From: Chrysophaeum taylorii
Lineage: Eukaryota > Sar > Pelagophyceae > Pelagomonadales > Pelagomonadaceae
DNA length: 64,000 nt
Direction: 5' to 3'
Assembly (NCBI GenBank): GCA_029834535.1
Contig: JAQMWT010000552.1
Coordinates: forward strand, 159,780 to 223,779
The translations under genes and the position numbers were made by a program. The notes under the pieces were generated by a model, which saw nothing but the letters and a program-made list of their open reading frames with translations, was not told the origin of the DNA and searched no databases. Shown in pieces: positions 1 to 64,000 of the stretch (position 1 is its first letter; each line of letters begins with the position of its first letter).

Positions 1-1055
1 GGGCGGCAAGGCGTTAGCCTAACCGTCCGGGCGCCGCCAGGGGCCCGGCGGCCGAGAGACGTAGGGGCCGTTGGCGTTTCTGTAAGCGTCTTGGCACTCC
101 CTGAAGTGCGCCTGTGCGTAATGCCGTTGCCGGAGGCGGGCGGTGGCTGCAAATATGAAGTGTTGGACTTACTTGAGGACATCTTACAAGGATACAATTA
201 CGAGTAATGTATAAAATAACACCGCCAGCCGTTCGGTTATTCACCTACAATGCGATTTGGGGCAAAACGGAAGGGTAGAGCAAAGCCCACAAGGTGTGAG
301 AGAGTCCACTCCACGAATTCGGACCGCTGTGTATTACGACCTCCGGAAGAAAATTCCTTGATCGTCTTTCACCAGCAGTTTTCCTTGTAGGTCTGTTTTG
401 AATCGAAAGGAGGTAGTGTCGAGCAGCATTGAAGGCGTTCGCCCGCGACTCTCGTGATAGGAAGTAATACATTGAGAAACGCTGCGCGTTTTGATGCGCC
501 GATAAGCCTCCGGTTAGGTTGCGTCTACATAGAGGTGCCGTCCCTGAAGCCCTCTCGAGAGTCGAATCCGACGACGAAATACCACGACACTTCTAACGAC
601 GATGATGCGAACGAGTTGTCGTCGTCGTCCGACATCTCATCCTACTACAGCCACGAGCTTGTCAATTCGCTTGTCGATTCGCTTGTCAATTCGCTTGTCG
701 ATTTCGCTTGTCGATTCGCTTGTCGATTCGCTTGTCGATTCGCTTGGACAACAATATGACTTGGCCATACCACGCTCCCGTCGTGGTTTAGCGCACCCGT
801 GCTCCGTCAAAATGACGCGCGAATCTTGCTCGAGGCACCTGCCCGGCGGCACCACGAGAAGAAAAAGGATGTGCAAGGTTTGTAAAATAAGTTACACCAC
901 TAGAGAGCGATAGTTTTTGATCGCTCGACCGCACTAGCTTTTGCCAACACTGAATGCTGGACGGGAGAAGCAGTACCCATCTACAGCTATTATTTGGTTT
1001 GTTCCTAACAACCCAGCACCCAAAAAAAACATCGCGTTGTCGGAATGGAACAGGC
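1..1055. other. No supported gene; intergenic with a short tandem repeat
   Basis: Only short overlapping open frames with arginine/serine-rich, non-conserved translations are present on both strands. The one structured feature is a 12-bp tandem repeat at 657-745, listed separately. A neighbouring gene could extend in from beyond the left edge, but I see no protein similarity that shows it. Confidence 0.5.
657..745. repeat. 12-bp tandem repeat, about 7 units
   Basis: Seven near-identical units of GCTTGTCGATTC or GCTTGTCAATTC run head to tail, one of them stretched to 13 bp. In translation they give repeated short peptides in every frame, which explains the open frames across this stretch. No gene is supported here. 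Confidence 0.85.
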
Positions 1056-2288
1056 CTACCACTGCTCTCCGACGGGCTGGTTGACCATCGCACGGCCACG
1101 CCTCGGGGGCCGGCTGATGAAGCGACCGGGCGAAAAGGGCGCGAGGTCGACTGAGGGCGTGTTGCCGAGGATGAGGTCGGCAACGAGCTTGCCGGTGATG
1201 GGCGCCCACAAGATACCCCAGCAGTTGTGGCCGGTCGCGAGGATGAGGTTGTCCGGGAGGCCGAGGGCGGGGTCAAATTTTCCGAGGAGGGGGAGGGCGT
1301 CAGGAGCGCAAGGACGCATGCAGGCCTGGGTGATACGGGGTGTTTTGTCGGCGAAGGCGGGGGCCATCTTGGAAAAGGAGGCGTGGGCAGCCTCAACGCG
1401 GCCGGGGTTGGCCTTCATTTTGGAGGCATCTTGGAGGTCGCCGCCCTCCCGGAGCCTAGGTCCATAAACGTGCTGAGAGCCGCCAATCCCGCAGAGGTAG
1501 ATCGATCCGTCGGGTCGAGGGTAGCACTCGAGATGGCAAGCATTGGAGTCCTCGGCGCAAAAGAGTGCGAATGGTTCGTCGCGCACGTCGTCGACGGCGT
1601 CGTAGACGACGCTGGTCGAGTAGACGCCCTCCATCGGCACGGCAGCGCCCGGGAGCCAGTCCTCCAAGAGCACCGACCAGGCGCCCATGGCCACGACCAC
1701 CTGGTCGGCCGGCACGAGGCCATCGTCGGTCCTTACGCCGACGCATCGTCCGTCTTCGACTCGTAATCCCCTCGCGGCGCTCGCGACGAGAGACGCGCCA
1801 GACGCCGCGAACAGTTTTTCGCACAGCTCGAGCGGCATCACCTGGGCCGTGTCGTGGTCCATGAGTCTCGACTTGGTATCGCTGGCGTCGAGCCACTTGG
1901 GATGGAGCGCCGACCGCTTAATCGGTTTTGTCGCGACCGGTTTCGGCGGCCATTCCCGGAGCCCGAGTTCTGACGTCACTTCGAGCGTCGAGATACGTCG
2001 GTAGCTCTCGACGCCCAACCTATTCGCGAGCTCGCTGTGGAGCTCGAAGCTCTGTTCGTGAAGCGCCTTCGTTGGCCCCGACCCCCAGTTTTTCGCGAGG
2101 AACCCGCCCCCTTTGCCGCTCGCGGCGGCGCCGATCGCCGTCCGTTCGACGATCGTCACCTCCACCCCGGGGCAATCCCGGAGGAAGTACGCCGACGCGC
2201 ACCCTTGCAGCCCACCCCCCACGATCACGACTTTGGTTGTAGTTGCCTCCGCGATCATCACGCCCAAGAAGAAGATCTGGGAAAGCAT
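1056..2288 (-). CDS. FAD-dependent amino-acid-oxidase-like oxidoreductase (DAO family)
   Basis: The 410-residue protein begins, after a short hydrophobic lead, with a Rossmann FAD-binding fold: a beta strand followed by VIVGGGLQGCASAYFL (GxGxxG, about residues 20-37) and an acidic residue ending the second strand (VTIVER). The C-terminal part has the second FAD-contacting pattern of the D-amino-acid-oxidase/glycine-oxidase superfamily (ILATGHNCWGILWAPITGK, about 350-370). The family oxidises amines or amino acids with FAD; the substrate here cannot be read from sequence. The overall pattern resembles the fungal/plant TDA3-like branch. The start at 2288 is the first Met, but a second Met ten residues on is equally possible. 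It is divergent from the phosphoesterase gene, with 44 bp between the two ATGs. Confidence 0.85.
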   Translation of the reverse strand: MLSQIFFLGVMIAEATTTKVVIVGGGLQGCASAYFLRDCPGVEVTIVERTAIGAAASGKGGGFLAKNWGSGPTKALHEQSFELHSELANRLGVESYRRISTLEVTSELGLREWPPKPVATKPIKRSALHPKWLDASDTKSRLMDHDTAQVMPLELCEKLFAASGASLVASAARGLRVEDGRCVGVRTDDGLVPADQVVVAMGAWSVLLEDWLPGAAVPMEGVYSTSVVYDAVDDVRDEPFALFCAEDSNACHLECYPRPDGSIYLCGIGGSQHVYGPRLREGGDLQDASKMKANPGRVEAAHASFSKMAPAFADKTPRITQACMRPCAPDALPLLGKFDPALGLPDNLILATGHNCWGILWAPITGKLVADLILGNTPSVDLAPFSPGRFISRPPRRGRAMVNQPVGEQW

Positions 2289-2440
2289 CTATAGTAGTGA
2301 GTGTGCTTAAAACAAACAACAACCCGACAAAAATGAATGTACCCGGTACAAACATTGAGAAAAAAGTTTTTGTACCCGGTACAAAGATTGCGAAGAAGTT
2401 TCTTTTGACGGCGTCGTCCCTAGCGCTCTGCGCCGCCGCG
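2289..2440. promoter_or_regulatory. Compact bidirectional promoter / 5' region with duplicated TGTACCCGGTACA palindrome
   Basis: The FAD-oxidoreductase and phosphoesterase genes diverge from here. A 13-base inverted repeat, TGTACCCGGTACA, occurs twice about 35 bp apart (about 2339-2351 and 2374-2386) inside a longer imperfect direct repeat. If the phosphoesterase starts at the first ATG (2333) these sequences encode a duplicated V-P-G-T-x-I peptide; if it starts at 2441 they are 5' untranslated and could be protein-binding sites. Confidence 0.4.
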
Positions 2441-3316
2441 ATGAGCAGCAGCACGTTGTTATACGAGGACCGGTTCAAGGCGACCAGGCAGTACAAGGCG
2501 ACGGGCGACTACGAGCGTTTCGTGCGGTCGTCGGCGCACTCCGAGACTCCGCGTTTCGTCGTGGCAGCGGACGAGTCCGGCGAATACCCTTCGAAGCCTG
2601 CGGATCACGTCCGCGTCGTGTGCATTTCCGACACCCACAGCGCCCACCTCATGATGTCGCCGTTGCCGGCCGGGGACATCCTGATCCACGCCGGCGACTT
2701 CTCCAAGATAGGTAAACGGTCCGAGGTTCTCGACTTCGCGAAGTGGTTCGCCAGCCAAACTCATCCCCACAAAGTCGTCATCGCGGGCAACCACGACCTC
2801 ACCCTCGACGCGGTGCGGTGCGACGCCGAGGAGTTCGACGAGGATCCGCGCGCCCTCAAGGCCGATTTTGTTTCCGCTCTCGACGGCGCTGTTTACCTCG
2901 AGGACGAAGCGATCGAGATCGACGGTCTCACTATCTACGGCTCGCCCTGGACGCCGGTCTATGGAGACTGGGCCTTCATGCTGGGGAGGGGCGAGCCCTC
3001 CCTCGACAAGTGGCGCAACATCCCGGACGGCGTCGACATCCTCGTCACCCACGGTCCCCCGCTCGGGAGACACGATTTGTGCGCCTGGGGCGAAGGCCGC
3101 GCGGGCTGCATCGACTTGTTGTACCAAGTCCAGCAACGCATTCGCCCCAAAGTTCACGTCTTCGGTCACATCCACGAAGGCTACGGTGCCTCTAGCGACG
3201 GCGTCACCGACTTCGTCAACCCGTCAACCTGCAACCTAGCTTATCGCCCGGACAACCATCCTATTGTTCTCGACGTCCCCACCTCCGCAAAAAACGGGAA
3301 TGTGGCCTCCTCCTAG
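2333..3316 (+). CDS. Calcineurin-like metallophosphoesterase (MPPED/239AB type)
   Basis: The 327-residue protein carries the ordered metal-binding motifs of the calcineurin-like phosphoesterase fold: CISDTHSAH (motif I), ILIHAGDFS (motif II), VIAGNHDL (motif III), ILVTHGPP (motif IV) and VFGHIHEGYG (motif V). Spacing and length fit the small MPPED1/MPPED2 (239AB) group of metal-dependent phosphodiesterases; the physiological substrate is unknown. The N terminus has a basic stretch and a hydrophobic segment (FLLTASSLALCAAA) that may be a signal or membrane anchor if translation starts at 2333; a start at 2441 (MSSSTLLYEDRF) would remove it. It is divergent from the FAD-oxidoreductase gene. Confidence 0.88.
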   Translation: MNVPGTNIEKKVFVPGTKIAKKFLLTASSLALCAAAMSSSTLLYEDRFKATRQYKATGDYERFVRSSAHSETPRFVVAADESGEYPSKPADHVRVVCISDTHSAHLMMSPLPAGDILIHAGDFSKIGKRSEVLDFAKWFASQTHPHKVVIAGNHDLTLDAVRCDAEEFDEDPRALKADFVSALDGAVYLEDEAIEIDGLTIYGSPWTPVYGDWAFMLGRGEPSLDKWRNIPDGVDILVTHGPPLGRHDLCAWGEGRAGCIDLLYQVQQRIRPKVHVFGHIHEGYGASSDGVTDFVNPSTCNLAYRPDNHPIVLDVPTSAKNGNVASS

Positions 3317-3752
3317 CCTTACCACGGGCCTTTTTGTGGCCCGCTGGCGGCGGCTAGGTCCGGCCGCCATACCATGGCGCTGCGTTCGTGGTCGTTCACC
3401 TTATTAAGTCTCACACCCTCCTCCTGCGCGCGCGAGTTCGGTCAGCGCTCATTTTCGCGCCGGCGATCGCTCCGACTCCCGGAGGTCCGCTGCCCGAATA
3501 AGTTCGCCACTCGAAACGCAGTGTTTTTCGTTGGAGCATGGTGGCTCCGCGTCGGGGGGGGGGGTGGGAAATGAGACCCTCGGCACGTTATATATATATG
3601 CCGGCGCGTCTCCGAATGGGCGACGTAATCAAGGCGGCCGGCGCGGCGCAGCGCCGCACACACAAAATCGCGCAGGTGGAGGCGCCCTGTAGAAGAAGCG
3701 GGAGAAAGGGCCTGGCTCTCTTTATGTAGGTAGATAGATAGATAGATAGAGG
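3317..3752. other. Intergenic; short simple repeats
   Basis: No gene is supported. The stretch holds a TA-repeat near 3588-3600 and a GATA tetranucleotide run at about 3727-3750, just beyond the stop codon of the cupin gene. Confidence 0.6.
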
Positions 3753-4619
3753 TCAGTCGTTGACGACAACCCATAGGCTCCTGACATCGTCGAAGACATC
3801 CCAAGTGCCCGACCACCCCTTCGGACACACGACCGTGTCGCCTGGCACGCACCGACGCGCATTGCCATCTGCGTCGGTGAGAAAGAAGAGACCCTCGAGC
3901 ACGTGGAAGCCCTCGGTTTTCGCTTGGTCGACGACGGGGAAGGAGCCCGGGGCGAGCATTAAGCAGCCGACTTCGGTAGGCCCGACGTTGTAGATCGAGC
4001 GCGCGGTCGGGGAGCCGTGGAGTCGCGCGAGGTCGCTGTAGTGCGTAATCACAGCGCGAATAGGGTACGAGGATTCTTCGACGTTTGGATGATCGTGAAC
4101 GAACCAGACCTTATGGATGGGGCGCGCGACGTCCCAGCGACCAGACCACCCCTTGGGCAAGACGACCGTGTCCCCGGGACCGAAGTAATGGGGCGTCCCG
4201 TCCAAATCTGTGAGACAGCCGTGGCCTTCGAACACGAAAAAAACCTCGGTCGTCGCGCGGGGACTCGGAGACGGCCAGCCGCCCGAGGCGCACCACCACG
4301 ATCCCGCGGATGTGGGCCCAACCGTCGCTAGCGGCCTCGTCGCGTCGTGAGGCTGGCCGACGTCCGCATTTTTCCGAGGTCCCTTGGCTCGCAGCTTGTC
4401 GATCGCAAAGTATGACTGAGGAGCGTGCGAGAAGCTCGTCTCTTCCACGCTGACCTGGCCTGTCGGAGGAGCCTCCGGAGTCGGCCAGTGGGCGCCCGCG
4501 AGCGAGGAAAGATAATCCCCCGACGACCAAATCACCACCTTCCTGCGCGTCGGTCCGCGTGTCGGCACGGTGAGCGCCACGACGGAAGATCCGATGAGGG
4601 CGACGGACGAGATAATCAT
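3753..4619 (-). CDS. Double-cupin protein (DUF861/cupin_3-like), probably targeted
   Basis: The 288-residue protein has a hydrophobic N terminus (MIISSVALIGSSVVALTVP), then two related cupin modules. The first (about residues 145-205) contains EGHGCLTDLDG then FGPGDTVVLPKGWSGRWDV; the second (about 235-285) contains EGLFFLTDADG then CVPGDTVVCPKGWSGTWDV. The PGDxVxxPKGWSGxWxV signature is typical of the DUF861 cupins seen in ureidoglycine aminohydrolase and EutQ-like proteins. The two modules look like an internal duplication. Metal-binding histidines are not conserved in the usual places, so I cannot assign a reaction. The N terminus suggests entry to the secretory pathway or plastid. Its 5' region matches a dispersed repeat found near the transposons at 61-62 kb. 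Confidence 0.75.
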   Translation of the reverse strand: MIISSVALIGSSVVALTVPTRGPTRRKVVIWSSGDYLSSLAGAHWPTPEAPPTGQVSVEETSFSHAPQSYFAIDKLRAKGPRKNADVGQPHDATRPLATVGPTSAGSWWCASGGWPSPSPRATTEVFFVFEGHGCLTDLDGTPHYFGPGDTVVLPKGWSGRWDVARPIHKVWFVHDHPNVEESSYPIRAVITHYSDLARLHGSPTARSIYNVGPTEVGCLMLAPGSFPVVDQAKTEGFHVLEGLFFLTDADGNARRCVPGDTVVCPKGWSGTWDVFDDVRSLWVVVND

Positions 4620-4639
4620 GCGTCACTTAGGGGACATAA

Positions 4640-4712
4640 TAACCCACCCACATCCTTCATGCTCCCCACACGCACCCCCCCTCTTAGCAGTCGACATTTA
4701 CAGACAGACATA
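4640..4712 (+). repeat. Copy of a dispersed repeat (family R)
   Basis: From AACCCACCCACATCCTTC through CTCTTAGCAGTCGACATTTA, this stretch nearly matches blocks at 61860-61920 and 62128-62165, and its left part also matches 62305-62333. It lies about 20 bp upstream of the cupin gene's start codon, so that gene's 5' region may derive from repeat sequence. Confidence 0.75.
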
Positions 4713-5231
4713 ATAACGGGGGTAAAGATGAAGGATCCTCTTTCAAATCTAACCCTCGTTTGTGCTCGTCCTTCGTTCTTTCCCACAATCATCAGTCAGA
4801 GTCTTAGCGCGATCGTCGATCTCCATGAGAGGGGTAGGATAACTCCACATAGTATTTTCATTCGCAAGTCCTCCGCGCGCGTATATTCCTTCGAGTGCCT
4901 GTCCTCGTCGCCAACGACGTGTCGAGGTTTCTTTCTTTCTTTCTTTCTTTCTGTCTTTCTTTCTTTCTCATCACGAGATGGAATTGCCGTTCGGACATGA
5001 CAGTGTTCATAGAAAAAAAAAGAAGAGGAAAGAGCAGCATTCGAGGAGGTGGAGGGACCGGGATGATCGTCGTCATGAGCGGGGCGTTGGAGATACGTAG
5101 CAGCAGAGCCACACGCCAGGAGAAAATGCAGCGCCGGTATCTCGGGTATCGTTCGTCGCAAGGGCGCGAGAGGGTGGTGAAAGAGAGGTAAGTAACAAGG
5201 GGAATAAAACAACAACAGTTTGTTGTGATCA
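4713..5231. other. Intergenic; TTTC microsatellite
   Basis: No gene is supported between the cupin gene and the MYND gene's stop codon. A TTTC tetranucleotide run (interrupted once) lies at about 4929-4968. Confidence 0.55.
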
Positions 5232-6053
5232 TCACTTTTTCTTCTTGCCGCCTTTCTTCTTCTTGTTCCTGGTGGGTCCTGAAGCCGGGAGGTTCCCCGA
5301 GGCGGGACGGTCCGACGGGGGGACGACGGTCGGGGCAGCGTCGGCGGTCTTGAGGGGGCAGTCACAGTCGGGGGCGTCGCAGCCGTCGACGACGATGTTT
5401 TTGATCTTGGTCAGGATTGCGTGGAGGCCCTTAATGTTGGCCCGGTCTTGGGGGGTGAGCTCGGGGGGCGCGGAGGAGGTGTCGTCGACCGCCCCGGGCT
5501 CGACGGCGCGCACGAGGTCGCGGAGCTTAGCGTCAACCCAATCGGAGTCGACGTCGCGGACGGCGACGTCGACGATCCACTCGGTCTGGCCGCGCCACTC
5601 GATGCCCGCGACGAGGCGCTGGTCGTCGGGACGACGCTTGTTGGTGAGGTGAAAGACCGCCAGCCCCTTGGTGACGCGGTCGTAGTCTTCGGCCGACGAT
5701 ATGGTGACGCACCGTCCCTTGAAGACGTCGAAAGAACCCTCGAATACGACCAGAGACTCGCCCTCGACGCCGAGGCGAAAGTAGTGGACGCAGAACTCGT
5801 CCGAGACGTCGAGGGCCGCCTCTTCGAACGCCTTGTTTCGCGCAGACCGCCACTGGCACACCGCCTTGTGCGCTGGCCACGACGCTCGAATGCACTCCTT
5901 GCTGCAGTACGCCGAGGACGCGCACTTGCTGCACACCTGCCCGGCGGGCGCCCCGCACGCCTCGCACAGCCGCCCCGCGCGAAACTCCTTCTTGTGCTCG
6001 CGACGCCGCTCCTTGCACGCGCGGCAGTCCTGGGTGTCCTCGTCGCTCTCCAT
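5232..6053 (-). CDS. MYND-type zinc-finger protein
   Basis: The 273-residue protein begins at MESDEDTQDCRACKERRREH and contains a canonical MYND finger at about residues 30-66: CEAC, CSKC, then YCSKEC and W-x2-HK-x3-C. MYND fingers bind proline-rich partners and are common in algal regulatory proteins and SET-domain enzymes, but no SET or other catalytic domain follows. The remainder is an acidic globular region of unknown function ending in a Lys-rich tail (NKKKKGGKKKK) that could be a nuclear localisation or RNA-binding signal. The open frame extends about 200 codons further upstream, but those residues are low-complexity and antisense to the DUF1517 gene's 3' part, so I chose the ATG at 6053. 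Confidence 0.8.
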   Translation of the reverse strand: MESDEDTQDCRACKERRREHKKEFRAGRLCEACGAPAGQVCSKCASSAYCSKECIRASWPAHKAVCQWRSARNKAFEEAALDVSDEFCVHYFRLGVEGESLVVFEGSFDVFKGRCVTISSAEDYDRVTKGLAVFHLTNKRRPDDQRLVAGIEWRGQTEWIVDVAVRDVDSDWVDAKLRDLVRAVEPGAVDDTSSAPPELTPQDRANIKGLHAILTKIKNIVVDGCDAPDCDCPLKTADAAPTVVPPSDRPASGNLPASGPTRNKKKKGGKKKK

Positions 6054-6135
6054 CCTCGAGAGTATGTACAGCGCCCCCACGACTGACTCACTAACTAAAT
6101 AAAAAAAATACCCTAGAGAATGAATGATCGAATCG

Positions 6136-6837
6136 TCAGATAGCGAGGAGCTCGGGGAAATCGATGAGCATGTCCTCGCGGAGGAGAGTCTCGCTCGGGG
6201 AGGAGGGGGTCCAGAGGACCTCCGCGTTGTAGAGTTCCTCGCCCTCGTCGACCTCGACGGCGCTGGCGAGGTCGTAGAGAATGTTGCGGAGGCTGGGGGC
6301 CGAGGAGGGGGTGGCGAGGAAGAGGTCGTCGAGGTTGCCCTCGAGGGCGACAACAATCGAGACGACGCAGATCCCGCCCGGCAACAGTTGGTCTTCTCTC
6401 GCAATGTCGGCTGCGGTCGGAAGATACTCCTTCTCAAACTTGGCGGCCTCGGCGTTGACGAGTCGATTGTAGTAGCGCTCGTGCTCGGAGCGTTCGACCT
6501 CCCCGCCCCCAAAAAACTGCCCCTCGCAGGCCGCGTAGAGCCAGCTGCTGTCGCGGCGGCACAGCCCGGTGCAGACCGACGAGACGAAATTGGCGACGCC
6601 CCGGGCTGTTCGCGAGTTGAACCTCTGGACCTCTTCGGCCACAAACTTGGACGCCTGACCCTTTTCGTTGGCCAAGGCGATTTGAACCTTGCCGACGGTC
6701 GCCCCGGGGCGCCGGTCGAAGGGGTTTTTTAATCTTCCGAACGCCTCGCGTCGCACCGTGGGCTGCGGCCGCCGCGCGGCTGGTGGCTGGAGCGCGACGA
6801 CCGCCGCGATCTTCAACAACAACACCCAAACCCTCAT
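6136..6837 (-). CDS. DUF1517-family protein, probably plastid
   Basis: The 233-residue protein has a hydrophobic leader (MRVWVLLLKIAAVVALQPPA), consistent with the signal part of a plastid presequence. The core (about residues 47-145) matches the DUF1517 pattern: VGKVQIALANEK, a conserved stretch around RTARGVANFVSSVCTGL, LCRRDSSWLYAACE, then ERYYNRLVNAEAAKFEKEYLP. In cyanobacteria and plants DUF1517 proteins are thylakoid or envelope associated; the Arabidopsis member FLAP1 acts in acclimation to fluctuating light. Molecular activity is unknown. It lies 82 bp upstream of the MYND gene on the same strand and diverges from the RCC1 gene across about 130 bp. Confidence 0.75.
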   Translation of the reverse strand: MRVWVLLLKIAAVVALQPPAARRPQPTVRREAFGRLKNPFDRRPGATVGKVQIALANEKGQASKFVAEEVQRFNSRTARGVANFVSSVCTGLCRRDSSWLYAACEGQFFGGGEVERSEHERYYNRLVNAEAAKFEKEYLPTAADIAREDQLLPGGICVVSIVVALEGNLDDLFLATPSSAPSLRNILYDLASAVEVDEGEELYNAEVLWTPSSPSETLLREDMLIDFPELLAI

Positions 6838-6967
6838 GGTCGGTCGGTCGGTTGGTTGGGTTGGTCGTCCGTCACCTGCCTGGGACGGATGGATGCCCTT
6901 GACACCCGTTCAACATAACTTCAAGGTCGCGAACATCAAGTTTTAGCAGGAGGATTAAAAAAAAAAG

Positions 6968-7269
6968 ATGTGCGCGTCGTCGCCGATCCAAATGGGTGCG
7001 CGGGTTGAGGCGGGGCTGTGCAAGGGCGCCGTCCGCGCCAACTTGCTGAGCGCGGAGAAGTACTCGCGGCCGGCGGCGACAAGCCTTTTTTCGCTACGGC
7101 CGAACGGCGGCGGAGGGCAGATCATGCTCCAAAAAAAGGTTGCCGACGGCGGGTTGCGGCGGTTGGAGAAGCACCCGTTCCCGCCGGAGCGGGCGGCCTC
7201 GGCGAACAAGGAGGAGTTCGCGCGCGAGCTGAGCCGCCTCTCGAGCGACGAGGTCGACGCGTCCGAACA

Positions 7270-7313
<44 letters not shown>

Positions 7314-8677
7314 AGCGACTCGTCGGCGCCGGGTATTGGGAATGGCTCTCGCTAGACGTCGTGGGTCTCGCGCTGCGCGGCGTGAAAGCCCGCGACCTCG
7401 GCGCCCTCGGGTGCGCCCACCGCGCCTTCGGCCCCGTCGCCGAGGCGGCCGCCCTCGAGGCGATCCCGAAAGCGTCGTCGCGACGCCGAGAAGAACCCGC
7501 GTGGCGCGCGCTCCGGGCGGAGCAAATCTACGGAAACGTACCGGTCGCGGCGAGCGCCGCCGCCAATCACGCGCTCTTTCGCGCGGCCGATGGACGCGTC
7601 TTCGCGAAGGGTCGCGGGAGCGCGGGCCAGCTGGGCCTGGGCGTCGACGTTTTCCAGGTCGAAAAGCCCCGATTCGTCCTCGCCTCGGTCGCCAAAGTGT
7701 CTGCCGGCGCCCACTTTTCGATCGCCGTCGACACCCGGGGACGCCTGTGGTTCTGGGGGAAAAACGTCGGCGACGACGAACCCCCCTCGTTTCGGCCGCG
7801 ACGCCTCATCGTCGGAGACGACGTCGTCCTCGCCGACGCCTCGGCCGGCGCGCACCACTGCCTCGCCGTCGACGTCGAGGGCGGCCTTTTTTCCTGGGGC
7901 AAGAACACCCACGGCCAGCTCGGCCTCGGGAGCGTGGGCCGAGCTGTTTCCGAGCCGCGCCGCGTTTCCGCGCTTCGCGACAAGAGAGTCCAGTCGGCTT
8001 CCGCGGGCACCTTTCACTCGCTCGCCCTCGACGACCTCGGCGCCGTCTACGCCTTTGGCCTCGGTGCCGACGGCCGCCTCGGCCTCGGCCACTCGATCAA
8101 CGCCCCCCTCCCCGAGCGCGTCCCCCTGGACGACCGCGTCGCCTTCCTCGGCGCCGGCGTCGCCCACTCGGCTTGCCTCACGAAAGACGGCCACCTCTAC
8201 GCCTGGGGAGACCCCACCCGCGGCGCCCTCGGACACCGCGACGTCGACGCTTCGAGGTCGCCGCGCAGGGTCGACGCCCTCAAGCACAAGAGACTCGTCT
8301 CCTGCGCCTGCTCGATCCGACGCACGCTAGCCCTCGACGACGACGGCTTCCTCTGGTCCCTCGCCAACGGACACCTCAAGAAAATCCAAATGCCCGCGAG
8401 GCTTCTCGCGATATCCGCCTCGGACGACGACACTCTCATCATCGCCGACGAGAACGGCGCCTTCTTCGACGTCAACGTACGCGCCGCCTTCGACGCGACC
8501 CACCCTACTATTATGCCCGCGCCGCCCGCCGCCCCGGCCCCCTCGCCTTCCACCTCTTCTAATTCACCGTCGCCCTCCAGACTCGCCGCCTCCATAACTA
8601 CCGCCGGGACTCCGCGCCTCGCCACCCTCGTCAAGGCCGTCTTCGCCTTCGACGACGCCGATGATGGCTCGACTTGA
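6968..8677 (+). CDS. RCC1-repeat beta-propeller protein with possible F-box-like N region
   Basis: The 569-residue protein has RCC1-type repeats from about residue 200 to 490, each with the pattern G-x-L-[FWY]-x-[FWS]-G followed by Q-L-G-L-G and a conserved hydrophobic strand. Examples are VFAKGRGSAGQLGLG, LWFWGKNV, LFSWGKNTHGQLGLG, VYAFGLGADGRLGLG and LYAWGDPTRGALG. Such propellers scaffold protein interactions and sometimes act as guanine-nucleotide exchange factors. Upstream is a run of about 14 serines encoded by a TCG repeat (7270-7311), then YWEWLSLDVVGLALRGVKARDLGALGC, which resembles an F-box helix bundle; that part is inference. The C-terminal 60 residues are Pro/Ala/Ser-rich. Confidence 0.85.
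7270..7311 (+). repeat. (TCG)14 microsatellite coding polyserine
   Basis: A pure TCG run within the RCC1-protein gene encodes a serine tract and is likely length-variable. Confidence 0.95.
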
Positions 8678-11600
8678 ACGAGCACGACGACGACGACGAC
8701 GACATTCTTTCATTCAAGATGCGACGTTCATTTACTATATCCCGCCCCGCCGGCGGGTGGAACAATACACTTTACACCACCACCACCACCACCACCAGGA
8801 TTTACACCTCCTGCCTATCTCCCGTGGCCGGCCTTTTGTCCGCTTTCACCCACGCCTTTTTCTCCCCTTTTCTTCTGTCGCGTGCCCTCTCTGAGAGGCA
8901 CCGACACCCTCCCGACGCGCTCCATCATCTTCCTGCTGTTGTTGATTTTTGTTTTTTTCCTTTTTTATTCCTGTGTGATGATCCCGCACATCACGGCACC
9001 TCTCGTAGAGTTAAGAACGGGCAGAAACAAATAAAGAAAGAAAGAAAGAAAGAAAGAAACCACCAGGCGCAAGCCCACCGGGCGGTCGAAGACAATCGGA
9101 GTACTTATCGACGACGATTACTTAGTTAATTGCGCCCCGGCGTCTGAATAAACAAGGGACTTCCGTCGCGCGTGATGCTCGTGCATACTTGCACAGCAGC
9201 ATAATATATCCGAACAATCCTTGACGCCGTCGTCGTCGAAAATCAATCTCGATCCAGCGAATTTATTCGCTTGCTCCTCCCTCACGCTCAGAAAACCATG
9301 TAGATCGCTGGTTGGCAGAACGAATAGCGACACAGGGACGCACGTACGATAAAATGACGTGTCAGCCGCGCCCAGTCATCGTATTCACGATAGACTTTAT
9401 GCGTGCTTTCATTTGGTGGGTGGGTGAATCCGCACCTGTTGCTCGTGCTACGCCATCGTTACCTTCCTTCAAAATATAACGTCGTGTGAATGAGATCGCC
9501 CGGCGAATGATCTCTGGCGAAAAAAGCACGGACTATTTTCACATCATTCGTTGTTCCGCATTCGCTACATCCCGACACCTGTTGTGAAATGGCGGCGTTG
9601 CTCGACAGACCCGAGATCCACCTTGTCAGCAAAGAAGAACACCGCGCGCAAATAAACATGTGGCGGCTCGTGCAAGCGTTGTTAATGGTGCGCCTGTCTT
9701 GGTGATGGTCTTTGCTGTGGTGGCGGCGAGCATTACAGAGAGTGGCAAGCATCCGCGTAGACATCGTTGCGTTTCCTTTGAGGTCACGTTCGAAGCACCT
9801 GACACGCTCGCCTAGAGCGCGGCTCGTCGATGTAATGACGTAACTTCACTTGGAGGAACGTGCTGACTTCGACGGTCGCCGTATCGTGAGCAAAAAGATG
9901 CTAGCGAGCCCACAAACATCGTTAGGCTGCTTGAGTTCGGTACGACCTCGGTCGTACCCTACTCGGGGATCAGTTTCAAAGGTAGCGTTGCTGCAATCTT
10001 GATAACACGCGAAGCGAGACGATTTTAGGAGCGCGACATTGCCACAAATTTATAACTTCAAGGTTAATAATGCCAGTCATACATTCGGCCATCGGTGTCC
10101 AGGATCCGGCCGTCGAAGAGAGATCATAGTTCTTGGTGTCTTGTCGAACAATTAATTGTCTGGCACAGATTGCACGCACAGGCGCGGCTGCAGTCTTTTC
10201 CGAGGTTTCTGCCGGTGGGCTCGTGATGAAAGACATCGTCGAGCTTGCGTTTTACTTTGAAGATGACGGCGAGAAAGCGCGCGAGGCACGGGAGCCGTCT
10301 CACGTCTTCAATGATTATTGGTCCGATTTTCGTAATGTAATTGGCATTTATGCTCGGATAATATACTCCCCTGCTCAACGCGTTTCATCGCCACGTCCTC
10401 GTGCCTTGTTGTCGGGGCACGTCCGCTGATCGGACTTGGTTTCAATCATGCTTTGTTGGAATAGTAGGCAAAGAAAGCTGCAATCGCTCGAAGCCTGCAT
10501 GCGATTGTCTTGGCATGCTCTTAGAGACTGGCTCTACACACTGCCACCGAATTTATCGAGGTGCGATGGTCTTGATTCGCAGAGACGAGCAAGTCTCGTA
10601 GCATTAAGCTCACAGGTTCCAAAGCCGAGCCCGTGCGCGCAGCACGAGCAAGCCCGCAAAACGCTTTTTGACAACAATCTAAGGATGATGACGGTGCATT
10701 TGCAGTCCATGCGCGGCCGAACAACACGGAATTTCCCAAGGCGAGCGTGGGCCCTGCACTGCAATCCACGATGCCGAGCACACGCAGTTGCAGTGGCATC
10801 GATTATGTATCTGCGATTTCTCGAGCGTTGCAAGCGAGGCGACGCGGTCTTGAAAACCAAATTCAATGTCGGTTTCGAATGTCCGACAGCCTTTGGCTGG
10901 TTTGTGGGGGCGTTGCTTCCCATTGCCACCGTACGACACGGTAGATCGAGAAATTCGGCACGTCTCCCGTTTCTTTCGTTTGGTGGAGTTTTCATGCCAG
11001 ACTTTTAATATTTCTTTTGATGATGCCGTCAGCGCGTAGAAATTTCGTGTTGAAACGGTGCTGTTGATCCTAGCAAGACGCTTTGACAGGATTGCACTAG
11101 CGTACGCATTTTGTTCATTTGTTGCTACGAGTGGAGCAACACGGCCGCCTTTTTTAAGGTCCCGTGCGATACCTTCTTGAGTACAAAGCCGGATCGCGTC
11201 GAGATGGCTGATCGCAATCGAGTCACGCCTTAGGGTGCACGTCAGTTGCCACGGTTAGGTTCGAGCTTGAGTCTAGCGCTCGTGAGAATGGTTCATATGA
11301 ATACGCTCAAGCACTCGGCCACGACCCACTATTTCATGAAAGTTTTTTTTTTGGGCATTTCGCATTTCAAGGCAAGGCTCCCATATTGAGCATCAATTAT
11401 TTGCTTGGGCCTCAGTACTGTGGGCGGGCGGGTAAACCATAACATTACAAAAAGTAACAAGGACGCGCCGAAAAAAAAAAGAAACCACTTTACATTCTAG
11501 CGTAATCCGCACTTCCTCGGTTCGAGTCGGATCACTGCAACAATGCTAATGCGCAAGTCAGCGCGCTTATAGCTGGCTCCCGAGAGTGCGCATGCAAGTC

Positions 11601-12008
11601 GCGAGAGCATGGACGAACATAGCACTGCAATCTGGCTCGAGTTGTTCTGGCTCTGGGGCGTCTTCATCCCGAACATGACCATTCGAGCACTTAATAGCAT
11701 CGTACTTTTGCCCGTGGATCCATCCTCATCATGGCCATCGCGAATGATTCGCCGCCGGAATCAAATTGCAAGCGCGCACACTTCGTGCACACTTGGCCCT
11801 CCCTCCCGAGGGGGATTTCCTTTCCTTCCCTTTTTCCTAAAGGAGCGCTCGTCTTATACGCTCGAGGTGTCGTTCGTTCTCAAGAAGCCAAACGCTTCCT
11901 GTAGCGAGAGCTCCTCATCGGTGAGACTATTACGGTACGCAACTCGGACCAGGCTCGCTCAAAGAGCCAGAACAACGGAAAATAAAAGCGACGAGAGGCC
12001 CCGAAAGT
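8678..12008. other. 3.3-kb gene-poor stretch
   Basis: No open frame here has a recognisable domain or biased coding composition, and GC content is visibly lower than in the flanking genes. Simple repeats include a CAC run at about 8776-8798 and an AAAG run at about 9035-9058. The longest frames (for example 10436-11008 and 10534-10995) are overlapping, cysteine/arginine-rich and unlike any protein I know. A short motif on the plus strand near 10977-10997 is loosely similar to 11645-11675, which may indicate decayed repeats. A non-coding RNA cannot be excluded. Confidence 0.45.
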
Positions 12009-14225
12009 TCACAACACGTCGATCCAGTGAAGGCTGTTGGTGTCTCGACAGCCGACGACCAGTGTGGTTCCATTTGGGAGGAGAGCGGGCGAGGAGTAGA
12101 CCTCGCCACCGATCGTCCGGCGAGTTTGGACCTCGCCTCGAGAAGAAACGACAGCCAAAGTCCCTTGTGTGTCGACGACGAATAGTAGCCGGTCTGCGAC
12201 GCAAGGGGCAGCGAAGATCGGGTGGGGACCAATCTTGCACCTCCACTTGGTGATGCCCGAGGAGAGATCTCGAGCGACGACGGCTCCGTCGTTCGTAACG
12301 AAGACTGCTAGACGCTCAACTACGCGGACCGGCGCAAAGACGGCTGCCGAACCCATAAAATTCCACTTTCCATGCGATGTCTGGATCCCGTCGACAGCAC
12401 CATAGAGAATGTGGTCTTGAAAGACGGTCAAAGCGCCAAAAATTGGAGCCGTCGCTCGGGCTCGCCAAACGTGTTGACCATCGTCGCCCAGACCACCCAA
12501 GGAGCCCGTGATTGTCGCATACAAGATCTCGGTATGCTTCGCAGGCGTACCATATACTGGACCGTCGACTTGCGTTGCCCAGATTTGCTTTCCTAATTTT
12601 GAGACGCGGTGAACGCGGGCGTCGTGACTGCCGACGTAGACGTCGTCTTCGAGCACCAGGGCCGCATTCTTGATCTCGCCTCCAGCTTGATAGGTCCATT
12701 GGAGGTCGCCCGTCGTCGAAGAAAAGCAGTAGAGGCGCCCGTCGTAGGCCCCCACGAAAACAAGAGTTCCGTCAGTAGCCGCGCCGGCTTCGAGGGCCGC
12801 GTCGCCACTTTTTTGCGCGCCGACCGTTCGTTCCCACAATATCTCGCCTTGAAACGAAATTTTGCAGAAGCGCGTCGAGTGCGCCCCTACGTATATCGCG
12901 TCGTCGTCGGCGACGAGCGGATTGGCGTCGACACAGCCGCCGAGGTCGACGACGACGACTCGTCGCCGCCGCTGCCGCGTCTTTTGGCGTTTGACCGCCG
13001 GCATATCGAGGACCTCGGCCGGCGAGACGCCGAGACGATACGCGGCCTCGATCGCGAGGAGCGAAGTCCCGCCGCGTTCCCGGAAGGTTCCTTCGCCGGG
13101 GGGAAACACCGCATCGATTTTGAGTCTTTGGCGGTCAACCTTCCCCGTAGGAAGAAGAGGCGGTTCCTGCTTTTTGAGAACGCAATATCCGGGGACCGCG
13201 ATGTCTCGCGTCGAGAAGACTACGATGCACTGTTTCGACGGGTCGCGGTGAGCGAGAAATACGCAGGGAGCGCCGAGCTGCGCCTCGAGGAGTTTTAAGT
13301 TGACCTTGATGCCGGCGACGTTGACGACGTCGTCGTCGCGGCCGAGACACACCAGGTTGCCGCACGTCTTACACGCGTCGCCGAGATCGCCCGAACGAAG
13401 CGTCTCCGGCAATCCAACAGCAGAGCACCCTGTCACAACGAGGTCGGGCGTCACCGTAATAGTATCGCGAAAGGGTCGACCGATGGGCGCCACCGGTCTC
13501 GCGAGGCACTCGGGACACTCGAGCGCCGTGACGTCGCAAAACGTCACGTCGGCCGACAGTTCGGCCGAGCCCCACACGTTTACGAGGGTTGAATTCGGCA
13601 GCTTTTCCCGAAAGTCCCGGACAAGCCACATCGGGAGCGGCTCGCCCGAAGCGTGGACGGCGAGCGCGGCGTCGGCGCGGCTCGTTCTGAGAGCGATCGC
13701 CAATAGACTCGGCGTCAGAGTCAGGCGTTCCGCCCCGAGTCTCGCGCAATCTTCGAACAAATGCGTCAAGCGGCCGCCCAATACGACCCTCGAAACCAAA
13801 ACCTGGAGCATCTCGGCGATGGAGTCGACGAAGACGACTGGAGTGCGGCGGAGAATGGGCCCCGACGCCCACTTGAGCCTCTCCACCGTCATCGCCGCGC
13901 TCCCGATGATCTCTTTGGGTTCCCCCGTACTGCCGGAAGTCGTCAGGACATAGAGGGCGTCTGGAGGGTACCGTTTCCCTTGGCGGCGTTGGTCGTCTTC
14001 GACGGCGGGTTCGCCCGCGGGGCACCAAGGGGCGCCAATCATGATGCACGCGAGGAAACCGATCACGTCGTCGCTCGAACGCACGCCATAACCGTCGCCA
14101 CCGCCCAACGAACGGTACTTTCCCGCAAGCGATCGAGCTTTCTTGTCGACCTGGGCCCACCTTTGGTCCCCAAGGACGACGTCATCAGCCTTTCGCGATC
14201 TCCACATCGACCGCAACTCCTCCAT
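12009..14225 (-). CDS. AASDH: AASDH-like protein: adenylation domain + carrier site + PQQ-type beta-propeller
   Basis: The 738-residue protein has three parts. An AMP-binding/adenylation domain (about residues 1-370) shows the P-loop LTTSGSTGEPKEI, GSAELSADVTF, RSGDLGDACKTCGNLVCLGRDDDVVNVAGIKVN (motifs A6-A8) and LPTGKVDRQRL (A10). A shortened carrier-like segment follows (RERGGTSLLAIEAAYRLG, about 383-400), whose serine matches the phosphopantetheine position although the usual Asp/His before it is Thr. A propeller of PQQ/WD-like strands fills the rest (YVGAHSTRFCKISFQGEILWE, FVGAYDGRLYCFSSTTGDLQW, YVGSHDARVHRVS). This order is that of animal AASDH (U26), whose substrate in vivo is debated. 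It is shorter than the animal protein (about 1,100 residues), mainly through a smaller adenylation N-lobe and carrier region. It is divergent from the ankyrin gene. Confidence 0.85.
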   Translation of the reverse strand: MEELRSMWRSRKADDVVLGDQRWAQVDKKARSLAGKYRSLGGGDGYGVRSSDDVIGFLACIMIGAPWCPAGEPAVEDDQRRQGKRYPPDALYVLTTSGSTGEPKEIIGSAAMTVERLKWASGPILRRTPVVFVDSIAEMLQVLVSRVVLGGRLTHLFEDCARLGAERLTLTPSLLAIALRTSRADAALAVHASGEPLPMWLVRDFREKLPNSTLVNVWGSAELSADVTFCDVTALECPECLARPVAPIGRPFRDTITVTPDLVVTGCSAVGLPETLRSGDLGDACKTCGNLVCLGRDDDVVNVAGIKVNLKLLEAQLGAPCVFLAHRDPSKQCIVVFSTRDIAVPGYCVLKKQEPPLLPTGKVDRQRLKIDAVFPPGEGTFRERGGTSLLAIEAAYRLGVSPAEVLDMPAVKRQKTRQRRRRVVVVDLGGCVDANPLVADDDAIYVGAHSTRFCKISFQGEILWERTVGAQKSGDAALEAGAATDGTLVFVGAYDGRLYCFSSTTGDLQWTYQAGGEIKNAALVLEDDVYVGSHDARVHRVSKLGKQIWATQVDGPVYGTPAKHTEILYATITGSLGGLGDDGQHVWRARATAPIFGALTVFQDHILYGAVDGIQTSHGKWNFMGSAAVFAPVRVVERLAVFVTNDGAVVARDLSSGITKWRCKIGPHPIFAAPCVADRLLFVVDTQGTLAVVSSRGEVQTRRTIGGEVYSSPALLPNGTTLVVGCRDTNSLHWIDVL

Positions 14226-14282
14226 GCTTCTTCTTCTTCTTCTTCTTCTTCTTCTTCTTCTTCTTCTTCAAAAGATTTTAAG
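14226..14282. promoter_or_regulatory. 57-bp bidirectional intergenic spacer dominated by (TTC)n
   Basis: The AASDH-like and ankyrin-protein genes diverge across only 57 bp, of which about 40 bp (about 14228-14268) is a CTT/TTC repeat. Any promoter for either gene must overlap this repeat or lie in the opposite gene. Confidence 0.6.
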
Positions 14283-17200
14283 ATGGCCTGCTCAGACTGT
14301 CGGTTATTAGCAGAGACTGGAGCGGGTGTTCCACAAGAGCATTATCATTACTGTTGTGGTGCGCGACGACCACAACATTATTCTCTTCCAGGAGAGGAGG
14401 AAGTAGAAGGGTTCCGTTGGGACACTCTTAACGCTAAAGATTTTGCCCGCCCGATGGGGTCCAAATCGGAGGCGGCGCGTCTCGAGGAGCTGCGTTTCTA
14501 CAGCGACATTGAGCGCGAGACGCACGCTCTGCTTCGCGTTGCGAACGAGAGAAGCATCGCTCGCGCTCGACGGGTCGTTGAAGCACCCCCCCCGGGGCTC
14601 GAGAAGCAACGGAGAAGGATCGAGAAGCCCCCCAAGCAGCAAGAAGTTTCTCCGAATCCGGAAGAAGCACGCCGCAGCGAGCGGTTGGGGGCGCTCCTGG
14701 TCGGGGAACCTATCAATGAGGACACGACGACGACCAAGCGGCAGTTGCCGACGATCGTTGATCCGCGGGAACACGGCACTCCCGAGGACGTGGCGGCGCG
14801 GGTTGCCAAGAAACTCGCAGCAAAGGAGCAGCGGCAGCCGGGCGCCGACGACGATCAGTACCCGCTCCTACCGTCTCTGGAAGATGTTAGCGCGACGCTG
14901 CGAGACGCGAACGCAAGGGCCGAGGCTGCGGCCAAGCTCGCCGCAGCAGCGCTCGACGAGGAGAACATTCAGTCGTCGATGGCGAGCATGGGAGGAGCCC
15001 TTATGGCGGCCGTTGTGAAAAAGCAGGTCCGTCGGCCTCCGCTGAAGCGCAGGGAGGCGCCGACGACGACTGCGGAGGTCTACCTCGAGGACCAGGAGGC
15101 GGCCGTACTGGGTAAGAAGAAAGTCAGAACCGAACTCTGCTGGAACCCGGGCGAGGTCGTTCGTCGCGGGCTTTTCGAGGCCGAGCACCTTCGAAAAAAG
15201 CACCGCGATGAGACGGCGCGCGAGGACGCGTGGCGCGCCTACATGTCCGAGTGCGCGAGCGTCGAAGCGCGGGGGCCGGGCTTGAAGAGCGATCGAGCCG
15301 TGGTCGAGCGCCATCCAGTTTTCCGACTCGTCGCTGGGCTCGCCTACGCTGGTTTTACGAAGATGCTCGACAAGCTCCATTCGACGGCCGCCAAGGACGT
15401 GACGGAGGCCGTGAACAAGAGCTGGCGCGAATTCCGTGATACCCTCTTCGTTGTCCCTCCGAGCGATGACGACTTTTCGTGCGACGACGACGACGATCCC
15501 GGCGGTTTCGGCAATACCGAATCGGAGGAAGAAGACGAAGAGGAACTGTCGCCGCCTTCGACGCCGGGAGTTCCGACGTCTGCGCCGCAGCCGACTTTCC
15601 CACCGCTCCTCGCCGACTGGGACTGTCTCGTGGCCGGGCACGACCAGAACCTCGACGGCGACGACGTCAAGGCCTGGGTCCACAGACGACGACGACGACG
15701 ACGGTCCCGCGACGGCGGGTGGTTGCCGTGGCGCTGGCGGATCCACGTTTACCACGTCGCGACGGGTGATAGGCGCTACCTGACACTCAGCGAGGCAGCA
15801 GTCTTGGACGTTGTCCCCGCGCAGCAGCCTGACGACACCGACGCCCGCGCCGCTGCTGAAGCAGCGGATGCCGCGGTCGACTCGTGGTACTACGACGTCG
15901 ACGACCAAGCGCAAGAAGAAGAAGAAGAAGGCTTTCCGGTCGAGGCCGCGCCCGAGTTCGAGCGCCGCGCGAGAGCCGCGCGGCTGCGCGACCGCGCGGC
16001 GCTCGTCGAGGGTCTAGCTCCGCATGGCTCGCTCACGCGTGCCGCTCCGCTCGTACCAAGAGCCCTCGCGCTGCTGCGGTTGCTGCGGCTCGAGGCGCGG
16101 CCCGACGCCGCGACGTTCAGCGCCGCGGTCAACGACGCCTACGCGTCGAGCGCTGCCGGCATCGTCGAAATTCTTCGCGACGACGACGGAACCCGAGAAG
16201 CTCTCGGCTTGCCACCAATCTTTCGCGGCGACAATCGCGTCGCGCGGCGCGCGTTGTCGGGCTTACCTGGTCTTCTCATGAAGCGATCCGCGTCGGCGCC
16301 GAACCTGCTCGTCTCGCGCCCTGCGGAGGAAAAGCGCCCAGCGACCGCAAACGAATTGATTTGCGCAGTACGAAGCGAGACGACGGACGGCGTCACGCGT
16401 GCCAATTGGACACGGTTTTGGTTTGAGCGAGAAGATTCGATCCGATCGCGGCTGCGAGACGAGAGACGGCTCGTGCTCGCTCCCGGGACATGCCTACGGC
16501 CCGAGACCATGTTCGGCGCATCGGTGGATGAAGGCGACGACGGACCGCGTTGGGCGGCGGCGCTCGAGCCGGGATACGCGGCCGTCGAGGGCCAAGGGCA
16601 GTTTGACTGCGACGGCCCCGAGGGCGACGGCGGCGCGGGCTGGGAATCCGAGGCGGATCCCCCGGCCCTCGCGCCGCTCGCACTCCGCGTGTGCGAGCTC
16701 GCGGGAGAGATCTACGACGGTCGCGTCCCGGGCGCCGTCTCGCTCGACAGCGGCACGGTTGGCATGTTCGCGCGCAACGAGGCGTGCTCGTCTACCGACT
16801 CGGTCGTGGTATCGCTCGTGCGCGCAGTCGACGACGTTCGCGCTGCCGACTGGCTCCGAGTGCAGGATCGCGAGACACTCGTGTCACCCAACCACCTTTG
16901 CGAAAGACGCGCGACGATTATCCCCGGCCTCCTAGCGCCGTCGTGCGCAGCTCGAGCAACAACCTTACTTGGAGACAGCTCCGCCGCGAGCCCAACGATT
17001 GTGATTTTCCTGGCGGCTCACCTCGTGTCGTCGTCGTCGTCGTCGTCGTCGAGGACGCCGAAAAGGACGCAACTCGTTGAACACCTCCTCGCTCCTAAGG
17101 GGGGGTTCCGGCGCGCGCGGAACGTCGGCGCGGCGCCCGCGTGGCTCGTCGTCTCGGGCGCGGCAACATCGCCGAGCGTTTTCGGGATCCGGACACCAAC

Positions 17201-18953
17201 GCCCCCGACAACCGGGGTGACGGCGAAGTGCGTGTGGAGCTCGGTCCAACGCTGCGTCGAACAGCTGTGCCGCGCGCGCGACGCGCTCGACTTCAAGTCG
17301 ATCGCCGAGGCGCTTGACGCGCCGCCGCCCGAGCCGCTCGTCTACCAGTCTCGTCTACGAGCCTTCGACGAGGAATGTTACTCGCAGGCCGCGCTAGCGC
17401 ACTGCACGGCTAGGACGTGGCTCGCCCAGCACCACGCAATCGGTGTGGCAAGAAAGCGTGCCGAGCAGCGAAGACACGTCAAGGCGCAGCTTGACGCCGT
17501 TGCCGTCGACGCGGCATACCTCGACCTCGCGGCTGCCACGACGCGCCGAACGCTACGTGCAAAAGCGCTGCGGCTTATCGAGCGCGCGGCCCCAAGAGCA
17601 CGCGGCCTCGGCGACTCTGCCGAGCGTTGGGCAGCGCGCCTCGACGGGTCCGCGCTCCTCGAGACACGAGGCACGTGGCAAAAGCGACGCAAAACCGCCG
17701 TCTTCTTCTACAACGCGGACGACCTTGCCGAGCCGCCCAGGTTCACATGGGACCCGCCGCCGAATTGGCGTCATGAGCAGGTAAGACAACAGAGAACGCC
17801 GGCCGAGCGACAGGTGGTCACGCGCGTCGACAACCACGCCGTCGACCACAAGGAGGCAATCGTCGCGACGCCGAGCCGCGACGAAAAGTTCGTCTCTGCG
17901 CTGGCCAATCCCCTCGGCCGGCCCTACGTGCCGCCTTTACGGCGCGACGACGATGGCGATGATCGGCGCGAGGCCGAATGGTGGTCGGACTCTGACGACG
18001 AGGTCGGCGACGTCGAGCACTGGCGCAGCGAGCTGCAGACGCTTCCGCGGGGCCACGCCGACGCGCGCTTGATGCGAATACGGCGACGCCGGTCATCTCC
18101 GCCGCCGCCCGACGAGGCGCGCGCTGCCACCAGAGTCCGATGTGCGCCCAATTACGAAGCGCCCGGGTGGCGGCGCCTCGACTGGCACCGGCGAGGACAA
18201 TACTGGCGCCGACTGCCGCGCGCGTGCCCCCCCTCCGACTTTGCGAGCGAGGCGAGACGACGCAGGACGCTCCACTCAGACGACGCGGCGCCCGCCACGA
18301 AACCGACACTCGTTGGCATTATCCGCAAGACACGCGACGACAAGAGCTGGGGCGCTCCACACACGTCGTTCGTGCCCAAAAAATTAATCTCGACGATGTT
18401 CGTCGCGGACGCGCAGGACGACATCGACCGCATCCTCGCGCTCTCGAAGCGCCGTGCCGCCCGGGAGGCCTCGTTGGCTGCGCCAGTCCCACTTCTAGAG
18501 CTCGTCGAACGCGGTCCGCGCGAAATGACCACTGGCGAAGAATTTATCGCCAAGGACGAGCTCGAGACGGCCATCGTCGAGGGCCGTGCCATCGACGACC
18601 ACGCCGAGCTCAAGACCCGCGCCCTCTATGCCGCGCGCTCCAGCCATCTTGCGGATCTTGAAGCTTGCATCGACACATTCCAAGTGCCACTCGAGACCAT
18701 AGATGACCAAGGGAACACGCTCCTCGTCCTCGCCGCGCAGCAAAACGACGCGAAGGTCGTCAAGTTTCTCCTCAGACGCGGTGCGAACATCAACGCCCAA
18801 AATTATCGCGGCAACTCGGCACTCCATTTTTGCTTCGGCTATAACTTCGACGACCTCGGGAACTACCTCATATCCAAAGGGGCCAACCCTAACCTGCTCA
18901 ACCAAGACGGTCACACCTGCTACGAGTTCAATCATCCCGACCTCGTCGAATAA
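14283..18953 (+). CDS. Large ankyrin-repeat protein
   Basis: From the ATG at 14283 (MACSDCRLLAETGAG) the frame runs 1,556 codons without interruption. The N-terminal 1,400 residues are mostly charged, Arg/Glu/Ala-rich and predicted coil, with no domain I recognise; a short acidic patch sits near the middle. The last 120 residues are classic ankyrin repeats: TLLVLAAQQNDAKVVKFLLRR, GANINAQNYRGNSALHFC and a final repeat around NYLISKGANPNLLNQDGHT. This C-terminal set closely follows a pattern widespread in protist proteins, often ciliary or signalling, but that does not assign a role. The frame is open for 174 codons upstream of 14283, but these are antisense to the AASDH-like gene and include the trinucleotide repeat, so I exclude them. 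Confidence 0.8.
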   Translation: MACSDCRLLAETGAGVPQEHYHYCCGARRPQHYSLPGEEEVEGFRWDTLNAKDFARPMGSKSEAARLEELRFYSDIERETHALLRVANERSIARARRVVEAPPPGLEKQRRRIEKPPKQQEVSPNPEEARRSERLGALLVGEPINEDTTTTKRQLPTIVDPREHGTPEDVAARVAKKLAAKEQRQPGADDDQYPLLPSLEDVSATLRDANARAEAAAKLAAAALDEENIQSSMASMGGALMAAVVKKQVRRPPLKRREAPTTTAEVYLEDQEAAVLGKKKVRTELCWNPGEVVRRGLFEAEHLRKKHRDETAREDAWRAYMSECASVEARGPGLKSDRAVVERHPVFRLVAGLAYAGFTKMLDKLHSTAAKDVTEAVNKSWREFRDTLFVVPPSDDDFSCDDDDDPGGFGNTESEEEDEEELSPPSTPGVPTSAPQPTFPPLLADWDCLVAGHDQNLDGDDVKAWVHRRRRRRRSRDGGWLPWRWRIHVYHVATGDRRYLTLSEAAVLDVVPAQQPDDTDARAAAEAADAAVDSWYYDVDDQAQEEEEEGFPVEAAPEFERRARAARLRDRAALVEGLAPHGSLTRAAPLVPRALALLRLLRLEARPDAATFSAAVNDAYASSAAGIVEILRDDDGTREALGLPPIFRGDNRVARRALSGLPGLLMKRSASAPNLLVSRPAEEKRPATANELICAVRSETTDGVTRANWTRFWFEREDSIRSRLRDERRLVLAPGTCLRPETMFGASVDEGDDGPRWAAALEPGYAAVEGQGQFDCDGPEGDGGAGWESEADPPALAPLALRVCELAGEIYDGRVPGAVSLDSGTVGMFARNEACSSTDSVVVSLVRAVDDVRAADWLRVQDRETLVSPNHLCERRATIIPGLLAPSCAARATTLLGDSSAASPTIVIFLAAHLVSSSSSSSSRTPKRTQLVEHLLAPKGGFRRARNVGAAPAWLVVSGAATSPSVFGIRTPTPPTTGVTAKCVWSSVQRCVEQLCRARDALDFKSIAEALDAPPPEPLVYQSRLRAFDEECYSQAALAHCTARTWLAQHHAIGVARKRAEQRRHVKAQLDAVAVDAAYLDLAAATTRRTLRAKALRLIERAAPRARGLGDSAERWAARLDGSALLETRGTWQKRRKTAVFFYNADDLAEPPRFTWDPPPNWRHEQVRQQRTPAERQVVTRVDNHAVDHKEAIVATPSRDEKFVSALANPLGRPYVPPLRRDDDGDDRREAEWWSDSDDEVGDVEHWRSELQTLPRGHADARLMRIRRRRSSPPPPDEARAATRVRCAPNYEAPGWRRLDWHRRGQYWRRLPRACPPSDFASEARRRRTLHSDDAAPATKPTLVGIIRKTRDDKSWGAPHTSFVPKKLISTMFVADAQDDIDRILALSKRRAAREASLAAPVPLLELVERGPREMTTGEEFIAKDELETAIVEGRAIDDHAELKTRALYAARSSHLADLEACIDTFQVPLETIDDQGNTLLVLAAQQNDAKVVKFLLRRGANINAQNYRGNSALHFCFGYNFDDLGNYLISKGANPNLLNQDGHTCYEFNHPDLVE

Positions 18954-19317
18954 ATAGGTCGCGGCAACGGCCAGTATTATGACTACTACTTGGGAGTACA
19001 CAGTGCGACGACGCTTGGGGCACCGACCCGCGACGATTACGCCAAAGCGCCGCCGAAAAGCAAAACATAGTTCAACAAGCTCCTCCGTGTTCGATCGATC
19101 GCTCAAATGTTGTTGAACTAAAGTAATTGTAGCATGGATCTCTGGTATATCTTAGAAAAAGTCCTGATCAAAATAGGAAATCGTACAATTTATTAAAGGT
19201 CATCATATTCCGCGCGAAGTGTATCTTTGCAATAATACACGGGCGATAGAAGATTGTTGTCAACGCGGCAGTTGGTGTCTTTCTCGCGCGCCGTCAAGCG
19301 CTTCACCGTCGCGCATC
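18954..19317. other. Intergenic; no feature seen
   Basis: This is an AT-richer spacer between the ankyrin gene stop and the kinase start. It presumably holds the ankyrin gene terminator and kinase promoter, but no specific signal can be named. Confidence 0.5.
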
Positions 19318-20777
19318 ATGGCCGTCAGCGTGAAAGGCGAAGAAGAATTTTTTTCGAGGCTGGGGGCAGCGCCTGGTGGCGGCGGTGCGCCGATTGTTAA
19401 GAACTGCGGGCAGCAGTGGAACCAGGTGCACCTTCCGAAACCGAACGTCGCGTCTTACACGCAAATGTTAATGCAAGCGCTCGGGGACAGCCACGATATC
19501 CCAGTGTCCCAATTCAACTTCACCAAGGACGAGGTGTCGGCGACGCCGGTCGCGTCGGGCTGCCAGGCAGTCGTCTACGCGTACCGGCCCCAGGACAAAA
19601 AAAAGGCCAAGTACGCCATCAAGATGCTCAAGGAAGAGCTCGCGGGCGATGCGACGCAGCGCGAGTGCTTCGCTCGTGAGATCCAGGTCCTCGGAGGACT
19701 TCGGCACAAGCACATCTTAACGCTCAAGTCGTTCGGCGAGACACCAGCGAAGCTGCCCTTCATGATCGTGGACTGGGTCGAGGCCAACCTCACGAGCGCC
19801 CTCAAGCTCGAACATGTCGGCACCAGCAAGGCGACGCGCGACCATGTCAAGCGCTTCTATCCGAACGAGGCGAGGGTGCGACTGATGTGCCAGCTCGCGG
19901 GTGCCATCGGGTTCTTGCACTCGGGGTCGGCGCTCAAGGACTGCCTCGTGCTTCATCGCGATCTCAAACCCGTAGGTTTCTTATTTTCTTTCATTCTTTG
20001 CGCGCAATGTTTTAAGTCTCGTTTGCGCAGGACAACATTGGGCTCGCCCAATTGGGCACTTGCGTCAAACTAATGGACTTTGGCCTCGCGGTCGTGCTGC
20101 CGAAGGCAGCCAAGATGGATTGTCGATACAAGCTCACCGGCGGCACGGGCAGCCTTCGGTACATGGCCCCCGAGTGCGCAAATCACGAGGACTACGGTGC
20201 GCCCGTGGACGTGTTCTCCCTCTCTCTCGTGTGTTGGGAGGTCCTCGCACTCAAAGGGAAGCCATTTTATAGCTTGGACGAAGCGAGTCACATGAGGCGC
20301 GTCGTCTTGGGCCCGGAACGACCCAGGCTCCCTTCAAATTGGGACAAGGGCCTTCGGAATATGCTTATTCGAGCCTGGGCTCGCGATCCTGACGCCAGAA
20401 TCACTGCAGATGAATTCTCCAAGGCGCTGAACAACGTTGCCGTCAGATACGACCGTCGTTCGAGGAGCAAGGACTCGCCGTCGTCTACTCCTCCTCCCAT
20501 AATACTATCGAAGGACCCACTCGCAATGCCCTCGCGCGCCCAGCGCACGCTGGCCTCGATGGCGAAGAGTCTCAGAAGATGCAGCTACGACGACCACGAC
20601 AACAACAAACCCAAGGGGACAACGACGCCGTCGCGCATTTATAAGGCGGCGGAGGATGGGCGACATCATCACGAGACGCGGGTCCAGCGCGTCGTCGAAG
20701 GGGTCTCTCGGACCTGGTGCCCCAGCAGCGGCGTCCGCGTGCGTCACGAGCGGAATCATCGCACTTCGTCGTCGTGA
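19318..20777 (+). CDS. Serine/threonine (TKL-like) protein kinase, one intron
   Basis: Two exons, 19318-19971 and 20031-20777, are joined across a 59-bp GTAGGT...GCAG intron. The splice falls inside the catalytic loop, so HRDLKP is followed directly by DNIGLAQL, giving an intact HRDLKPDN motif. Other motifs are the ATP-binding lysine (AIKML), Glu of helix C (REIQVLGGLRHKHI), DFGLA, the activation-segment SLRYMAPEC and DVFSLSLVCWEVL. All catalytic residues are present, so it should be active. The sequence is closest in style to TKL/Raf-like protist kinases. The 150-residue C-terminal tail is Ser/Arg-rich and shows no further domain. It is convergent with the DUF4804-like gene, 57 bp between stops. 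Confidence 0.88.
19972..20030 (+). other. Spliceosomal intron, 59 bp
   Basis: It begins GTAGGTTTC and ends TTTGCGCAG with a pyrimidine-rich interior. Removing it fuses the two halves of the kinase catalytic loop in frame, which is strong evidence that it is real. Confidence 0.92.
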
Positions 20778-20834
20778 TGACATCGACCCCGACTGTGGAG
20801 AATATTTACTACTCTGCACGAGGTGTTGCGTCGA

Positions 20835-22190
20835 TTAGTAGACCTTGAGGCGCGTAGGGTAGTCGACGTTGACGTCAGGGTTTTGGAGCTCGGGGATTTC
20901 GGAACAGCAGGCGGCGGCGGGGTCGCCCGAGGCGGTGAGCATGCCAAGCCAATACTCGTTGCCCGGGAAGGAGCCCGAGTCCCAGGCATACGTGGCGACG
21001 AGGAGCTTGTCGTCGTCGTCGTCGTCGTCGTCGTCAGAAAGGGGGTCGGCGGGCGCGCGTTTGTTGAAGTGTAGGTTGAGTCGCGACGACGACTTGGGGA
21101 CCGTGATGGTGGCCGTCTTGCCTCCTTTTGACGGCAGGGAAAACCACGGGTGCTTGTCGGATCCTTTAACCTCCGGAGGGAACCAGGAGAAGCACACGTC
21201 AGAGATAACGGAAAGGTCCTCGGCTTGGAAGACATCGGCGACGGCGTCGACGAGAAGGCGGGGCTGGGCCTCGTGGACTTGCCAGACGCCCATCCCGAGG
21301 CCCACGATGTGGCAAAAGGCGCGCTTGTTGGCGAGCTTCGCGCGCTCTCGGGCGTCGAGCAGGAAGGGCCTTACCACGAGCCGCATTCGGCGGAAGAAGA
21401 CGGGCAGATTGAGGTATATTTCGCGATTCCTTGCCTCTGGAAAGCGATGGAACGAAAGCGGCTGCGGCACGAGAACGAAGTCGTCTCCTCCGACCTGGTC
21501 GAACGTCGGAAAGTACGGGACCTCGTACAGATCTGCCGCGAGGTCGAGCAGCGCGTCCCTACCTCGGGCGCCGTAGCCGTTGGCCTCGACGTTTTGGACC
21601 GAGTCGACCATCATCGTGCGCCACTCCATCAGGTGCTCCCGCTCGAATCGGGCCCCCACGAGGCCCGCGTAGACGCCGTCCGACCGGCGCCGCCGGCCAG
21701 GCCGACCGCGATTCCCGCGCTCTCCCGAGTTGATGAAGTGCGTGCGCACGCTCGCGCCCACCAAAGCCGAGCACAGCATCTCGTCGTACGAGATGAAATC
21801 GCGAAAAACAAGGGGCTCGGTCTCGTCGGGCGTTCCGACGGACTCAAACCCTCCCGCTCCCGTTTTACCTTCCCTCGACAGGAATTGGTCGACGCTCTTG
21901 AAGAACACGAGCGGCCGCTTCGTCAGGAGCCGCGCCACGAGGGTGCGGGCGTCGCATACCCCCAATGCTTCGTACCTTTCGCGGTGCAACGCAACAAACG
22001 CCTCCAACAGCGCGGCCGTCCGCGAGTCGACGATGGGATACGTTTCTGCCGCGAACTGAGCGACGCGGATGCGGCCGGCCTCGTCCCCCTCCCATCGCGC
22101 GATGCGGTTCGCATGCGTCGGCATGCGGTAGGGCAGCTTCGCGGACCGCGCAACCAGCACCGCGAACGCATCTTCTTCTTTTTCCTCCAT
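20835..22190 (-). CDS. DUF4804-like protein
   Basis: The 451-residue protein begins MEEKEEDAFAVLVARSAKLPY. A central stretch is distinctive: ISYDEMLCSALVGASVRTHF then FINSGERGNRG, VYAGLVGARFEREHLMEWRTMM, and a later segment with YGARGRDALLDLAADLYEVP and YFPTFDQV. This combination matches my recollection of the DUF4804 family, found in scattered eukaryotes and some intracellular bacteria; its function is unknown. The later part contains a D9 run encoded by a GTC repeat (about 21009-21036). No signal peptide or membrane segment is evident. The family assignment is from memory. Confidence 0.65.
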   Translation of the reverse strand: MEEKEEDAFAVLVARSAKLPYRMPTHANRIARWEGDEAGRIRVAQFAAETYPIVDSRTAALLEAFVALHRERYEALGVCDARTLVARLLTKRPLVFFKSVDQFLSREGKTGAGGFESVGTPDETEPLVFRDFISYDEMLCSALVGASVRTHFINSGERGNRGRPGRRRRSDGVYAGLVGARFEREHLMEWRTMMVDSVQNVEANGYGARGRDALLDLAADLYEVPYFPTFDQVGGDDFVLVPQPLSFHRFPEARNREIYLNLPVFFRRMRLVVRPFLLDARERAKLANKRAFCHIVGLGMGVWQVHEAQPRLLVDAVADVFQAEDLSVISDVCFSWFPPEVKGSDKHPWFSLPSKGGKTATITVPKSSSRLNLHFNKRAPADPLSDDDDDDDDDKLLVATYAWDSGSFPGNEYWLGMLTASGDPAAACCSEIPELQNPDVNVDYPTRLKVY

Positions 22191-22270
22191 TTCGAATCAA
22201 TATAAGTTCCAGACTTTACCACGAGTGAAGTAAAGTGAAGTAAAGTGGGAAGCCGTAGTTGAGGAGGGGG

Positions 22271-22440
22271 CTATGTTCTCGGAATGCGGGTCTCGCGGGG
22301 CGCGATCGCTAAACCGTACTTCTGGCGGGCCCACGGCGGTGGTTCATCCATCCCCAGGACAACGTTCAACTCCTCATCATCATCGAGCAGAGTGCGCGCG
22401 GCGCCCTCAGAAAGTACGATGTTGCCGGCGGAGAGGACAG
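22271..22440 (-). CDS. Possible terminal exon of an unrecognised gene
   Basis: The minus strand reads SAGNIVLSEGAARTLLDDDE and then a stretch with GMDEPPPWARQKYGLAIAP before a TAG stop at 22271. The third-codon-position GC bias and acidic/aliphatic mix look coding, unlike the arginine-rich shadows nearby. I could not find an in-frame ATG without invoking an intron or frameshift upstream (higher coordinates), so this is a tentative partial exon. Confidence 0.22.
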
Positions 22441-22680
22441 AAGCTCCCGAACGGGAGCGCGCCGAGCCGGGTTGTCCGCGTCCTCGTCGTCCGCGTCCTC
22501 CTCACCGAGCTGGTGGTACGGACCGGCGGATTCGACATCGCCGACTCAGCGCTGCCCATCCATCGCGATCGCGCCAAGTCTAGGAGTCAACACACTGAGT
22601 TCCTCGCCAGCAGCGGTCAAGCAAAACGAAGAAAAGTGGTAAAAAGGATATTGACTCTGTAGAGTCAAAGCAGCCGAAGA

Positions 22681-22681
<1 letters not shown>

Positions 22682-22711
<30 letters not shown>

Positions 22712-22712
22712 C
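22682..22712. repeat. CTGC tetranucleotide microsatellite
   Basis: About eight perfect CTGC units lie immediately downstream of the EB1-type gene. Confidence 0.9.
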
Positions 22713-22716
22713 GTTA

Positions 22717-23538
22717 TTATAACAAAGTCCCCGACTCGGCGAGGGGTGATGTGCCGCTTTCGTCGTCGAGAGCCTCGGGCACGGGTGATAGGGCGTCCGT
22801 GGGGGGGGGGTCGTCGCGGCGCTTCTCGTAGAGGATGGCGAAGACGCGGTCCGCGAGAACGTCCGCCGACAGCGCGCGATCCCGGCTCTGGAGGAACCGC
22901 TCAATGTCGCGGAGTTTGTTGAAGTAGAAGTCCCTCTCGGCCTCGAGGGCCTCGAGGTCCTCCTCATCCGGAGGGGGCTCTTGTCGTCGAGTTTTTTGCT
23001 GTTGTTGCTTTCGGGTGTGCTGCTGACCGGACGGGAGCGGCGGCGGCGGCGGCGGCGGCAGCGTACCGCTGTTTGCGGCCGAGTGCTTTTTCGGGTGCCT
23101 CGCGGGTTGCTTCCTTGGCTTGGGCGGCTTCGCGGCGGGCGCGGGGCGTTGCTTGCGCGCCGCCGTCGGGTCGTAGCCATCGACCGGATTCCGCGAATCG
23201 TAGAGGGCCTTGAACCACTGCATGAACTCCAAGTTGTCCTGGTACTTGGCCCGGACAAGCTTGTTGACTTCGATCGGCTTGTCGACCCCTGCCTTTTGGA
23301 AGGCCGCCTGCAGCAGCTTGTAGTTGTTGATCATGTCGTACTCTGACCGCGCGTCGAAATTGACGCGGCTCAAGGCAACGGTCCCGGGGGCGATGCAGTC
23401 CATGAGTTGGCAGGCCACGGCGCCGTTGGCCGTTTCCTCGACCTTGCGGAGCTTGAGCGCGAGGGTCGAGTTGAGCCACTCGAGCAACTCGCGCCGCCCC
23501 ACGAAGTAGGCGGCGTCCATCGAGCCCACCCGGGCCAT
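22717..23538 (-). CDS. EB1: EB1/MAPRE-type microtubule plus-end-binding protein
   Basis: The 273-residue protein starts with an EB1-type calponin-homology domain (about residues 8-122): RRELLEWLNSTLALKLRKVEE, GAVACQLMDCIAPGTVALSRVNF, YDMINNYKLLQAAFQKAGVDK and KYQDNLEFMQWFKALYD, the hallmark EB1 strings that contact the growing microtubule lattice. A basic/proline-rich linker follows (about 125-195), then a coiled coil of the EB-homology type (DLEALEAERDFYFNKLRDIE, about 205-230) used for dimerisation and partner binding. The tail is acidic but lacks the classical EEY/F terminus. It is divergent from COX15 across 71 bp. Confidence 0.92.
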   Translation of the reverse strand: MARVGSMDAAYFVGRRELLEWLNSTLALKLRKVEETANGAVACQLMDCIAPGTVALSRVNFDARSEYDMINNYKLLQAAFQKAGVDKPIEVNKLVRAKYQDNLEFMQWFKALYDSRNPVDGYDPTAARKQRPAPAAKPPKPRKQPARHPKKHSAANSGTLPPPPPPPLPSGQQHTRKQQQQKTRRQEPPPDEEDLEALEAERDFYFNKLRDIERFLQSRDRALSADVLADRVFAILYEKRRDDPPPTDALSPVPEALDDESGTSPLAESGTLL

Positions 23539-23609
23539 CGCGTTACCTCTTCTCCTATGAGGAAACGGCCAACGTGCCGAACGATAACCCCAAAGAAAGT
23601 GGAGGTGCC
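23539..23609. promoter_or_regulatory. 71-bp spacer between divergent EB1 and COX15 genes
   Basis: The two start codons face away from each other with only 71 bp between them, so promoter elements must be shared or extend into the coding regions. No named motif is visible. Confidence 0.5.
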
Positions 23610-24851
23610 ATGATGTTCCTGCGGAAGAGCAGCAACGTGACTCAGGTTCTTCTTCGACGGTGCCGTGTGCCCGCGCGGACGGCCATCACCTTCGCCCCGC
23701 CGCCCGTCGACAAACCCGTGGGATACTGGCTGCTTGGATGCGGCGGACTCGTGGCGGGGATGGTGAGCGTGGGCGGGCTGACGCGGTTGACCCGCAGCGG
23801 CCTGTCGATGACCGACTGGAAGCTGCAGGGGTCGCTTCCCCCCGCGACGAAAGAAGACTGGGAGGCGGAATTCGAGCGATACAAGCAGTTTCCCGAATGG
23901 GAGCAACGCAAATCGATGAGCTTGGACGAGTTCAAGACGATCTACTGGTGGGAATACGGCCACCGAATGTTCGGGCGGGTGGTCGGCGTCGCGTTCTGCG
24001 CGCCCCTCGTCTATTTCGGGATGCAGGGTCGGCTCCGGGGCCTCGAACCGCGGCTCGCCGCGTTGCTGGGGCTTGGCGCGACCCAGGGCCTCGTCGGGTG
24101 GTGGATGGTCCGCTCCGGACTCGACGAAAGCGCGCGCGCGTCGCCGAGAGAGATCCGCGTCTCGCCATACCGCCTCGCCACGCACCTTGGGTTGGCCTTT
24201 TCCACCTACTCGCTCCTCGTATGGACCTCCCTCGACGTCCTGTCGCCGGCGAGACCGACGGCAATCCCGACCGCGCTCAAGCCCCTCGCCGTCGCGTCCG
24301 CGACCCTCGTCTTCGCGACGGCGCTCTCCGGCGCCTTCGTGGCGGGCAACGACGCGGGCCGCGCCTTCAACACGTTTCCGAAAATGGACGGTCACTGGGT
24401 CCCCCCGGACTTGCTCGCGCTCTCCCCCGTCTACCGCAACTTTGGCGAGAACGCGGCGACCGTCCAGTTCGACCATCGCCTCCTCGCGTTGGCGTCGACG
24501 TGTGCCGTTGGGGCCCTCGCCCTCGCGCCGAAACCTGCAAGCCTACCGCCGGCGTTTACGCTGGCCTCGACCGCCGCTGGTGGCCTCCTCCTCGCCCAGG
24601 TGTCCCTCGGCGTCGCGACGCTCCTCCTCTACGTCCCCGTGCCCCTCGCGGCCACACACCAGCTCGGCTCCCTCGCCCTGCTCACGGCCACGCTCTGCGC
24701 TGCCCACGCCCTCAAGGCCACCCCGGGCGCCTACAAGATCACGGCATCCGCCCTCGCCCTTGCCCTCCCCCTCAGCGCGCTCACCGGCCTCGCTCTCGAT
24801 CTCCCCGCGTCCCTTCCGGGGGGGGAGCACTTCTGGCTGGGGGGGTGCTAG
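23610..24851 (+). CDS. COX15: Heme A synthase COX15
   Basis: The 413-residue protein opens with a basic mitochondrial presequence (MMFLRKSSNVTQVLLRRC), then the COX15/CtaA core with about eight membrane segments. Diagnostic strings are GGLTRLTRSGLSMTDWK, FKTIYWWEYGHRMFGR, VAGNDAGRAFNTFPKMDG and the paired heme-binding histidines in YRLATHLGLAF, TVQFDHRLLA and AATHQLGSLAL. It oxidises the C8 methyl of heme O to make heme A for cytochrome c oxidase in the inner mitochondrial membrane. Length and motif order match eukaryotic COX15. The start at 23610 is the first ATG; an in-frame GTG at 23574 is not credible. Confidence 0.95.
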   Translation: MMFLRKSSNVTQVLLRRCRVPARTAITFAPPPVDKPVGYWLLGCGGLVAGMVSVGGLTRLTRSGLSMTDWKLQGSLPPATKEDWEAEFERYKQFPEWEQRKSMSLDEFKTIYWWEYGHRMFGRVVGVAFCAPLVYFGMQGRLRGLEPRLAALLGLGATQGLVGWWMVRSGLDESARASPREIRVSPYRLATHLGLAFSTYSLLVWTSLDVLSPARPTAIPTALKPLAVASATLVFATALSGAFVAGNDAGRAFNTFPKMDGHWVPPDLLALSPVYRNFGENAATVQFDHRLLALASTCAVGALALAPKPASLPPAFTLASTAAGGLLLAQVSLGVATLLLYVPVPLAATHQLGSLALLTATLCAAHALKATPGAYKITASALALALPLSALTGLALDLPASLPGGEHFWLGGC

Positions 24852-24926
24852 CGAACGCTTCAACGCACCTTCCTCGAAGGTGCCAAAACTTGTGCGAAGT
24901 TTGGCGGCGGCGGCGGCGGCGGCGTG

Positions 24927-26504
24927 ATGACGACGTCGTCGTCGACGAAGACGAACTGGAACGTGCGCGTCGCGCTGGTGACGAGCGGGGTCGTGGGCGT
25001 GGCCGACTCGGTATGGAACGGGACGGTGCTCGCGTCGTACTGCTACGACCTCGGCGGGAAGAACCGGTACGTCGGACTGGTCGAAGCGGCCAACGGGCTG
25101 ATCCAGCTCCTGCTGGCGATGCCGATTGGGGTGTACGCCGACGGACGCGACAAGAAGGGCGTGACGCGCAAGGTCAAAGTAACTAAACTGGCGTGTCCGG
25201 CGACGGTGTGGTCGGCCGCGTGCACGGCGGCGATTGTCTGGGGCGTCACGTTCTACGACGCGGGCGACGCCGAGAAGCTCCTTAAATGGGCCCTCGTGGT
25301 CGTCATGATGCTCTGGGGCCTCACGGAAGCCGTCGTGATGGGTCCCTTTCAAGCCATGTTCGCCGACTCGGTTCCTACGGGCGACCGATCCGGGTACTAC
25401 TCGCTGCTTTACGCGGCCTATATCGGCGCGTCGGCCGCCGGACCCGTCGTCTCCATCGCGCTCTTTGCCGCCTGGGGCAACACCTGGTCCCCGCGCCAGC
25501 TCGCCAAGGTCCTCTTGTCGGGCATGGCCCTCGAGGTCCTCGCGGCGCCGTTGTTTTTGCTCTTCGACGAGTCTTCGCTTCTCGGAGGCGAGGCCGAGAG
25601 CCACGCCGAGGACTCGAGCGGCGTCCCCGGCGGCGGCTCGAACTTCGTCCCCGTGACGCTCTTTGTCGCCTCGCTGCTAAGTGCGCTCGGCTCGGGCATG
25701 ACAGTCAAATTTTTTCCTCTCTTCTTCCGCGAGACGGTCGGCCTCAACCCCATCTCCGTCCAGATCGTTTATGCCGCCGTCCCGATTGCAATGGTCCTCG
25801 CCATGAGCGCCGCCCAGAAAACGCACAAAACTATCGGCCGCGTCCAAACCCTCGTCGCCTTTCGCCTCGCCGCCGTCGGCCTCCTCGTCGCGATGATCGC
25901 GCTCGTCCGAGCCTCGCCCTCGCTCCTCGTCGGCGTCTACGTCCTCCGCACCGCCCTCGCCAATTGTACCTACCCCATCGAAGAGTCTATTTTGATGGAC
26001 TTTGTCCCGCGCGACAAACGCGCGCGGTGGAAGTCCCTCGAATCCATTGCCTCCTTCGGCTGGTGCGGCTCGGCCCTCGTAGGCGGCATCGTCGCCGACG
26101 CGTACTCCTACTCCACCACCTTCGGCATCACCGCCGCTCTCCAGTTCCTTTCCTGCATGCTCGTCGCAACCCTCATGTTTGTTGTCCCCCGCCACGAAAC
26201 CGATCTCCGCCGCCGCGACTCTGCTGATGATGATGATGACTATAATGCTTCCTCCGGCCTCCGGGACCCCCTCCTCGGCATCGAGGAAGAACAGGTTCGC
26301 CCTCCAGACGACGACCGGACCATGGATTTCACCCAGGACGACCTCCAACCCCACGATGACACCAGGAACAGCGCCTTCTCCGACTTTTCCACTGCCTCGG
26401 CCCGCGACAACCCGCGCTTTGCCCTCCACGCCCTCGCGACAACAACCAACGGGCCGCCGCGACGCGACGAGACGACCACTTTCGTGTCATCGTCTTCGTC
26501 GTAA
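24927..26504 (+). CDS. Major facilitator superfamily transporter
   Basis: The 525-residue protein has 11-12 hydrophobic segments between about residues 15 and 415. The loop GVYADGRDKKGVTRK between the second and third segments corresponds to the MFS motif A position (GxxaDrxGrr). Further segments include LLYAAYIGASAAGPVVSIAL and SFGWCGSALVGGIVADAYSY. The last 110 residues are a soluble acidic/Ser/Thr-rich tail. The substrate is unknown. It starts 75 bp after the COX15 stop on the same strand. A GGC repeat (about 24904-24924) precedes the ATG, so transcript 5' UTR is very short. Confidence 0.85.
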   Translation: MTTSSSTKTNWNVRVALVTSGVVGVADSVWNGTVLASYCYDLGGKNRYVGLVEAANGLIQLLLAMPIGVYADGRDKKGVTRKVKVTKLACPATVWSAACTAAIVWGVTFYDAGDAEKLLKWALVVVMMLWGLTEAVVMGPFQAMFADSVPTGDRSGYYSLLYAAYIGASAAGPVVSIALFAAWGNTWSPRQLAKVLLSGMALEVLAAPLFLLFDESSLLGGEAESHAEDSSGVPGGGSNFVPVTLFVASLLSALGSGMTVKFFPLFFRETVGLNPISVQIVYAAVPIAMVLAMSAAQKTHKTIGRVQTLVAFRLAAVGLLVAMIALVRASPSLLVGVYVLRTALANCTYPIEESILMDFVPRDKRARWKSLESIASFGWCGSALVGGIVADAYSYSTTFGITAALQFLSCMLVATLMFVVPRHETDLRRRDSADDDDDYNASSGLRDPLLGIEEEQVRPPDDDRTMDFTQDDLQPHDDTRNSAFSDFSTASARDNPRFALHALATTTNGPPRRDETTTFVSSSSS

Positions 26505-27862
26505 TGGGATGTGCTGCCCCGCGGGAAGGGGGGGGGGTTCGGTCGACCACCAACATGTCTCAATTCGAAGAAGGTCGTTTTGCCCCCTCCCGTGTGGGCG
26601 GGTCGACGATCGTTCTAGTGTTGTTGTTTCTACTAGGCAACAATATTCCTATGAACAACCTAGCCTACCTGGGGGTTGTTCGTACTACTAACCTAGCGCC
26701 ACAACCGCATTTTCTTGTCGGGGGCCGACTCGAACCGACCAACAACCCCGAGGATCCTGTGCTTCTCCAATCCTCCCGACATCCCGACACCATGATTTTT
26801 TTTCGTGCGAATGTACCATGACCAACACCTCGAAGAGCAAGAAGATCGAGGGGGTTCGAGAAGAAAGGCGGCGAAGGCGGCAATAGGCTATATGCGCGGC
26901 GCGGCAGTATCGTAGATGAAGCAAAAACCGAGCGGGAGGAGGAGGAAACCAAGGAGGGGGAAAGCACGTTTGGCCTTGGTTTGGGGGCAGTGCCGCCACG
27001 ACCGCCGTCGCCGTCGCTGCAAGCCCGCCGCAGTGCTGCTCCGGCAGGAGAGAGAGCAACCCCTCGCAAGCATTTCTTGGTAAATCAGAAACGTGAAAAT
27101 TTAAGAGAACGATAGAGACGGTGCAAGCGAAACCCAAATCAAGAAACTGATATATATTCCACCATACGCGGCTCCCGACGAATGCCGGATGACCCAACGG
27201 GTCATGCGAAAGCGCAGAGAGGATCCGCGTGATACTAATCCGCCGACGGCATCGCGATCTTTTCTAAACGGCGACTATCGGTTATGGAGGGCCCAAACTA
27301 TAGTTTTTGAGGGCAACTGCTTGAAGGGTGGGTTCGATCACTTCCTCAGGTTTTGTAACAGCCGACTGCTACATGTGGAAAGGGGGAACAGAAGCGCGGA
27401 GTGCCGCGGGGGGCTCTTCCACCGGTTGGTATCGATGGAGTTTTATTCTTTTCGCGTTGGGCGCGATCACTCTCCCGCCTTAGTACAAGCGGCGGCGTTC
27501 GATTGCCTCACCTCCCTGGGTTGTAGCGACGGCGGTTGTGGCGGCCCTACCTCTGAACCCAGTCCCAGCCTTTTTTCTCTCAGCACCAAGTCCCACACTA
27601 ACACTTTCTCCTTGCACCCTCGCCATTCGCTCTTTTCCAGCTTTTCTTTCCCAGCTTGCATCTACCGCACCCCTCTTTCTGTACCACGCTCCTTTTTTTC
27701 TCCCTCGCGCTATGTGCTCTTCTTGCTGTTTTCACCCCCTTTCACTCTGCGTTCCTGTCTCTCCCTGCTTGCTTCTCCCGTCTCTTATATTCTTTCTTTC
27801 TTCTTCGCCGTTCTCTGCGGTCACCTGTAGTCTTTTCTACGTTCTTTTTCGTCTCCTGCGAT

Positions 27863-27900
27863 CATCATCCATTCTGGCGGCTCTTTGAGCCTGGGAGTTG
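27863..27900 (+). repeat. Dispersed short repeat (family S), copy 1
   Basis: CATCCATTCTGGC then CTTTGAGCCTGGGAGTTG, with about one 3-base indel relative to the copy at 42796-42834. Both copies follow a pyrimidine-rich tract of about 250 bp. Confidence 0.8.
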
Positions 27901-28409
27901 TTTACCATCCATACTATTATCCTTTGGCAATGGTTTCCAGCGTCAACGAACCACGAAACCGAAGCCACGACCGTTGACTAGAGATTCCAGGAAAAACTGG
28001 AAGATAAAAGCGCAGACCTTGGTGCAAGCCTTCATCTACATTGGAATCACACTCTTTCCAGCCCAAGACCTGGCTAGTGGGACAACAAATATCAGAACTA
28101 TAGCGCGCGGCAACAACGGCAACAACAACAACAACAACAGTACATCATGGATTCTCAGTCCCATGCGCGCGAGTTTGACCTTCCTTTCATCTCTCATTCC
28201 TGCTTGAGCAGCCACGGACACTCTTCGCGGCGCCTAATGACGCCGTGGAGTACTGTCCGCCTATTCGAAGGCATTTCCCGGCTGATCATAGGACTGGAAT
28301 TACCAGAAGAACTAGTAGAGCGAAGGGCGGGAGAATCCCCTCAGTTTTTGGATGATCTCTTTCTCAAGAAACTGTGATCTTATACCCTAATCTTCAACGG
28401 AAACTTTCT

Positions 28410-28478
28410 GCTGAGGTGGTCTGATACATCGGTTTTCGGGTATCTTCAACTGCCACGTTCGTGTGGGAGTCAGACGAC
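28410..28478 (+). promoter_or_regulatory. Conserved upstream blocks of light-harvesting gene 1
   Basis: GCTGAGGTGG (28410-28419) and a block beginning TTCAACTGCCACG (28445) and ending GAGTCAGACGAC (28478) recur at similar distances before copies 2 and 3, although the surrounding promoter has diverged. This is phylogenetic-footprint evidence for cis elements; the binding factors are unknown. Confidence 0.5.
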
Positions 28479-28555
28479 CAAGAACGCCGAAAGACAACCA
28501 CGCCAGTGAGCTGTCTGCTATCACCAACAAATACGAACACAAGCAACCTCACATC

Positions 28556-29447
28556 ATGCTCTTTGTCGCGGTCTCTTTCCTTTCCACGGTATCTCATGCC
28601 TTTGTGGCACCAGAAACCAGAGCTGCTACCAAGCTCAATGCCCAGCCTGACCTCTCTCTTGTTCCCGGCGTCTACCCTGAGAAATCGATGCCTGCTGACT
28701 ATGGTGCGTTCGAGCGGTTCTCGCGTGATCAACAAGCACTCCAGGCTTTGATCCGCTCGGCCTCGCCAACTACGACTTGAATCTCGGCAGTGCGCGCGAC
28801 AAGGCACGATCCAAGGTCGACGTTGTCAAGGATTACCGTGACGCGGAGCTCCGACACGGCCGGCTCGCGATGCTCGCGGCGCTTGCGTGGCCTATCCAAG
28901 AGCTCGCGTCGCCGAGTCTCGCGCACGACATCGGGTCCAAGGTGTTGCTGACGGCAGACGGCCGCAGCCCGTCGGTCCTCAACGGCGGCCTTGGTGCCGG
29001 TCCTATTCCGCTCGTGCTCCTCGGCACCGCGGCCGCAATCGCGGCCCTTGACCTCCGCGCTCTCAAGATCAAGCAGGACTCGGGCAGGGATTGGCTCCCT
29101 GGCGGTGCGTGTTGTGAACACAGCTGTGGTGCCTAATCGTGTTGTCCGTAGATTTCGGCTTCGACCCGTTGAGAATTCTCAAGGGGGCGTCGCCGCTCGC
29201 CATTAAGGACATGCAAGCCAAGGAAATCAACAACGGGTGCGCACTCTCGCCGTAATCGATGCCCATCTTCGGTGCCCACAGGCGGCTGGCGATGCTTGCC
29301 ATCGCAGCGTACGTCATCCAGGAGTTCATCACTGGCGAACCCATCGTCGTCACCTCGGAGCAGCTCTTCACCCCCATCTACATGTACCCGTGGTTCCAGG
29401 CGTTTCTCGACCACGCCTTCGGCATCGCGTCCTTCCGTACAGGCTAG
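28556..29447 (+). CDS. Light-harvesting chlorophyll-binding protein, copy 1
   Basis: Four exons (28556-28703, 28745-29104, 29152-29236, 29282-29447) encode 252 residues. The signal peptide MLFVAVSFLSTVSHA ends at an A-F-V-A-P junction, the plastid-entry pattern of secondary red plastids. The mature protein has the LHC fold: YGFDPLGLA, helix 1 with ELRHGRLAMLAALAWPIQEL (Glu/His-Arg chlorophyll ligand pattern), a middle hydrophobic helix, a second GFDPLRIL, and helix 3 with EINNGRLAMLAIAAYVIQEF. It belongs to the FCP/Lhc superfamily that binds chlorophylls a/c and carotenoids in thylakoids; the subclass is not certain. The three introns are 41, 47 and 45 bp, all starting GTGCG. This is the first of three tandem copies; its promoter and signal peptide differ from the others, while the mature part is nearly identical. 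Confidence 0.92.
28704..28744 (+). other. 41-bp intron in light-harvesting gene 1
   Basis: It begins GTGCGTTCG and ends CACTCCAG. Splicing joins GACTATG to GCTTTGAT, restoring the conserved Y-G-F-D-P-L motif. Introns of 47 bp (29105-29151) and 45 bp (29237-29281) in the same gene are supported the same way by restored G-D-F-G-F-D and N-N-G-R-L-A-M. Confidence 0.9.
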
Positions 29448-30145
29448 AGGTGTGACCGGCAGACGCGACATACCCTGCTTTGATCTAGTGTTGTTGTTAA
29501 ATTAGAGTTTAGTAAGTGCACGAAAGAAGATCGTATCTCTGGGTTGCGCCATCTCACGAAGGGGGCATGTTCCTACAGAAATTGACTACAATGAGATGTG
29601 GGCCCCTTCGCACTTAGAGCGTGGCCGTGCAGACAGACGAGTGGAATCAAGGACGGCGTAACAAGGTGGACTCTCCGGAGAATGCCATGCGCACATGCCG
29701 GCAGCAGGGGGGGAGCAGGATGTTTAGCCCTCCATACTGGACTTATGAAATCTGTCGATGCGGCGCGGTGTCCAGTATACCCAGCCTGACCCGCGTTGAG
29801 ACGCCTAGACCAAGCAGACTCGTCGAATCTAAAAACACGCAGCCACCAGGACCCACCTTGCCGAAGCTCTCGCCACCGACGAACAAATTGATCCCGCCGA
29901 GGATACCTCGTCAAGTTTCTGGCGTCTTCGAGTGAGGAGGCGTCCTCGAGTGGTCCAAAACGCCTTGCTACTCATCAAACCCCTCACTTTCCCGAATCCA
30001 GACGGAAACAATTGGCTGAGGTGGCATGCAGGGTTGTTCAAGAAACTTCAACTACCACGATTGTGGTGAGCGCGGAGTCAGATGACTGATGAGTCAGAGA
30101 ACAAAAGCGTTCGTGTATTTAAGGATTCACAACGAAGCATCAATC
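29448..30145. repeat. Intergenic part of light-harvesting tandem unit 1
   Basis: This 698-bp spacer is nearly identical to 31041-31738, with only a few substitutions seen by eye. It carries the promoter blocks of copy 2: GCTGAGGTGG at 30015-30024, TTCAACTACCACG from 30047, a TGAGTCA (bZIP-type) site at 30090-30096 and a TATTTAAG TATA-like element at 30116-30123, 23 bp before the ATG. Open frames within it are shadows without similarity to known proteins. Confidence 0.8.
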
Positions 30146-31040
30146 ATGCTCTTCGTTGCGGTCTCCTTTCTCTCCACACTCGTCTCCCATGCCTTTGTGG
30201 CACCAGAAACCAGAGCTGCTACCAAGCTCAATGCCCAGCCTGACCTCTCCCTTGTTCCCGGCGTCTACCCTGAGAAATCGATGCCTGCTGACTATGGTGC
30301 GTTCGAGCGGTTCTCGCGTGATCAACAAGCACTCCAGGCTTTGATCCGCTCGGCCTCGCCAACTACGACTTGAATCTCGGCAGTGCGCGCGACAAGGCAC
30401 GATCCAAGGTCGACGTTGTCAAGGATTACCGTGACGCGGAGCTCCGACACGGCCGGCTCGCGATGCTCGCGGCGCTTGCGTGGCCTATCCAAGAGCTCGC
30501 GTCGCCGAGTCTCGCGCACGACATCGGGTCCAAGGTGTTGCTGACGGCAGACGGCCGCAGCCCGTCGGTCCTCAACGGCGGCCTTGGTGCCGGTCCTATT
30601 CCGCTCGTGCTCCTCGGCACCGCGGCCGCAATCGCGGCCCTTGACCTCCGCGCTCTCAAGATCAAGCAGGACTCGGGCAGGGATTGGCTCCCTGGCGGTG
30701 CGTGTTGTGAACACAGCTGTGGTGCCTAATCGTGTTGTCCGTAGATTTCGGCTTCGACCCGTTGAGAATTCTCAAGGGGGCGTCGCCGCTCGCCATTAAG
30801 GACATGCAAGCCAAGGAAATCAACAACGGGTGCGCACTCTCGCCGTAATCGATGCCCATCTTCGGTGCCCACAGGCGGCTGGCGATGCTTGCCATCACGG
30901 CGTACGTCATCCAGGAGTTCATCACTGGCGAACCCATCGTCGTCACCTCGGAGCAGCTCTTCACCCCCATCTACATGTACCCGTGGTTCCAGGCGTTTCT
31001 CGACCACGCCTTCGGCATCGCGTCCTTCCGTACAGGCTAG
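30146..31040 (+). CDS. Light-harvesting chlorophyll-binding protein, copy 2
   Basis: Four exons (30146-30296, 30338-30697, 30745-30829, 30875-31040) encode 253 residues, one more than copy 1 because of a 3-bp insertion in the signal peptide (FLSTLVSHAF). From the A-F-V-A-P junction onward it is nearly identical to copy 1, including introns, with an Ala/Thr change in helix 3 (LAMLAITAYVIQEF). Pigment-ligand motifs are intact, so it should make a functional plastid antenna protein. The promoter is shared with copy 3 rather than copy 1. Confidence 0.92.
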
Positions 31041-31738
31041 AGGTGTGACCGGCAGACGCGACATACCCTGCTTTGATCTAGTGTTGTTGTTAAATTAGAG
31101 TTTAGTAAGTGCACGAAAGAAGATCGTATCTCTGGGTTGCGCCATCTCACGAAGGGGGCATGTTCCTACAGAAATTGACTACAATGAGATGTGGGCCCCT
31201 TCGCACTTAGAGCGTGGCCGTGCAGACAGACGAGTGGAATCAAGGACGGCGTAATAAGGTGGACTCTCCGGAGAATGCCATGCGCACATGCCGGCAGCAG
31301 GGGGGGAGCAGGATGTTTAGCCCTCCATACTGGACTTATGAAATCTGTCGATGCGGCGCGGTGTCCAGTATACCCAGCCTGACCCGCGTTGAGACGCCTA
31401 GACCAAGCAGACTCGTCGAATCTAAAAACACGCAGCCACCAGGACCCACCTTGCCGAAGCTCTCGCCACCGACGAATAAATTGATCCCGCCGAGGATACC
31501 TCGTCAAGTTTCTGGCGTCTTCGAGTGAGGAGGCGTCCTCGAGTGGTCCAAAACTCCTTGCTAGTCATCAAACCCCTCACTTTCCCGAATCCAGACGGAA
31601 ACAATTGGCTGAGGTGGCATGCAGGGTTGTTCAAGAAACTTCAACTACCACGATTGTGGTGAGCGCGGAGTCAGATGACTGATGAGTCAGAGAACAAAAG
31701 CGTTCGTGTATTTAAGGATTCACAACGAAGCATCAATC
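31041..31738. repeat. Intergenic part of light-harvesting tandem unit 2
   Basis: It nearly duplicates 29448-30145 and holds the same promoter blocks for copy 3 (TGAGTCA at 31683-31689 and the TATTTAAG element). It contains no separate gene. Confidence 0.8.
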
Positions 31739-32633
31739 ATGCTCTTCGTTGCGGTCTCCTTTCTCTCCACACTCGTCTCCCATGCCTTTGTGGCACCAGA
31801 AACCAGAGCTGCTACCTAGCTCAATGCCCAGCCTGACCTCTCTCTTGTTCCCGGCGTCTACCCTGAGAAATCGATGCCTGCTGACTATGGTGCGTTCGAG
31901 TGGTTCTCGCGTGATCAACAAGCACTCCAGGCTTTGATCCGCTCGGCCTCGCCAACTACGACTTGAACCTCGGCAGTGTGCGCGACAAGGCACGATCCAA
32001 GGTCGACGTTGTCAAGGATTACCGTGACGCGGAGCTCCGACACGGCCGGCTCGCGATGCTCGCGGCGCTTGCGTGGCCTATCCAAGAGCTCGCGTCGCCG
32101 AGTCTCGCGCACGACATCGGGTCCAAGGTGTTGCTGACGGCAGACGGCCGCAGCCCGTCGGTCCTCAACGGCGGCCTTGGTGCCGGTCCTATTCCGCTCG
32201 TGCTCCTCGGCACCGCGGCCGCAATCGCGGCCCTTGACCTCCGCGCTCTCAAGATCAAGGAGGACTCGGGCAGGGATTGGCTCCCTGGCGGTGCGTGTTG
32301 TGAACACAGCTTTGGTGCCTAATCGTGTTGTCCGTAGATTTCGGCTTCGACCCGTTGAGAATTCTCAAGGGGGCGTCGCCGCTCGCCATTAAGGACATGC
32401 AAGCCAAGGAAATCAACAACGGGTGCGCACTCTCGCCGTAATCGATGCCCATCTTCGGTGCCCACAGGCGGCTGGCGATGCTTGCCATCACAGCGTACGT
32501 CATCCAGGAGTTCATCACTGGCGAACCCATCGTCGTCACCTCGGAGCAGCTCTTCACCCCCATCTACATGTACCCGTGGTTCCAGGCGATTCTCGACCAC
32601 GCCTTCGGCATCGCCTCTTTCCGCGCGGGCTAA
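31739..32633 (+). pseudogene. Light-harvesting protein copy 3, interrupted by a nonsense codon
   Basis: The exon layout matches copy 2 (31739-31889, 31931-32290, 32338-32422, 32468-32633), and splice sites, promoter and chlorophyll-ligand motifs are intact. Codon 27 is TAG (31817-31819), where copies 1 and 2 have AAG (Lys), so translation would end shortly after the signal peptide. The next in-frame Met (around codon 46, before PADYG) would lack the targeting peptide. A few further changes are present: S-V-R for S-A-R, K-E-D for K-Q-D, and Ile in QAILDHAFG. The last codons (SFRAG) and the 3' flank differ from copies 1 and 2, so the duplicated unit ends here. A sequencing error at one base cannot be excluded. 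Confidence 0.82.
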
Positions 32634-33034
32634 AGACGCCGGAACATTCGACGACAGACTCCCTTTTGCTGCGATGTACGCTTGGATCCCGTGTTGTTTC
32701 TCCTAGTTACTGTTGATGTGCCTCGTGATAACACAAACTGTTTTGACCATACTCATAGTATTTACTCTTTGCAGCAAGGCTTGCAACATTCTCTCGCGAA
32801 GATATAGTGGCAGCGTTGGAGATAGTGTTGTTTTTAGATCGTCCAGAAGCTCGAAAGAATGGCGATGGCAAGAACGACAGCAAGCGTCGCGATTGAGCCG
32901 AGGGCGAGGCTCATCCGTTGCGCGAAGCGCTCGAACTCGAGCGCAGCGGTGGAATTCGAGGTTCCTTCGACGGATTCGATGATCCGATCGACGAGTCCTT
33001 GGTGCACCATATGCGCGAAGCAAGTTGAGTTCCG
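32634..33034. other. Intergenic; no feature seen
   Basis: This stretch lies between the third light-harvesting copy and the stop codon of the hydroxylase-like gene. No domain-bearing frame or repeat was recognised. Confidence 0.5.
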
Positions 33035-34369
33035 TTACCTCTTACGTTTTCGGTGGGAAAGGGTGCGGGCCTCTCCGAATCCTATTGTGGTGCGTCCATC
33101 ATCATCCAGGAGCGTGCCGGCGGCGAGAGGGAGCCAGAGGGCGGCCTGCGCCGGCGACGTGAGGAAGGCGACGTGCCCCGCGAGAGTATCTTCTCCCTCG
33201 AGACCCGCGAGCCAGCGGCCCGCGACGGTGTCGTGCCTCGCGAAACCGAGCCAGTCCACATCGCCTGCGCCGTCGACGGCGAGGAGGTCGGGCTTTCTAA
33301 TCTTGTTGTTGTTGTTGTTGAGGTGTGCGCGCACCCGGTCGGCGTCGTCGAAGGGCGCGTTGCGAGGCGTCGGTTTATTTCTCGAAGATACCCGGAAGCG
33401 CCAGTGCTGGTGGGCCTCGAGGAGGGGCGTCACGAGGCGAGAGGGCGTCGCACCCAGAAGTTTTCCCGGAGCGAGGGTGACCCCGCGAGGGGTGTAGTCG
33501 CGCCAGGTCGAGTGGACGCGTCCGTCGGCGGTCCAGACGGCGGCGTGCGGGGTGCCGACGGGAGGGTGGTTCGTCTCGAGGGCGTGGGCGACGGCGTCGA
33601 TCTGGTCATCCGGTGCATCCGACCTGAGCGGTTGGAGCATGAGCACGTACCGGTCGCGCGCGGCGTCGTTGCGCGCGGCGTGCGGCCAGCTCGCGTCGAA
33701 CCCGAGCCATTCCCCCTCGACCCAGGGCCGCGTCTCGGAGCCCACCGTCAAGGTGCAGTTTGGCGGCACGAAAAGGCCCAAATGTGCCGTCCACGAGACG
33801 AGGCCGCCGTCGCAGTGGCGGCGGATTTTCGCGCCCGAAGGTAACCGAGCGAAACCGCACGCGAGGTCTTGCCACGGATGGAGCCGGACGCGCGAGCGCT
33901 CGATCGCCGCACAGGTCCTCGGGAAGTCGCGCAACGCGTCGTCGAGGAAGGCACCGTGCCGCCAGAGCGGTCGGAACTGCCACTCGGGCGCTATCTTCCC
34001 GTAGCTCGCCGTCGTCCACTCGCCTTCGCCGAGCCTTGCCTCGAGCTCCTCGCGCATCGCGCCCGCCGCGCCACGCAGCGTCTCGAGCCCATCAACTTCC
34101 TCGCACCACGGCGGATTGTCGCGGCCGAAGGCCCGCCGCCGCATGCGCGCGAGGGACGCGGCCCATGCGCTGCCGGCGCTGTCCGTTGCCTCCTCTTCGA
34201 GGGAAGCACCCAACAGCTTCTTGGCTAGCACGCATTCGCGCGGCTCGAACGCGGAAAACAGCTGCAACTCCTTGATCGCGCCAACTGATGATGCCGCTGC
34301 TGCTGCCTGAGGCGCCAGGGCCCCAACCTTCGGCGCCAGGAGCACCACGAGGCCCCTCCACATGCTCAT
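33035..34369 (-). CDS. Aspartyl/asparaginyl beta-hydroxylase-like protein
   Basis: In this 444-residue protein, residues about 118-250 form an Asp/Asn beta-hydroxylase (cupin-fold, Fe(II)/2-oxoglutarate) domain: RLHPWQDLACGFARLPSGAK, then RRHCDGG (His185 as iron ligand), HLGLFVPPNCTLTVG, WVEGEWLGFDASWPHAARND (His230 as second ligand) and RYVLML (Arg240 for 2-oxoglutarate). The family hydroxylates aspartyl or asparaginyl residues, classically in EGF-like domains in the ER. The N terminus (WRGLVVLLAPKVGALAP) could be a signal or transit peptide. The C-terminal 190 residues, with an N5 run from a TTG/AAC repeat (about 33301-33317), match nothing I know. It is divergent from the ADP-ribosylglycohydrolase gene. 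Confidence 0.8.
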   Translation of the reverse strand: MSMWRGLVVLLAPKVGALAPQAAAAASSVGAIKELQLFSAFEPRECVLAKKLLGASLEEEATDSAGSAWAASLARMRRRAFGRDNPPWCEEVDGLETLRGAAGAMREELEARLGEGEWTTASYGKIAPEWQFRPLWRHGAFLDDALRDFPRTCAAIERSRVRLHPWQDLACGFARLPSGAKIRRHCDGGLVSWTAHLGLFVPPNCTLTVGSETRPWVEGEWLGFDASWPHAARNDAARDRYVLMLQPLRSDAPDDQIDAVAHALETNHPPVGTPHAAVWTADGRVHSTWRDYTPRGVTLAPGKLLGATPSRLVTPLLEAHQHWRFRVSSRNKPTPRNAPFDDADRVRAHLNNNNNKIRKPDLLAVDGAGDVDWLGFARHDTVAGRWLAGLEGEDTLAGHVAFLTSPAQAALWLPLAAGTLLDDDGRTTIGFGEARTLSHRKRKR

Positions 34370-34461
34370 CCTTACCCCTTCTCGTCACCAAATCGACGAC
34401 GACGACGACGACACGGGTGGTGTTGTTGATCGTTGCCCTCGCCAGAGCGAGCGAAGAACCG

Positions 34462-35538
34462 ATGTCTCGCGAAGATAGGGTGCGGGGCGCGCTCTGGTCA
34501 TTCTTTGCTGGAGATGCCCTCGCCGCTCCCACCCACTGGTACTACGGTGGGCGCGCGCAGGTCGCACGGGACTACGGTAAAATCGTGGACTACACGAAGC
34601 CCGTGCTGGAGCTGCCCGGGTCGATCATGGCCAAGTCGAACACGGACGGGGCCGGGCGGGGCTCTTACAATCCGCGGAAGAAGACGATCATCGGAGACGT
34701 AATCAACCACGGCAAGAAACCTTATTGGGACCCCGCGCGGTCGTATCACTATCACTGCACGCTCGAGGCGGGCGAGAACACGCTCGAGGCGCAGCTCGCG
34801 CGCGTGCTGATGCGGTCGATCGCGAGCTCCGGACGATTCGACCCCAACGATTTCCGGAAATCGTACGTCGACTTCATGACGACGCCCGGAACGCACGACG
34901 ACGCCTACGCCTCGACCTGCCACCGCATGTTCTTTGCCAACCTCGTGCACCGCAAGCTCAGGCCTGAGGAGTGCCCCGACAACGACCGCCACAACGTCGA
35001 CACGATGGACGGCCTCGTACTTCCGACGATCGCGGCGATCGCCGAGGCCTACGCCGCGCCAGACGAGTCCCCTGCGTCGAGGGACCTCGCGCGACGCGCA
35101 GCTGCGGAGACCGTGCGCGTCACGCGCAACTCGCCCGCGCTCGAGAATGCGGCAGGCGCGCTGTCCGACATCCTCTTCGACCTCGTCGTCGGGAAGGAAA
35201 CGGACCCTCGAAAAGCAGTGCAGGCGACGTACCGCATTTTCCCGGGCGACGTCGACCCCATGGTTGCGTGCTACCTCTCAGAGAGCTTCCCGTCGACTCT
35301 TCAGATGGCGGTTACCTACTCGACGGACGTCTGGACCGCGCTTCTCGCCAACGCCAACGCGGGCGGCGAGAACGTCCACCGTGGGAGCGTTTTGGGCGCG
35401 ATCCTCGGCGCGGGAGCCGGGGCCTCCAAGCTCCCCCGCCGCCTGGTCGACGGCCTCGCCGCCAAGCCCAACCTTGAAACTGAGATCGACACCCTCCTCC
35501 GAGCCCTCGAACGCCGCCGCGGAGATCCAAAGGGGTAG
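34462..35538 (+). CDS. ADP-ribosylglycohydrolase (ARH/DraG family)
   Basis: The 358-residue protein starts MSREDRVRGALWSFFAGDAL and continues APTHWYYGG, the family's N-terminal helix and first metal site. Further hallmarks are THDDAYASTCHRMFF, NVDTMDGLVLPTIAAIAEAY and the C-terminal GAILGAGAGAS region. Members remove ADP-ribose from proteins using two Mg2+ ions; the target amino acid (Arg, Ser or other) cannot be read here. The frame is open further upstream to 34288, but that stretch is low-complexity Pro/Thr sequence overlapping the divergent hydroxylase gene, so I start at 34462 (92 bp between start codons). Confidence 0.85.
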   Translation: MSREDRVRGALWSFFAGDALAAPTHWYYGGRAQVARDYGKIVDYTKPVLELPGSIMAKSNTDGAGRGSYNPRKKTIIGDVINHGKKPYWDPARSYHYHCTLEAGENTLEAQLARVLMRSIASSGRFDPNDFRKSYVDFMTTPGTHDDAYASTCHRMFFANLVHRKLRPEECPDNDRHNVDTMDGLVLPTIAAIAEAYAAPDESPASRDLARRAAAETVRVTRNSPALENAAGALSDILFDLVVGKETDPRKAVQATYRIFPGDVDPMVACYLSESFPSTLQMAVTYSTDVWTALLANANAGGENVHRGSVLGAILGAGAGASKLPRRLVDGLAAKPNLETEIDTLLRALERRRGDPKG

Positions 35539-35641
35539 GCAGAAGAAGCCATCTTTAATCAATGTTTGATGTACAGTAGGGGGGTGAGGACTCAGGGGGC
35601 TGAAAAGAAGAAGCCCAGAACACGCAACATCAAGCCGGACG

Positions 35642-36301
35642 ATGTGGTTCGCAGTAGTAATGAACTGGGCTTTATCTTCTCAGGGCGCCCGCCCACGACG
35701 AGTCGCTGTCTTCATGAGCGGGCTACCCGGTTCCGGCAAGACGCGCGTCATCGAGGCGTTGTACGGCGAAAGCAAGGCGACGATCCTTGATCTCGACGCC
35801 GAAATTTGCCGCCATGTCGACTACGACGAGTCGGAAGCGGCGAAAATCTACGAGAGCATGGAGGCCTACAACTGGGCGGACGCGGTCGTCGAGGCCAAGT
35901 TCCGACGGAGCATCGCCGACGACAAAATTCGAGTCATCGTCGTAGACGGCACGGGCACAAAGGTAGACCGTCGACTCCGGCGCATCGCCGCGGCCAAGCA
36001 CCACGGCCTGGCGACCGTCTTGCTGTACGTCAACGTCACGATCGAGACGGCCCTCCGCCGCAACGAGCGACGACGACGCGTCGTGCCAGAGGATCGTCTC
36101 CGCGACTACCGCGCGCTTAGCGAAATCGCGCGGGAAAGAGTCGCCCCGGCCGTTGATTGCTACGAAGTCATCAACAACGACGTTGACGTGCCTGACCGCG
36201 ACGACCAGATCGCCGCGATGCGCCGCGATGCGAACCTTCGACCCTGCGTCCTAAACACCACCTCTTATCGCCGCCGCCGCCGCCGCCGCCGCCGGCAATA
36301 A
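35642..36301 (+). CDS. P-loop kinase (AAA_33 / polynucleotide-kinase or zeta-toxin-like fold)
   Basis: The 219-residue protein has a Walker A loop, VFMSGLPGSGKTRVIEAL (about residues 23-40), then a conserved Asp strand (ATILDLDAEICRHV), a Walker-B-like VIVVDGTGTK and the basic lid region RRNERRRRVVPEDRLRDYRAL. This is the compact fold of small-molecule or polynucleotide kinases (AAA_33). Substrate unknown. The C terminus is a run of arginines from a CGC repeat (36271-36295). The start is uncertain: the ATG at 35642 or one at 35714 just before the P-loop. It follows the ADP-ribosylglycohydrolase gene by about 100 bp on the same strand. Confidence 0.75.
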   Translation: MWFAVVMNWALSSQGARPRRVAVFMSGLPGSGKTRVIEALYGESKATILDLDAEICRHVDYDESEAAKIYESMEAYNWADAVVEAKFRRSIADDKIRVIVVDGTGTKVDRRLRRIAAAKHHGLATVLLYVNVTIETALRRNERRRRVVPEDRLRDYRALSEIARERVAPAVDCYEVINNDVDVPDRDDQIAAMRRDANLRPCVLNTTSYRRRRRRRRRQ

Positions 36302-39300
36302 TCGCGGCCCTCGACCGTCCATTTTTTGGTTTTCAAGCGACGTCCTTTGCGTTTTCGATCGTATCTTCCCTTTTCTCCAGAGAGGTTTATTTTTTACACC
36401 GCGGGTAGCAGGACTCGGTGTGTCAGTTGCTGGATGTGGATTTAGGAGGGCGCTGATCGACCTCCAGGATTATTAGTAGAAAATAACGAGAGATTGGAGC
36501 TTCGTGTCCTTCAGCGCCCCCCCGCCGCGCCACCATCGGTCCTGTGTCCACGAGCCGGAGATAATGTGCACTTTCGCCTTCAGCGCCACCACGCAGCCCG
36601 TTGTCTGCTTCGGTTCCACCCGCGTGAGTGCCATCTTCGCCCGTGGATTCGTACACAGCACCTGTGCTTGCTTCCAGGCGGCTGAAACCCCACTTTGGGG
36701 CATCCCTTGAAGAAGTCACTGCAATCTACGATGCAGAGTGCGGCCGTGACTTTCGCGACCCGGTTACCATACCCTTGTCGATGGTGACAGGCTGTGCGTT
36801 GACACGCGCATCTCGTCCTTGCGTGCGTTAGCAGACCGACGATCGGGCTAGCGCAGGGTAGGTAGGCTTCTGGCTACTCTAAGCCCGCGGATCCTCGAGA
36901 GCCGTGGTGACAAGTGGTGCGTTGACAACTTGAAGGTCTGAAACGAAGACTCGACGCGCCGTGCGCTGAGGTGCGCGAAGCATGGGGCCCGCTGGAGTAG
37001 GGTCGTCGAGGCTTGACGCGGGAGCGTTGGACGCTGACTCAGGGCCGACCGCATTCTGAATGAGGGGCAAAGGATCAGTCGGCTCGCGGAAGGCGTCGCT
37101 CCCCTCACGCTGTGGCTTCCGGAGTTGTTCCCGGAGAACAACGTTTTCATCGCGGATCGTCGACGTCGCGTCGGGTGCTGAGCCAGCGAATGTGGAGGCG
37201 ATAGTGACCACACTCAAGTGCCCCTGTGAGCTCCCGCAGGAGACTCGTCGCCTTTCTGAAGACGCCAGAATAAAAATTCCCTAAACGCTTGAGGCTTGCA
37301 ACTTGTGCCTTCCTCCCTCCACTCGACGAAAGCTGGATTCAACCGAGTCATGGATGTTTCAAATTCGTAGAGGTTTTTCAAAAAGCGGAGGTAGTTCTCG
37401 CGAAAAGCTATCGCCCACCTCTTCGACATTTCGACGATGGTGACGTGTCATCACAGCATCGCACTGGCCTTCTAAGATACAGCAGCGAAGGACGTCGTTG
37501 GACTCGAGGAACACAATTCGGGAAAAGGGAGATCGAATGTCGTCGTCGCCAGTATCGCCACCGTCACAGCAGAGATCGAAATGAAGCAACAACTCATCAG
37601 TCACGTCGCCGAAGTTCTGCAGCACCATGGGTCCCGCGCTGGACCTGAGATGGTGCCTTGACACCACTAGAAGAGCCAGTTGCCGCTTCGATGATGCACG
37701 ATTATCCAGCCACGCATGGTATCGCCCGGAAAGACATTTGCGACGCAGTGGCTGAGTGATTGCGGTAAGTGCAACAAATTAGCACCACGAAGCGCTTGGT
37801 TTCGAAGGTAGCCAAGCCGTGTTTGGCGCGGGCACCCGCTGTGAGGTCTAGCACCTTCGACATGGCTCGAGGCGTGTCTCTGGTTTAGTCCGTGGCCATC
37901 GACGCCGCCGGTGCCTCCCTTGGTGCCATCGCCGCCCCGCCGCGAATTCGTTGCCAGAGTGCGGGCGGTTGCCCTACGTTGCCAGGCGAGGTCTTCGCGT
38001 CTGTCGGCTCAGGTGCCCGCGAGTCTCCAAGGATTGAAAATGTTGCTTGCCTGTCGCGGCCACTCGCTCGGCTGCGTTACGAGCCTCCGTCGCTGCCCTG
38101 TATCGTGCGATCTCTTCATTCGTGAGTCTCTTGCGTGGTTACTTGTCCGTCGATTCTCCCATCGTAAGCTGGCAGGTGCAAGAGTTCGTGCCTTTGGGTA
38201 GCCTGGGACTGCGTGTGGGGGACCGAATACGGCAACCAAGCACTCACTCGCTTCAATCGGCCGCGCACCGCGCGTGGAGCCTGTCGCGCCGCCCAGAGAT
38301 CAAGAAGATGAAGCCGTAGTGAGCTCATAGGGCGTCAAGCACCAGAAAACATTGGTTGAGGTGACGTGTTCTGACGCGTCACATCCACCTTCTTTAAGTG
38401 TTGTAGCTTTTCTGGTGCTTGCACCGGTCACGAAATTGTTTACTTGGTCAACCCGAGCAGCCGTATTATTATTACAGTTAGCGAGGCTCAGAATATTATT
38501 ATTAGTATGGCTTGCAACTCCCATGCTCAAGGAGCCAGAATGGATGAGCTCAGAGAGAAACAAGCTCCGCCGGCAAACGACCGCGCACGAAGTCATAAGC
38601 AGCGTAGGTGCCACATGCAACGGGACGGATAAACGAACGTCGCGGTCGTAGATCAAGCGTAAGGGGAGTGTGGAAACCAGAGAACCGAAAAGCCAACTAG
38701 TCCTGTAGAGTCGTGCTTGCGAGTACGAGAGGATGGAGCCGCAGAGTAGCCACCTAACTCTGCCTCGCCTCCGTCAAAGTGGGATGTGGGTATGTATAAT
38801 CGGAAGATGGTGACGCGACTCGGAAGAAGGAGGGCGGTGACGTCAACGACACGTGTGATAAGGGAAAACAAATCCCCAGGCAGCAGAGCGCTGGTCGGGT
38901 GGCTAATTGCGCCATGAGGGACTAAACCTGCTTGGCACGCACCATGAATGACTTGCACGGGCCGGAAAAAGATGTCCGGAAGAGCAAAGTGAGAGCATCA
39001 ACACAGGCAGGCTCATATGCACGAAGGCGCGCAATGCCAACCTGCGTCAGCAAAGTGGAGCAAACCCCAGCGAACAGACGGCGCCGCTGGAAAGTGACAA
39101 ATCAACGTCGGCCATGGCAGAAATGCGTGCAAGAAGGGCCATCCGTATTAACGAGCCTGGTTACTTATCCTCACCTTCCCCCGGCCATGCCCCCTTTCCT
39201 CCTCTTTCTTGAGTCAACAACAAAGAGGTTTGTTTCATCATGGTCGACTCTATGAAACTAATGAAAGAACTGTTCCCAAAGAAAAACAAAACAAAAAAGC

Positions 39301-39653
39301 ACCCCGGCGGAACAAAGTGCAGCTTCACGGATTGCCATGCCTACAGGACGAGGACCGCAACGAAGGAAGCAGGAAAAATGAAAAAAACAAAAAGAGGCCG
39401 AGCAACAGGTAGGAGGAGAAGAAGAGGCGGAAGCAGAATTAGGGGCTCATTAAGAAGTAAGGGCACAGATCTAGAGGGCGCCCGCCGAAAAGGAGCAGAA
39501 GGACGAAGGCACATAGATTGATAAGGGGGACTCCGCTCAGAGGCTGGGCCGCCACAATTGCCGTCAAAACCACCCTTAGAGCGTGCATGCATGTATGCGG
39601 CAACTATATTATAGTCCTCGACGCCGCCTCTCTCGGTTCGTGTGACACTTCTT
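36302..39653. other. 3.35-kb gene-poor stretch
   Basis: Only short overlapping frames without recognisable domains occur, and no splice-linked coding series was evident. 38512-38546 is an inverted copy of dispersed repeat S. 38461-38510 is ATT-rich. 39240-39520 is purine-rich. A non-coding transcript or a fast-evolving gene cannot be excluded. Confidence 0.45.
38512..38546 (-). repeat. Dispersed short repeat (family S), inverted copy
   Basis: TTGCAACTCCCATGCTCAAG then GAGCCAGAATGGATG, the reverse complement of the motif at 27863-27900 and 42796-42834 with a few substitutions. Confidence 0.78.
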
Positions 39654-40970
39654 CTAGATAACTTTTGTGGGTAGGATGGATTTTTTGGACACCCTGCGGA
39701 GGCGGCGGAGGAGGCAGACGAGAAGAAAGAGGACCGCCGCCAGAGGTAGAAAGAAAGGCGGTGGTTCTTCGCGCGGGTTAGGATAGTTTTGTTGGTCGTC
39801 GCGATGGCAATCCCAGGGGACCCAGTCGACGTTGCCGCAGCGGTTGGCGAAGACAGTGCGATTTTTGAGTTGAATGCCAGTGAACTGGACGAACTGGTCG
39901 AGCGTCCTTTTGGTGCCGAGGCCGTAGTCGCCAAAGTTTTGGGGTTTGCCGCCGGGCATGCCCAGCAAGCCCCAGATACGGCGGTCGGAGGCGTCTCTTA
40001 TCTTTCTAATGGTTGAATTCATCCTCGGTCCCCCGCGCCCGTTCCACTTATAGTGCTCCGGGTCGCCCTGCGTGTGCTTGTAGTCGTGCGCTACGACAGT
40101 CCTCGGAGGCGTGTACACGTCGTAGCCGTGCGTGAAGAATCTGGCAGTTCTGGAAAATTCTTCACCCCAAAAAATGTAAGGCGTGTGAGGGTCGTACGGC
40201 ACCGTTCTTTCGGCGTGGCACCGCGAAAAACTCAGGCCCGCCGCCCACAGGGTCGTCAGCTTGGGTTTTTCGAGCAGTCGCGCGGCCTTTGCTTGCATGT
40301 TTCGCACGTGGTTCCCCTGCCACTGTATGCTGCAGAGGTGTGGGACCTCCCATTTTCCGTTCACGTTGACCTCCGTCCCGTTTCTTAGCTGCGTGGCATC
40401 AGCGACGTACGTCGACAGAATCGCAAATTCGTTCTCTGCCGCGTACCACTGATCGATTATTTTGGCATCCCAGTCTTGAGCGAACGCCATGTGCGAATCC
40501 GTCCGAAGGCAAAACTCCTCGTCCCCCAACATGTCGGCGTCCTGGGCCCGCGCCTGCGGCGAGTCTTGGTGTTGAAGAAATTTACTTCGCTTGCTTACCC
40601 AGGTCGGTCCTTTGGCTTGGCTCGAGTGAAATTTTTTCACTTTCACCTTATCCGTCTCGGGCCAGCAGTCGGGATCGCCCGCGGCGTTCTGCTGGACCAC
40701 GCCCACGCGGATTCGCGACGCGTTCTTTGCCCTCCGGAACAGTTCGCGAACCGTTGTGGTACACAGCGCGTCGCGGAAACTCGCAATGGCCACGAAGATC
40801 GTCGCCGCCGAGCGATCGACTTGATACGGCGCGCACGGCGCGGGGGCCGCCGGATCGTCGACGACCTTGATCCATCGCCCGTCGCGGGGCCCGACCCAAA
40901 CGCATGCCGACCTTTGCTGGTCGTACGACAAGCTGCAGTGGCGGTCTCCGGCGTCGCAGCCGTCGCCCAT
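39654..40970 (-). CDS. GT60-type N-acetylglucosaminyltransferase (Skp1-GnT-like)
   Basis: The 438-residue protein matches the GlcNAc-transferase family typified by Dictyostelium Skp1 hydroxyproline GlcNAc-transferase. Matching strings are TIFVAIASFRDALCTTTVRE then RIRVGVVQQN, EEFCLRTDSHMAFAQDWD (the D-x-H nucleotide-sugar/metal site), LWAAGLSFSRCHAERTVPYD, PYIFWGEEFS and the acceptor-side HDYKHTQ. Members add GlcNAc to hydroxyproline or mucin-type serines/threonines using UDP-GlcNAc. It lacks an obvious N-terminal anchor but ends with a hydrophobic segment (PFFLPLAAVLFLLVCLL) followed by basic residues, suggesting a tail-anchored protein facing the cytosol; this is unusual and could instead reflect read-on past a splice site. 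Confidence 0.8.
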   Translation of the reverse strand: MGDGCDAGDRHCSLSYDQQRSACVWVGPRDGRWIKVVDDPAAPAPCAPYQVDRSAATIFVAIASFRDALCTTTVRELFRRAKNASRIRVGVVQQNAAGDPDCWPETDKVKVKKFHSSQAKGPTWVSKRSKFLQHQDSPQARAQDADMLGDEEFCLRTDSHMAFAQDWDAKIIDQWYAAENEFAILSTYVADATQLRNGTEVNVNGKWEVPHLCSIQWQGNHVRNMQAKAARLLEKPKLTTLWAAGLSFSRCHAERTVPYDPHTPYIFWGEEFSRTARFFTHGYDVYTPPRTVVAHDYKHTQGDPEHYKWNGRGGPRMNSTIRKIRDASDRRIWGLLGMPGGKPQNFGDYGLGTKRTLDQFVQFTGIQLKNRTVFANRCGNVDWVPWDCHRDDQQNYPNPREEPPPFFLPLAAVLFLLVCLLRRLRRVSKKSILPTKVI

Positions 40971-41044
40971 GCCACTACCACTAACCCCTGATTCAGGGTT
41001 AGGCTAAGGCCTTGCCGTCCCCCTTAGCCAATCACTCTTCTTTC

Positions 41045-41099
41045 AGCTCGATGCTCTCACCCCCGCCAATCTAATAAGCTGCTTTGATCAACGCACGTC
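41045..41099. repeat. Dispersed repeat (family T), copy 1
   Basis: AGCTCG, then CCGCCAATCTAATAAGCTGC and TTTGATC. The same sequence with a 3-base deletion occurs at 46393-46440, in the region with GTTCACCTGGTC repeats. Confidence 0.75.
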
Positions 41100-41194
41100 G
41101 TTGGCTAACCTTTCCTACAGCAAACCCCTGAAAAAACGGGTGATTATTACGCGCACCCCGAAGAACTCTCCTTGGAACGTTCTCGAAATCGAAG

Positions 41195-41218
41195 TCGATA
41201 TCGAACGTTCGATATCGA
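41195..41218. promoter_or_regulatory. Perfect 24-bp palindrome upstream of pirin gene
   Basis: TCGATATCGAAC is followed immediately by its reverse complement, with no spacer. It ends about 107 bp before the pirin start codon. A symmetrical site of this length suggests binding of a dimeric factor, or a cruciform/hairpin in the 5' UTR. Confidence 0.5.
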
Positions 41219-41325
41219 AACGGAACCAACATCTACGACACAAATCAACCAAACCAAACCAAAACATAGATCCGATCAAACCATCCGAAAAAGTCGACCC
41301 GAAACTCCCACCAAGCCAACAAACT

Positions 41326-42183
41326 ATGGTCTTCTTGAGTTCCTCGAGCAACGTCCCGCGGCTGTCGACGATCCGCAAAGTTCCCTCTCGAAAATTATTC
41401 GTAAGCGAGCCTCCTCCACAGTGGTTCGGCAACGGCCCCAACGCGGCGAACGACCCGGCGTGGTCGAACGAGAACTGGCTCAAGTCCCGGTTCCACTTCT
41501 CGTTTGCCGAGTACGCGAGTGGCCCACAGCAATTCGGCGTGCTCCGCGTGATGAACGATGACCTCGTCCAGCCGCACCGCGCCTTTGGCACGCACCCGCA
41601 TCGCGACATGGAAATCGTGACGTACGTCGTCGACGGCGAGCTGACCCACAAGGACACGGAAGGGAACGAGGAGACGCTGGGCCGCGGCTCGGTGCAGTTC
41701 ATGTCGGCGGGCACCGGAATCATGCACAGCGAAGGCAACCCGCAGGGCGACAAGCCGCTGCGGTTCGTCCAGTCCTGGATCACGCCTCGTAAAAAGGGCC
41801 TCAAGCCGAACTACGGCTCGGCCACCGGCACCGATTGCGACCGCAAAGACCAGTGGTGTCGAGTTGTTGCCGACTGGAACGACCCGACGGCCTCGGACGT
41901 CAAGGTTCGCGTGCACCAAGATGTCAACGGTTACGCGGCGGAAACGTCGAAGGAGCTCGAGTTTGAGCTCGCCGAAGGCCGCCAAGCTTATTGCTTGTGC
42001 GTTGAAGGTGCTTTCACCGTCGGCGACGACGCAAAGCAAACCTCGCTCGAGCGCCACGACGCCGCCGAGCTCTACGGCCCGCTCAAGCTCCGCTTTCAGC
42101 CTAAGGACAAGACGCACCTCCTCATGTACGAGATGGCCGCCGATGCTCGTGGTTCTGGCCGCCGCGACGCTGAAGACGTTTAG
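41326..42183 (+). CDS. Pirin-family bicupin protein
   Basis: The 285-residue protein carries the pirin N-terminal cupin signature: FHFSFAEYASGPQQFGVLRV, QPHRAFGTHPHRDMEIVTYV (the metal-binding His-x-His), GELTHKDTEGNEETLGRGSV, QFMSAGTGIMHSEGNP (third His and Glu) and RFVQSWITP. The C-terminal cupin is less conserved, as is usual. Pirins are Fe(II) bicupins; some act as quercetinases and others as nuclear redox-sensitive cofactors. Metal ligands are all present. The start at 41326 (MVFLSSSSNVPRLSTIRKVP) is the first ATG in frame; the N-terminal 25 residues may be a weak targeting peptide. Confidence 0.92.
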   Translation: MVFLSSSSNVPRLSTIRKVPSRKLFVSEPPPQWFGNGPNAANDPAWSNENWLKSRFHFSFAEYASGPQQFGVLRVMNDDLVQPHRAFGTHPHRDMEIVTYVVDGELTHKDTEGNEETLGRGSVQFMSAGTGIMHSEGNPQGDKPLRFVQSWITPRKKGLKPNYGSATGTDCDRKDQWCRVVADWNDPTASDVKVRVHQDVNGYAAETSKELEFELAEGRQAYCLCVEGAFTVGDDAKQTSLERHDAAELYGPLKLRFQPKDKTHLLMYEMAADARGSGRRDAEDV

Positions 42184-43002
42184 GAGAATATAGCATCATC
42201 TTTTCCTTTCGCAAAAGACTGCCAGTATTCCTGTCCTGTGTTTACGCGCCCAATGCTGCCGTTCCGACAATTGTGTTTCGCTCTTTGAGTGAGTCAGGAT
42301 GAACCCTTATCACGGTGCCAGAGCACACACGCCTTGCGGGCCGGTCGTTTACTTTTGTCGTCTGACCCTCTTCTAGGTTTGGTGGCGACTCAGCCTATGC
42401 CAATTTGGGGTGTGCCGGCCTTTGATACCCTCGGGATGCCAGCCTCTGATGCTCCATTTCCCAAGCGGCACTTTTTTAAATCCACACCCCACTCCCACAT
42501 CTAGCAGGTGCATTTTATTTACTCGGTGCATTTTTTATACTCTTAAAGCGACGAGGCAATTGCGCCAAATAACAAGAAAAAGTTGGCGCCGTGAAAACCG
42601 CTCACTCGACACACATTCACTTTTAGACACTTTTAAGTCTTCTTTCCTTTCCCCTTGCCCTCTTTTTGAGCTCCTTGCGTCACTCCTTCTTGCCCTGCTC
42701 CCTTCTCTCTACCTTTGCGTTCTTGCTTCTTCATCCTTGTTTCCCTCTGCACGCATCTCCTTTGTATTCTTGCTGCTCCCTTGTTCCGCTGCGCTCATCC
42801 ATTCTGGCCCTTTGAGCCTGGGAGTTGCAAACCACTGTAATAAAAAGTGAAGCAGTGTGCGATGTTCGACGATAGACCATGTCTTTCGTGTCTTGGGCTT
42901 TTGATAATAATATCCTATCTTCGAACTATCTAAGCCTCGTGGCGAGGTTTGTTAATTCGGCTTACGGCATCCGAAACTAGGGTTTCTGATCAGACACGCA
43001 TC
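42184..43002. other. Intergenic with dispersed repeat S and pyrimidine-rich tract
   Basis: About 42600-42790 is pyrimidine-rich, followed by repeat S at 42796-42834. This arrangement parallels 27590-27900. No gene is supported. Confidence 0.55.
42796..42834 (+). repeat. Dispersed short repeat (family S), copy 3
   Basis: CATCCATTCTGGCCCTTTGA then GCCTGGGAGTTGCAAACCA, matching 27863-27900 on the same strand and 38512-38546 inverted. Confidence 0.8.
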
Positions 43003-43740
43003 ATGGCCTCAGCGGTCGTGTTGCTGCTGTTGGGTTCCGCGTGGGGTTTGGTGGGGACATCGAGCGTGTTTGTCGCTCCGGGCGTCGAGGTGCGCGTTGA
43101 ACAGCATTTTCTTGAGTCGCCGATCGCGCAACCGCGACGCAGAGGCCGGAGTGGCGATCTGACGGGGCTAAAATCGTGGCCTACATCAGTCCCGCTGCTG
43201 CGATACCTCGCCGACGGCGTGGCGGGGTTGCGAGTGATCGAACTCGGCGCGGGCTCGGGAACGCTGGGCATTGGGCTCGCAGCCCTTGGCGCTCACGTCG
43301 TTTTGACAGATCCCGCGATTGACGTCGTGCTCGACAACGATGTCGAAACAAATACTCTTGACTTGCTACAGGGAAACGTTGACCGGAACCGCGCCGTCGT
43401 CGGCGATCGGGCAAAGGTTGCGCCGCTCGTCTGGGGGGACGCCGGCCACCTCCGGGCGCTCGCTCCGAGCGACTTTGATCTCGTCGTCGCGGCGGATGTT
43501 CTTTACAACCCAGACAACTACGACGCCCTCGCCGCCACTCTCGCGACCTTTAACACACGAGCAGTCATTGGTTACCAGCCCCGTATCCCGACCGAACATC
43601 GCTTCTTCGACGCGATGCTGAATACCAAACATCGTTTTCGTCTCGCGCACTCCGGGTCCCTGTGCTACGATCACAATCTTCACACACGGGAGGGCACTGT
43701 CGGCCGAGTTTGCGTGCTCGAACCGCCAGCGTTTACTTAA
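43003..43740 (+). CDS. Lysine-methyltransferase-like protein (Methyltransf_16), probably targeted
   Basis: The 245-residue protein has a signal-like N terminus (MASAVVLLLLGSAWGLVGTS) followed by S-V-F-V-A-P, resembling a plastid-entry junction. The catalytic core is a class I SAM methyltransferase of the METTL21/Methyltransf_16 type: LKSWPTSVPLLRYLADG, VIELGAGSGTLGIGLAALGA (motif I), VVLTDPAIDVVLDNDVETNT and DLVVAADVLYNPDNYDALAA (the family [DE]xxYxxxx-type site). Relatives methylate lysines of chaperones, elongation factors or, in plastids, Rubisco-associated proteins; the substrate here is unknown. Confidence 0.85.
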   Translation: MASAVVLLLLGSAWGLVGTSSVFVAPGVEVRVEQHFLESPIAQPRRRGRSGDLTGLKSWPTSVPLLRYLADGVAGLRVIELGAGSGTLGIGLAALGAHVVLTDPAIDVVLDNDVETNTLDLLQGNVDRNRAVVGDRAKVAPLVWGDAGHLRALAPSDFDLVVAADVLYNPDNYDALAATLATFNTRAVIGYQPRIPTEHRFFDAMLNTKHRFRLAHSGSLCYDHNLHTREGTVGRVCVLEPPAFT

Positions 43741-43874
43741 CAATTTCCCTAGGCGCCCAATCACGCGCACGACAGAGGAAGCGCGGACAGCACGCCAATG
43801 ACTTTTAAGGGTCGAGGGTTGTGAGGAGATGTGAAGGGTGCCTGGAAGGCGGAAGTGGATAACCCGCACAGGGG

Positions 43875-43985
43875 ATGGGGGTGAAGACGTAAGGGATGCC
43901 TGAAAGGCGGGGCCTAGTAGGGGTCATCGGCGAGCCGCGGGGGAGGCGAAGAGAGGACGGTCGTAGGTCATACGCATGTGTATGT
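43875..43985 (-). repeat. Dispersed repeat (family R), inverted copy
   Basis: On the minus strand it reads CATGCG, ACCTAC, GTCCTCTCTTCGCCT and CGCCGATGACCCCTACTAGG in the same order as 62189-62270, with scattered substitutions. Confidence 0.75.
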
Positions 43986-44678
43986 GCGACGAAATGTGAC
44001 GTCCTGCTGGGCGCGGGCGACCCGGTTGGGGCTGCAAGAGGCGGCGACATGGCTGAGGGCGGCGAGGGCATAGCACGCCCCGCCCAGGTGCTGGCTCCGC
44101 CACTCGCGGTAGATGCGGCGAACTTGGCGGCCTTGGCCTCGGTGTGAAGTTGGCACGGCCAATTTCCATCCAAGTCCACGCTGCAATGCGCTCTGCGCGG
44201 GTTTGGCGAGGTCATGGCATGCTGCACACAGGCCTCACCGAAGACATCAAAGGCGAGGCCAGCGACCGTGCCTGAGCTGCGCAGCCGCTGCTCGACAGGG
44301 CCCGGGAGGCCGGGCGGGGCGCAGCGCCAGGCTGGGTGAAGATAGCGTCGATGTCGCGACCGTGGTTGAGGTACTCGGTGTGGACTTGCGCTGCGCGCCG
44401 ATCGACAGGCGACAGGCGGGGAGAATGAAGGGCGTTGGCGGTATAGAGCGAACCCCATGCGAGGGTCTAAATAAAGGTCGTAGAGTTGCTCTTTTTCGAG
44501 TGTGGTGAGGATATCAGGCTCGACAACGTTTTTTTTATTCGGGGATAAACAGTATCAAAACCCAATATGTCGACAACCCACGCATTTCTCGCATGTACCA
44601 CGTCTCAACACAACCCAACCACTAAAAACCCAAAACCCCTCAACGCCCGTCCCCCGCGTCGGCCTTTCAAAACCCCAC

Positions 44679-44750
44679 GGTGACCCCGACTAAGCCCCGC
44701 ATACCCAACGACGCCCCTCAGGCACATCATCCTTATGTCCCCATAAAACC
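44679..44750 (+). repeat. Dispersed repeat (family R), diverged copy
   Basis: GGTGACCCCGACTAAGCCCC, then CCTCAGGCACATCATCC, follows the order seen at 61810-61870 and 62240-62295. Confidence 0.65.
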
Positions 44751-44888
44751 TTCAAGCACTCCACCCTCTTAGAAGTCGACCTTAAACAACCCCACACGGA
44801 CCCCGTTCTCGGATTGTCAGCAGTGAAAACAGGAGGCATCGTCTCTTTGGTCCTGCGGCCTCGCATTGACTGCTCGCGTTGGCGTTGA

Positions 44889-45728
44889 ATGCTGAGGATC
44901 GTTCTTATTCTGGGTTTATCGTGCGCACTCGAGCCGCGGCCGACGCTGGGTAAAATGTCGGGCGCAAAAACGCGTAAAGATCTTATCCGCGCGCTCCTAA
45001 AAGGCATCGAGACCGGCGATCCCGCCTCGGTTGTTGTCGTGAACGAGGCAAAGTACGTCCAGCACAATCCCATGACTCGCGAAGGAAGTGAGGGCCTAGC
45101 GGCGCTCTTCGCTCGGCTGGCCAAGACGTCCCCTCGAGTGAACGTCGCGCGCGCCTTCTCCGACGGAGATTACGTCTTCGCTCATACTGAGTACGACTTG
45201 TCGACGAGGCGAATTGGCTTCGAGGTGTTTCGGTTCGAGGAGGACCAGGCGGTGGAGCATTGGGACAACATCATGCGGCGGCCCGAGCACCTCAATCCAA
45301 CGGGTCGCGGGATGGTCGATGGGCCGACGGAAGCCACCGATCTTGACCGCACGGAGGCCAATCGCGAATTTGTACGCAAATTTGTGGATGATGTCTTAGT
45401 CCACCGCCGCCTTGACGAGCTTGGCCGTTATGTCGATGGCCAGATTGTCCAACACAATCCGTCGATTGGCGACGGTCTGGACGCGCTTCGATCGGCGCTC
45501 GAAGTCGCGACACCCGACGCGGCCGCGATAGTGTACGATCGAACTCATCGACTCCTTGCCGAAGGGAATTTCGTTCTCTCGGTTAGCGAGGGCACTCTGG
45601 GCGGCGTTCACACTTCATTCTATGACTTATTCCGAATCTCCGCCGAGGGTAAGATCGCCGAGCACTGGGACACCGTCGAAGAGATTCCGCCACGCAGCGA
45701 GTGGAAAAACGACAACGGAAAATTTTAG
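44889..45728 (+). CDS. Tandem SnoaL/NTF2-like protein
   Basis: The 279-residue protein has a hydrophobic leader (MLRIVLILGLSCALEPRP) then two SnoaL-like halves. Each has helix-Y/IVQHNP: KYVQHNPMTREGSEGLAALF in the first (about residues 54-75) and QIVQHNPSIGDGLDALRSAL in the second (about 185-207). Each also has a late strand ending AEHWD or VEHWDNI. The fold is a cone-shaped pocket found in polyketide cyclases, isomerases and ketosteroid-isomerase-like proteins. The internal duplication fuses two such units, possibly as an intramolecular dimer. The reaction is unknown. The leader suggests secretion or plastid targeting. Confidence 0.8.
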   Translation: MLRIVLILGLSCALEPRPTLGKMSGAKTRKDLIRALLKGIETGDPASVVVVNEAKYVQHNPMTREGSEGLAALFARLAKTSPRVNVARAFSDGDYVFAHTEYDLSTRRIGFEVFRFEEDQAVEHWDNIMRRPEHLNPTGRGMVDGPTEATDLDRTEANREFVRKFVDDVLVHRRLDELGRYVDGQIVQHNPSIGDGLDALRSALEVATPDAAAIVYDRTHRLLAEGNFVLSVSEGTLGGVHTSFYDLFRISAEGKIAEHWDTVEEIPPRSEWKNDNGKF

Positions 45729-45966
45729 AATTGCGTGGTCTTTATGTTGGGCCGCCCAAAGCCAGGCGCCTCCAGAAATGTGTCAACGTTGAGGACGCAG
45801 TAGGACCGGCACCTCGGAGCGCATGTCGCAACTGTTGCGTACCGCGCCTGGGCCGTGCAAGCTCAAACCCCAAAGCGCATCCCCGTGTGATTTTATTACT
45901 TATAACTCCCCCGCGCGCTTATGTATGCGCGTGCGAATTACCAAGGAGCGCACGAGTGCACGCACC

Positions 45967-46020
45967 CGATATTGACGTCTATAGCGTGCGTGCCGATATT
46001 GACGTCTATAGCGTGCGTGT
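45967..46020. repeat. 27-bp tandem duplication with TGACGTC sites
   Basis: Two back-to-back copies of a unit starting CGATATTGACGTC and ending GTGCGTG. Each copy contains a TGACGTC core typical of bZIP/CREB sites. Confidence 0.85.
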
Positions 46021-46289
46021 TCTAGTCTTGGATGAGACATTGCGTGCGCGTCGCCACGGCGTTTATATTGACTTTTTTTGCAGGCGCCGACTGCTAAGAG
46101 GGAGGGTCCGAACTGTGCGATGAGGGTTTTTTTGCTGGGTTCGACATACAGACATACAATCGGAGGCGGATGATGTTAGGTTATCGTGCGAGGCGTCGGG
46201 GATACTTTATTCAATTTTCTTTTTCAGTTGGTTTTAATTTTATTTAATTAAGACGTGTTTTACTTTATTCTTACAAGTGCAGGTCAGTA

Positions 46290-46590
46290 ACCTAGTCCCA
46301 ATCTCTAACCCCAGTAAGTTCACCTGGTCGCAGTAAGTTTCATATAAGTTCACCTGGTCAGTAAGTTCACCTAGCTCACACCAAATCCTTTGAGCTCGTC
46401 GCTCTCGCCTCCGCCAATCTAAGCTGCTTTGATCCGCACGCGCCGCCAGCCTTTGAGTTTACTCTAAGAACCCTTTACTCTAAAAACCCCAGTATGTTCA
46501 CCTGGTCCCAGTTTCACCTGGTCACTCAGTTCACCTAGTCCCAATCTCAAACCCCAGTAAGTTCACGTGGTCCCAGTAAGTTCACCTATA
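46290..46590. repeat. Degenerate GTTCACCTGGTC repeat cluster
   Basis: CAGTAAGTTCACCTGGTC recurs at least six times in variant form, and a longer unit (CCTAGTCCCAATCTC, then ACCCCAGTAAGTTCAC) occurs at about 46292 and about 46530. Repeat T is embedded between them. It may be a decayed element terminus or a minisatellite. Confidence 0.7.
46393..46440. repeat. Dispersed repeat (family T), copy 2
   Basis: AGCTCGTCGCTCTCGCC then CCGCCAATCTAAGCTGC and TTTGATC, matching 41045-41099 with a 3-base difference. Confidence 0.75.
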
Positions 46591-46617
46591 GTGCGCGTGT
46601 AGACGCCGGGAGGGGGC

Positions 46618-47200
46618 TTATCGGTATTGCGCAGCACGTGTGGGGTAGGGTGGAGTCGTCGACCTAGATGAGTATATCCTCGGGGATGCCGATCGACAGA
46701 GAGCCACGTAGAGCTGGACGTGGCAGAAGACGGGCTTGGGAAAGAGGACGCCGACCTCGCGGGGCGTCTGGCCCTGGCTCTTGTTGATCGTTTGGCGTAG
46801 GCGGGCCTTAAGGGATACAGGTTGGAGGAGCCTCGGTGACAACGACACGATCGATCACGTATCTGATACCGTTGCAGTGGCCGTGCGACGGGTCGAGGTT
46901 TCGAAGACCTTAAGCTCGCGCTCAAAGTCAGCATCCCGTTGGTTGTCAGGGAGTTGAAAACTCTACTGTAAAGAGCGAGGCGTCGTCTTCCGACCCAGCC
47001 TAGTCAGCCGAAAAGAACTCCGACGCCTCGTCTCCGGGAAAAAAAGGCCGAGGTCATGCGCGCGTTGTCAGCATCGACAACATCGTTTCGACGGGGCGTG
47101 AGAATGACGCGGTGAAAGAGCCGCCGCGGGTCGTGGAAATAGTCTGCGAGGTCGCCGTAGACGGCTTGGAGGATCACTGTCTGGCTCTCGCCACAGGGGT
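46618..47200 (-). pseudogene. Decayed PIF1/Helitron-type helicase fragment
   Basis: Three minus-strand segments in different frames match the C-terminal half of PIF1-like helicases, the type carried by Helitrons. From the 5' side, DPRRLFHRVILTPRRNDVVD matches the family's R-a-I-L-t-P-x-N-x-x-V block. Next, LRNLDPSHGHCNGIRYVI matches the L-R-N-x-D-x-x-x-G-x-C-N-G-T-R block. Finally, QTINKSQGQTPREVGVLF then PVFCHVQLYVALCR matches the signature motif VI. The order is correct but the frame changes at least twice and sequence between blocks is deleted, so it cannot be functional. The 5' edge at about 47200 coincides with the start of copia homology on the opposite strand. Confidence 0.82.
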
Positions 47201-47213
47201 ATATATAGCCCCG

Positions 47214-50200
47214 GGCACTCGCACACACCAGGACCGGCATTCCTACCCTCGCCTTTTGGACCGCCTACGCCAGCGCTTCGCCTTCAACAGCAAGACCGAA
47301 CTCCGCCGGCATCTGCACGATCTGTCCTTCGTCTCGTTCGGCACGCCCGACCTTTACCTCGCGGCCTTCGAACGTAACATCACGGCCCTTGAGGCACTGG
47401 GCGACACATTCACCGACACAGATCGCATGCTCTACTTCCTCGAGGGCCTCAAGGGACCCAAAGGGGGAGATGACCTGGCGGAGGCCCACCGTCTTCTCGC
47501 GATTGAGTCCGCCCGGACAGGCACCTCGTACGACACCTTCATTAAGGTCTTCACCATGTACTGCCGCAACGCCGATATCAACCGCGGCAGCTCTCGCGCA
47601 CGCGCCCGCCAGACCGCCGCGCAACCTGCTGACCCGCCCGGCCGCACCACGCTCAACTACGCCTTCCGTCCAGACTGGACCCCAATCCCGTTCTGCAGCA
47701 AGTGCCACGGGCTCTATCACACCGCCCGCATATGCCCTGCCAACATCACGGGCGATATGCCGTGCGGAATCTGCCGCGTCCCCACCCACACCACCGACAA
47801 CTGCGCGCTCAAGACTCCCGGCTGGCAGCCCGGAGACGTCCTCTCGATCCGCGCCCTCCGCAAGTTGAGGACTTTCCGCTCCCGAGACTTGCCACCCGCC
47901 CGCCCGGCCGCGCCGCCCCATCCGGCACCCCCGCCGGCCCCGCAGGCTCCTGAGCCTGCGCCGACCGATGCTGCGGCCGCCCGCCGCACCACCGACGCCT
48001 GTCGAACCGGTTACACCATCGGCGCGCGCGCCTTTATGGCACGCGGCATCGAGCCACCGTTGGTCTCTCTCAGCGCCCTTCACCTGACGTTGACGTTGCT
48101 CTTCGTGGCCGCCGGGGCTTTGCTCGGTCTCTGCCTCGACGGCCGTGTTGCGCTACCCGCTCTCCTCATCATCCCCGGCCTTGCATGCGTCGTCCGCACT
48201 GTCTCATTCCCGACCCTGTGCAGCACCACGGCGCGGGCAGCCCGTGCCCGCGCGGCACCACCAGACGACTACGAGGAGTGGCTCGTCGACTCCGCCTGCG
48301 ACAACCACACGCGGCCCGAGTACAGCACGGTGGTCTCCTATACGAAGACGTGGCTGTCCTGGCTCCCGGGCGGCTTCTTCGACGGTGGACGCCACAGCCA
48401 CGCTGTCAGTGGACACGTCATCGAGAACGTCACGCTCCAGACTACGGACGGCCACGTCGACGTCACCATCGCTGCAGCCATTACGCCCTCGCTCCCGTGG
48501 CTCTTCTCGGTCGACCAGTTCGACAAGAGCGGGGGGCGCTTCATCAGCGGGTCGCGCCCTCGCCTCGAGACGAGCGACGGCAAGATCATCCCCCTCATCA
48601 AGCGCGGAAAGGACTACGTGCTCATCACCCGGCGCACGGGGACCGAACCGGCGACGGCCGGCCCTGCGGCCGTCACCGCCACGGCCGTCACCGCCGCGGC
48701 CCCCGCCGCGGCCCCCGCCGCGGCCCCCGCCGCGGCCCCCGCCGCCCCCGCCGCGGCCCCCGCCGCGGCCCCCGCCGCGGCCCCCGCCGCGGCCCCCGCC
48801 GCCTCCGCCGTAGCCGCCCCCGCCGCCCCCGCCGCGGCCCCCGCCGCGGCCCCCGCCGCGGCCCCCGCCGCCGCCGCCGTCGCCGCCGCCGCCGCCGCCG
48901 CCGCTGTCGGTCGCCGGCTCGCGCCGCGCGCTGTCTATGGCTCGGCTTTCGTCTCCTCCCTCGTCGCGACCGCGGTCTTGGCCGGCGCTATGGCTGCTGC
49001 GGCGTCGAGCCATGCCGTTGGGGCGGCCATGCTGCAGCACCCGCGCGCACGGCCGGTCGACCCGGTCCTCATGCCGGGCCTCCGCCTCGACGACGTCAGC
49101 GCCCATCAGATGTTCGGCCACGCCAGCGATGATCGCCGGGACGCCGCCCTGAAGCGGCTCGGCCTTCCCGCTGTCGGGGCAAGCCGGCACCCCATCTGCT
49201 GCACCCTCGGCCGCTTACGCAAGGCGCCCACGCATTCCACGACGACGAGCGCGACCACGGCACCCGACGGGGCCGTCGTTGAGGTCGACTTGCAAGGCCC
49301 CTTCAACCCGCCGACACTCGGCGGGGCGCGATATGGCCTCGACTTCGCCTTTCGGCGCCCGGCTCGCCTGGCGAGCTCGCTCATTGCCAAGAAAAGCGAC
49401 GCGGCGGGGGAGCTCCCCGTGCTTCTCGCGTCCGCGCGCGCGGCTGGACTGCACCCCACTACCCTCCGCGCGGACCTGGGGGGCGAGCTCGACAACCCGC
49501 ACTTCCGTTCTACGGCAGCCGCCTCCGGCCTCGCCGTCGAGTACGTCGTCCCCGAACGCCACGTCAACGCCGCCGAGAATGCCCACATCCGGATTCTGGA
49601 CGTGGCGCGCGCCAACGACGTCATGGTCCGGAACGTGCTCCATCCCAAATTCTGGGGCTATTCCTACCTCTACGCCGTCCGTCAGGTGAACGTCGTCGGC
49701 GGCTACATCGGCGAGCACGAGGACATTAGCGGCATGGCGCCCTACGGCTCGCTCGTTGCCTACCGCGTCGACGCCGCGAAGAACACCGCACGCGCCTTGA
49801 TCGGGATATACCTAGGATGTCGGCCCGAGGCCGGTCCCGGTGCCGTCTACGTTGTTCCAGCGCCGCGATCGGGCTGCGTCCAGGACGACCTTCGCCTCGT
49901 GCGCACGACCGCGACCGTCCGCTTCCTCGCCGCACCGGGCACGCCTGTTACGACCGACTTGCTCCGAACCACTCTCGACAGCTTGCGTGCAGCGGCCACA
50001 GCCCCGCTCGCAGACGCCGACGCCCCGACGCCGCCACCGCCCCCACCCCCTACCTTGACCCAAGCCTGCAAGATTGCGCAGGCGTACGCGACCGCGACGT
50101 CGGCGGGCGCACCCGCCCCCGACCACGCCCCGCTACCGGGCCCGGGCTTGTTCGACGACGATCAGGACCCTGCCCTTTGGCACGAGACGCCGCCCTCGAC

Positions 50201-51926
50201 CTTCGTCTTCGACTACAGATCCCCCGACCCGACGGCCCCCCGATCCCTTCGGGAGGCCCGTGGTCGCCCGGACGCGCCTGGCTGGACGGCGGCCGTCCTC
50301 AAGGAACACGGCGCCTTCTTCCAATTCGAGGCCATCCGCGTTGTAGACGCCCGTGACGTCTCTGATGACGCCGTGGTCGTCGGCTGCATTACCGCCCTCG
50401 CCGTCAAGCGCGATGGCACGCCGAAGGTTCGCTTCTGCTACGACGGGGCTCAAGCCAAACGGACCGAGACTGCGCATGCGCTCGCCGTCCCGGAGGACCA
50501 CGACGATGCGCCTTGCACCGTCACTGCGGTTTCACCCTCGTACGCGTCGCCATGCGCTGACAACAATGCCGTGCTCGTCTTCGTGGCCGTCTGCAACCGC
50601 TACGGCTATGTCGCCTGCGCTGGGGACGCACGGTGCGCCTACCTCCAATCTCACCCACTCCTGCCTCATGAGCGCCGCTACATGCGCCCGCCTCGCCACA
50701 TCGGCGACTACATGGCAGACCTTCCTCCGGACCAACACTACGACCCGGCTCGGTCGCTGTGGCTCACGCTCAAGCCTGTCTACGTCCAGCCCCATGCGGG
50801 CCGCAAGTGGTATGAGACGTTCGTCGAGTACCTCGGCCTTCTTGGCTTCCTCGAATCACCGTAACACCCCTGCTTCTTCTACCGCTATGAAGATACTGGG
50901 CCGCCGACGGTACTCATCAGCGTTGTCGGCAACATTCCGCTCGCGGGCCAACCGGACGCCGTGGCAGAAGTACGCGCTGCGCTCAGCGACCGTTTTGTCA
51001 TGACGTGGGAAGACGTCGCTCACGACATCTGCGGCATCACCCTCGACTACCGTGCCGATGGCTCGGTCTTCGCCCACCAGCGCCCGTACATCGACAAGGT
51101 CCTCGGTCACCTCGGCTACGGCTCGATCACGGTCGGGCCTGCCACACCGATGCACCTGGACTTCAACGTCGACCCCCACGTACCCGACAAGACGGCCGAC
51201 AGCGGCGACATCCGTACCGCGCTCGCCATCAACCCACGCGAGGCCCTTGGTCTGCTCATGTTCACGCGGGCGACGTTGCCCACCTTCGCGCGCACGGTTC
51301 ACGTCCTGGCCACCGCCGTAAACGTGTGGTCCAAGCGCCACGCTCGGGCCCTCGACCGTGCCCTGCGCTGGCTCGCGGCTCACCGAGACCTTGGCATCCT
51401 GTTTTCTGCTGCCTACCAAGGCGCCTTCCACCTCTCTGCTTATGCGGACGAGAGTCTTGGCTGTGAGCTCGCTCGCGGTGCGCACGGCTCTGCCCTCTCG
51501 CGCCTCGGTGGTGCCGTTCTCCTCCAGGGGGGCTGCGTCTCCGGGGCCAGTCGGCGCGTCTCTGCGACATGCCACAGCACGCCTGAGATTGCCGTCTTAG
51601 CCCTGTCTCACACTGTCCGTCGCCTTCTTGGCGTGCGCCACCTCATCCAGACCCTCGAAGGGGTCCGGCCGCCTCGCACCACGGTCTGGTGTGATAACCA
51701 ACCGGCACTGAAGATCGTCCGTCGCCGTCTTCTGTCGCCTAACTTGCGCCATCTGCGTATCGCCCTCAATTCCCTCATTTGCGCAGTTGATACGTACGAC
51801 TGTGCCTACAAGTACGTCAAGACCAAGCTCAATTACGCCAACGTCTTCGTTTCCAACGAGGACGCTGACCTCTTCGACCGCGATACTGCCTTCCTCACCG
51901 GTCATGTCACCCCTGACCTCTCCTAG
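47214..51926 (+). mobile_element. Ty1/copia retrotransposon, 5'-truncated and inactive
   Basis: Domain order gag, protease-like, integrase, reverse transcriptase, RNase H defines Ty1/copia. The left end abuts helicase sequence at about 47200-47214 without a visible LTR. The right end after 51926 could include a 3' LTR remnant up to 52244, where the gypsy element begins, but I could not define it. The element is much more GC-rich than the gypsy element beside it. Confidence 0.85.
47214..51926 (+). pseudogene. Copia gag-pol polyprotein, with stop codon and altered catalytic motif
   Basis: The frame stays the same over about 1,570 codons but has an in-frame TAA at 50862-50864. Gag has a zinc-knuckle-like cluster (FCSKCHGLYHTARICP and CGICRVPTHTTDNC). 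The protease site reads WLVDSAC instead of the usual D-S/T-G-A. A long Ala/Pro tract (48690-48905) separates it from the pre-integrase and integrase, whose triad D (VDLQGPF), D (RADLGGEL) and E (NAAENAH) is visible. Reverse transcriptase blocks surround GDARCAYLQSHPL and, past the stop, HPCFFYRYEDTG; the position expected to hold YVDD reads ISVVGNIPLAG (50919-50951). RNase H shows SAYADES and TVWCDNQPALK. With no YVDD and a stop codon, it cannot reverse transcribe on its own. Confidence 0.85.
48690..48905 (+). repeat. GC-rich Ala/Pro-coding minisatellite inside copia
   Basis: Variants of the 12-base unit GCGGCCCCCGCC are repeated about 17 times. They encode alternating A-P-A-A blocks between the protease-like region and the pre-integrase domain. 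This is likely length-unstable and prone to assembly error. Confidence 0.9.
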
Positions 51927-52244
51927 ACTCCTGGAGAGGTCCTACCTCGCTCTGCTCTTGTTCTTTCTTTTTCGCGCCCTTCCACGGCGCTTCGCTCCTT
52001 TCACGTGCCTCCCGCAGCCCTCTCTTCGCACCTGATTGCTTCGCTGGATGGGGAGGCACCAGCCTGTCCCAGTGACACGCCACTGACACACCACGCACGC
52101 GCCACGCACGCGCCACGTCGCCTGTCCTGACACTAGGTCACATGCCACGTTCACTTCATACACACATGACACTCATGCGCTCGCGCCTACCTGATCCTTA
52201 CTCTCGCGCCTACCTTATCCTTACCCTAAACCGAGGGACAAACT
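51927..52244. other. Copia 3' flank / possible LTR remnant
   Basis: No open frame of note. It contains CACGCACGCGC-type short repeats and a tandem CGCGCCTACCT(G/T)ATCCTTAC (about 52186-52224). It ends with AAACT (52240-52244), the left target-site duplicate of the gypsy element. Confidence 0.5.
52240..52244. other. 5-bp target-site duplication (left)
   Basis: AAACT immediately left of the gypsy LTR equals AAACT at 61769-61773 immediately right of the other LTR. Gypsy integrases typically duplicate 5 bp. Confidence 0.85.
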
Positions 52245-52468
52245 AGTGGCGTTTTTTTAGGGGCTACCTGGCGTGCCTTCGAATCCTGGCTCGCCGCTCG
52301 CGTCCGTGCCCTTGGTGGGGTCACTGGACGAGGATGGCCGTTCTCCCGCCGCCCGACCACAAACAACTCCCGTGCCTGGTCCTCACAGCTTGAGGACTGG
52401 CTGTTGCTTTATGATCAAGGATATATCGAAAATCGGAAATCGGGGTGACGCATGTCACGGAAAAGGGA

Positions 52469-52498
52469 GATGATGTCATAGAGAACACTGACATCATC
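52469..52498. promoter_or_regulatory. Inverted bZIP-like sites conserved in all LTRs
   Basis: GATGATGTCA and TGACATCATC, separated by 10 bases, form a perfect 10-bp inverted repeat. The same pair sits at 61662-61691 and 62411-62442 in the other LTRs although the spacer has diverged. TGATGTCA/TGACATCA resemble CRE/bZIP sites, so this may be the LTR enhancer. Confidence 0.55.
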
Positions 52499-52554
52499 AG
52501 AACGGAGTAGGGCGCCCCTGATAAGGGGGGGGGCTAAAGGAGGGGTAAGCCTTA

Positions 52555-52817
52555 GGTAGGGTCGGATAAGAAAGTTCATACGAGCCGTTAACTATGTTTC
52601 AGTTTGTACTAAGACATACTCAACGGATCGCTGAGCTATGTTCATTTGTACTCAAGCAGTATGTGCCGCCACGCCGCGAGATCGTCGCGATGGAACTAGT
52701 CCCCATAGTGAAGTCGGCATCCTTTCGTCCCCTCACGCAAAAAAAGGGAAAAGCCCACGCGTTGTAGGACCCGTCGTTGCGGCGCGGGCTAGTCTCGTTT
52801 TCTTATCCGACCCTACC
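52555..52817. mobile_element. 263-bp MITE with 19-bp perfect TIRs and TTA duplication
   Basis: It begins GGTAGGGTCGGATAAGAAA and ends with the exact reverse complement TTTCTTATCCGACCCTACC. TTA flanks both sides (52552-52554, 52818-52820). The other LTR of the same element has the uninterrupted sequence GCCTTAGGAGGCGGG (61741-61755), an empty site proving insertion. No coding capacity. A 3-bp TTA duplication suggests mobilisation by a PIF/Harbinger-type transposase (inference). Confidence 0.92.
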
Positions 52818-52882
52818 TTAGGAGGCGGGAGTTGCCGCCACAGGACTCCCCTGGTAAGAATTCGAGCTGCCCCAGCGAGGTG

Positions 52883-53335
52883 CTAGCGCGAGGAGCGCGG
52901 CTTCGCCTTACGAGCATCTCGTGAACGAATCTTCTGGTAAACGCGGGTGATGATCGGCTCAGGAACTCGACCACTGCGTAAAGTAAACTTGGGTATCAAC
53001 ACATCAATCTCGTGCGGAGCGAAATCCGCGACACAAGGAGTTGTGTTGGAAGAAACTCTGGACTTGTCGGTGAAACTTCGACCTTCAACGTCCTTGAACT
53101 CGGGCTTGAGCTTGCGGTGCGAAAGGTGGGAGGTCGGCTTGAAATAAGCGACATCATCGTTCGGACCTAAATCGGAATAGAAATGTAGAGCAACACGATC
53201 ATTTTGGTAATCGTAAGGCTCGTAAACTTCGGCAACATAAATCTTCTTGCGCCAATCAGAACGCTTCCGGTCAGGAATCCGGAAAACAACAAACTTACCG
53301 TGCTGATAATCATCACGGAAGGTTTCTTCGGGTTT
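52883..53335 (-). other. C-terminal extension of Pol after integrase
   Basis: About 150 residues beyond the integrase GPF region contain FRDDYQHGKFVVFRIPDRKR, then KKIYVAEVYEPYDYQNDRVA, LHFYSDLGPNDD and a basic tail. The spacing of strands around V-x-E-V-x-E...V-A-L-H-F-Y resembles SH3-like barrels (chromo-, BAH- or Tudor-type readers) that direct gypsy integration, but I cannot identify the family. Confidence 0.4.
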
Positions 53336-56300
53336 GCGGATAGTTTGATCGACGATCGGAGGTACCATCACAGGCGTGATCTGACTGACATGAACACGTC
53401 GTTTTTCGGGCGGAGAGTCGAGAGACTCGATCCTATAGGTGACCGGGGAGAGGCGTTCCTTGATAATAAACGGCCCTCGCCATTCCGGTCGAAGTTTGTT
53501 CTGAAGGAAAGGAATGTAGAGCAAAACGTGCGATCCTTCCTTGTATTCAACATCAACATGATCAGCATTGTAAGCCAATCGCTGTTTCTTCAAAGCTTTA
53601 TCACGAGCCTCGCGGACGATCTTCGTATAATACTTCAATCGTTCACGAGTTTCGGCAACTGCATCAGAGCGAGTCTCCGGCAATAATCGTGTATCAAAAT
53701 CCATGAGCGTGTAGTCAGTCGGTAGCATCGGCTGACGGTTCAGGCGCAGCATAAAGGGAGAAATCTGCGTGCCTGGAATAAACTTGCGGTTGTAGCAAAA
53801 CGCAATATAATGACCAAAGTCAGGCCAATCCGTGATGTTCCGGCCTTGAAGGCAAGCACGAAGGAAGGCCTTGATAAATCGGTTGACACGCTCAGCCGGG
53901 TTCGACTGGGCATGATAAGGAATCGTAGTTTGGTATCGTGTGTTGAAGAAATGACAAAACCTGCGCATCAACTTGTTCACGAACTCTTTACCGTTGTCGG
54001 TACGAATCATCTGGGGCAAGTAGCCCTTGAGGAGGATGTTAATGACAAAAGACTCGAGGACAGACTCAGCAGTCTTATCGTTCAAAACATCCAGAATCAA
54101 GAAATGCGAGAACGGATCAAAAAATACTAGAAGATGCGTCTCGGGACCAGCGCTTGGCAAGGGTCCAAATAAATCCATGCAAAGAACAGCACAATCACCG
54201 TCGTAGACGGGCTGCTGCAAGAGTCCAGCTCGTTTCGGCTCAGGCGTGCGAGCTTTCTGGCAAACTAAACATTCAGCAATGAAGACTCCAACTTCGTTCG
54301 ACATGTGAGGCCACCAAAATCGTTCTTGGATAGCCTGGACGGTACTGTGACGTCCCATATGACCACCGTTAACCGGAGTGTCATGGTAGAGTCGAATAAT
54401 TCGCTTGCGCAACGTAGCAGGTGCAACAATCATCGGGTGCAAATCAGCAGAAATGCGGTAAAGAACATCTTTAGCGACTTCGAATCGTTCGTTCGCTCGG
54501 GAACGTCGCGGCGTCTGACCTTGGGCCATTCGGTGGCGAATATCCTCGCAAGTAGCATCAGATTCTTGCTCACGTGCGATCTCAGCGAGCGTCATATTAT
54601 CGGGTATCTTATCGATATAATCTTTGGAAGCGGCTGCGTCCTTTAAAATCTGTGGCTCATCACGCGCACGGTTCTTCCGACGTTGTCTCGTAGCGTGAGA
54701 CGTAGCCAATTTCATCGGATCCTTTTCAGGGTCTTCGTCTCCGTCTTCCGGCAGTTCGGTCGTAATAAACGACATTATGAAGTGGCAGCCGGAGACGGGA
54801 ACTCCTCGGTCATCAACAGGTCGGGGAAGCTCTTGGAACACAAAATACGCGTCGTTCAAAGGTTCTCCAAACTCGTCAGTCTCGATGACATGATCTATCG
54901 GGTTGCGGGAGAGACAGTCAGGGATACTCATTCCCGGTGACTTTCCCGGCTTGTGACCAAGTTCAGGGTCAAAATTGGCGAGGCGCATCGCCCAACGAGC
55001 AAGCTGCCCAGACGAGTGCGCCGCCTTACGTAAAAACGTCAAATTTCGGTGATCGGTCTCCAAAACAGTACGGTGCCCTTCGATGTAGGCTCGAAAGTGC
55101 TCTAGAGAAAGTATAACTGCCAGCAGCTCTAGCCGACGGGGCTCATAATTCCGCATCTCCTTCGGCACAGCTCGGCTCCAGTATTCAGTTACTCGTTCTT
55201 CTCGAGTCACTCTTCCGGCATCGTCCTTGACTTCGACAATCTGGAAGAGATATGCTCCAAGTCCATCCTTGGAAGCATCGGATCGGATCTGAAAAGGCAG
55301 ATCATAATCGGCGTGGTAGACTCCACGGGAATCAACCAAAGCTTCAATAATCGTATCCCAAGCTTTCTGACACTCGGGCGTCCACTCGAACTTTACACCT
55401 TCGAGGCATAATCGTCTCAACGGTTCCACAATCTTCGAGTAGCCCTTCACATATCGCCGGCAGTAATTACTCATGCCGATGAAAGAGCGTATCTGGGTCT
55501 TCGGGGAAGTATTCGGTAAAGTACCTGGAATCGGCATCTTCTGCAGTGCTTCCAGCGTCTTCGGATTCGGCTTCAAGCCTTCTGGGGTAGAAATGTGTCC
55601 CAGAAATTCTATATCATCCTTGAGAAGGTGGAACTTCGAGGTTCGACCGCTGTACCCTCTCTGTGCCAAATGACACATCACTTCGATCAAAACTTGTAAA
55701 TGTCGATGAAGATCGTCGGATCCCATCATAATATCGTCAACAAACGCAACCAAGTCTTGATACATCCATTTCGAAAGGTCGCTCGCCATTTGCTTGCAGA
55801 AAAGAGCTCCGGCCGTCTTCACACCTAGAGGTAATCGCAAGAAACTGTGAGCGCCAAGTGGGCTAACCATCGTGACAGCGTCCTGCGCTGCCGGATCCAG
55901 ACGAAGGTTGTGGTATCCCCATCTAATATCAATGCATGTCCGCCATCGTCTCATCGCGAGAAAGGCTAAAGCATCATCTTGTCGAATGTTTGGCCAACTG
56001 TCATTGACCAATTGATCGTTGAGCTGACGTAAGTCAACTGCAGCACGGAACGCGTTTGACGTTCCAATCTCAGCTCCTTTCTTCGGAAGCATCAACACAG
56101 GAAAGCCCCAAGGTGAGTTGGCCGGACGAATGACTCCATCCCGGCACCACTCGCTGATCTGCTTGCGGAGACAATCGAGCTTCGCAGGCGTCAATCGGTA
56201 GGGCGTCATCTTTATCGGTCGCGGATTCGCGTCTTTGGATCGTAGAGACACAGGAGGCGAGTCCACAGGTCTCATAATCGGGTCGAAAAAGGCCCAAGAA

Positions 56301-58582
56301 TATTGCATACAGTGACGGAGCATCAGTTTCGCCTCGTCATCTAAGTGCGGATTGTCAGGAATTCCCAGCTCCGGCACAACCTTGTCAACTTCTTCCTTCG
56401 TAGGAATTTTAACTTTCATTGCTTCGTTGTCCTTGACATGCTCAGGAGTCTGCGGCAGTGGTGCACCCTCGGCATCGCGCGGCGCATCTTTCCATGGCAC
56501 ATCAAACTTTTTCTCATATTTTAGTCTCACTTCCGGGTGGCTTTTGTTGATCCTCTCGCCTTTGACACGAACAATCGGCTCGCTCTTAATCTTCGGTTCC
56601 TGATCTCGCTCAGGATCTGGCGGAACGTCTAAATTTGGTTGTCGGGGGGGGGCAGCAGAAGAAGCATGAGACGTCCCCGGCTCATCTGTTGCAGGCGGAA
56701 TCAACGGTACCTCTGGAGGTTTCCATTTGGTGCGATCTTGGAGATCATCAGTCGACACCCATCTTACGACACGTGTGCGCGTGTTTAACAGCGGAGCTTG
56801 TACGTGACGAAGGGTGGTTTCATCAATTTGCAAATAATAATCAAACGGTCGGTCTGCAGGACTCAACGCTGACGGCAAAGCTTCGCCGCTCAGGTGAAAT
56901 TCCTTGGTCACAGAGTTGTGCAGATCGAGCACTAATAAGGCTATCGTGTCAGGTGGCACGACGGACGCCAAGTGTTTCAACGAGGTCGTCCTGGAGAAGC
57001 CGGCCCAATCAAAATCAGGGGGCATCGTCAGCAACTCCGAAGTCATTTTCAGATTCAGAGATCTGTAATCGGAACGGTGCGGTCCTACGCGAAGCGGGAC
57101 ACGCGTAACGGTGTAAGCTACGTCTGTCGCGGCTCGTGATGATCCTAAATTGTTCATCTGAAGTAAATGTCGTTCGTCGGCGTAGCCAAGTGCTGCGGCG
57201 AACTCTTGCTGCATATTCTTGCAAGTCTTTGGAACTGCGCGCAAATGGAGCGGATGGCTGGAAACCAACAAGCGCACGCGACAGCTCATCAAATTGGGAG
57301 TTATGTCGTAAAAATTGACGACGTACACGTAAGGGTGCAAACGTGCAACGTAAGAAATAATCGAAGCCTCCTGCTCTATCAACCACATGAAGAAACCAGC
57401 CATCTTGCATAATTTCATCGTCCAGTGGGTAGCGGTAACTCCTTTCCCAACATCTCTGGAGGTCAAGTTGCACAGAGCGGAGTGTACGCAGGGTGGCGAC
57501 GCGACACACATCGACGACGACCATTCCGCGTAAGGTAAATAAGATTCGATCAACCGTAAGGTTGTAACATAGCGACCACATAGTGTGTGCTGCACCACAG
57601 GAATATTCGGAAAGTTCTTGTGGTGGATCTGGTTGGCGGTGTCCGACGCATCGAGTGCTAGCACGACTCGAAACGACGTCCCACACGTTTCGTTGGCTCG
57701 TTGGAGACCCAAAGTACTGCCTCCGACTCCACTGAACAGCATCACCACCTTGCGATAAGTGATTGGAAGCCATTGAACCTCTTCATATCGGCGGCGGATC
57801 TCCGCTTCCGTGATCTCGCGGCATTTCTTTTCATCTTCTTCTGACCTTCGAGCGAAAATCAACTGATCTTTGGCCAACTTTTTGACCATTTCTCGGCAAA
57901 TATAAGAAACATCTGCCATACCATCGACACCGATGGTCGTCGAGAATTTCGGTCCGTAACGATTCCTGTAGATGTGACAGGCCATAAACGTAAGAGTACC
58001 CATATCTAAACGACTGAGGGTAACCAAATCATCTTCGATCGTCTTGCCGTCTCGCGGCGTCAACGAAGTGTGAGCACATCGGGCTCTGACTCGCTCATCA
58101 CCTGGGTTGGGCATCGATACCTCGGCTTGAGCTTTCATATCATCTGTTGTTGGCGTCTTCGCCATAACGTTCGCGTCAGCCTCTTTATCTGGCGGCTTCC
58201 GCTCTTCCTCCAAGACAATCTCCGAGGGAGTAAACGCTGGTAGGGGATCCTGGTCTTCGTAATCCTTGGAAGCAAACGACCCCTCCCATAAATCATTCAT
58301 TTCGTCGTTCCAGAATGCATCTGTGAATTCATTCGTCGCCTGCTGATCCTCATCAGCATCGGCGATCGGTTCCGTGTCAGCTGCGGCTTTGAGTCTGCAG
58401 CTGCGCGGTTGTTCTGGTGGCTTCTTTAGCAAGAAATTCTGAGTTCTCGTCCACCAATCCTGCAGGTTCGAAGTTGGCTCGTCTTCGTCCCACTTGAGAA
58501 CGCTGCTAATCTTCTTCTTAAATCTATCCTTTTCTTCCGGCGGCGTATACGTGGCTCGATTCGTAGTAACCGAAACCGTTTG
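52883..58582 (-). CDS. Gypsy Pol polyprotein: DNA methyltransferase - reverse transcriptase - RNase H - integrase - C-terminal module
   Basis: The open frame begins inside a G9/C9 homopolymer (58582-58590) and runs about 1,900 codons to a TGA at 52883; no ATG start is evident, so it is probably made as a fusion with the upstream Gag frame. In order: an acidic linker; a C5-cytosine DNA methyltransferase (56903-57760); a Pro-rich linker; reverse transcriptase (about 55580-56215; MTPYRLTP, LRQLND, LPLGVKTAG, FVDD at 55733-55744); RNase H (about 54908-55300; SDASKDGLGAYL, ELLAVILSLEHFRAYIEG, ETDHRNLTFL); integrase (about 53873-54361) with HHCC zinc site (H-x3-H-x25-C-x2-C) and D-x58-D-x34-E triad (LCMDLFG, IRTDNGKEF, NPAERVNR) and a GPF motif (WRGPFIIKE). 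The extra C-terminal region is about 150 residues. A canonical D-T/S-G protease site is not evident. All catalytic residues of reverse transcriptase and integrase are present. Confidence 0.92.
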   Translation of the reverse strand, partial: QTVSVTTNRATYTPPEEKDRFKKKISSVLKWDEDEPTSNLQDWWTRTQNFLLKKPPEQPRSCRLKAAADTEPIADADEDQQATNEFTDAFWNDEMNDLWEGSFASKDYEDQDPLPAFTPSEIVLEEERKPPDKEADANVMAKTPTTDDMKAQAEVSMPNPGDERVRARCAHTSLTPRDGKTIEDDLVTLSRLDMGTLTFMACHIYRNRYGPKFSTTIGVDGMADVSYICREMVKKLAKDQLIFARRSEEDEKKCREITEAEIRRRYEEVQWLPITYRKVVMLFSGVGGSTLGLQRANETCGTSFRVVLALDASDTANQIHHKNFPNIPVVQHTLCGRYVTTLRLIESYLPYAEWSSSMCVASPPCVHSALCNLTSRDVGKGVTATHWTMKLCKMAGFFMWLIEQEASIISYVARLHPYVYVVNFYDITPNLMSCRVRLLVSSHPLHLRAVPKTCKNMQQEFAAALGYADERHLLQMNNLGSSRAATDVAYTVTRVPLRVGPHRSDYRSLNLKMTSELLTMPPDFDWAGFSRTTSLKHLASVVPPDTIALLVLDLHNSVTKEFHLSGEALPSALSPADRPFDYYLQIDETTLRHVQAPLLNTRTRVVRWVSTDDLQDRTKWKPPEVPLIPPATDEPGTSHASSAAPPRQPNLDVPPDPERDQEPKIKSEPIVRVKGERINKSHPEVRLKYEKKFDVPWKDAPRDAEGAPLPQTPEHVKDNEAMKVKIPTKEEVDKVVPELGIPDNPHLDDEAKLMLRHCMQYSWAFFDPIMRPVDSPPVSLRSKDANPRPIKMTPYRLTPAKLDCLRKQISEWCRDGVIRPANSPWGFPVLMLPKKGAEIGTSNAFRAAVDLRQLNDQLVNDSWPNIRQDDALAFLAMRRWRTCIDIRWGYHNLRLDPAAQDAVTMVSPLGAHSFLRLPLGVKTAGALFCKQMASDLSKWMYQDLVAFVDDIMMGSDDLHRHLQVLIEVMCHLAQRGYSGRTSKFHLLKDDIEFLGHISTPEGLKPNPKTLEALQKMPIPGTLPNTSPKTQIRSFIGMSNYCRRYVKGYSKIVEPLRRLCLEGVKFEWTPECQKAWDTIIEALVDSRGVYHADYDLPFQIRSDASKDGLGAYLFQIVEVKDDAGRVTREERVTEYWSRAVPKEMRNYEPRRLELLAVILSLEHFRAYIEGHRTVLETDHRNLTFLRKAAHSSGQLARWAMRLANFDPELGHKPGKSPGMSIPDCLSRNPIDHVIETDEFGEPLNDAYFVFQELPRPVDDRGVPVSGCHFIMSFITTELPEDGDEDPEKDPMKLATSHATRQRRKNRARDEPQILKDAAASKDYIDKIPDNMTLAEIAREQESDATCEDIRHRMAQGQTPRRSRANERFEVAKDVLYRISADLHPMIVAPATLRKRIIRLYHDTPVNGGHMGRHSTVQAIQERFWWPHMSNEVGVFIAECLVCQKARTPEPKRAGLLQQPVYDGDCAVLCMDLFGPLPSAGPETHLLVFFDPFSHFLILDVLNDKTAESVLESFVINILLKGYLPQMIRTDNGKEFVNKLMRRFCHFFNTRYQTTIPYHAQSNPAERVNRFIKAFLRACLQGRNITDWPDFGHYIAFCYNRKFIPGTQISPFMLRLNRQPMLPTDYTLMDFDTRLLPETRSDAVAETRERLKYYTKIVREARDKALKKQRLAYNADHVDVEYKEGSHVLLYIPFLQNKLRPEWRGPFIIKERLSPVTYRIESLDSPPEKRRVHVSQITPVMVPPIVDQTIRKPEETFRDDYQHGKFVVFRIPDRKRSDWRKKIYVAEVYEPYDYQNDRVALHFYSDLGPNDDVAYFKPTSHLSHRKLKPEFKDVEGRSFTDKSRVSSNTTPCVADFAPHEIDVLIPKFTLRSGRVPEPIITRVYQKIRSRDARKAKPRSSR
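56903..57760 (-). other. C5-cytosine DNA methyltransferase domain inside Pol
   Basis: About 286 residues carry the ordered DNMT motifs. Motif I: VVMLFSGVGGSTLGLQRA (57710-57745), the S-adenosylmethionine loop. Motif II: VVLALDASDTANQIHHKNFP (57605-57667). Motif IV: VASPPCVHSAL, catalytic Cys codon at 57488-57490. Motif VI: an E-Q-E at 57368-57376 in place of E-N-V. Motif VIII: CRVRLLV (57263-57283). Motif IX: TSELLTMPPDFDW (about 57005-57043). Motif X: KHLASVVPPDTIALL (about 56930-56977). The catalytic PPC and the FxGxGG loop are intact, so activity is plausible; the target-recognition region between VIII and IX is short. Such domains methylate cytosine in DNA; an RNA target is less likely but not excluded. 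Confidence 0.88.
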
Positions 58583-60665
58583 GGGGGGGGTCCGCAGGAA
58601 AAGATGGCGTCGTCCCCGACGCCAACTCTATCGTAAAATCGTCGTCTGCATTACTCGCGCTGGCCATCGTCTCGTCAGTCGAATGCGCGTACGAGCTATC
58701 ACTGCAGAAATCCATGTCTGGCTCACAGCCAGTTCGGTCGCCAGCGGTCGTCTCTGGAGGGTCCAAAGATAGGCCGATGGCATCGAGGGCTTCCTCATCA
58801 GAAATAAACGGTGGGTCGTCCGTGGACGACTCGTCAAATAAGGTTAACGCGGACACTGGTTCACAAAGTGTAGCTTCTTCATCTTCCGAATCTGAATCGC
58901 CTTCCCAGTATCGTGGAGCTTCAAGTTCCTCGCTCGAATCTTCGAGCTCATCGCTCGACATCTGCTCATAAATCTGTGCCAAAGACCGACGATTGGTCAG
59001 CACGTCGTTGGGTGGCTCGTCCATCGGCGGGCGAGCAAAATCTTCGAATGCGGCCGCGGCAAGGGCGTCGGCTGCGTCGTCGGTGCGGGTGTCCGTGTTG
59101 GGGTACACCATCACTCCTAATGGTAACTGTTGACCGCAAGGGGTCGTAAACGTGAGCGTTGCGCTCAAAAAACCCGAATTATATTGGTGTCGGCCTCCGT
59201 CGTATTCATCGTCGCGCGATCGGCGTCGTCTGTGCCGGCGCGAACTTCGACTGGGGCTCTTGTTATCTTTGTCTCTCTCTGGCGTCAGTTCGGCAGGTCC
59301 TAGTACCTCTGGATCATCCCTGTAGGCGACTGGTGCTCCCAAGTCTATCCGAACTGTCTCAATAGTCTTGTCTATCGAAACATCGACACATGCGTCGTCT
59401 TCTTGCCAAAACTCCGACCAAACGTAAATTAAATCTCGGTTGGCGAATAAATCCGTGCCTCGGGGTCGGAATTGCACTTCTTTCCGCTCTGGCGGTTTCT
59501 TCCTCAGGAAACAGTGAGCTCGTATCCTTATCGTCGGTACGCTCATCTTCCTATTATCCATGCTGATCGTCCCATCCAAATTCGATTCCGGGCGGCCGCT
59601 ATACTCATCCCTCATAGTATGTTCGGGATCTTTCTTTTTCACGTAGCCATCATCATATGCAGGCTGAAAATCTTTGAACTTTTCGTTCGTGAGTAATACG
59701 CCAGGGCTTTCACTGAGCTCTAAAGGCAGTTCATGCGTTATAAGATTCTTCATCTCTTCCGCTTTCGTATTCATTTTCTCGGCCGTTTCACTCGGCCTAT
59801 CATCCACTCCATCGCTTCGAATATCGGCAATCGCCTCGTCACTAAAAATGTCGACACATGAATTGTCTGCCATCGTCAAAGGGAATAAAACATCTGCAAA
59901 AACGTCTGCAGTCGGTTCGTCGGGGGGCCCTGCAAAAGAAGAAGGCTTCGTCCCTGACGTCATATCTGTTAGAAACTGGCCACCAAAGGGCACGTGACGT
60001 TCGATGGGTGTGTACTCAGGTGCGCGCTTATCATTCGAGGTAATCCTCTGCGACGCATCGTCGATCGATCGTGGAGGCGAAGTGCCATCCACTTGAATGT
60101 CCGGAGGTAAACTCATAGCATCGAGCGTAGCAGCGGCGGTTCCCTTACTTTGGGCGTCATCGGCTGCACGGGGCTCGTAAATCGGATTCACACATAACTC
60201 CGGCGCGTCGTCAAAACCGAGGGTTGTGTCAGCTGACGACAAATCCTTTCGTGCCACCAACGGTGACACCGGGTTAGAAGCGGTTGCTGGCTTCGACCCG
60301 TAGGTTAACGACGTTTCGGTCAAATTCTCCGATTCTGTGGGGATTTTGGTTTGGGTGAGCTCCTTCGACTTGGATTGCTCTTGATCGTAGTTTAACGACG
60401 TTTCGGTCATCTCGGACGACTCGTCGTCGTCGTCGCGCGGCTTCCTGACTATCGCTCGCGTTCGCGTGGGCGGCGGTACCTCCGAGGGTCGGAATTCTCC
60501 CTTGAGACTGCTCGTTCGCCTCGGGCGACTCGGCATGCGCAATTCATCTCTTTCACGTGTCAACGAGCTTACTTGATCTTGGAAGGCGTCTGCTCGAGCG
60601 TTGGCCATACGCAGCTGCTCTCGCATTATATTTATCTCATTCCGGTGTATCGATTCACGCCGCAT
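58524..60665 (-). CDS. Gag-like acidic protein of element A, upstream frame
   Basis: The 713-residue frame starts at the ATG at 60665, but the frame is open about 60 codons further 5' (to about 60848). It begins with a coiled coil (REQLRMANARADAFQDQVSS, LTRERDELRM), conserved in element B at 63537-63600, then is mostly acidic and Ser/Thr-rich, with a late basic patch (RSSRRHRRRRSRDD). I see no zinc knuckle or typical capsid motif, so 'Gag' is assigned by position only. It ends at 58524, while the Pol frame (+1 relative) is open across 58433-58582; the frames overlap at a C9 run (58582-58590). One base fewer in that run would make one continuous Gag-Pol frame. Confidence 0.7.
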   Translation of the reverse strand: MRRESIHRNEINIMREQLRMANARADAFQDQVSSLTRERDELRMPSRPRRTSSLKGEFRPSEVPPPTRTRAIVRKPRDDDDESSEMTETSLNYDQEQSKSKELTQTKIPTESENLTETSLTYGSKPATASNPVSPLVARKDLSSADTTLGFDDAPELCVNPIYEPRAADDAQSKGTAAATLDAMSLPPDIQVDGTSPPRSIDDASQRITSNDKRAPEYTPIERHVPFGGQFLTDMTSGTKPSSFAGPPDEPTADVFADVLFPLTMADNSCVDIFSDEAIADIRSDGVDDRPSETAEKMNTKAEEMKNLITHELPLELSESPGVLLTNEKFKDFQPAYDDGYVKKKDPEHTMRDEYSGRPESNLDGTISMDNRKMSVPTIRIRAHCFLRKKPPERKEVQFRPRGTDLFANRDLIYVWSEFWQEDDACVDVSIDKTIETVRIDLGAPVAYRDDPEVLGPAELTPERDKDNKSPSRSSRRHRRRRSRDDEYDGGRHQYNSGFLSATLTFTTPCGQQLPLGVMVYPNTDTRTDDAADALAAAAFEDFARPPMDEPPNDVLTNRRSLAQIYEQMSSDELEDSSEELEAPRYWEGDSDSEDEEATLCEPVSALTLFDESSTDDPPFISDEEALDAIGLSLDPPETTAGDRTGCEPDMDFCSDSSYAHSTDETMASASNADDDFTIELASGTTPSFPADPPPNGFGYYESSHVYAAGRKG
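58582..58590 (-). other. C9 homopolymer at the Gag/Pol frame junction
   Basis: Nine Cs on the coding (minus) strand sit where the Gag frame leaves and the Pol frame begins. With eight Cs the two frames would be continuous and no stop would intervene. This is either a programmed frameshift site, an indel mutation or a homopolymer sequencing error. Confidence 0.7.
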
Positions 60666-60676
60666 CTCTTCTTCTA

Positions 60677-61381
60677 TCAGCTGGGTGGGGATTTCTTGTG
60701 CGCGCTTATTTTCTCGGCGTATCTCGCGTAAATGGGCTTTGTAAATCTTTGCAACATTCGGTGGTTCATCACCTCGCGCACGTTCTGGATGGGCTGCCGG
60801 TCGTCTCGCCGGCGGCGCCCTCGGCAGTTCATCGCCGTAGTAGTCAGCTCTTCTTCCTCATTATCATAATCAGTATCATCGTCATCGTCCCCCTCGCTCG
60901 TCTCATCCTGACGGCTTGGCGGTTCGTCATATCGTAGCTGCTCGACGGCAGCATCATCGTCTTCCATATCGGCTCTGGCTCGTTCTAGTCGGCCGAGATC
61001 AGAGCGGGTCCAAAATGGTTGAGTCGTCTTCGTTCTCGTGCTCCTTCGATTGTGGAACTTCTAATCGTCCACGACACGCGTAATATCGTCGTTGCGTGCG
61101 TCTTCCACCGACAAATCTATCCGTACGGTGGGCGGCAGAACTCGTCTCTGCCCGGCAAACAATGCCTTATCCGTGAGTTGCGATCTCACTCCGCTCGCCT
61201 GCGGCAGCGGTACCCGGGTTGCGCGTCGGTTAGCACCAAATCGCGCGTCGTCACTTCCGACGACTAACGTATCCGGCCGGGGAACTTCCCCACGGCAATG
61301 GACCTTCTGGAATTCCTTGTCGGCGCGCTTCATCAGGGCGCGCACGGCTTGTCCGGACCGTGTAGAGAATGCAAGATGCAC
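60677..61381 (-). pseudogene. 5' part of Gag of element A, interrupted frames
   Basis: An ATG frame from 61381 (MHLAFSTRSGQAVRALMKRA) ends at TAG (61061-61063); the same frame then stays open through FWTRSDLGRLERARADMEDD into the acidic stretch ending near 60848 (EEEEL), where the sequence appears to lose one base relative to element B. Element B has the same TAG and the same following peptide. The A4 run at 61012-61015 is A3-equivalent in B, again changing frame. The gene may therefore be decayed, or the breaks may be shared features or sequence errors. Confidence 0.6.
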
Positions 61382-61402
61382 TAGTTCGCTGCGACCGATA
61401 TA

Positions 61403-61431
61403 GTCGCTCGAATCTCATATCCTCCACCACC
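61403..61431 (-). other. Primer-binding-site candidate of element A
   Basis: Inside the 5' LTR edge (61432), the plus strand reads CGAATCTCATATCCTCCACCA then two bases and the LTR. That equals a tRNA 3' end: T-loop-like TCGAATC, T-stem and acceptor strands, and terminal CCA. The coding strand is thus complementary to a tRNA 3' end over about 20 bases. I could not identify which tRNA. Confidence 0.55.
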
Positions 61432-61768
61432 TGTGGCGTAAGGAGAATTTCAGGGGCTACCTGGCGTGCCTTCGAATCCTGGCTCGCCGCTCGCGTCCGT
61501 GCCCTTGGTGGGGTCACTGGACGAGGATGGCCGTTCTCCCGCCACGCGACCACAAACAACTCCTGCGCCTGGTCCTCTCAACTTGAGGATCGGCTGTTGC
61601 TTTATGATCAAGGATATATCGAAAATCGGAAATCAGGGTGACGCATGTCACGGAAAAGGGAGATGATGTCATAGAGCACACTGACATCATCAGAACGGAG
61701 TAGGGCGCCCCTGATAAGGGGGGGGCTAAAGGAGGGGTAAGCCTTAGGAGGCGGGAGTTGCCGCCACA
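61432..61768 (-). repeat. 5' LTR of element A, 337 bp
   Basis: It runs TGTGGCG...CGCCACA in plus orientation, with 7-bp terminal inverted repeats and TG/CA ends. It pairs with 52245-52842 in the same orientation and, inverted, with 62334-62676 of element B. Confidence 0.9.
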
Positions 61769-61773
61769 AAACT
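61769..61773. other. 5-bp target-site duplication (right)
   Basis: AAACT, identical to 52240-52244 on the other side of element A. Confidence 0.85.
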
Positions 61774-62333
61774 CGCCCGTCCTCTCTTCGCCTGCCCCAC
61801 GCCTCGGCGATGACCCCGACTAGGCCCCGCGTACTTATCTCCGCCCGTCAGGCACATCCCTCATACCCCACAAACCCACCCACATCCTTCATGCTCCCCA
61901 CACACACCCCCCTCTTAGCTAAGTAACTAACTAACTTCAGCCCTCTCCCGAGCATGGGGGCCAGGCCGGACCGACAGGTGCCAGTCCGGAATCACGGGCC
62001 TGTAGACGAGGAGTGCCGAAAGGTCGGTCGGCAGAGAGTGACCATCAAGCTTGTCGCCATGCGACGAGGAGACCGCGATGTGACTGACAACCAACTCGTC
62101 GATAACCTTCCGTCTTCGCCCCCCGGCTATACCCCCCTCTTAGCAGTCGACATTTAAAGACAAACTCGCACATACGTCCGGCGGCAGCATGCGTACGACC
62201 TACGGGCGGGGCCCGTCCTCTCTCCGCCTGCCCCACGCCTCGGCGATGACCCCGACTAGGTCCCAGTACTTATCTCCGCCCGTCAGGCACATCCCTCATA
62301 CCCCACAAACCCACCCACATCCTTCATGCTCCC
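61774..62333. repeat. Dispersed repeat R, two direct copies between the gypsy elements
   Basis: GTCCTCTC..CGCCTGCCCCACGCCTCGG through CATCCTTCATGCTCCC occurs at about 61777-61900 and again at 62209-62333. A third fragment (CCCTCTTAGCAGTCGACATT) lies at 62133-62155. Related copies are at 4640, 43875(-) and 44679. No gene is supported in the 560 bp. Confidence 0.75.
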
Positions 62334-62676
62334 TGTGGCGGCAACTCCCGCCTCCTAAGGCTTACCCCTCTTCTAGGGCCCCCCTTATCAGGGGCACCCT
62401 ACTCCGTTCCGATGATGTCAGGGAATTCTCTATGACATCATCTTTCTTTTTTCGTGACGCACGTCACCCTGATTTCCTATTTTCGATATATCCTTGATCA
62501 TAAAGCAACAGCCGATCCTCAAGTTGAGAGGACCAGGCGCAGGAGTTGTTTGTGGTCGCGTGGCGGGGGAGAACGGCCATCCTGTCCAGTGATCTCCCTC
62601 CAAAGGCACGGACGCGAGCGGCGAGCCAGGATTCGAAGGCACGCCAGGTAGCCCCTGAAATTCTCCTTACGCCACA
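62334..62676 (+). repeat. 5' LTR of element B, 343 bp
   Basis: TGTGGCGGCAACTCCC to CTTACGCCACA, with TG/CA ends. It includes the GATGATGTCA / TGACATCATC pair at 62411-62442. It has no MITE at the TTA site. Confidence 0.9.
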
Positions 62677-62678
62677 GG

Positions 62679-62702
62679 TGGTGGAGGATATGAGATTTGA
62701 GC
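62679..62702 (+). other. Primer-binding-site candidate of element B
   Basis: Two bases after the LTR, TGGTGGAGGATATGAGATT is complementary to a tRNA 3' end (CCA terminus), matching the site in element A. Confidence 0.55.
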
Positions 62703-62729
62703 GACTATATCGGTCGCAGCGAACTAGTG

Positions 62730-63858
62730 CATCTTGCATTCTCTACACGGTCCGGACAAGCCGTGCGCGCCCTGATCAAGCGCGCCGACAAGGAATTCCA
62801 GAAGGACCATTGCCGTGGGGAAGTTCCCCGGCCGGATACGTTAGTCGTCGGAGTGACGACGCGCGATTGGTGCTAACCGACGCGCAACCCGGGTACGCTG
62901 CCGCAGGCGAGCGGAGTGAGATCGCAACTCACGGATAAGGCATTGTTTGCCGGGCAGAGACGAGTTCTGCCGCCCACCGTACGATAGATTTGTCGGTGGA
63001 AGACGCACGCAACGACGATATTACGCGTGTCGTGGACGATTAGAAGTTCCAGAGTCGAAGGAGCACGAGAACGACGACGACTCAACCATTTGGACCCGCT
63101 CTGATCTCGGCCGACTAGAACGAGCCAGAGCCGATATGGAAGACGATGATGCTGCCNNCGAGCAGCTACGATATGAAGAACGCCAAGCCGTCAGGATGAG
63201 ACGACGAGCGGAATGACGATGATGATAATGATGGACGATGAAGAAGAGCACGATACCGAAGTTGACGAGGAAGAAGAGCTAGACTACAACGACGGCAAGC
63301 CCACGGAGAGACCGACGGGAGGACGATCGACAGCTCCGTCAACGCGTGCAGTACCCCGGACCCAACGATAATGAAAGAGTTCTACATGAGGCTCTCTTGC
63401 GGGCATTACGCGAAGAGAACGAACGCGCGCAAGAAGAATTTGAAAACAATTGGGGAAGAGAACGAACGAAAAGAACGGTACAACGGAAGGAGAAAGAAGA
63501 AGAATTAAAAGAGCAACGGCGGGTGGGCCAACGCTCGAGCAGACGCCTTTCCAAGAGCAAGTAAGCTCGTTGACCCGTGAAAGAGACGAGTTTCGTACGC
63601 CGAGTCGATCAAGGCGAAGCGAGCAGCCCGGAGTCCCGAGCTGAGGAAGAGCCGCCGACTACACGATCACGCGCGAAAGCTAGGAAGCCGCGCTATGAAG
63701 ACGATGATGAAGAAGAAAGGAGGAGACGCAGGCGCCGGAAGGATCGACACCCAAGAGTTCTTGATGGGTTTTACGGATCGACCGCGAGCGCGTTAGCTAA
63801 ACACGATCGCAACAAGGAGCGGCGATCAACCTCTGGATTAAAAACCGAAAATTTTTAA
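62730..63858 (+). pseudogene. Gag-like region of element B, multiple frame breaks
   Basis: HLAFSTRSGQAVRALIKRAD in the first frame, then WTRSDLGRLERARADMEDDD, an acidic EEEEL stretch, REENERAQEEFENNWGRERT and QVSSLTRERDEFRTPSRSRR follow the order seen in element A but in changing frames. Single-base deletions relative to A (for example near 62850 and 62868) and the N pair at 63157 break it. The region 63577-64000 is more diverged from A. Confidence 0.65.
63157..63158. other. Undetermined bases (NN)
   Basis: Two N bases within the Gag region of element B mark uncertain assembly in this repeat. Confidence 0.99.
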
Positions 63859-64000
63859 AGTGGTTCTCGATGGACGCGATCAGGACCAGTTCGATTTAGA
63901 TGCGGGCGCGGGATGAGTGTAACGTTAGCCGAATTGGGCGCGGCGGTGGCAGCTGGGAGAAAAAGGTCTTACCCCCCACGACTACGAAAAAAAGATACTA

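Follow-up and report, generated by a model that had tools for sequence, protein, structure and literature searches.

A Ty3/gypsy LTR retrotransposon of the pelagophyte alga Chrysophaeum taylorii carries within its Pol polyprotein what is almost certainly a real C5-cytosine methyltransferase (MTase) domain held under selection. The element occupies the reverse strand of the 64,000-nucleotide stretch of DNA that we analysed (the window) and belongs to Ty3/gypsy by the reverse transcriptase (RT)–RNase H–integrase order of its domains, its paired LTRs and an AAACT target-site duplication, with one extra domain before RT (Table 1). The original prediction, a Ty3/gypsy element in which one frame encodes a C5-MTase ahead of RT, is borne out by a 1914-aa pol frame with the domains in order; the MTase domain lies at the coordinates given there, and the integrase resolves into Integrase_H2C2 (residues 1403–1461), rve (1481–1572) and Integrase_p58_C (1718–1749) sub-domains. 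Three features go beyond that prediction: a split between the gag and pol frames, a nested MITE-like insert in the 3′ LTR with the 7-bp repeat CCTTAGG on either side, and a Ty1/copia family with a C5-MTase of its own. The outer end of the 3′ LTR reads AGTGGCG and its 5′ LTR counterpart TGTGGCG. The gag and pol frames of this copy are offset by 1 base and overlap by 104 nt; in two other copies of the gypsy family the open frame around the MTase runs to 3063 and 3067 aa, which shows that the family includes longer frames without a break. A Pfam search with the 777-aa presumed gag frame returned no match, and pol gave no Pfam match to an aspartic protease. A D-G-M-A motif at pol residue 235 was considered as a protease candidate and rejected because its conservation among copies is incomplete (present in 29 of 37 aligned stretches, missing from the rest). 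Pol residues 150–280 (about window 57788–58180), just upstream of the MTase, evolve fast, with a dN/dS of 0.53 between copies of subfamily A (see below), and occur in versions that differ between copies.

Table 1. Coordinates of the element and its parts in the window.
Feature	Position	Strand	Details
Ty3/gypsy LTR retrotransposon, whole	52245..61768	-	9.5 kb with nested insert; LTR pair, ends, flanks, pol domains
5′ LTR	61432..61768	-	TG...CA ends, by eye; 278 nt at 96% to 3′ LTR
3′ LTR	52245..52842	-	split by insert 52557-52815
MITE-like insert in 3′ LTR	52557..52815	.	259 bp, inverted ends (TAGGGTCGGATAAG)
Target-site duplication AAACT	52240..52244	.	3′ LTR side
Target-site duplication AAACT	61769..61773	.	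5′ LTR side
Presumed gag frame	58524..60857	-	777 aa; upstream of pol
pol frame	52883..58627	-	1914 aa stop to stop; Pfam domains
C5-cytosine methyltransferase domain	56903..57751	-	pol residues about 293-575
Reverse transcriptase RVT_1	55592..56086	-	pol 848-1012; PF00078 E 3.2e-12
RNase H	54971..55384	-	pol 1082-1219; PF17919 + PF17917
Integrase zinc-binding + core	53912..54421	-	pol 1403-1572; PF17921 E 4.2e-18, PF00665 E 1.9e-10

Several profile libraries identify the extra domain. The PF00145 search proposed with the original prediction gave 20.7 bits for the whole polyprotein, under the 22-bit cut-off, and 26.9 bits (E 4.2e-6), above it, for the 320-aa domain alone; all nine gypsy copies scanned match, and the Pfam alignment of the domain covers motifs I–II only (residues 13–69). 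Two PADLOC DruM2 models matched at E 3.1e-9 and 8.2e-9 and align domain residues 13–110, with the second model aligning best at residues 193–295. Profile–profile alignment to 43 viral and bacterial C5-MTases covered residues 13–108 (E 1.2e-9), with a weak colinear second match of residues 236–289 to motifs IX–X (probability 13%, E 0.0022), these E-values referring to a single comparison and not to a database. Because of these Pfam, DruM2 and profile–profile matches, the assignment of motifs I, II, IV, VI, VIII, IX and X in canonical order is supported, more weakly for the C-terminal ones. AlphaFold2 reached a pLDDT of 31 from the single sequence, too low to be of use, and a second model was built with 43 distant C5-MTase rows; the predicted fold agrees with bacterial and viral C5-MTases. 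The domain thus resembles these enzymes, among them DruM2 and type II MTases, in best profile matches, motif order and predicted fold, but departs from them in sequence (about 15–23% identity in a 44-row alignment), in a motif VI of E-Q-E in place of E-N-V, and in a short recognition region. The earlier description of the MTase as complete holds for its motifs and less well for this recognition region, a stretch of about 65 residues that separates motif VIII from motif IX and is modelled with low confidence. Searches of approximately 5.8 billion proteins, a collection that may hold few eukaryotic transposons, found no match to the domain or to pol residues 270–600 (E 0.01) or to a nine-row alignment, A1 (E 1), and A1 and pol found no relative in viral contigs. 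Phages and plasmids yielded one and three weak matches, respectively (E 0.01–0.1), annotated as DNA or DNA cytosine methyltransferases.

The further copies that the original prediction proposed to look for are plentiful. At least 125 matches to the domain, some partial, were scored among 1031 candidates in the 70.8-Mb genome (at least 134 of 1130 for RT); among the matches listed, 103 share 86–100% identity and 22 share 78–82%, and 100 of the 125 are free of stops. Of 30 subfamily A copies, 29 have RT at the MTase locus, and RT lies next to the MTase in all four subfamily B copies with flanks fetched. These many genomic copies and the RT on the same loci exclude the assembly chimera against which the original prediction had cautioned. 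A whole-polyprotein Pfam score under the cut-off could still be read as a chance motif match, but two subfamilies with RT alongside, purifying selection, agreement among several profile libraries and the fold make chance or chimera vanishingly improbable.

Comparison of 30 copies of subfamily A with four of subfamily B (for RT, 29 A copies; for RNase H, 26) gave a median dN/dS of 0.066 for the MTase (dS 1.73), 0.026 for RT (dS 1.56), 0.021 for RNase H (dS 1.80) and 0.124 for the linker (dS 0.95); when 11 copies of B were used, the MTase gave 0.064. By this sequence measure, constraint on the MTase is weaker than on RT and stronger than on the linker. The MTase divergence time is about the same as that of RT, so the domain was already in Pol before subfamilies A and B split. 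Within subfamily A, the whole MTase has a pN/pS of 0.17 compared with 0.31 for RT; because the A copies were chosen as the best MTase scorers, our argument uses the A–B comparison only. The motif IX–X stretch (pol 520–570) has a pN/pS of 0.64 within A and a dN/dS of 0.11 between subfamilies, a hint that it may be relaxed within subfamily A.

Across 42 aligned rows, residues Cys100, Glu138, Gln139, Arg170, Arg172, Pro278 and Pro279 are invariant, with the PPC cysteine of motif IV, the motif VI glutamate and the motif VIII RxR present throughout, and Pro99 and Glu140 are each lost in a single row. Motif VI reads E-Q in all 42 rows with a third residue E in 41, and the canonical ENV is absent, which confirms the unusual E-Q-E motif pointed out in the original prediction. 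Replacement of Asn by Gln and of Val by Glu across the family, the relaxed C-terminal stretch within subfamily A and the missing CpG footprint described below would be compatible with a pseudo-enzyme that binds AdoMet or nucleic acid without methylating and has a structural or decoy role. Unchanged catalytic positions in every row (the cysteine of PPC, the Glu of motif VI and the two Arg of motif VIII) and the dN/dS of 0.066 argue against such a pseudo-enzyme, which we regard as quite improbable.

A CFT stretch before motif IX is a hallmark of DNMT2, a tRNA methyltransferase. The host DNMT2-like gene (L031) encodes 360 aa with CFTKSYGRY and lies beside a light-harvesting gene whose best matches are chlorophyll a/c- and violaxanthin-type antenna chains; the CFT stretch is absent from the gypsy domain. 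The host DNMT5-like gene (L032, L163) combines MTase and SNF2 in one long frame, and Pfam finds no SNF2 in gypsy pol. At E 1e-12, in a search that reads no introns, only these two host genes match PF00145 in the genome. Profile comparison of the gypsy domain gave a weak match to host DNMT2 (probability 48%) and no similarity to the host DNMT5-like MTase in a single-sequence comparison. By the CFT, SNF2 and profile tests the domain appears to be neither DNMT2 nor DNMT5. In a 49-row tree the gypsy domain, the copia domain and host DNMT2 all form long branches; the gypsy branch, at 5.9 changes per column, agrees with the divergence noted in the original prediction. The independent acquisition suggested there is likely, but the tree leaves the domain on its long branch with its origin not placed.

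Resemblance to DNMT2 bears on the possible substrate. The best PDB sequence matches of the domain are DNMT2 (E 0.009–0.3), Foldseek places DNMT2 chains among its best matches to the predicted fold, and a CpG footprint is absent, as might be expected if the domain methylated RNA, for instance the genomic RNA of the element or the tRNA that primes it, and thereby protected that RNA or tuned priming; RNA methylation is also raised for SymbioLINE-Dnmt (PMC5890265). The DNMT2 sequence match is, however, limited to motifs I–II, the CFT stretch of the host DNMT2-like protein is missing, and bacterial DNA C5-MTase profiles outscore host DNMT2 against the gypsy domain, leaving an RNA substrate unlikely.

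We propose that a C5-MTase domain was taken into Pol before the two present subfamilies split and has been kept by purifying selection. Made as part of (Gag-)Pol, it would be packaged with RT and integrase, bind AdoMet through motifs I–IV and, with the PPC cysteine attacking cytosine, methylate element nucleic acid, most likely fresh cDNA, before or at integration. The methylated new copy might then pass as host DNA or be handled differently by the host methylation system, to which the DNMT5-like gene would belong. Methylation of element cDNA, the same role as proposed for the dinoflagellate elements, is the likeliest of the readings considered and has in our estimate about an even chance of being correct. 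In its favour are the domain family, the invariant catalytic residues, the low A–B dN/dS, the mostly stop-free copies, the place beside RT and the precedent of SymbioDIRS-Dnmt3, whose domains carry out de novo CG methylation in yeast (PMC5890265). Against it stand the lack of a consistent CpG footprint, the motif VI change from Asn to Gln, the pN/pS of 0.64 in motifs IX–X within subfamily A and the inactivity of KnitGypsy-Dnmt3 in yeast, where the SymbioLINE domain also showed no activity, a result that the authors call inconclusive.

Deamination footprints give no support to self-methylation as put forward in the original prediction. CpG observed/expected (o/e) is 1.23 in pol and 1.25 in the element, against 1.29 for the host sequence within the window, and C–T change over all sites is 0.036 at CG, 0.035 at CHG and 0.034 at CHH. 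CpG transitions at fourfold sites in subfamily A are 0.060 vs 0.069 on one strand and 0.055 vs 0.039 on the other, and in subfamily B 0.106 vs 0.064 and 0.055 vs 0.097, mixed signs that show no consistent CpG transition excess in the element. The CTG–TTG rate is raised, which probably reflects synonymous Leu codons. Leaning the other way, CpG o/e is 0.85 in the 5′ LTR (338 nt; small sample) compared with 1.29 for host sequence, and 1.03–1.08 in three copia-family loci (also a small sample) compared with the same host part of the window. The missing CpG footprint would fit a non-CpG context, an RNA substrate, efficient repair or methylation confined to cDNA that does not last; it would also fit activity lost through E-Q-E, against which the invariant Cys and Glu speak. 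The domain might instead modify or restrict nucleic acid outside the element, for example that of invading DNA viruses or of host genes, to the indirect benefit of host or element. PMC6338049 advances this idea for transposon methylases, and DruM2, a bacterial defence C5-MTase, is among the best profile matches here. Yet DruM2 profiles describe a common enzyme family and are silent on role, and no companion nuclease is seen in the element, so we consider such a target very improbable.

A second methylase occurs in a Ty1/copia family of the same genome. PF00145 matches the genome at 57 loci, two of which are host genes; 30 of the 57 were fetched, and all 28 non-host loci among them (L033–L060) have one common MTase domain, which belongs to a dispersed family. 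In the one copy whose frame was followed (L047 487–3423 with L073 1–2952), the frame spans 1952 aa, and the MTase is followed by a weak integrase match that falls below the cut-off (E 0.003) and then by RVT_2 (E 3.6e-39), the integrase-then-RVT_2 order by which the sequence is classed as Ty1/copia. All 29 rows (the 28 loci plus a reference, itself one of the 28) retain PCQ, EN and the motif VIII Arg, and all but one retain the Val of ENV; a dN/dS of 0.16 indicates purifying selection. This family resembles the gypsy element in being an LTR element whose pol frame includes a C5-MTase under purifying selection, but differs in its RVT_2 reverse transcriptase and its usual PCQ and ENV motifs. No profile similarity between the copia MTase and the gypsy domain was detectable, and the two look like separate captures, with rapid divergence from one source also possible. 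Tentatively, and with more doubt than confidence, we suggest that Ty3/gypsy and Ty1/copia elements each captured a different C5-MTase and kept it under selection in the face of a host barrier to unmodified cDNA, the E-Q-E enzyme perhaps acting in an unusual sequence context, on an unusual substrate or by an unusual chemistry, and so without a CpG footprint. If true, the convergence of two superfamilies would point to such a barrier.

The retrotransposon–DNMT precedent invoked in the original prediction is right and closer than stated, since KnitGypsy-Dnmt3 of Klebsormidium nitens, an LTR Gypsy element, already has a DNMT within Pol (PMC5890265). Like the element described here, KnitGypsy-Dnmt3 is multicopy and its Pol frame includes a C5-MTase on which purifying selection acts (Ka/Ks < 0.2, compared with 0.066 between the subfamilies of the present element), but according to the legend of Fig. 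4 of that paper it has a Dnmt3-type domain and a DIRS-like repeat arrangement, whereas the present element, compared by description, has ordinary LTRs, a motif VI of E-Q-E and no established Dnmt3 kinship. SymbioDIRS-Dnmt3 and SymbioLINE-Dnmt of Symbiodinium likewise have C5-MTases in retroelement coding regions, many copies and purifying selection, but are DIRS and LINE elements and not LTR gypsy, and the CpG depletion reported for SymbioLINE (PMC5890265) is absent from pol here. PMC12344493 lists DNMT3 in 'LTR Copia' and DIRS elements, citing the 2018 paper, which says Gypsy. Among titles and abstract openings of literature on DNMTs in copia or stramenopile elements, we found no description of this element. 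As far as the literature searched shows, the new features are the host, an alga with light-harvesting genes of red-lineage type, the ordinary form of the LTRs, a domain that the sequence tests described earlier class as neither DNMT2 nor DNMT5, the fixed E-Q-E motif and, in parallel, the Ty1/copia family. Capture of DNMTs by retrotransposons is reported from dinoflagellates and charophytes (PMC5890265), and such elements are rare; another alga, a divergent domain and two superfamilies with dissimilar C5-MTases in a 70.8-Mb genome would turn an oddity into a repeated outcome. With two families, more than 100 copies, a small genome, natural variants and a readable methylome, why a transposon should methylate itself would become testable.

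The element has further repeats as neighbours in the window. Two long frames of 1286 and 353 aa at 47004–51926 (+) look copia-like by eye and gave no Pfam match at E 0.001. Part of a second gypsy copy lies in opposite orientation (+), with an LTR and adjoining sequence at 62334–63249 (94% over 930 nt) and a further piece at 63510–63626 (+; 117 nt at 85%). Between the two elements, at 61775–61898 and 62211–62333, near-identical blocks of 54 and 68 nt are duplicated approximately 435 nt apart.
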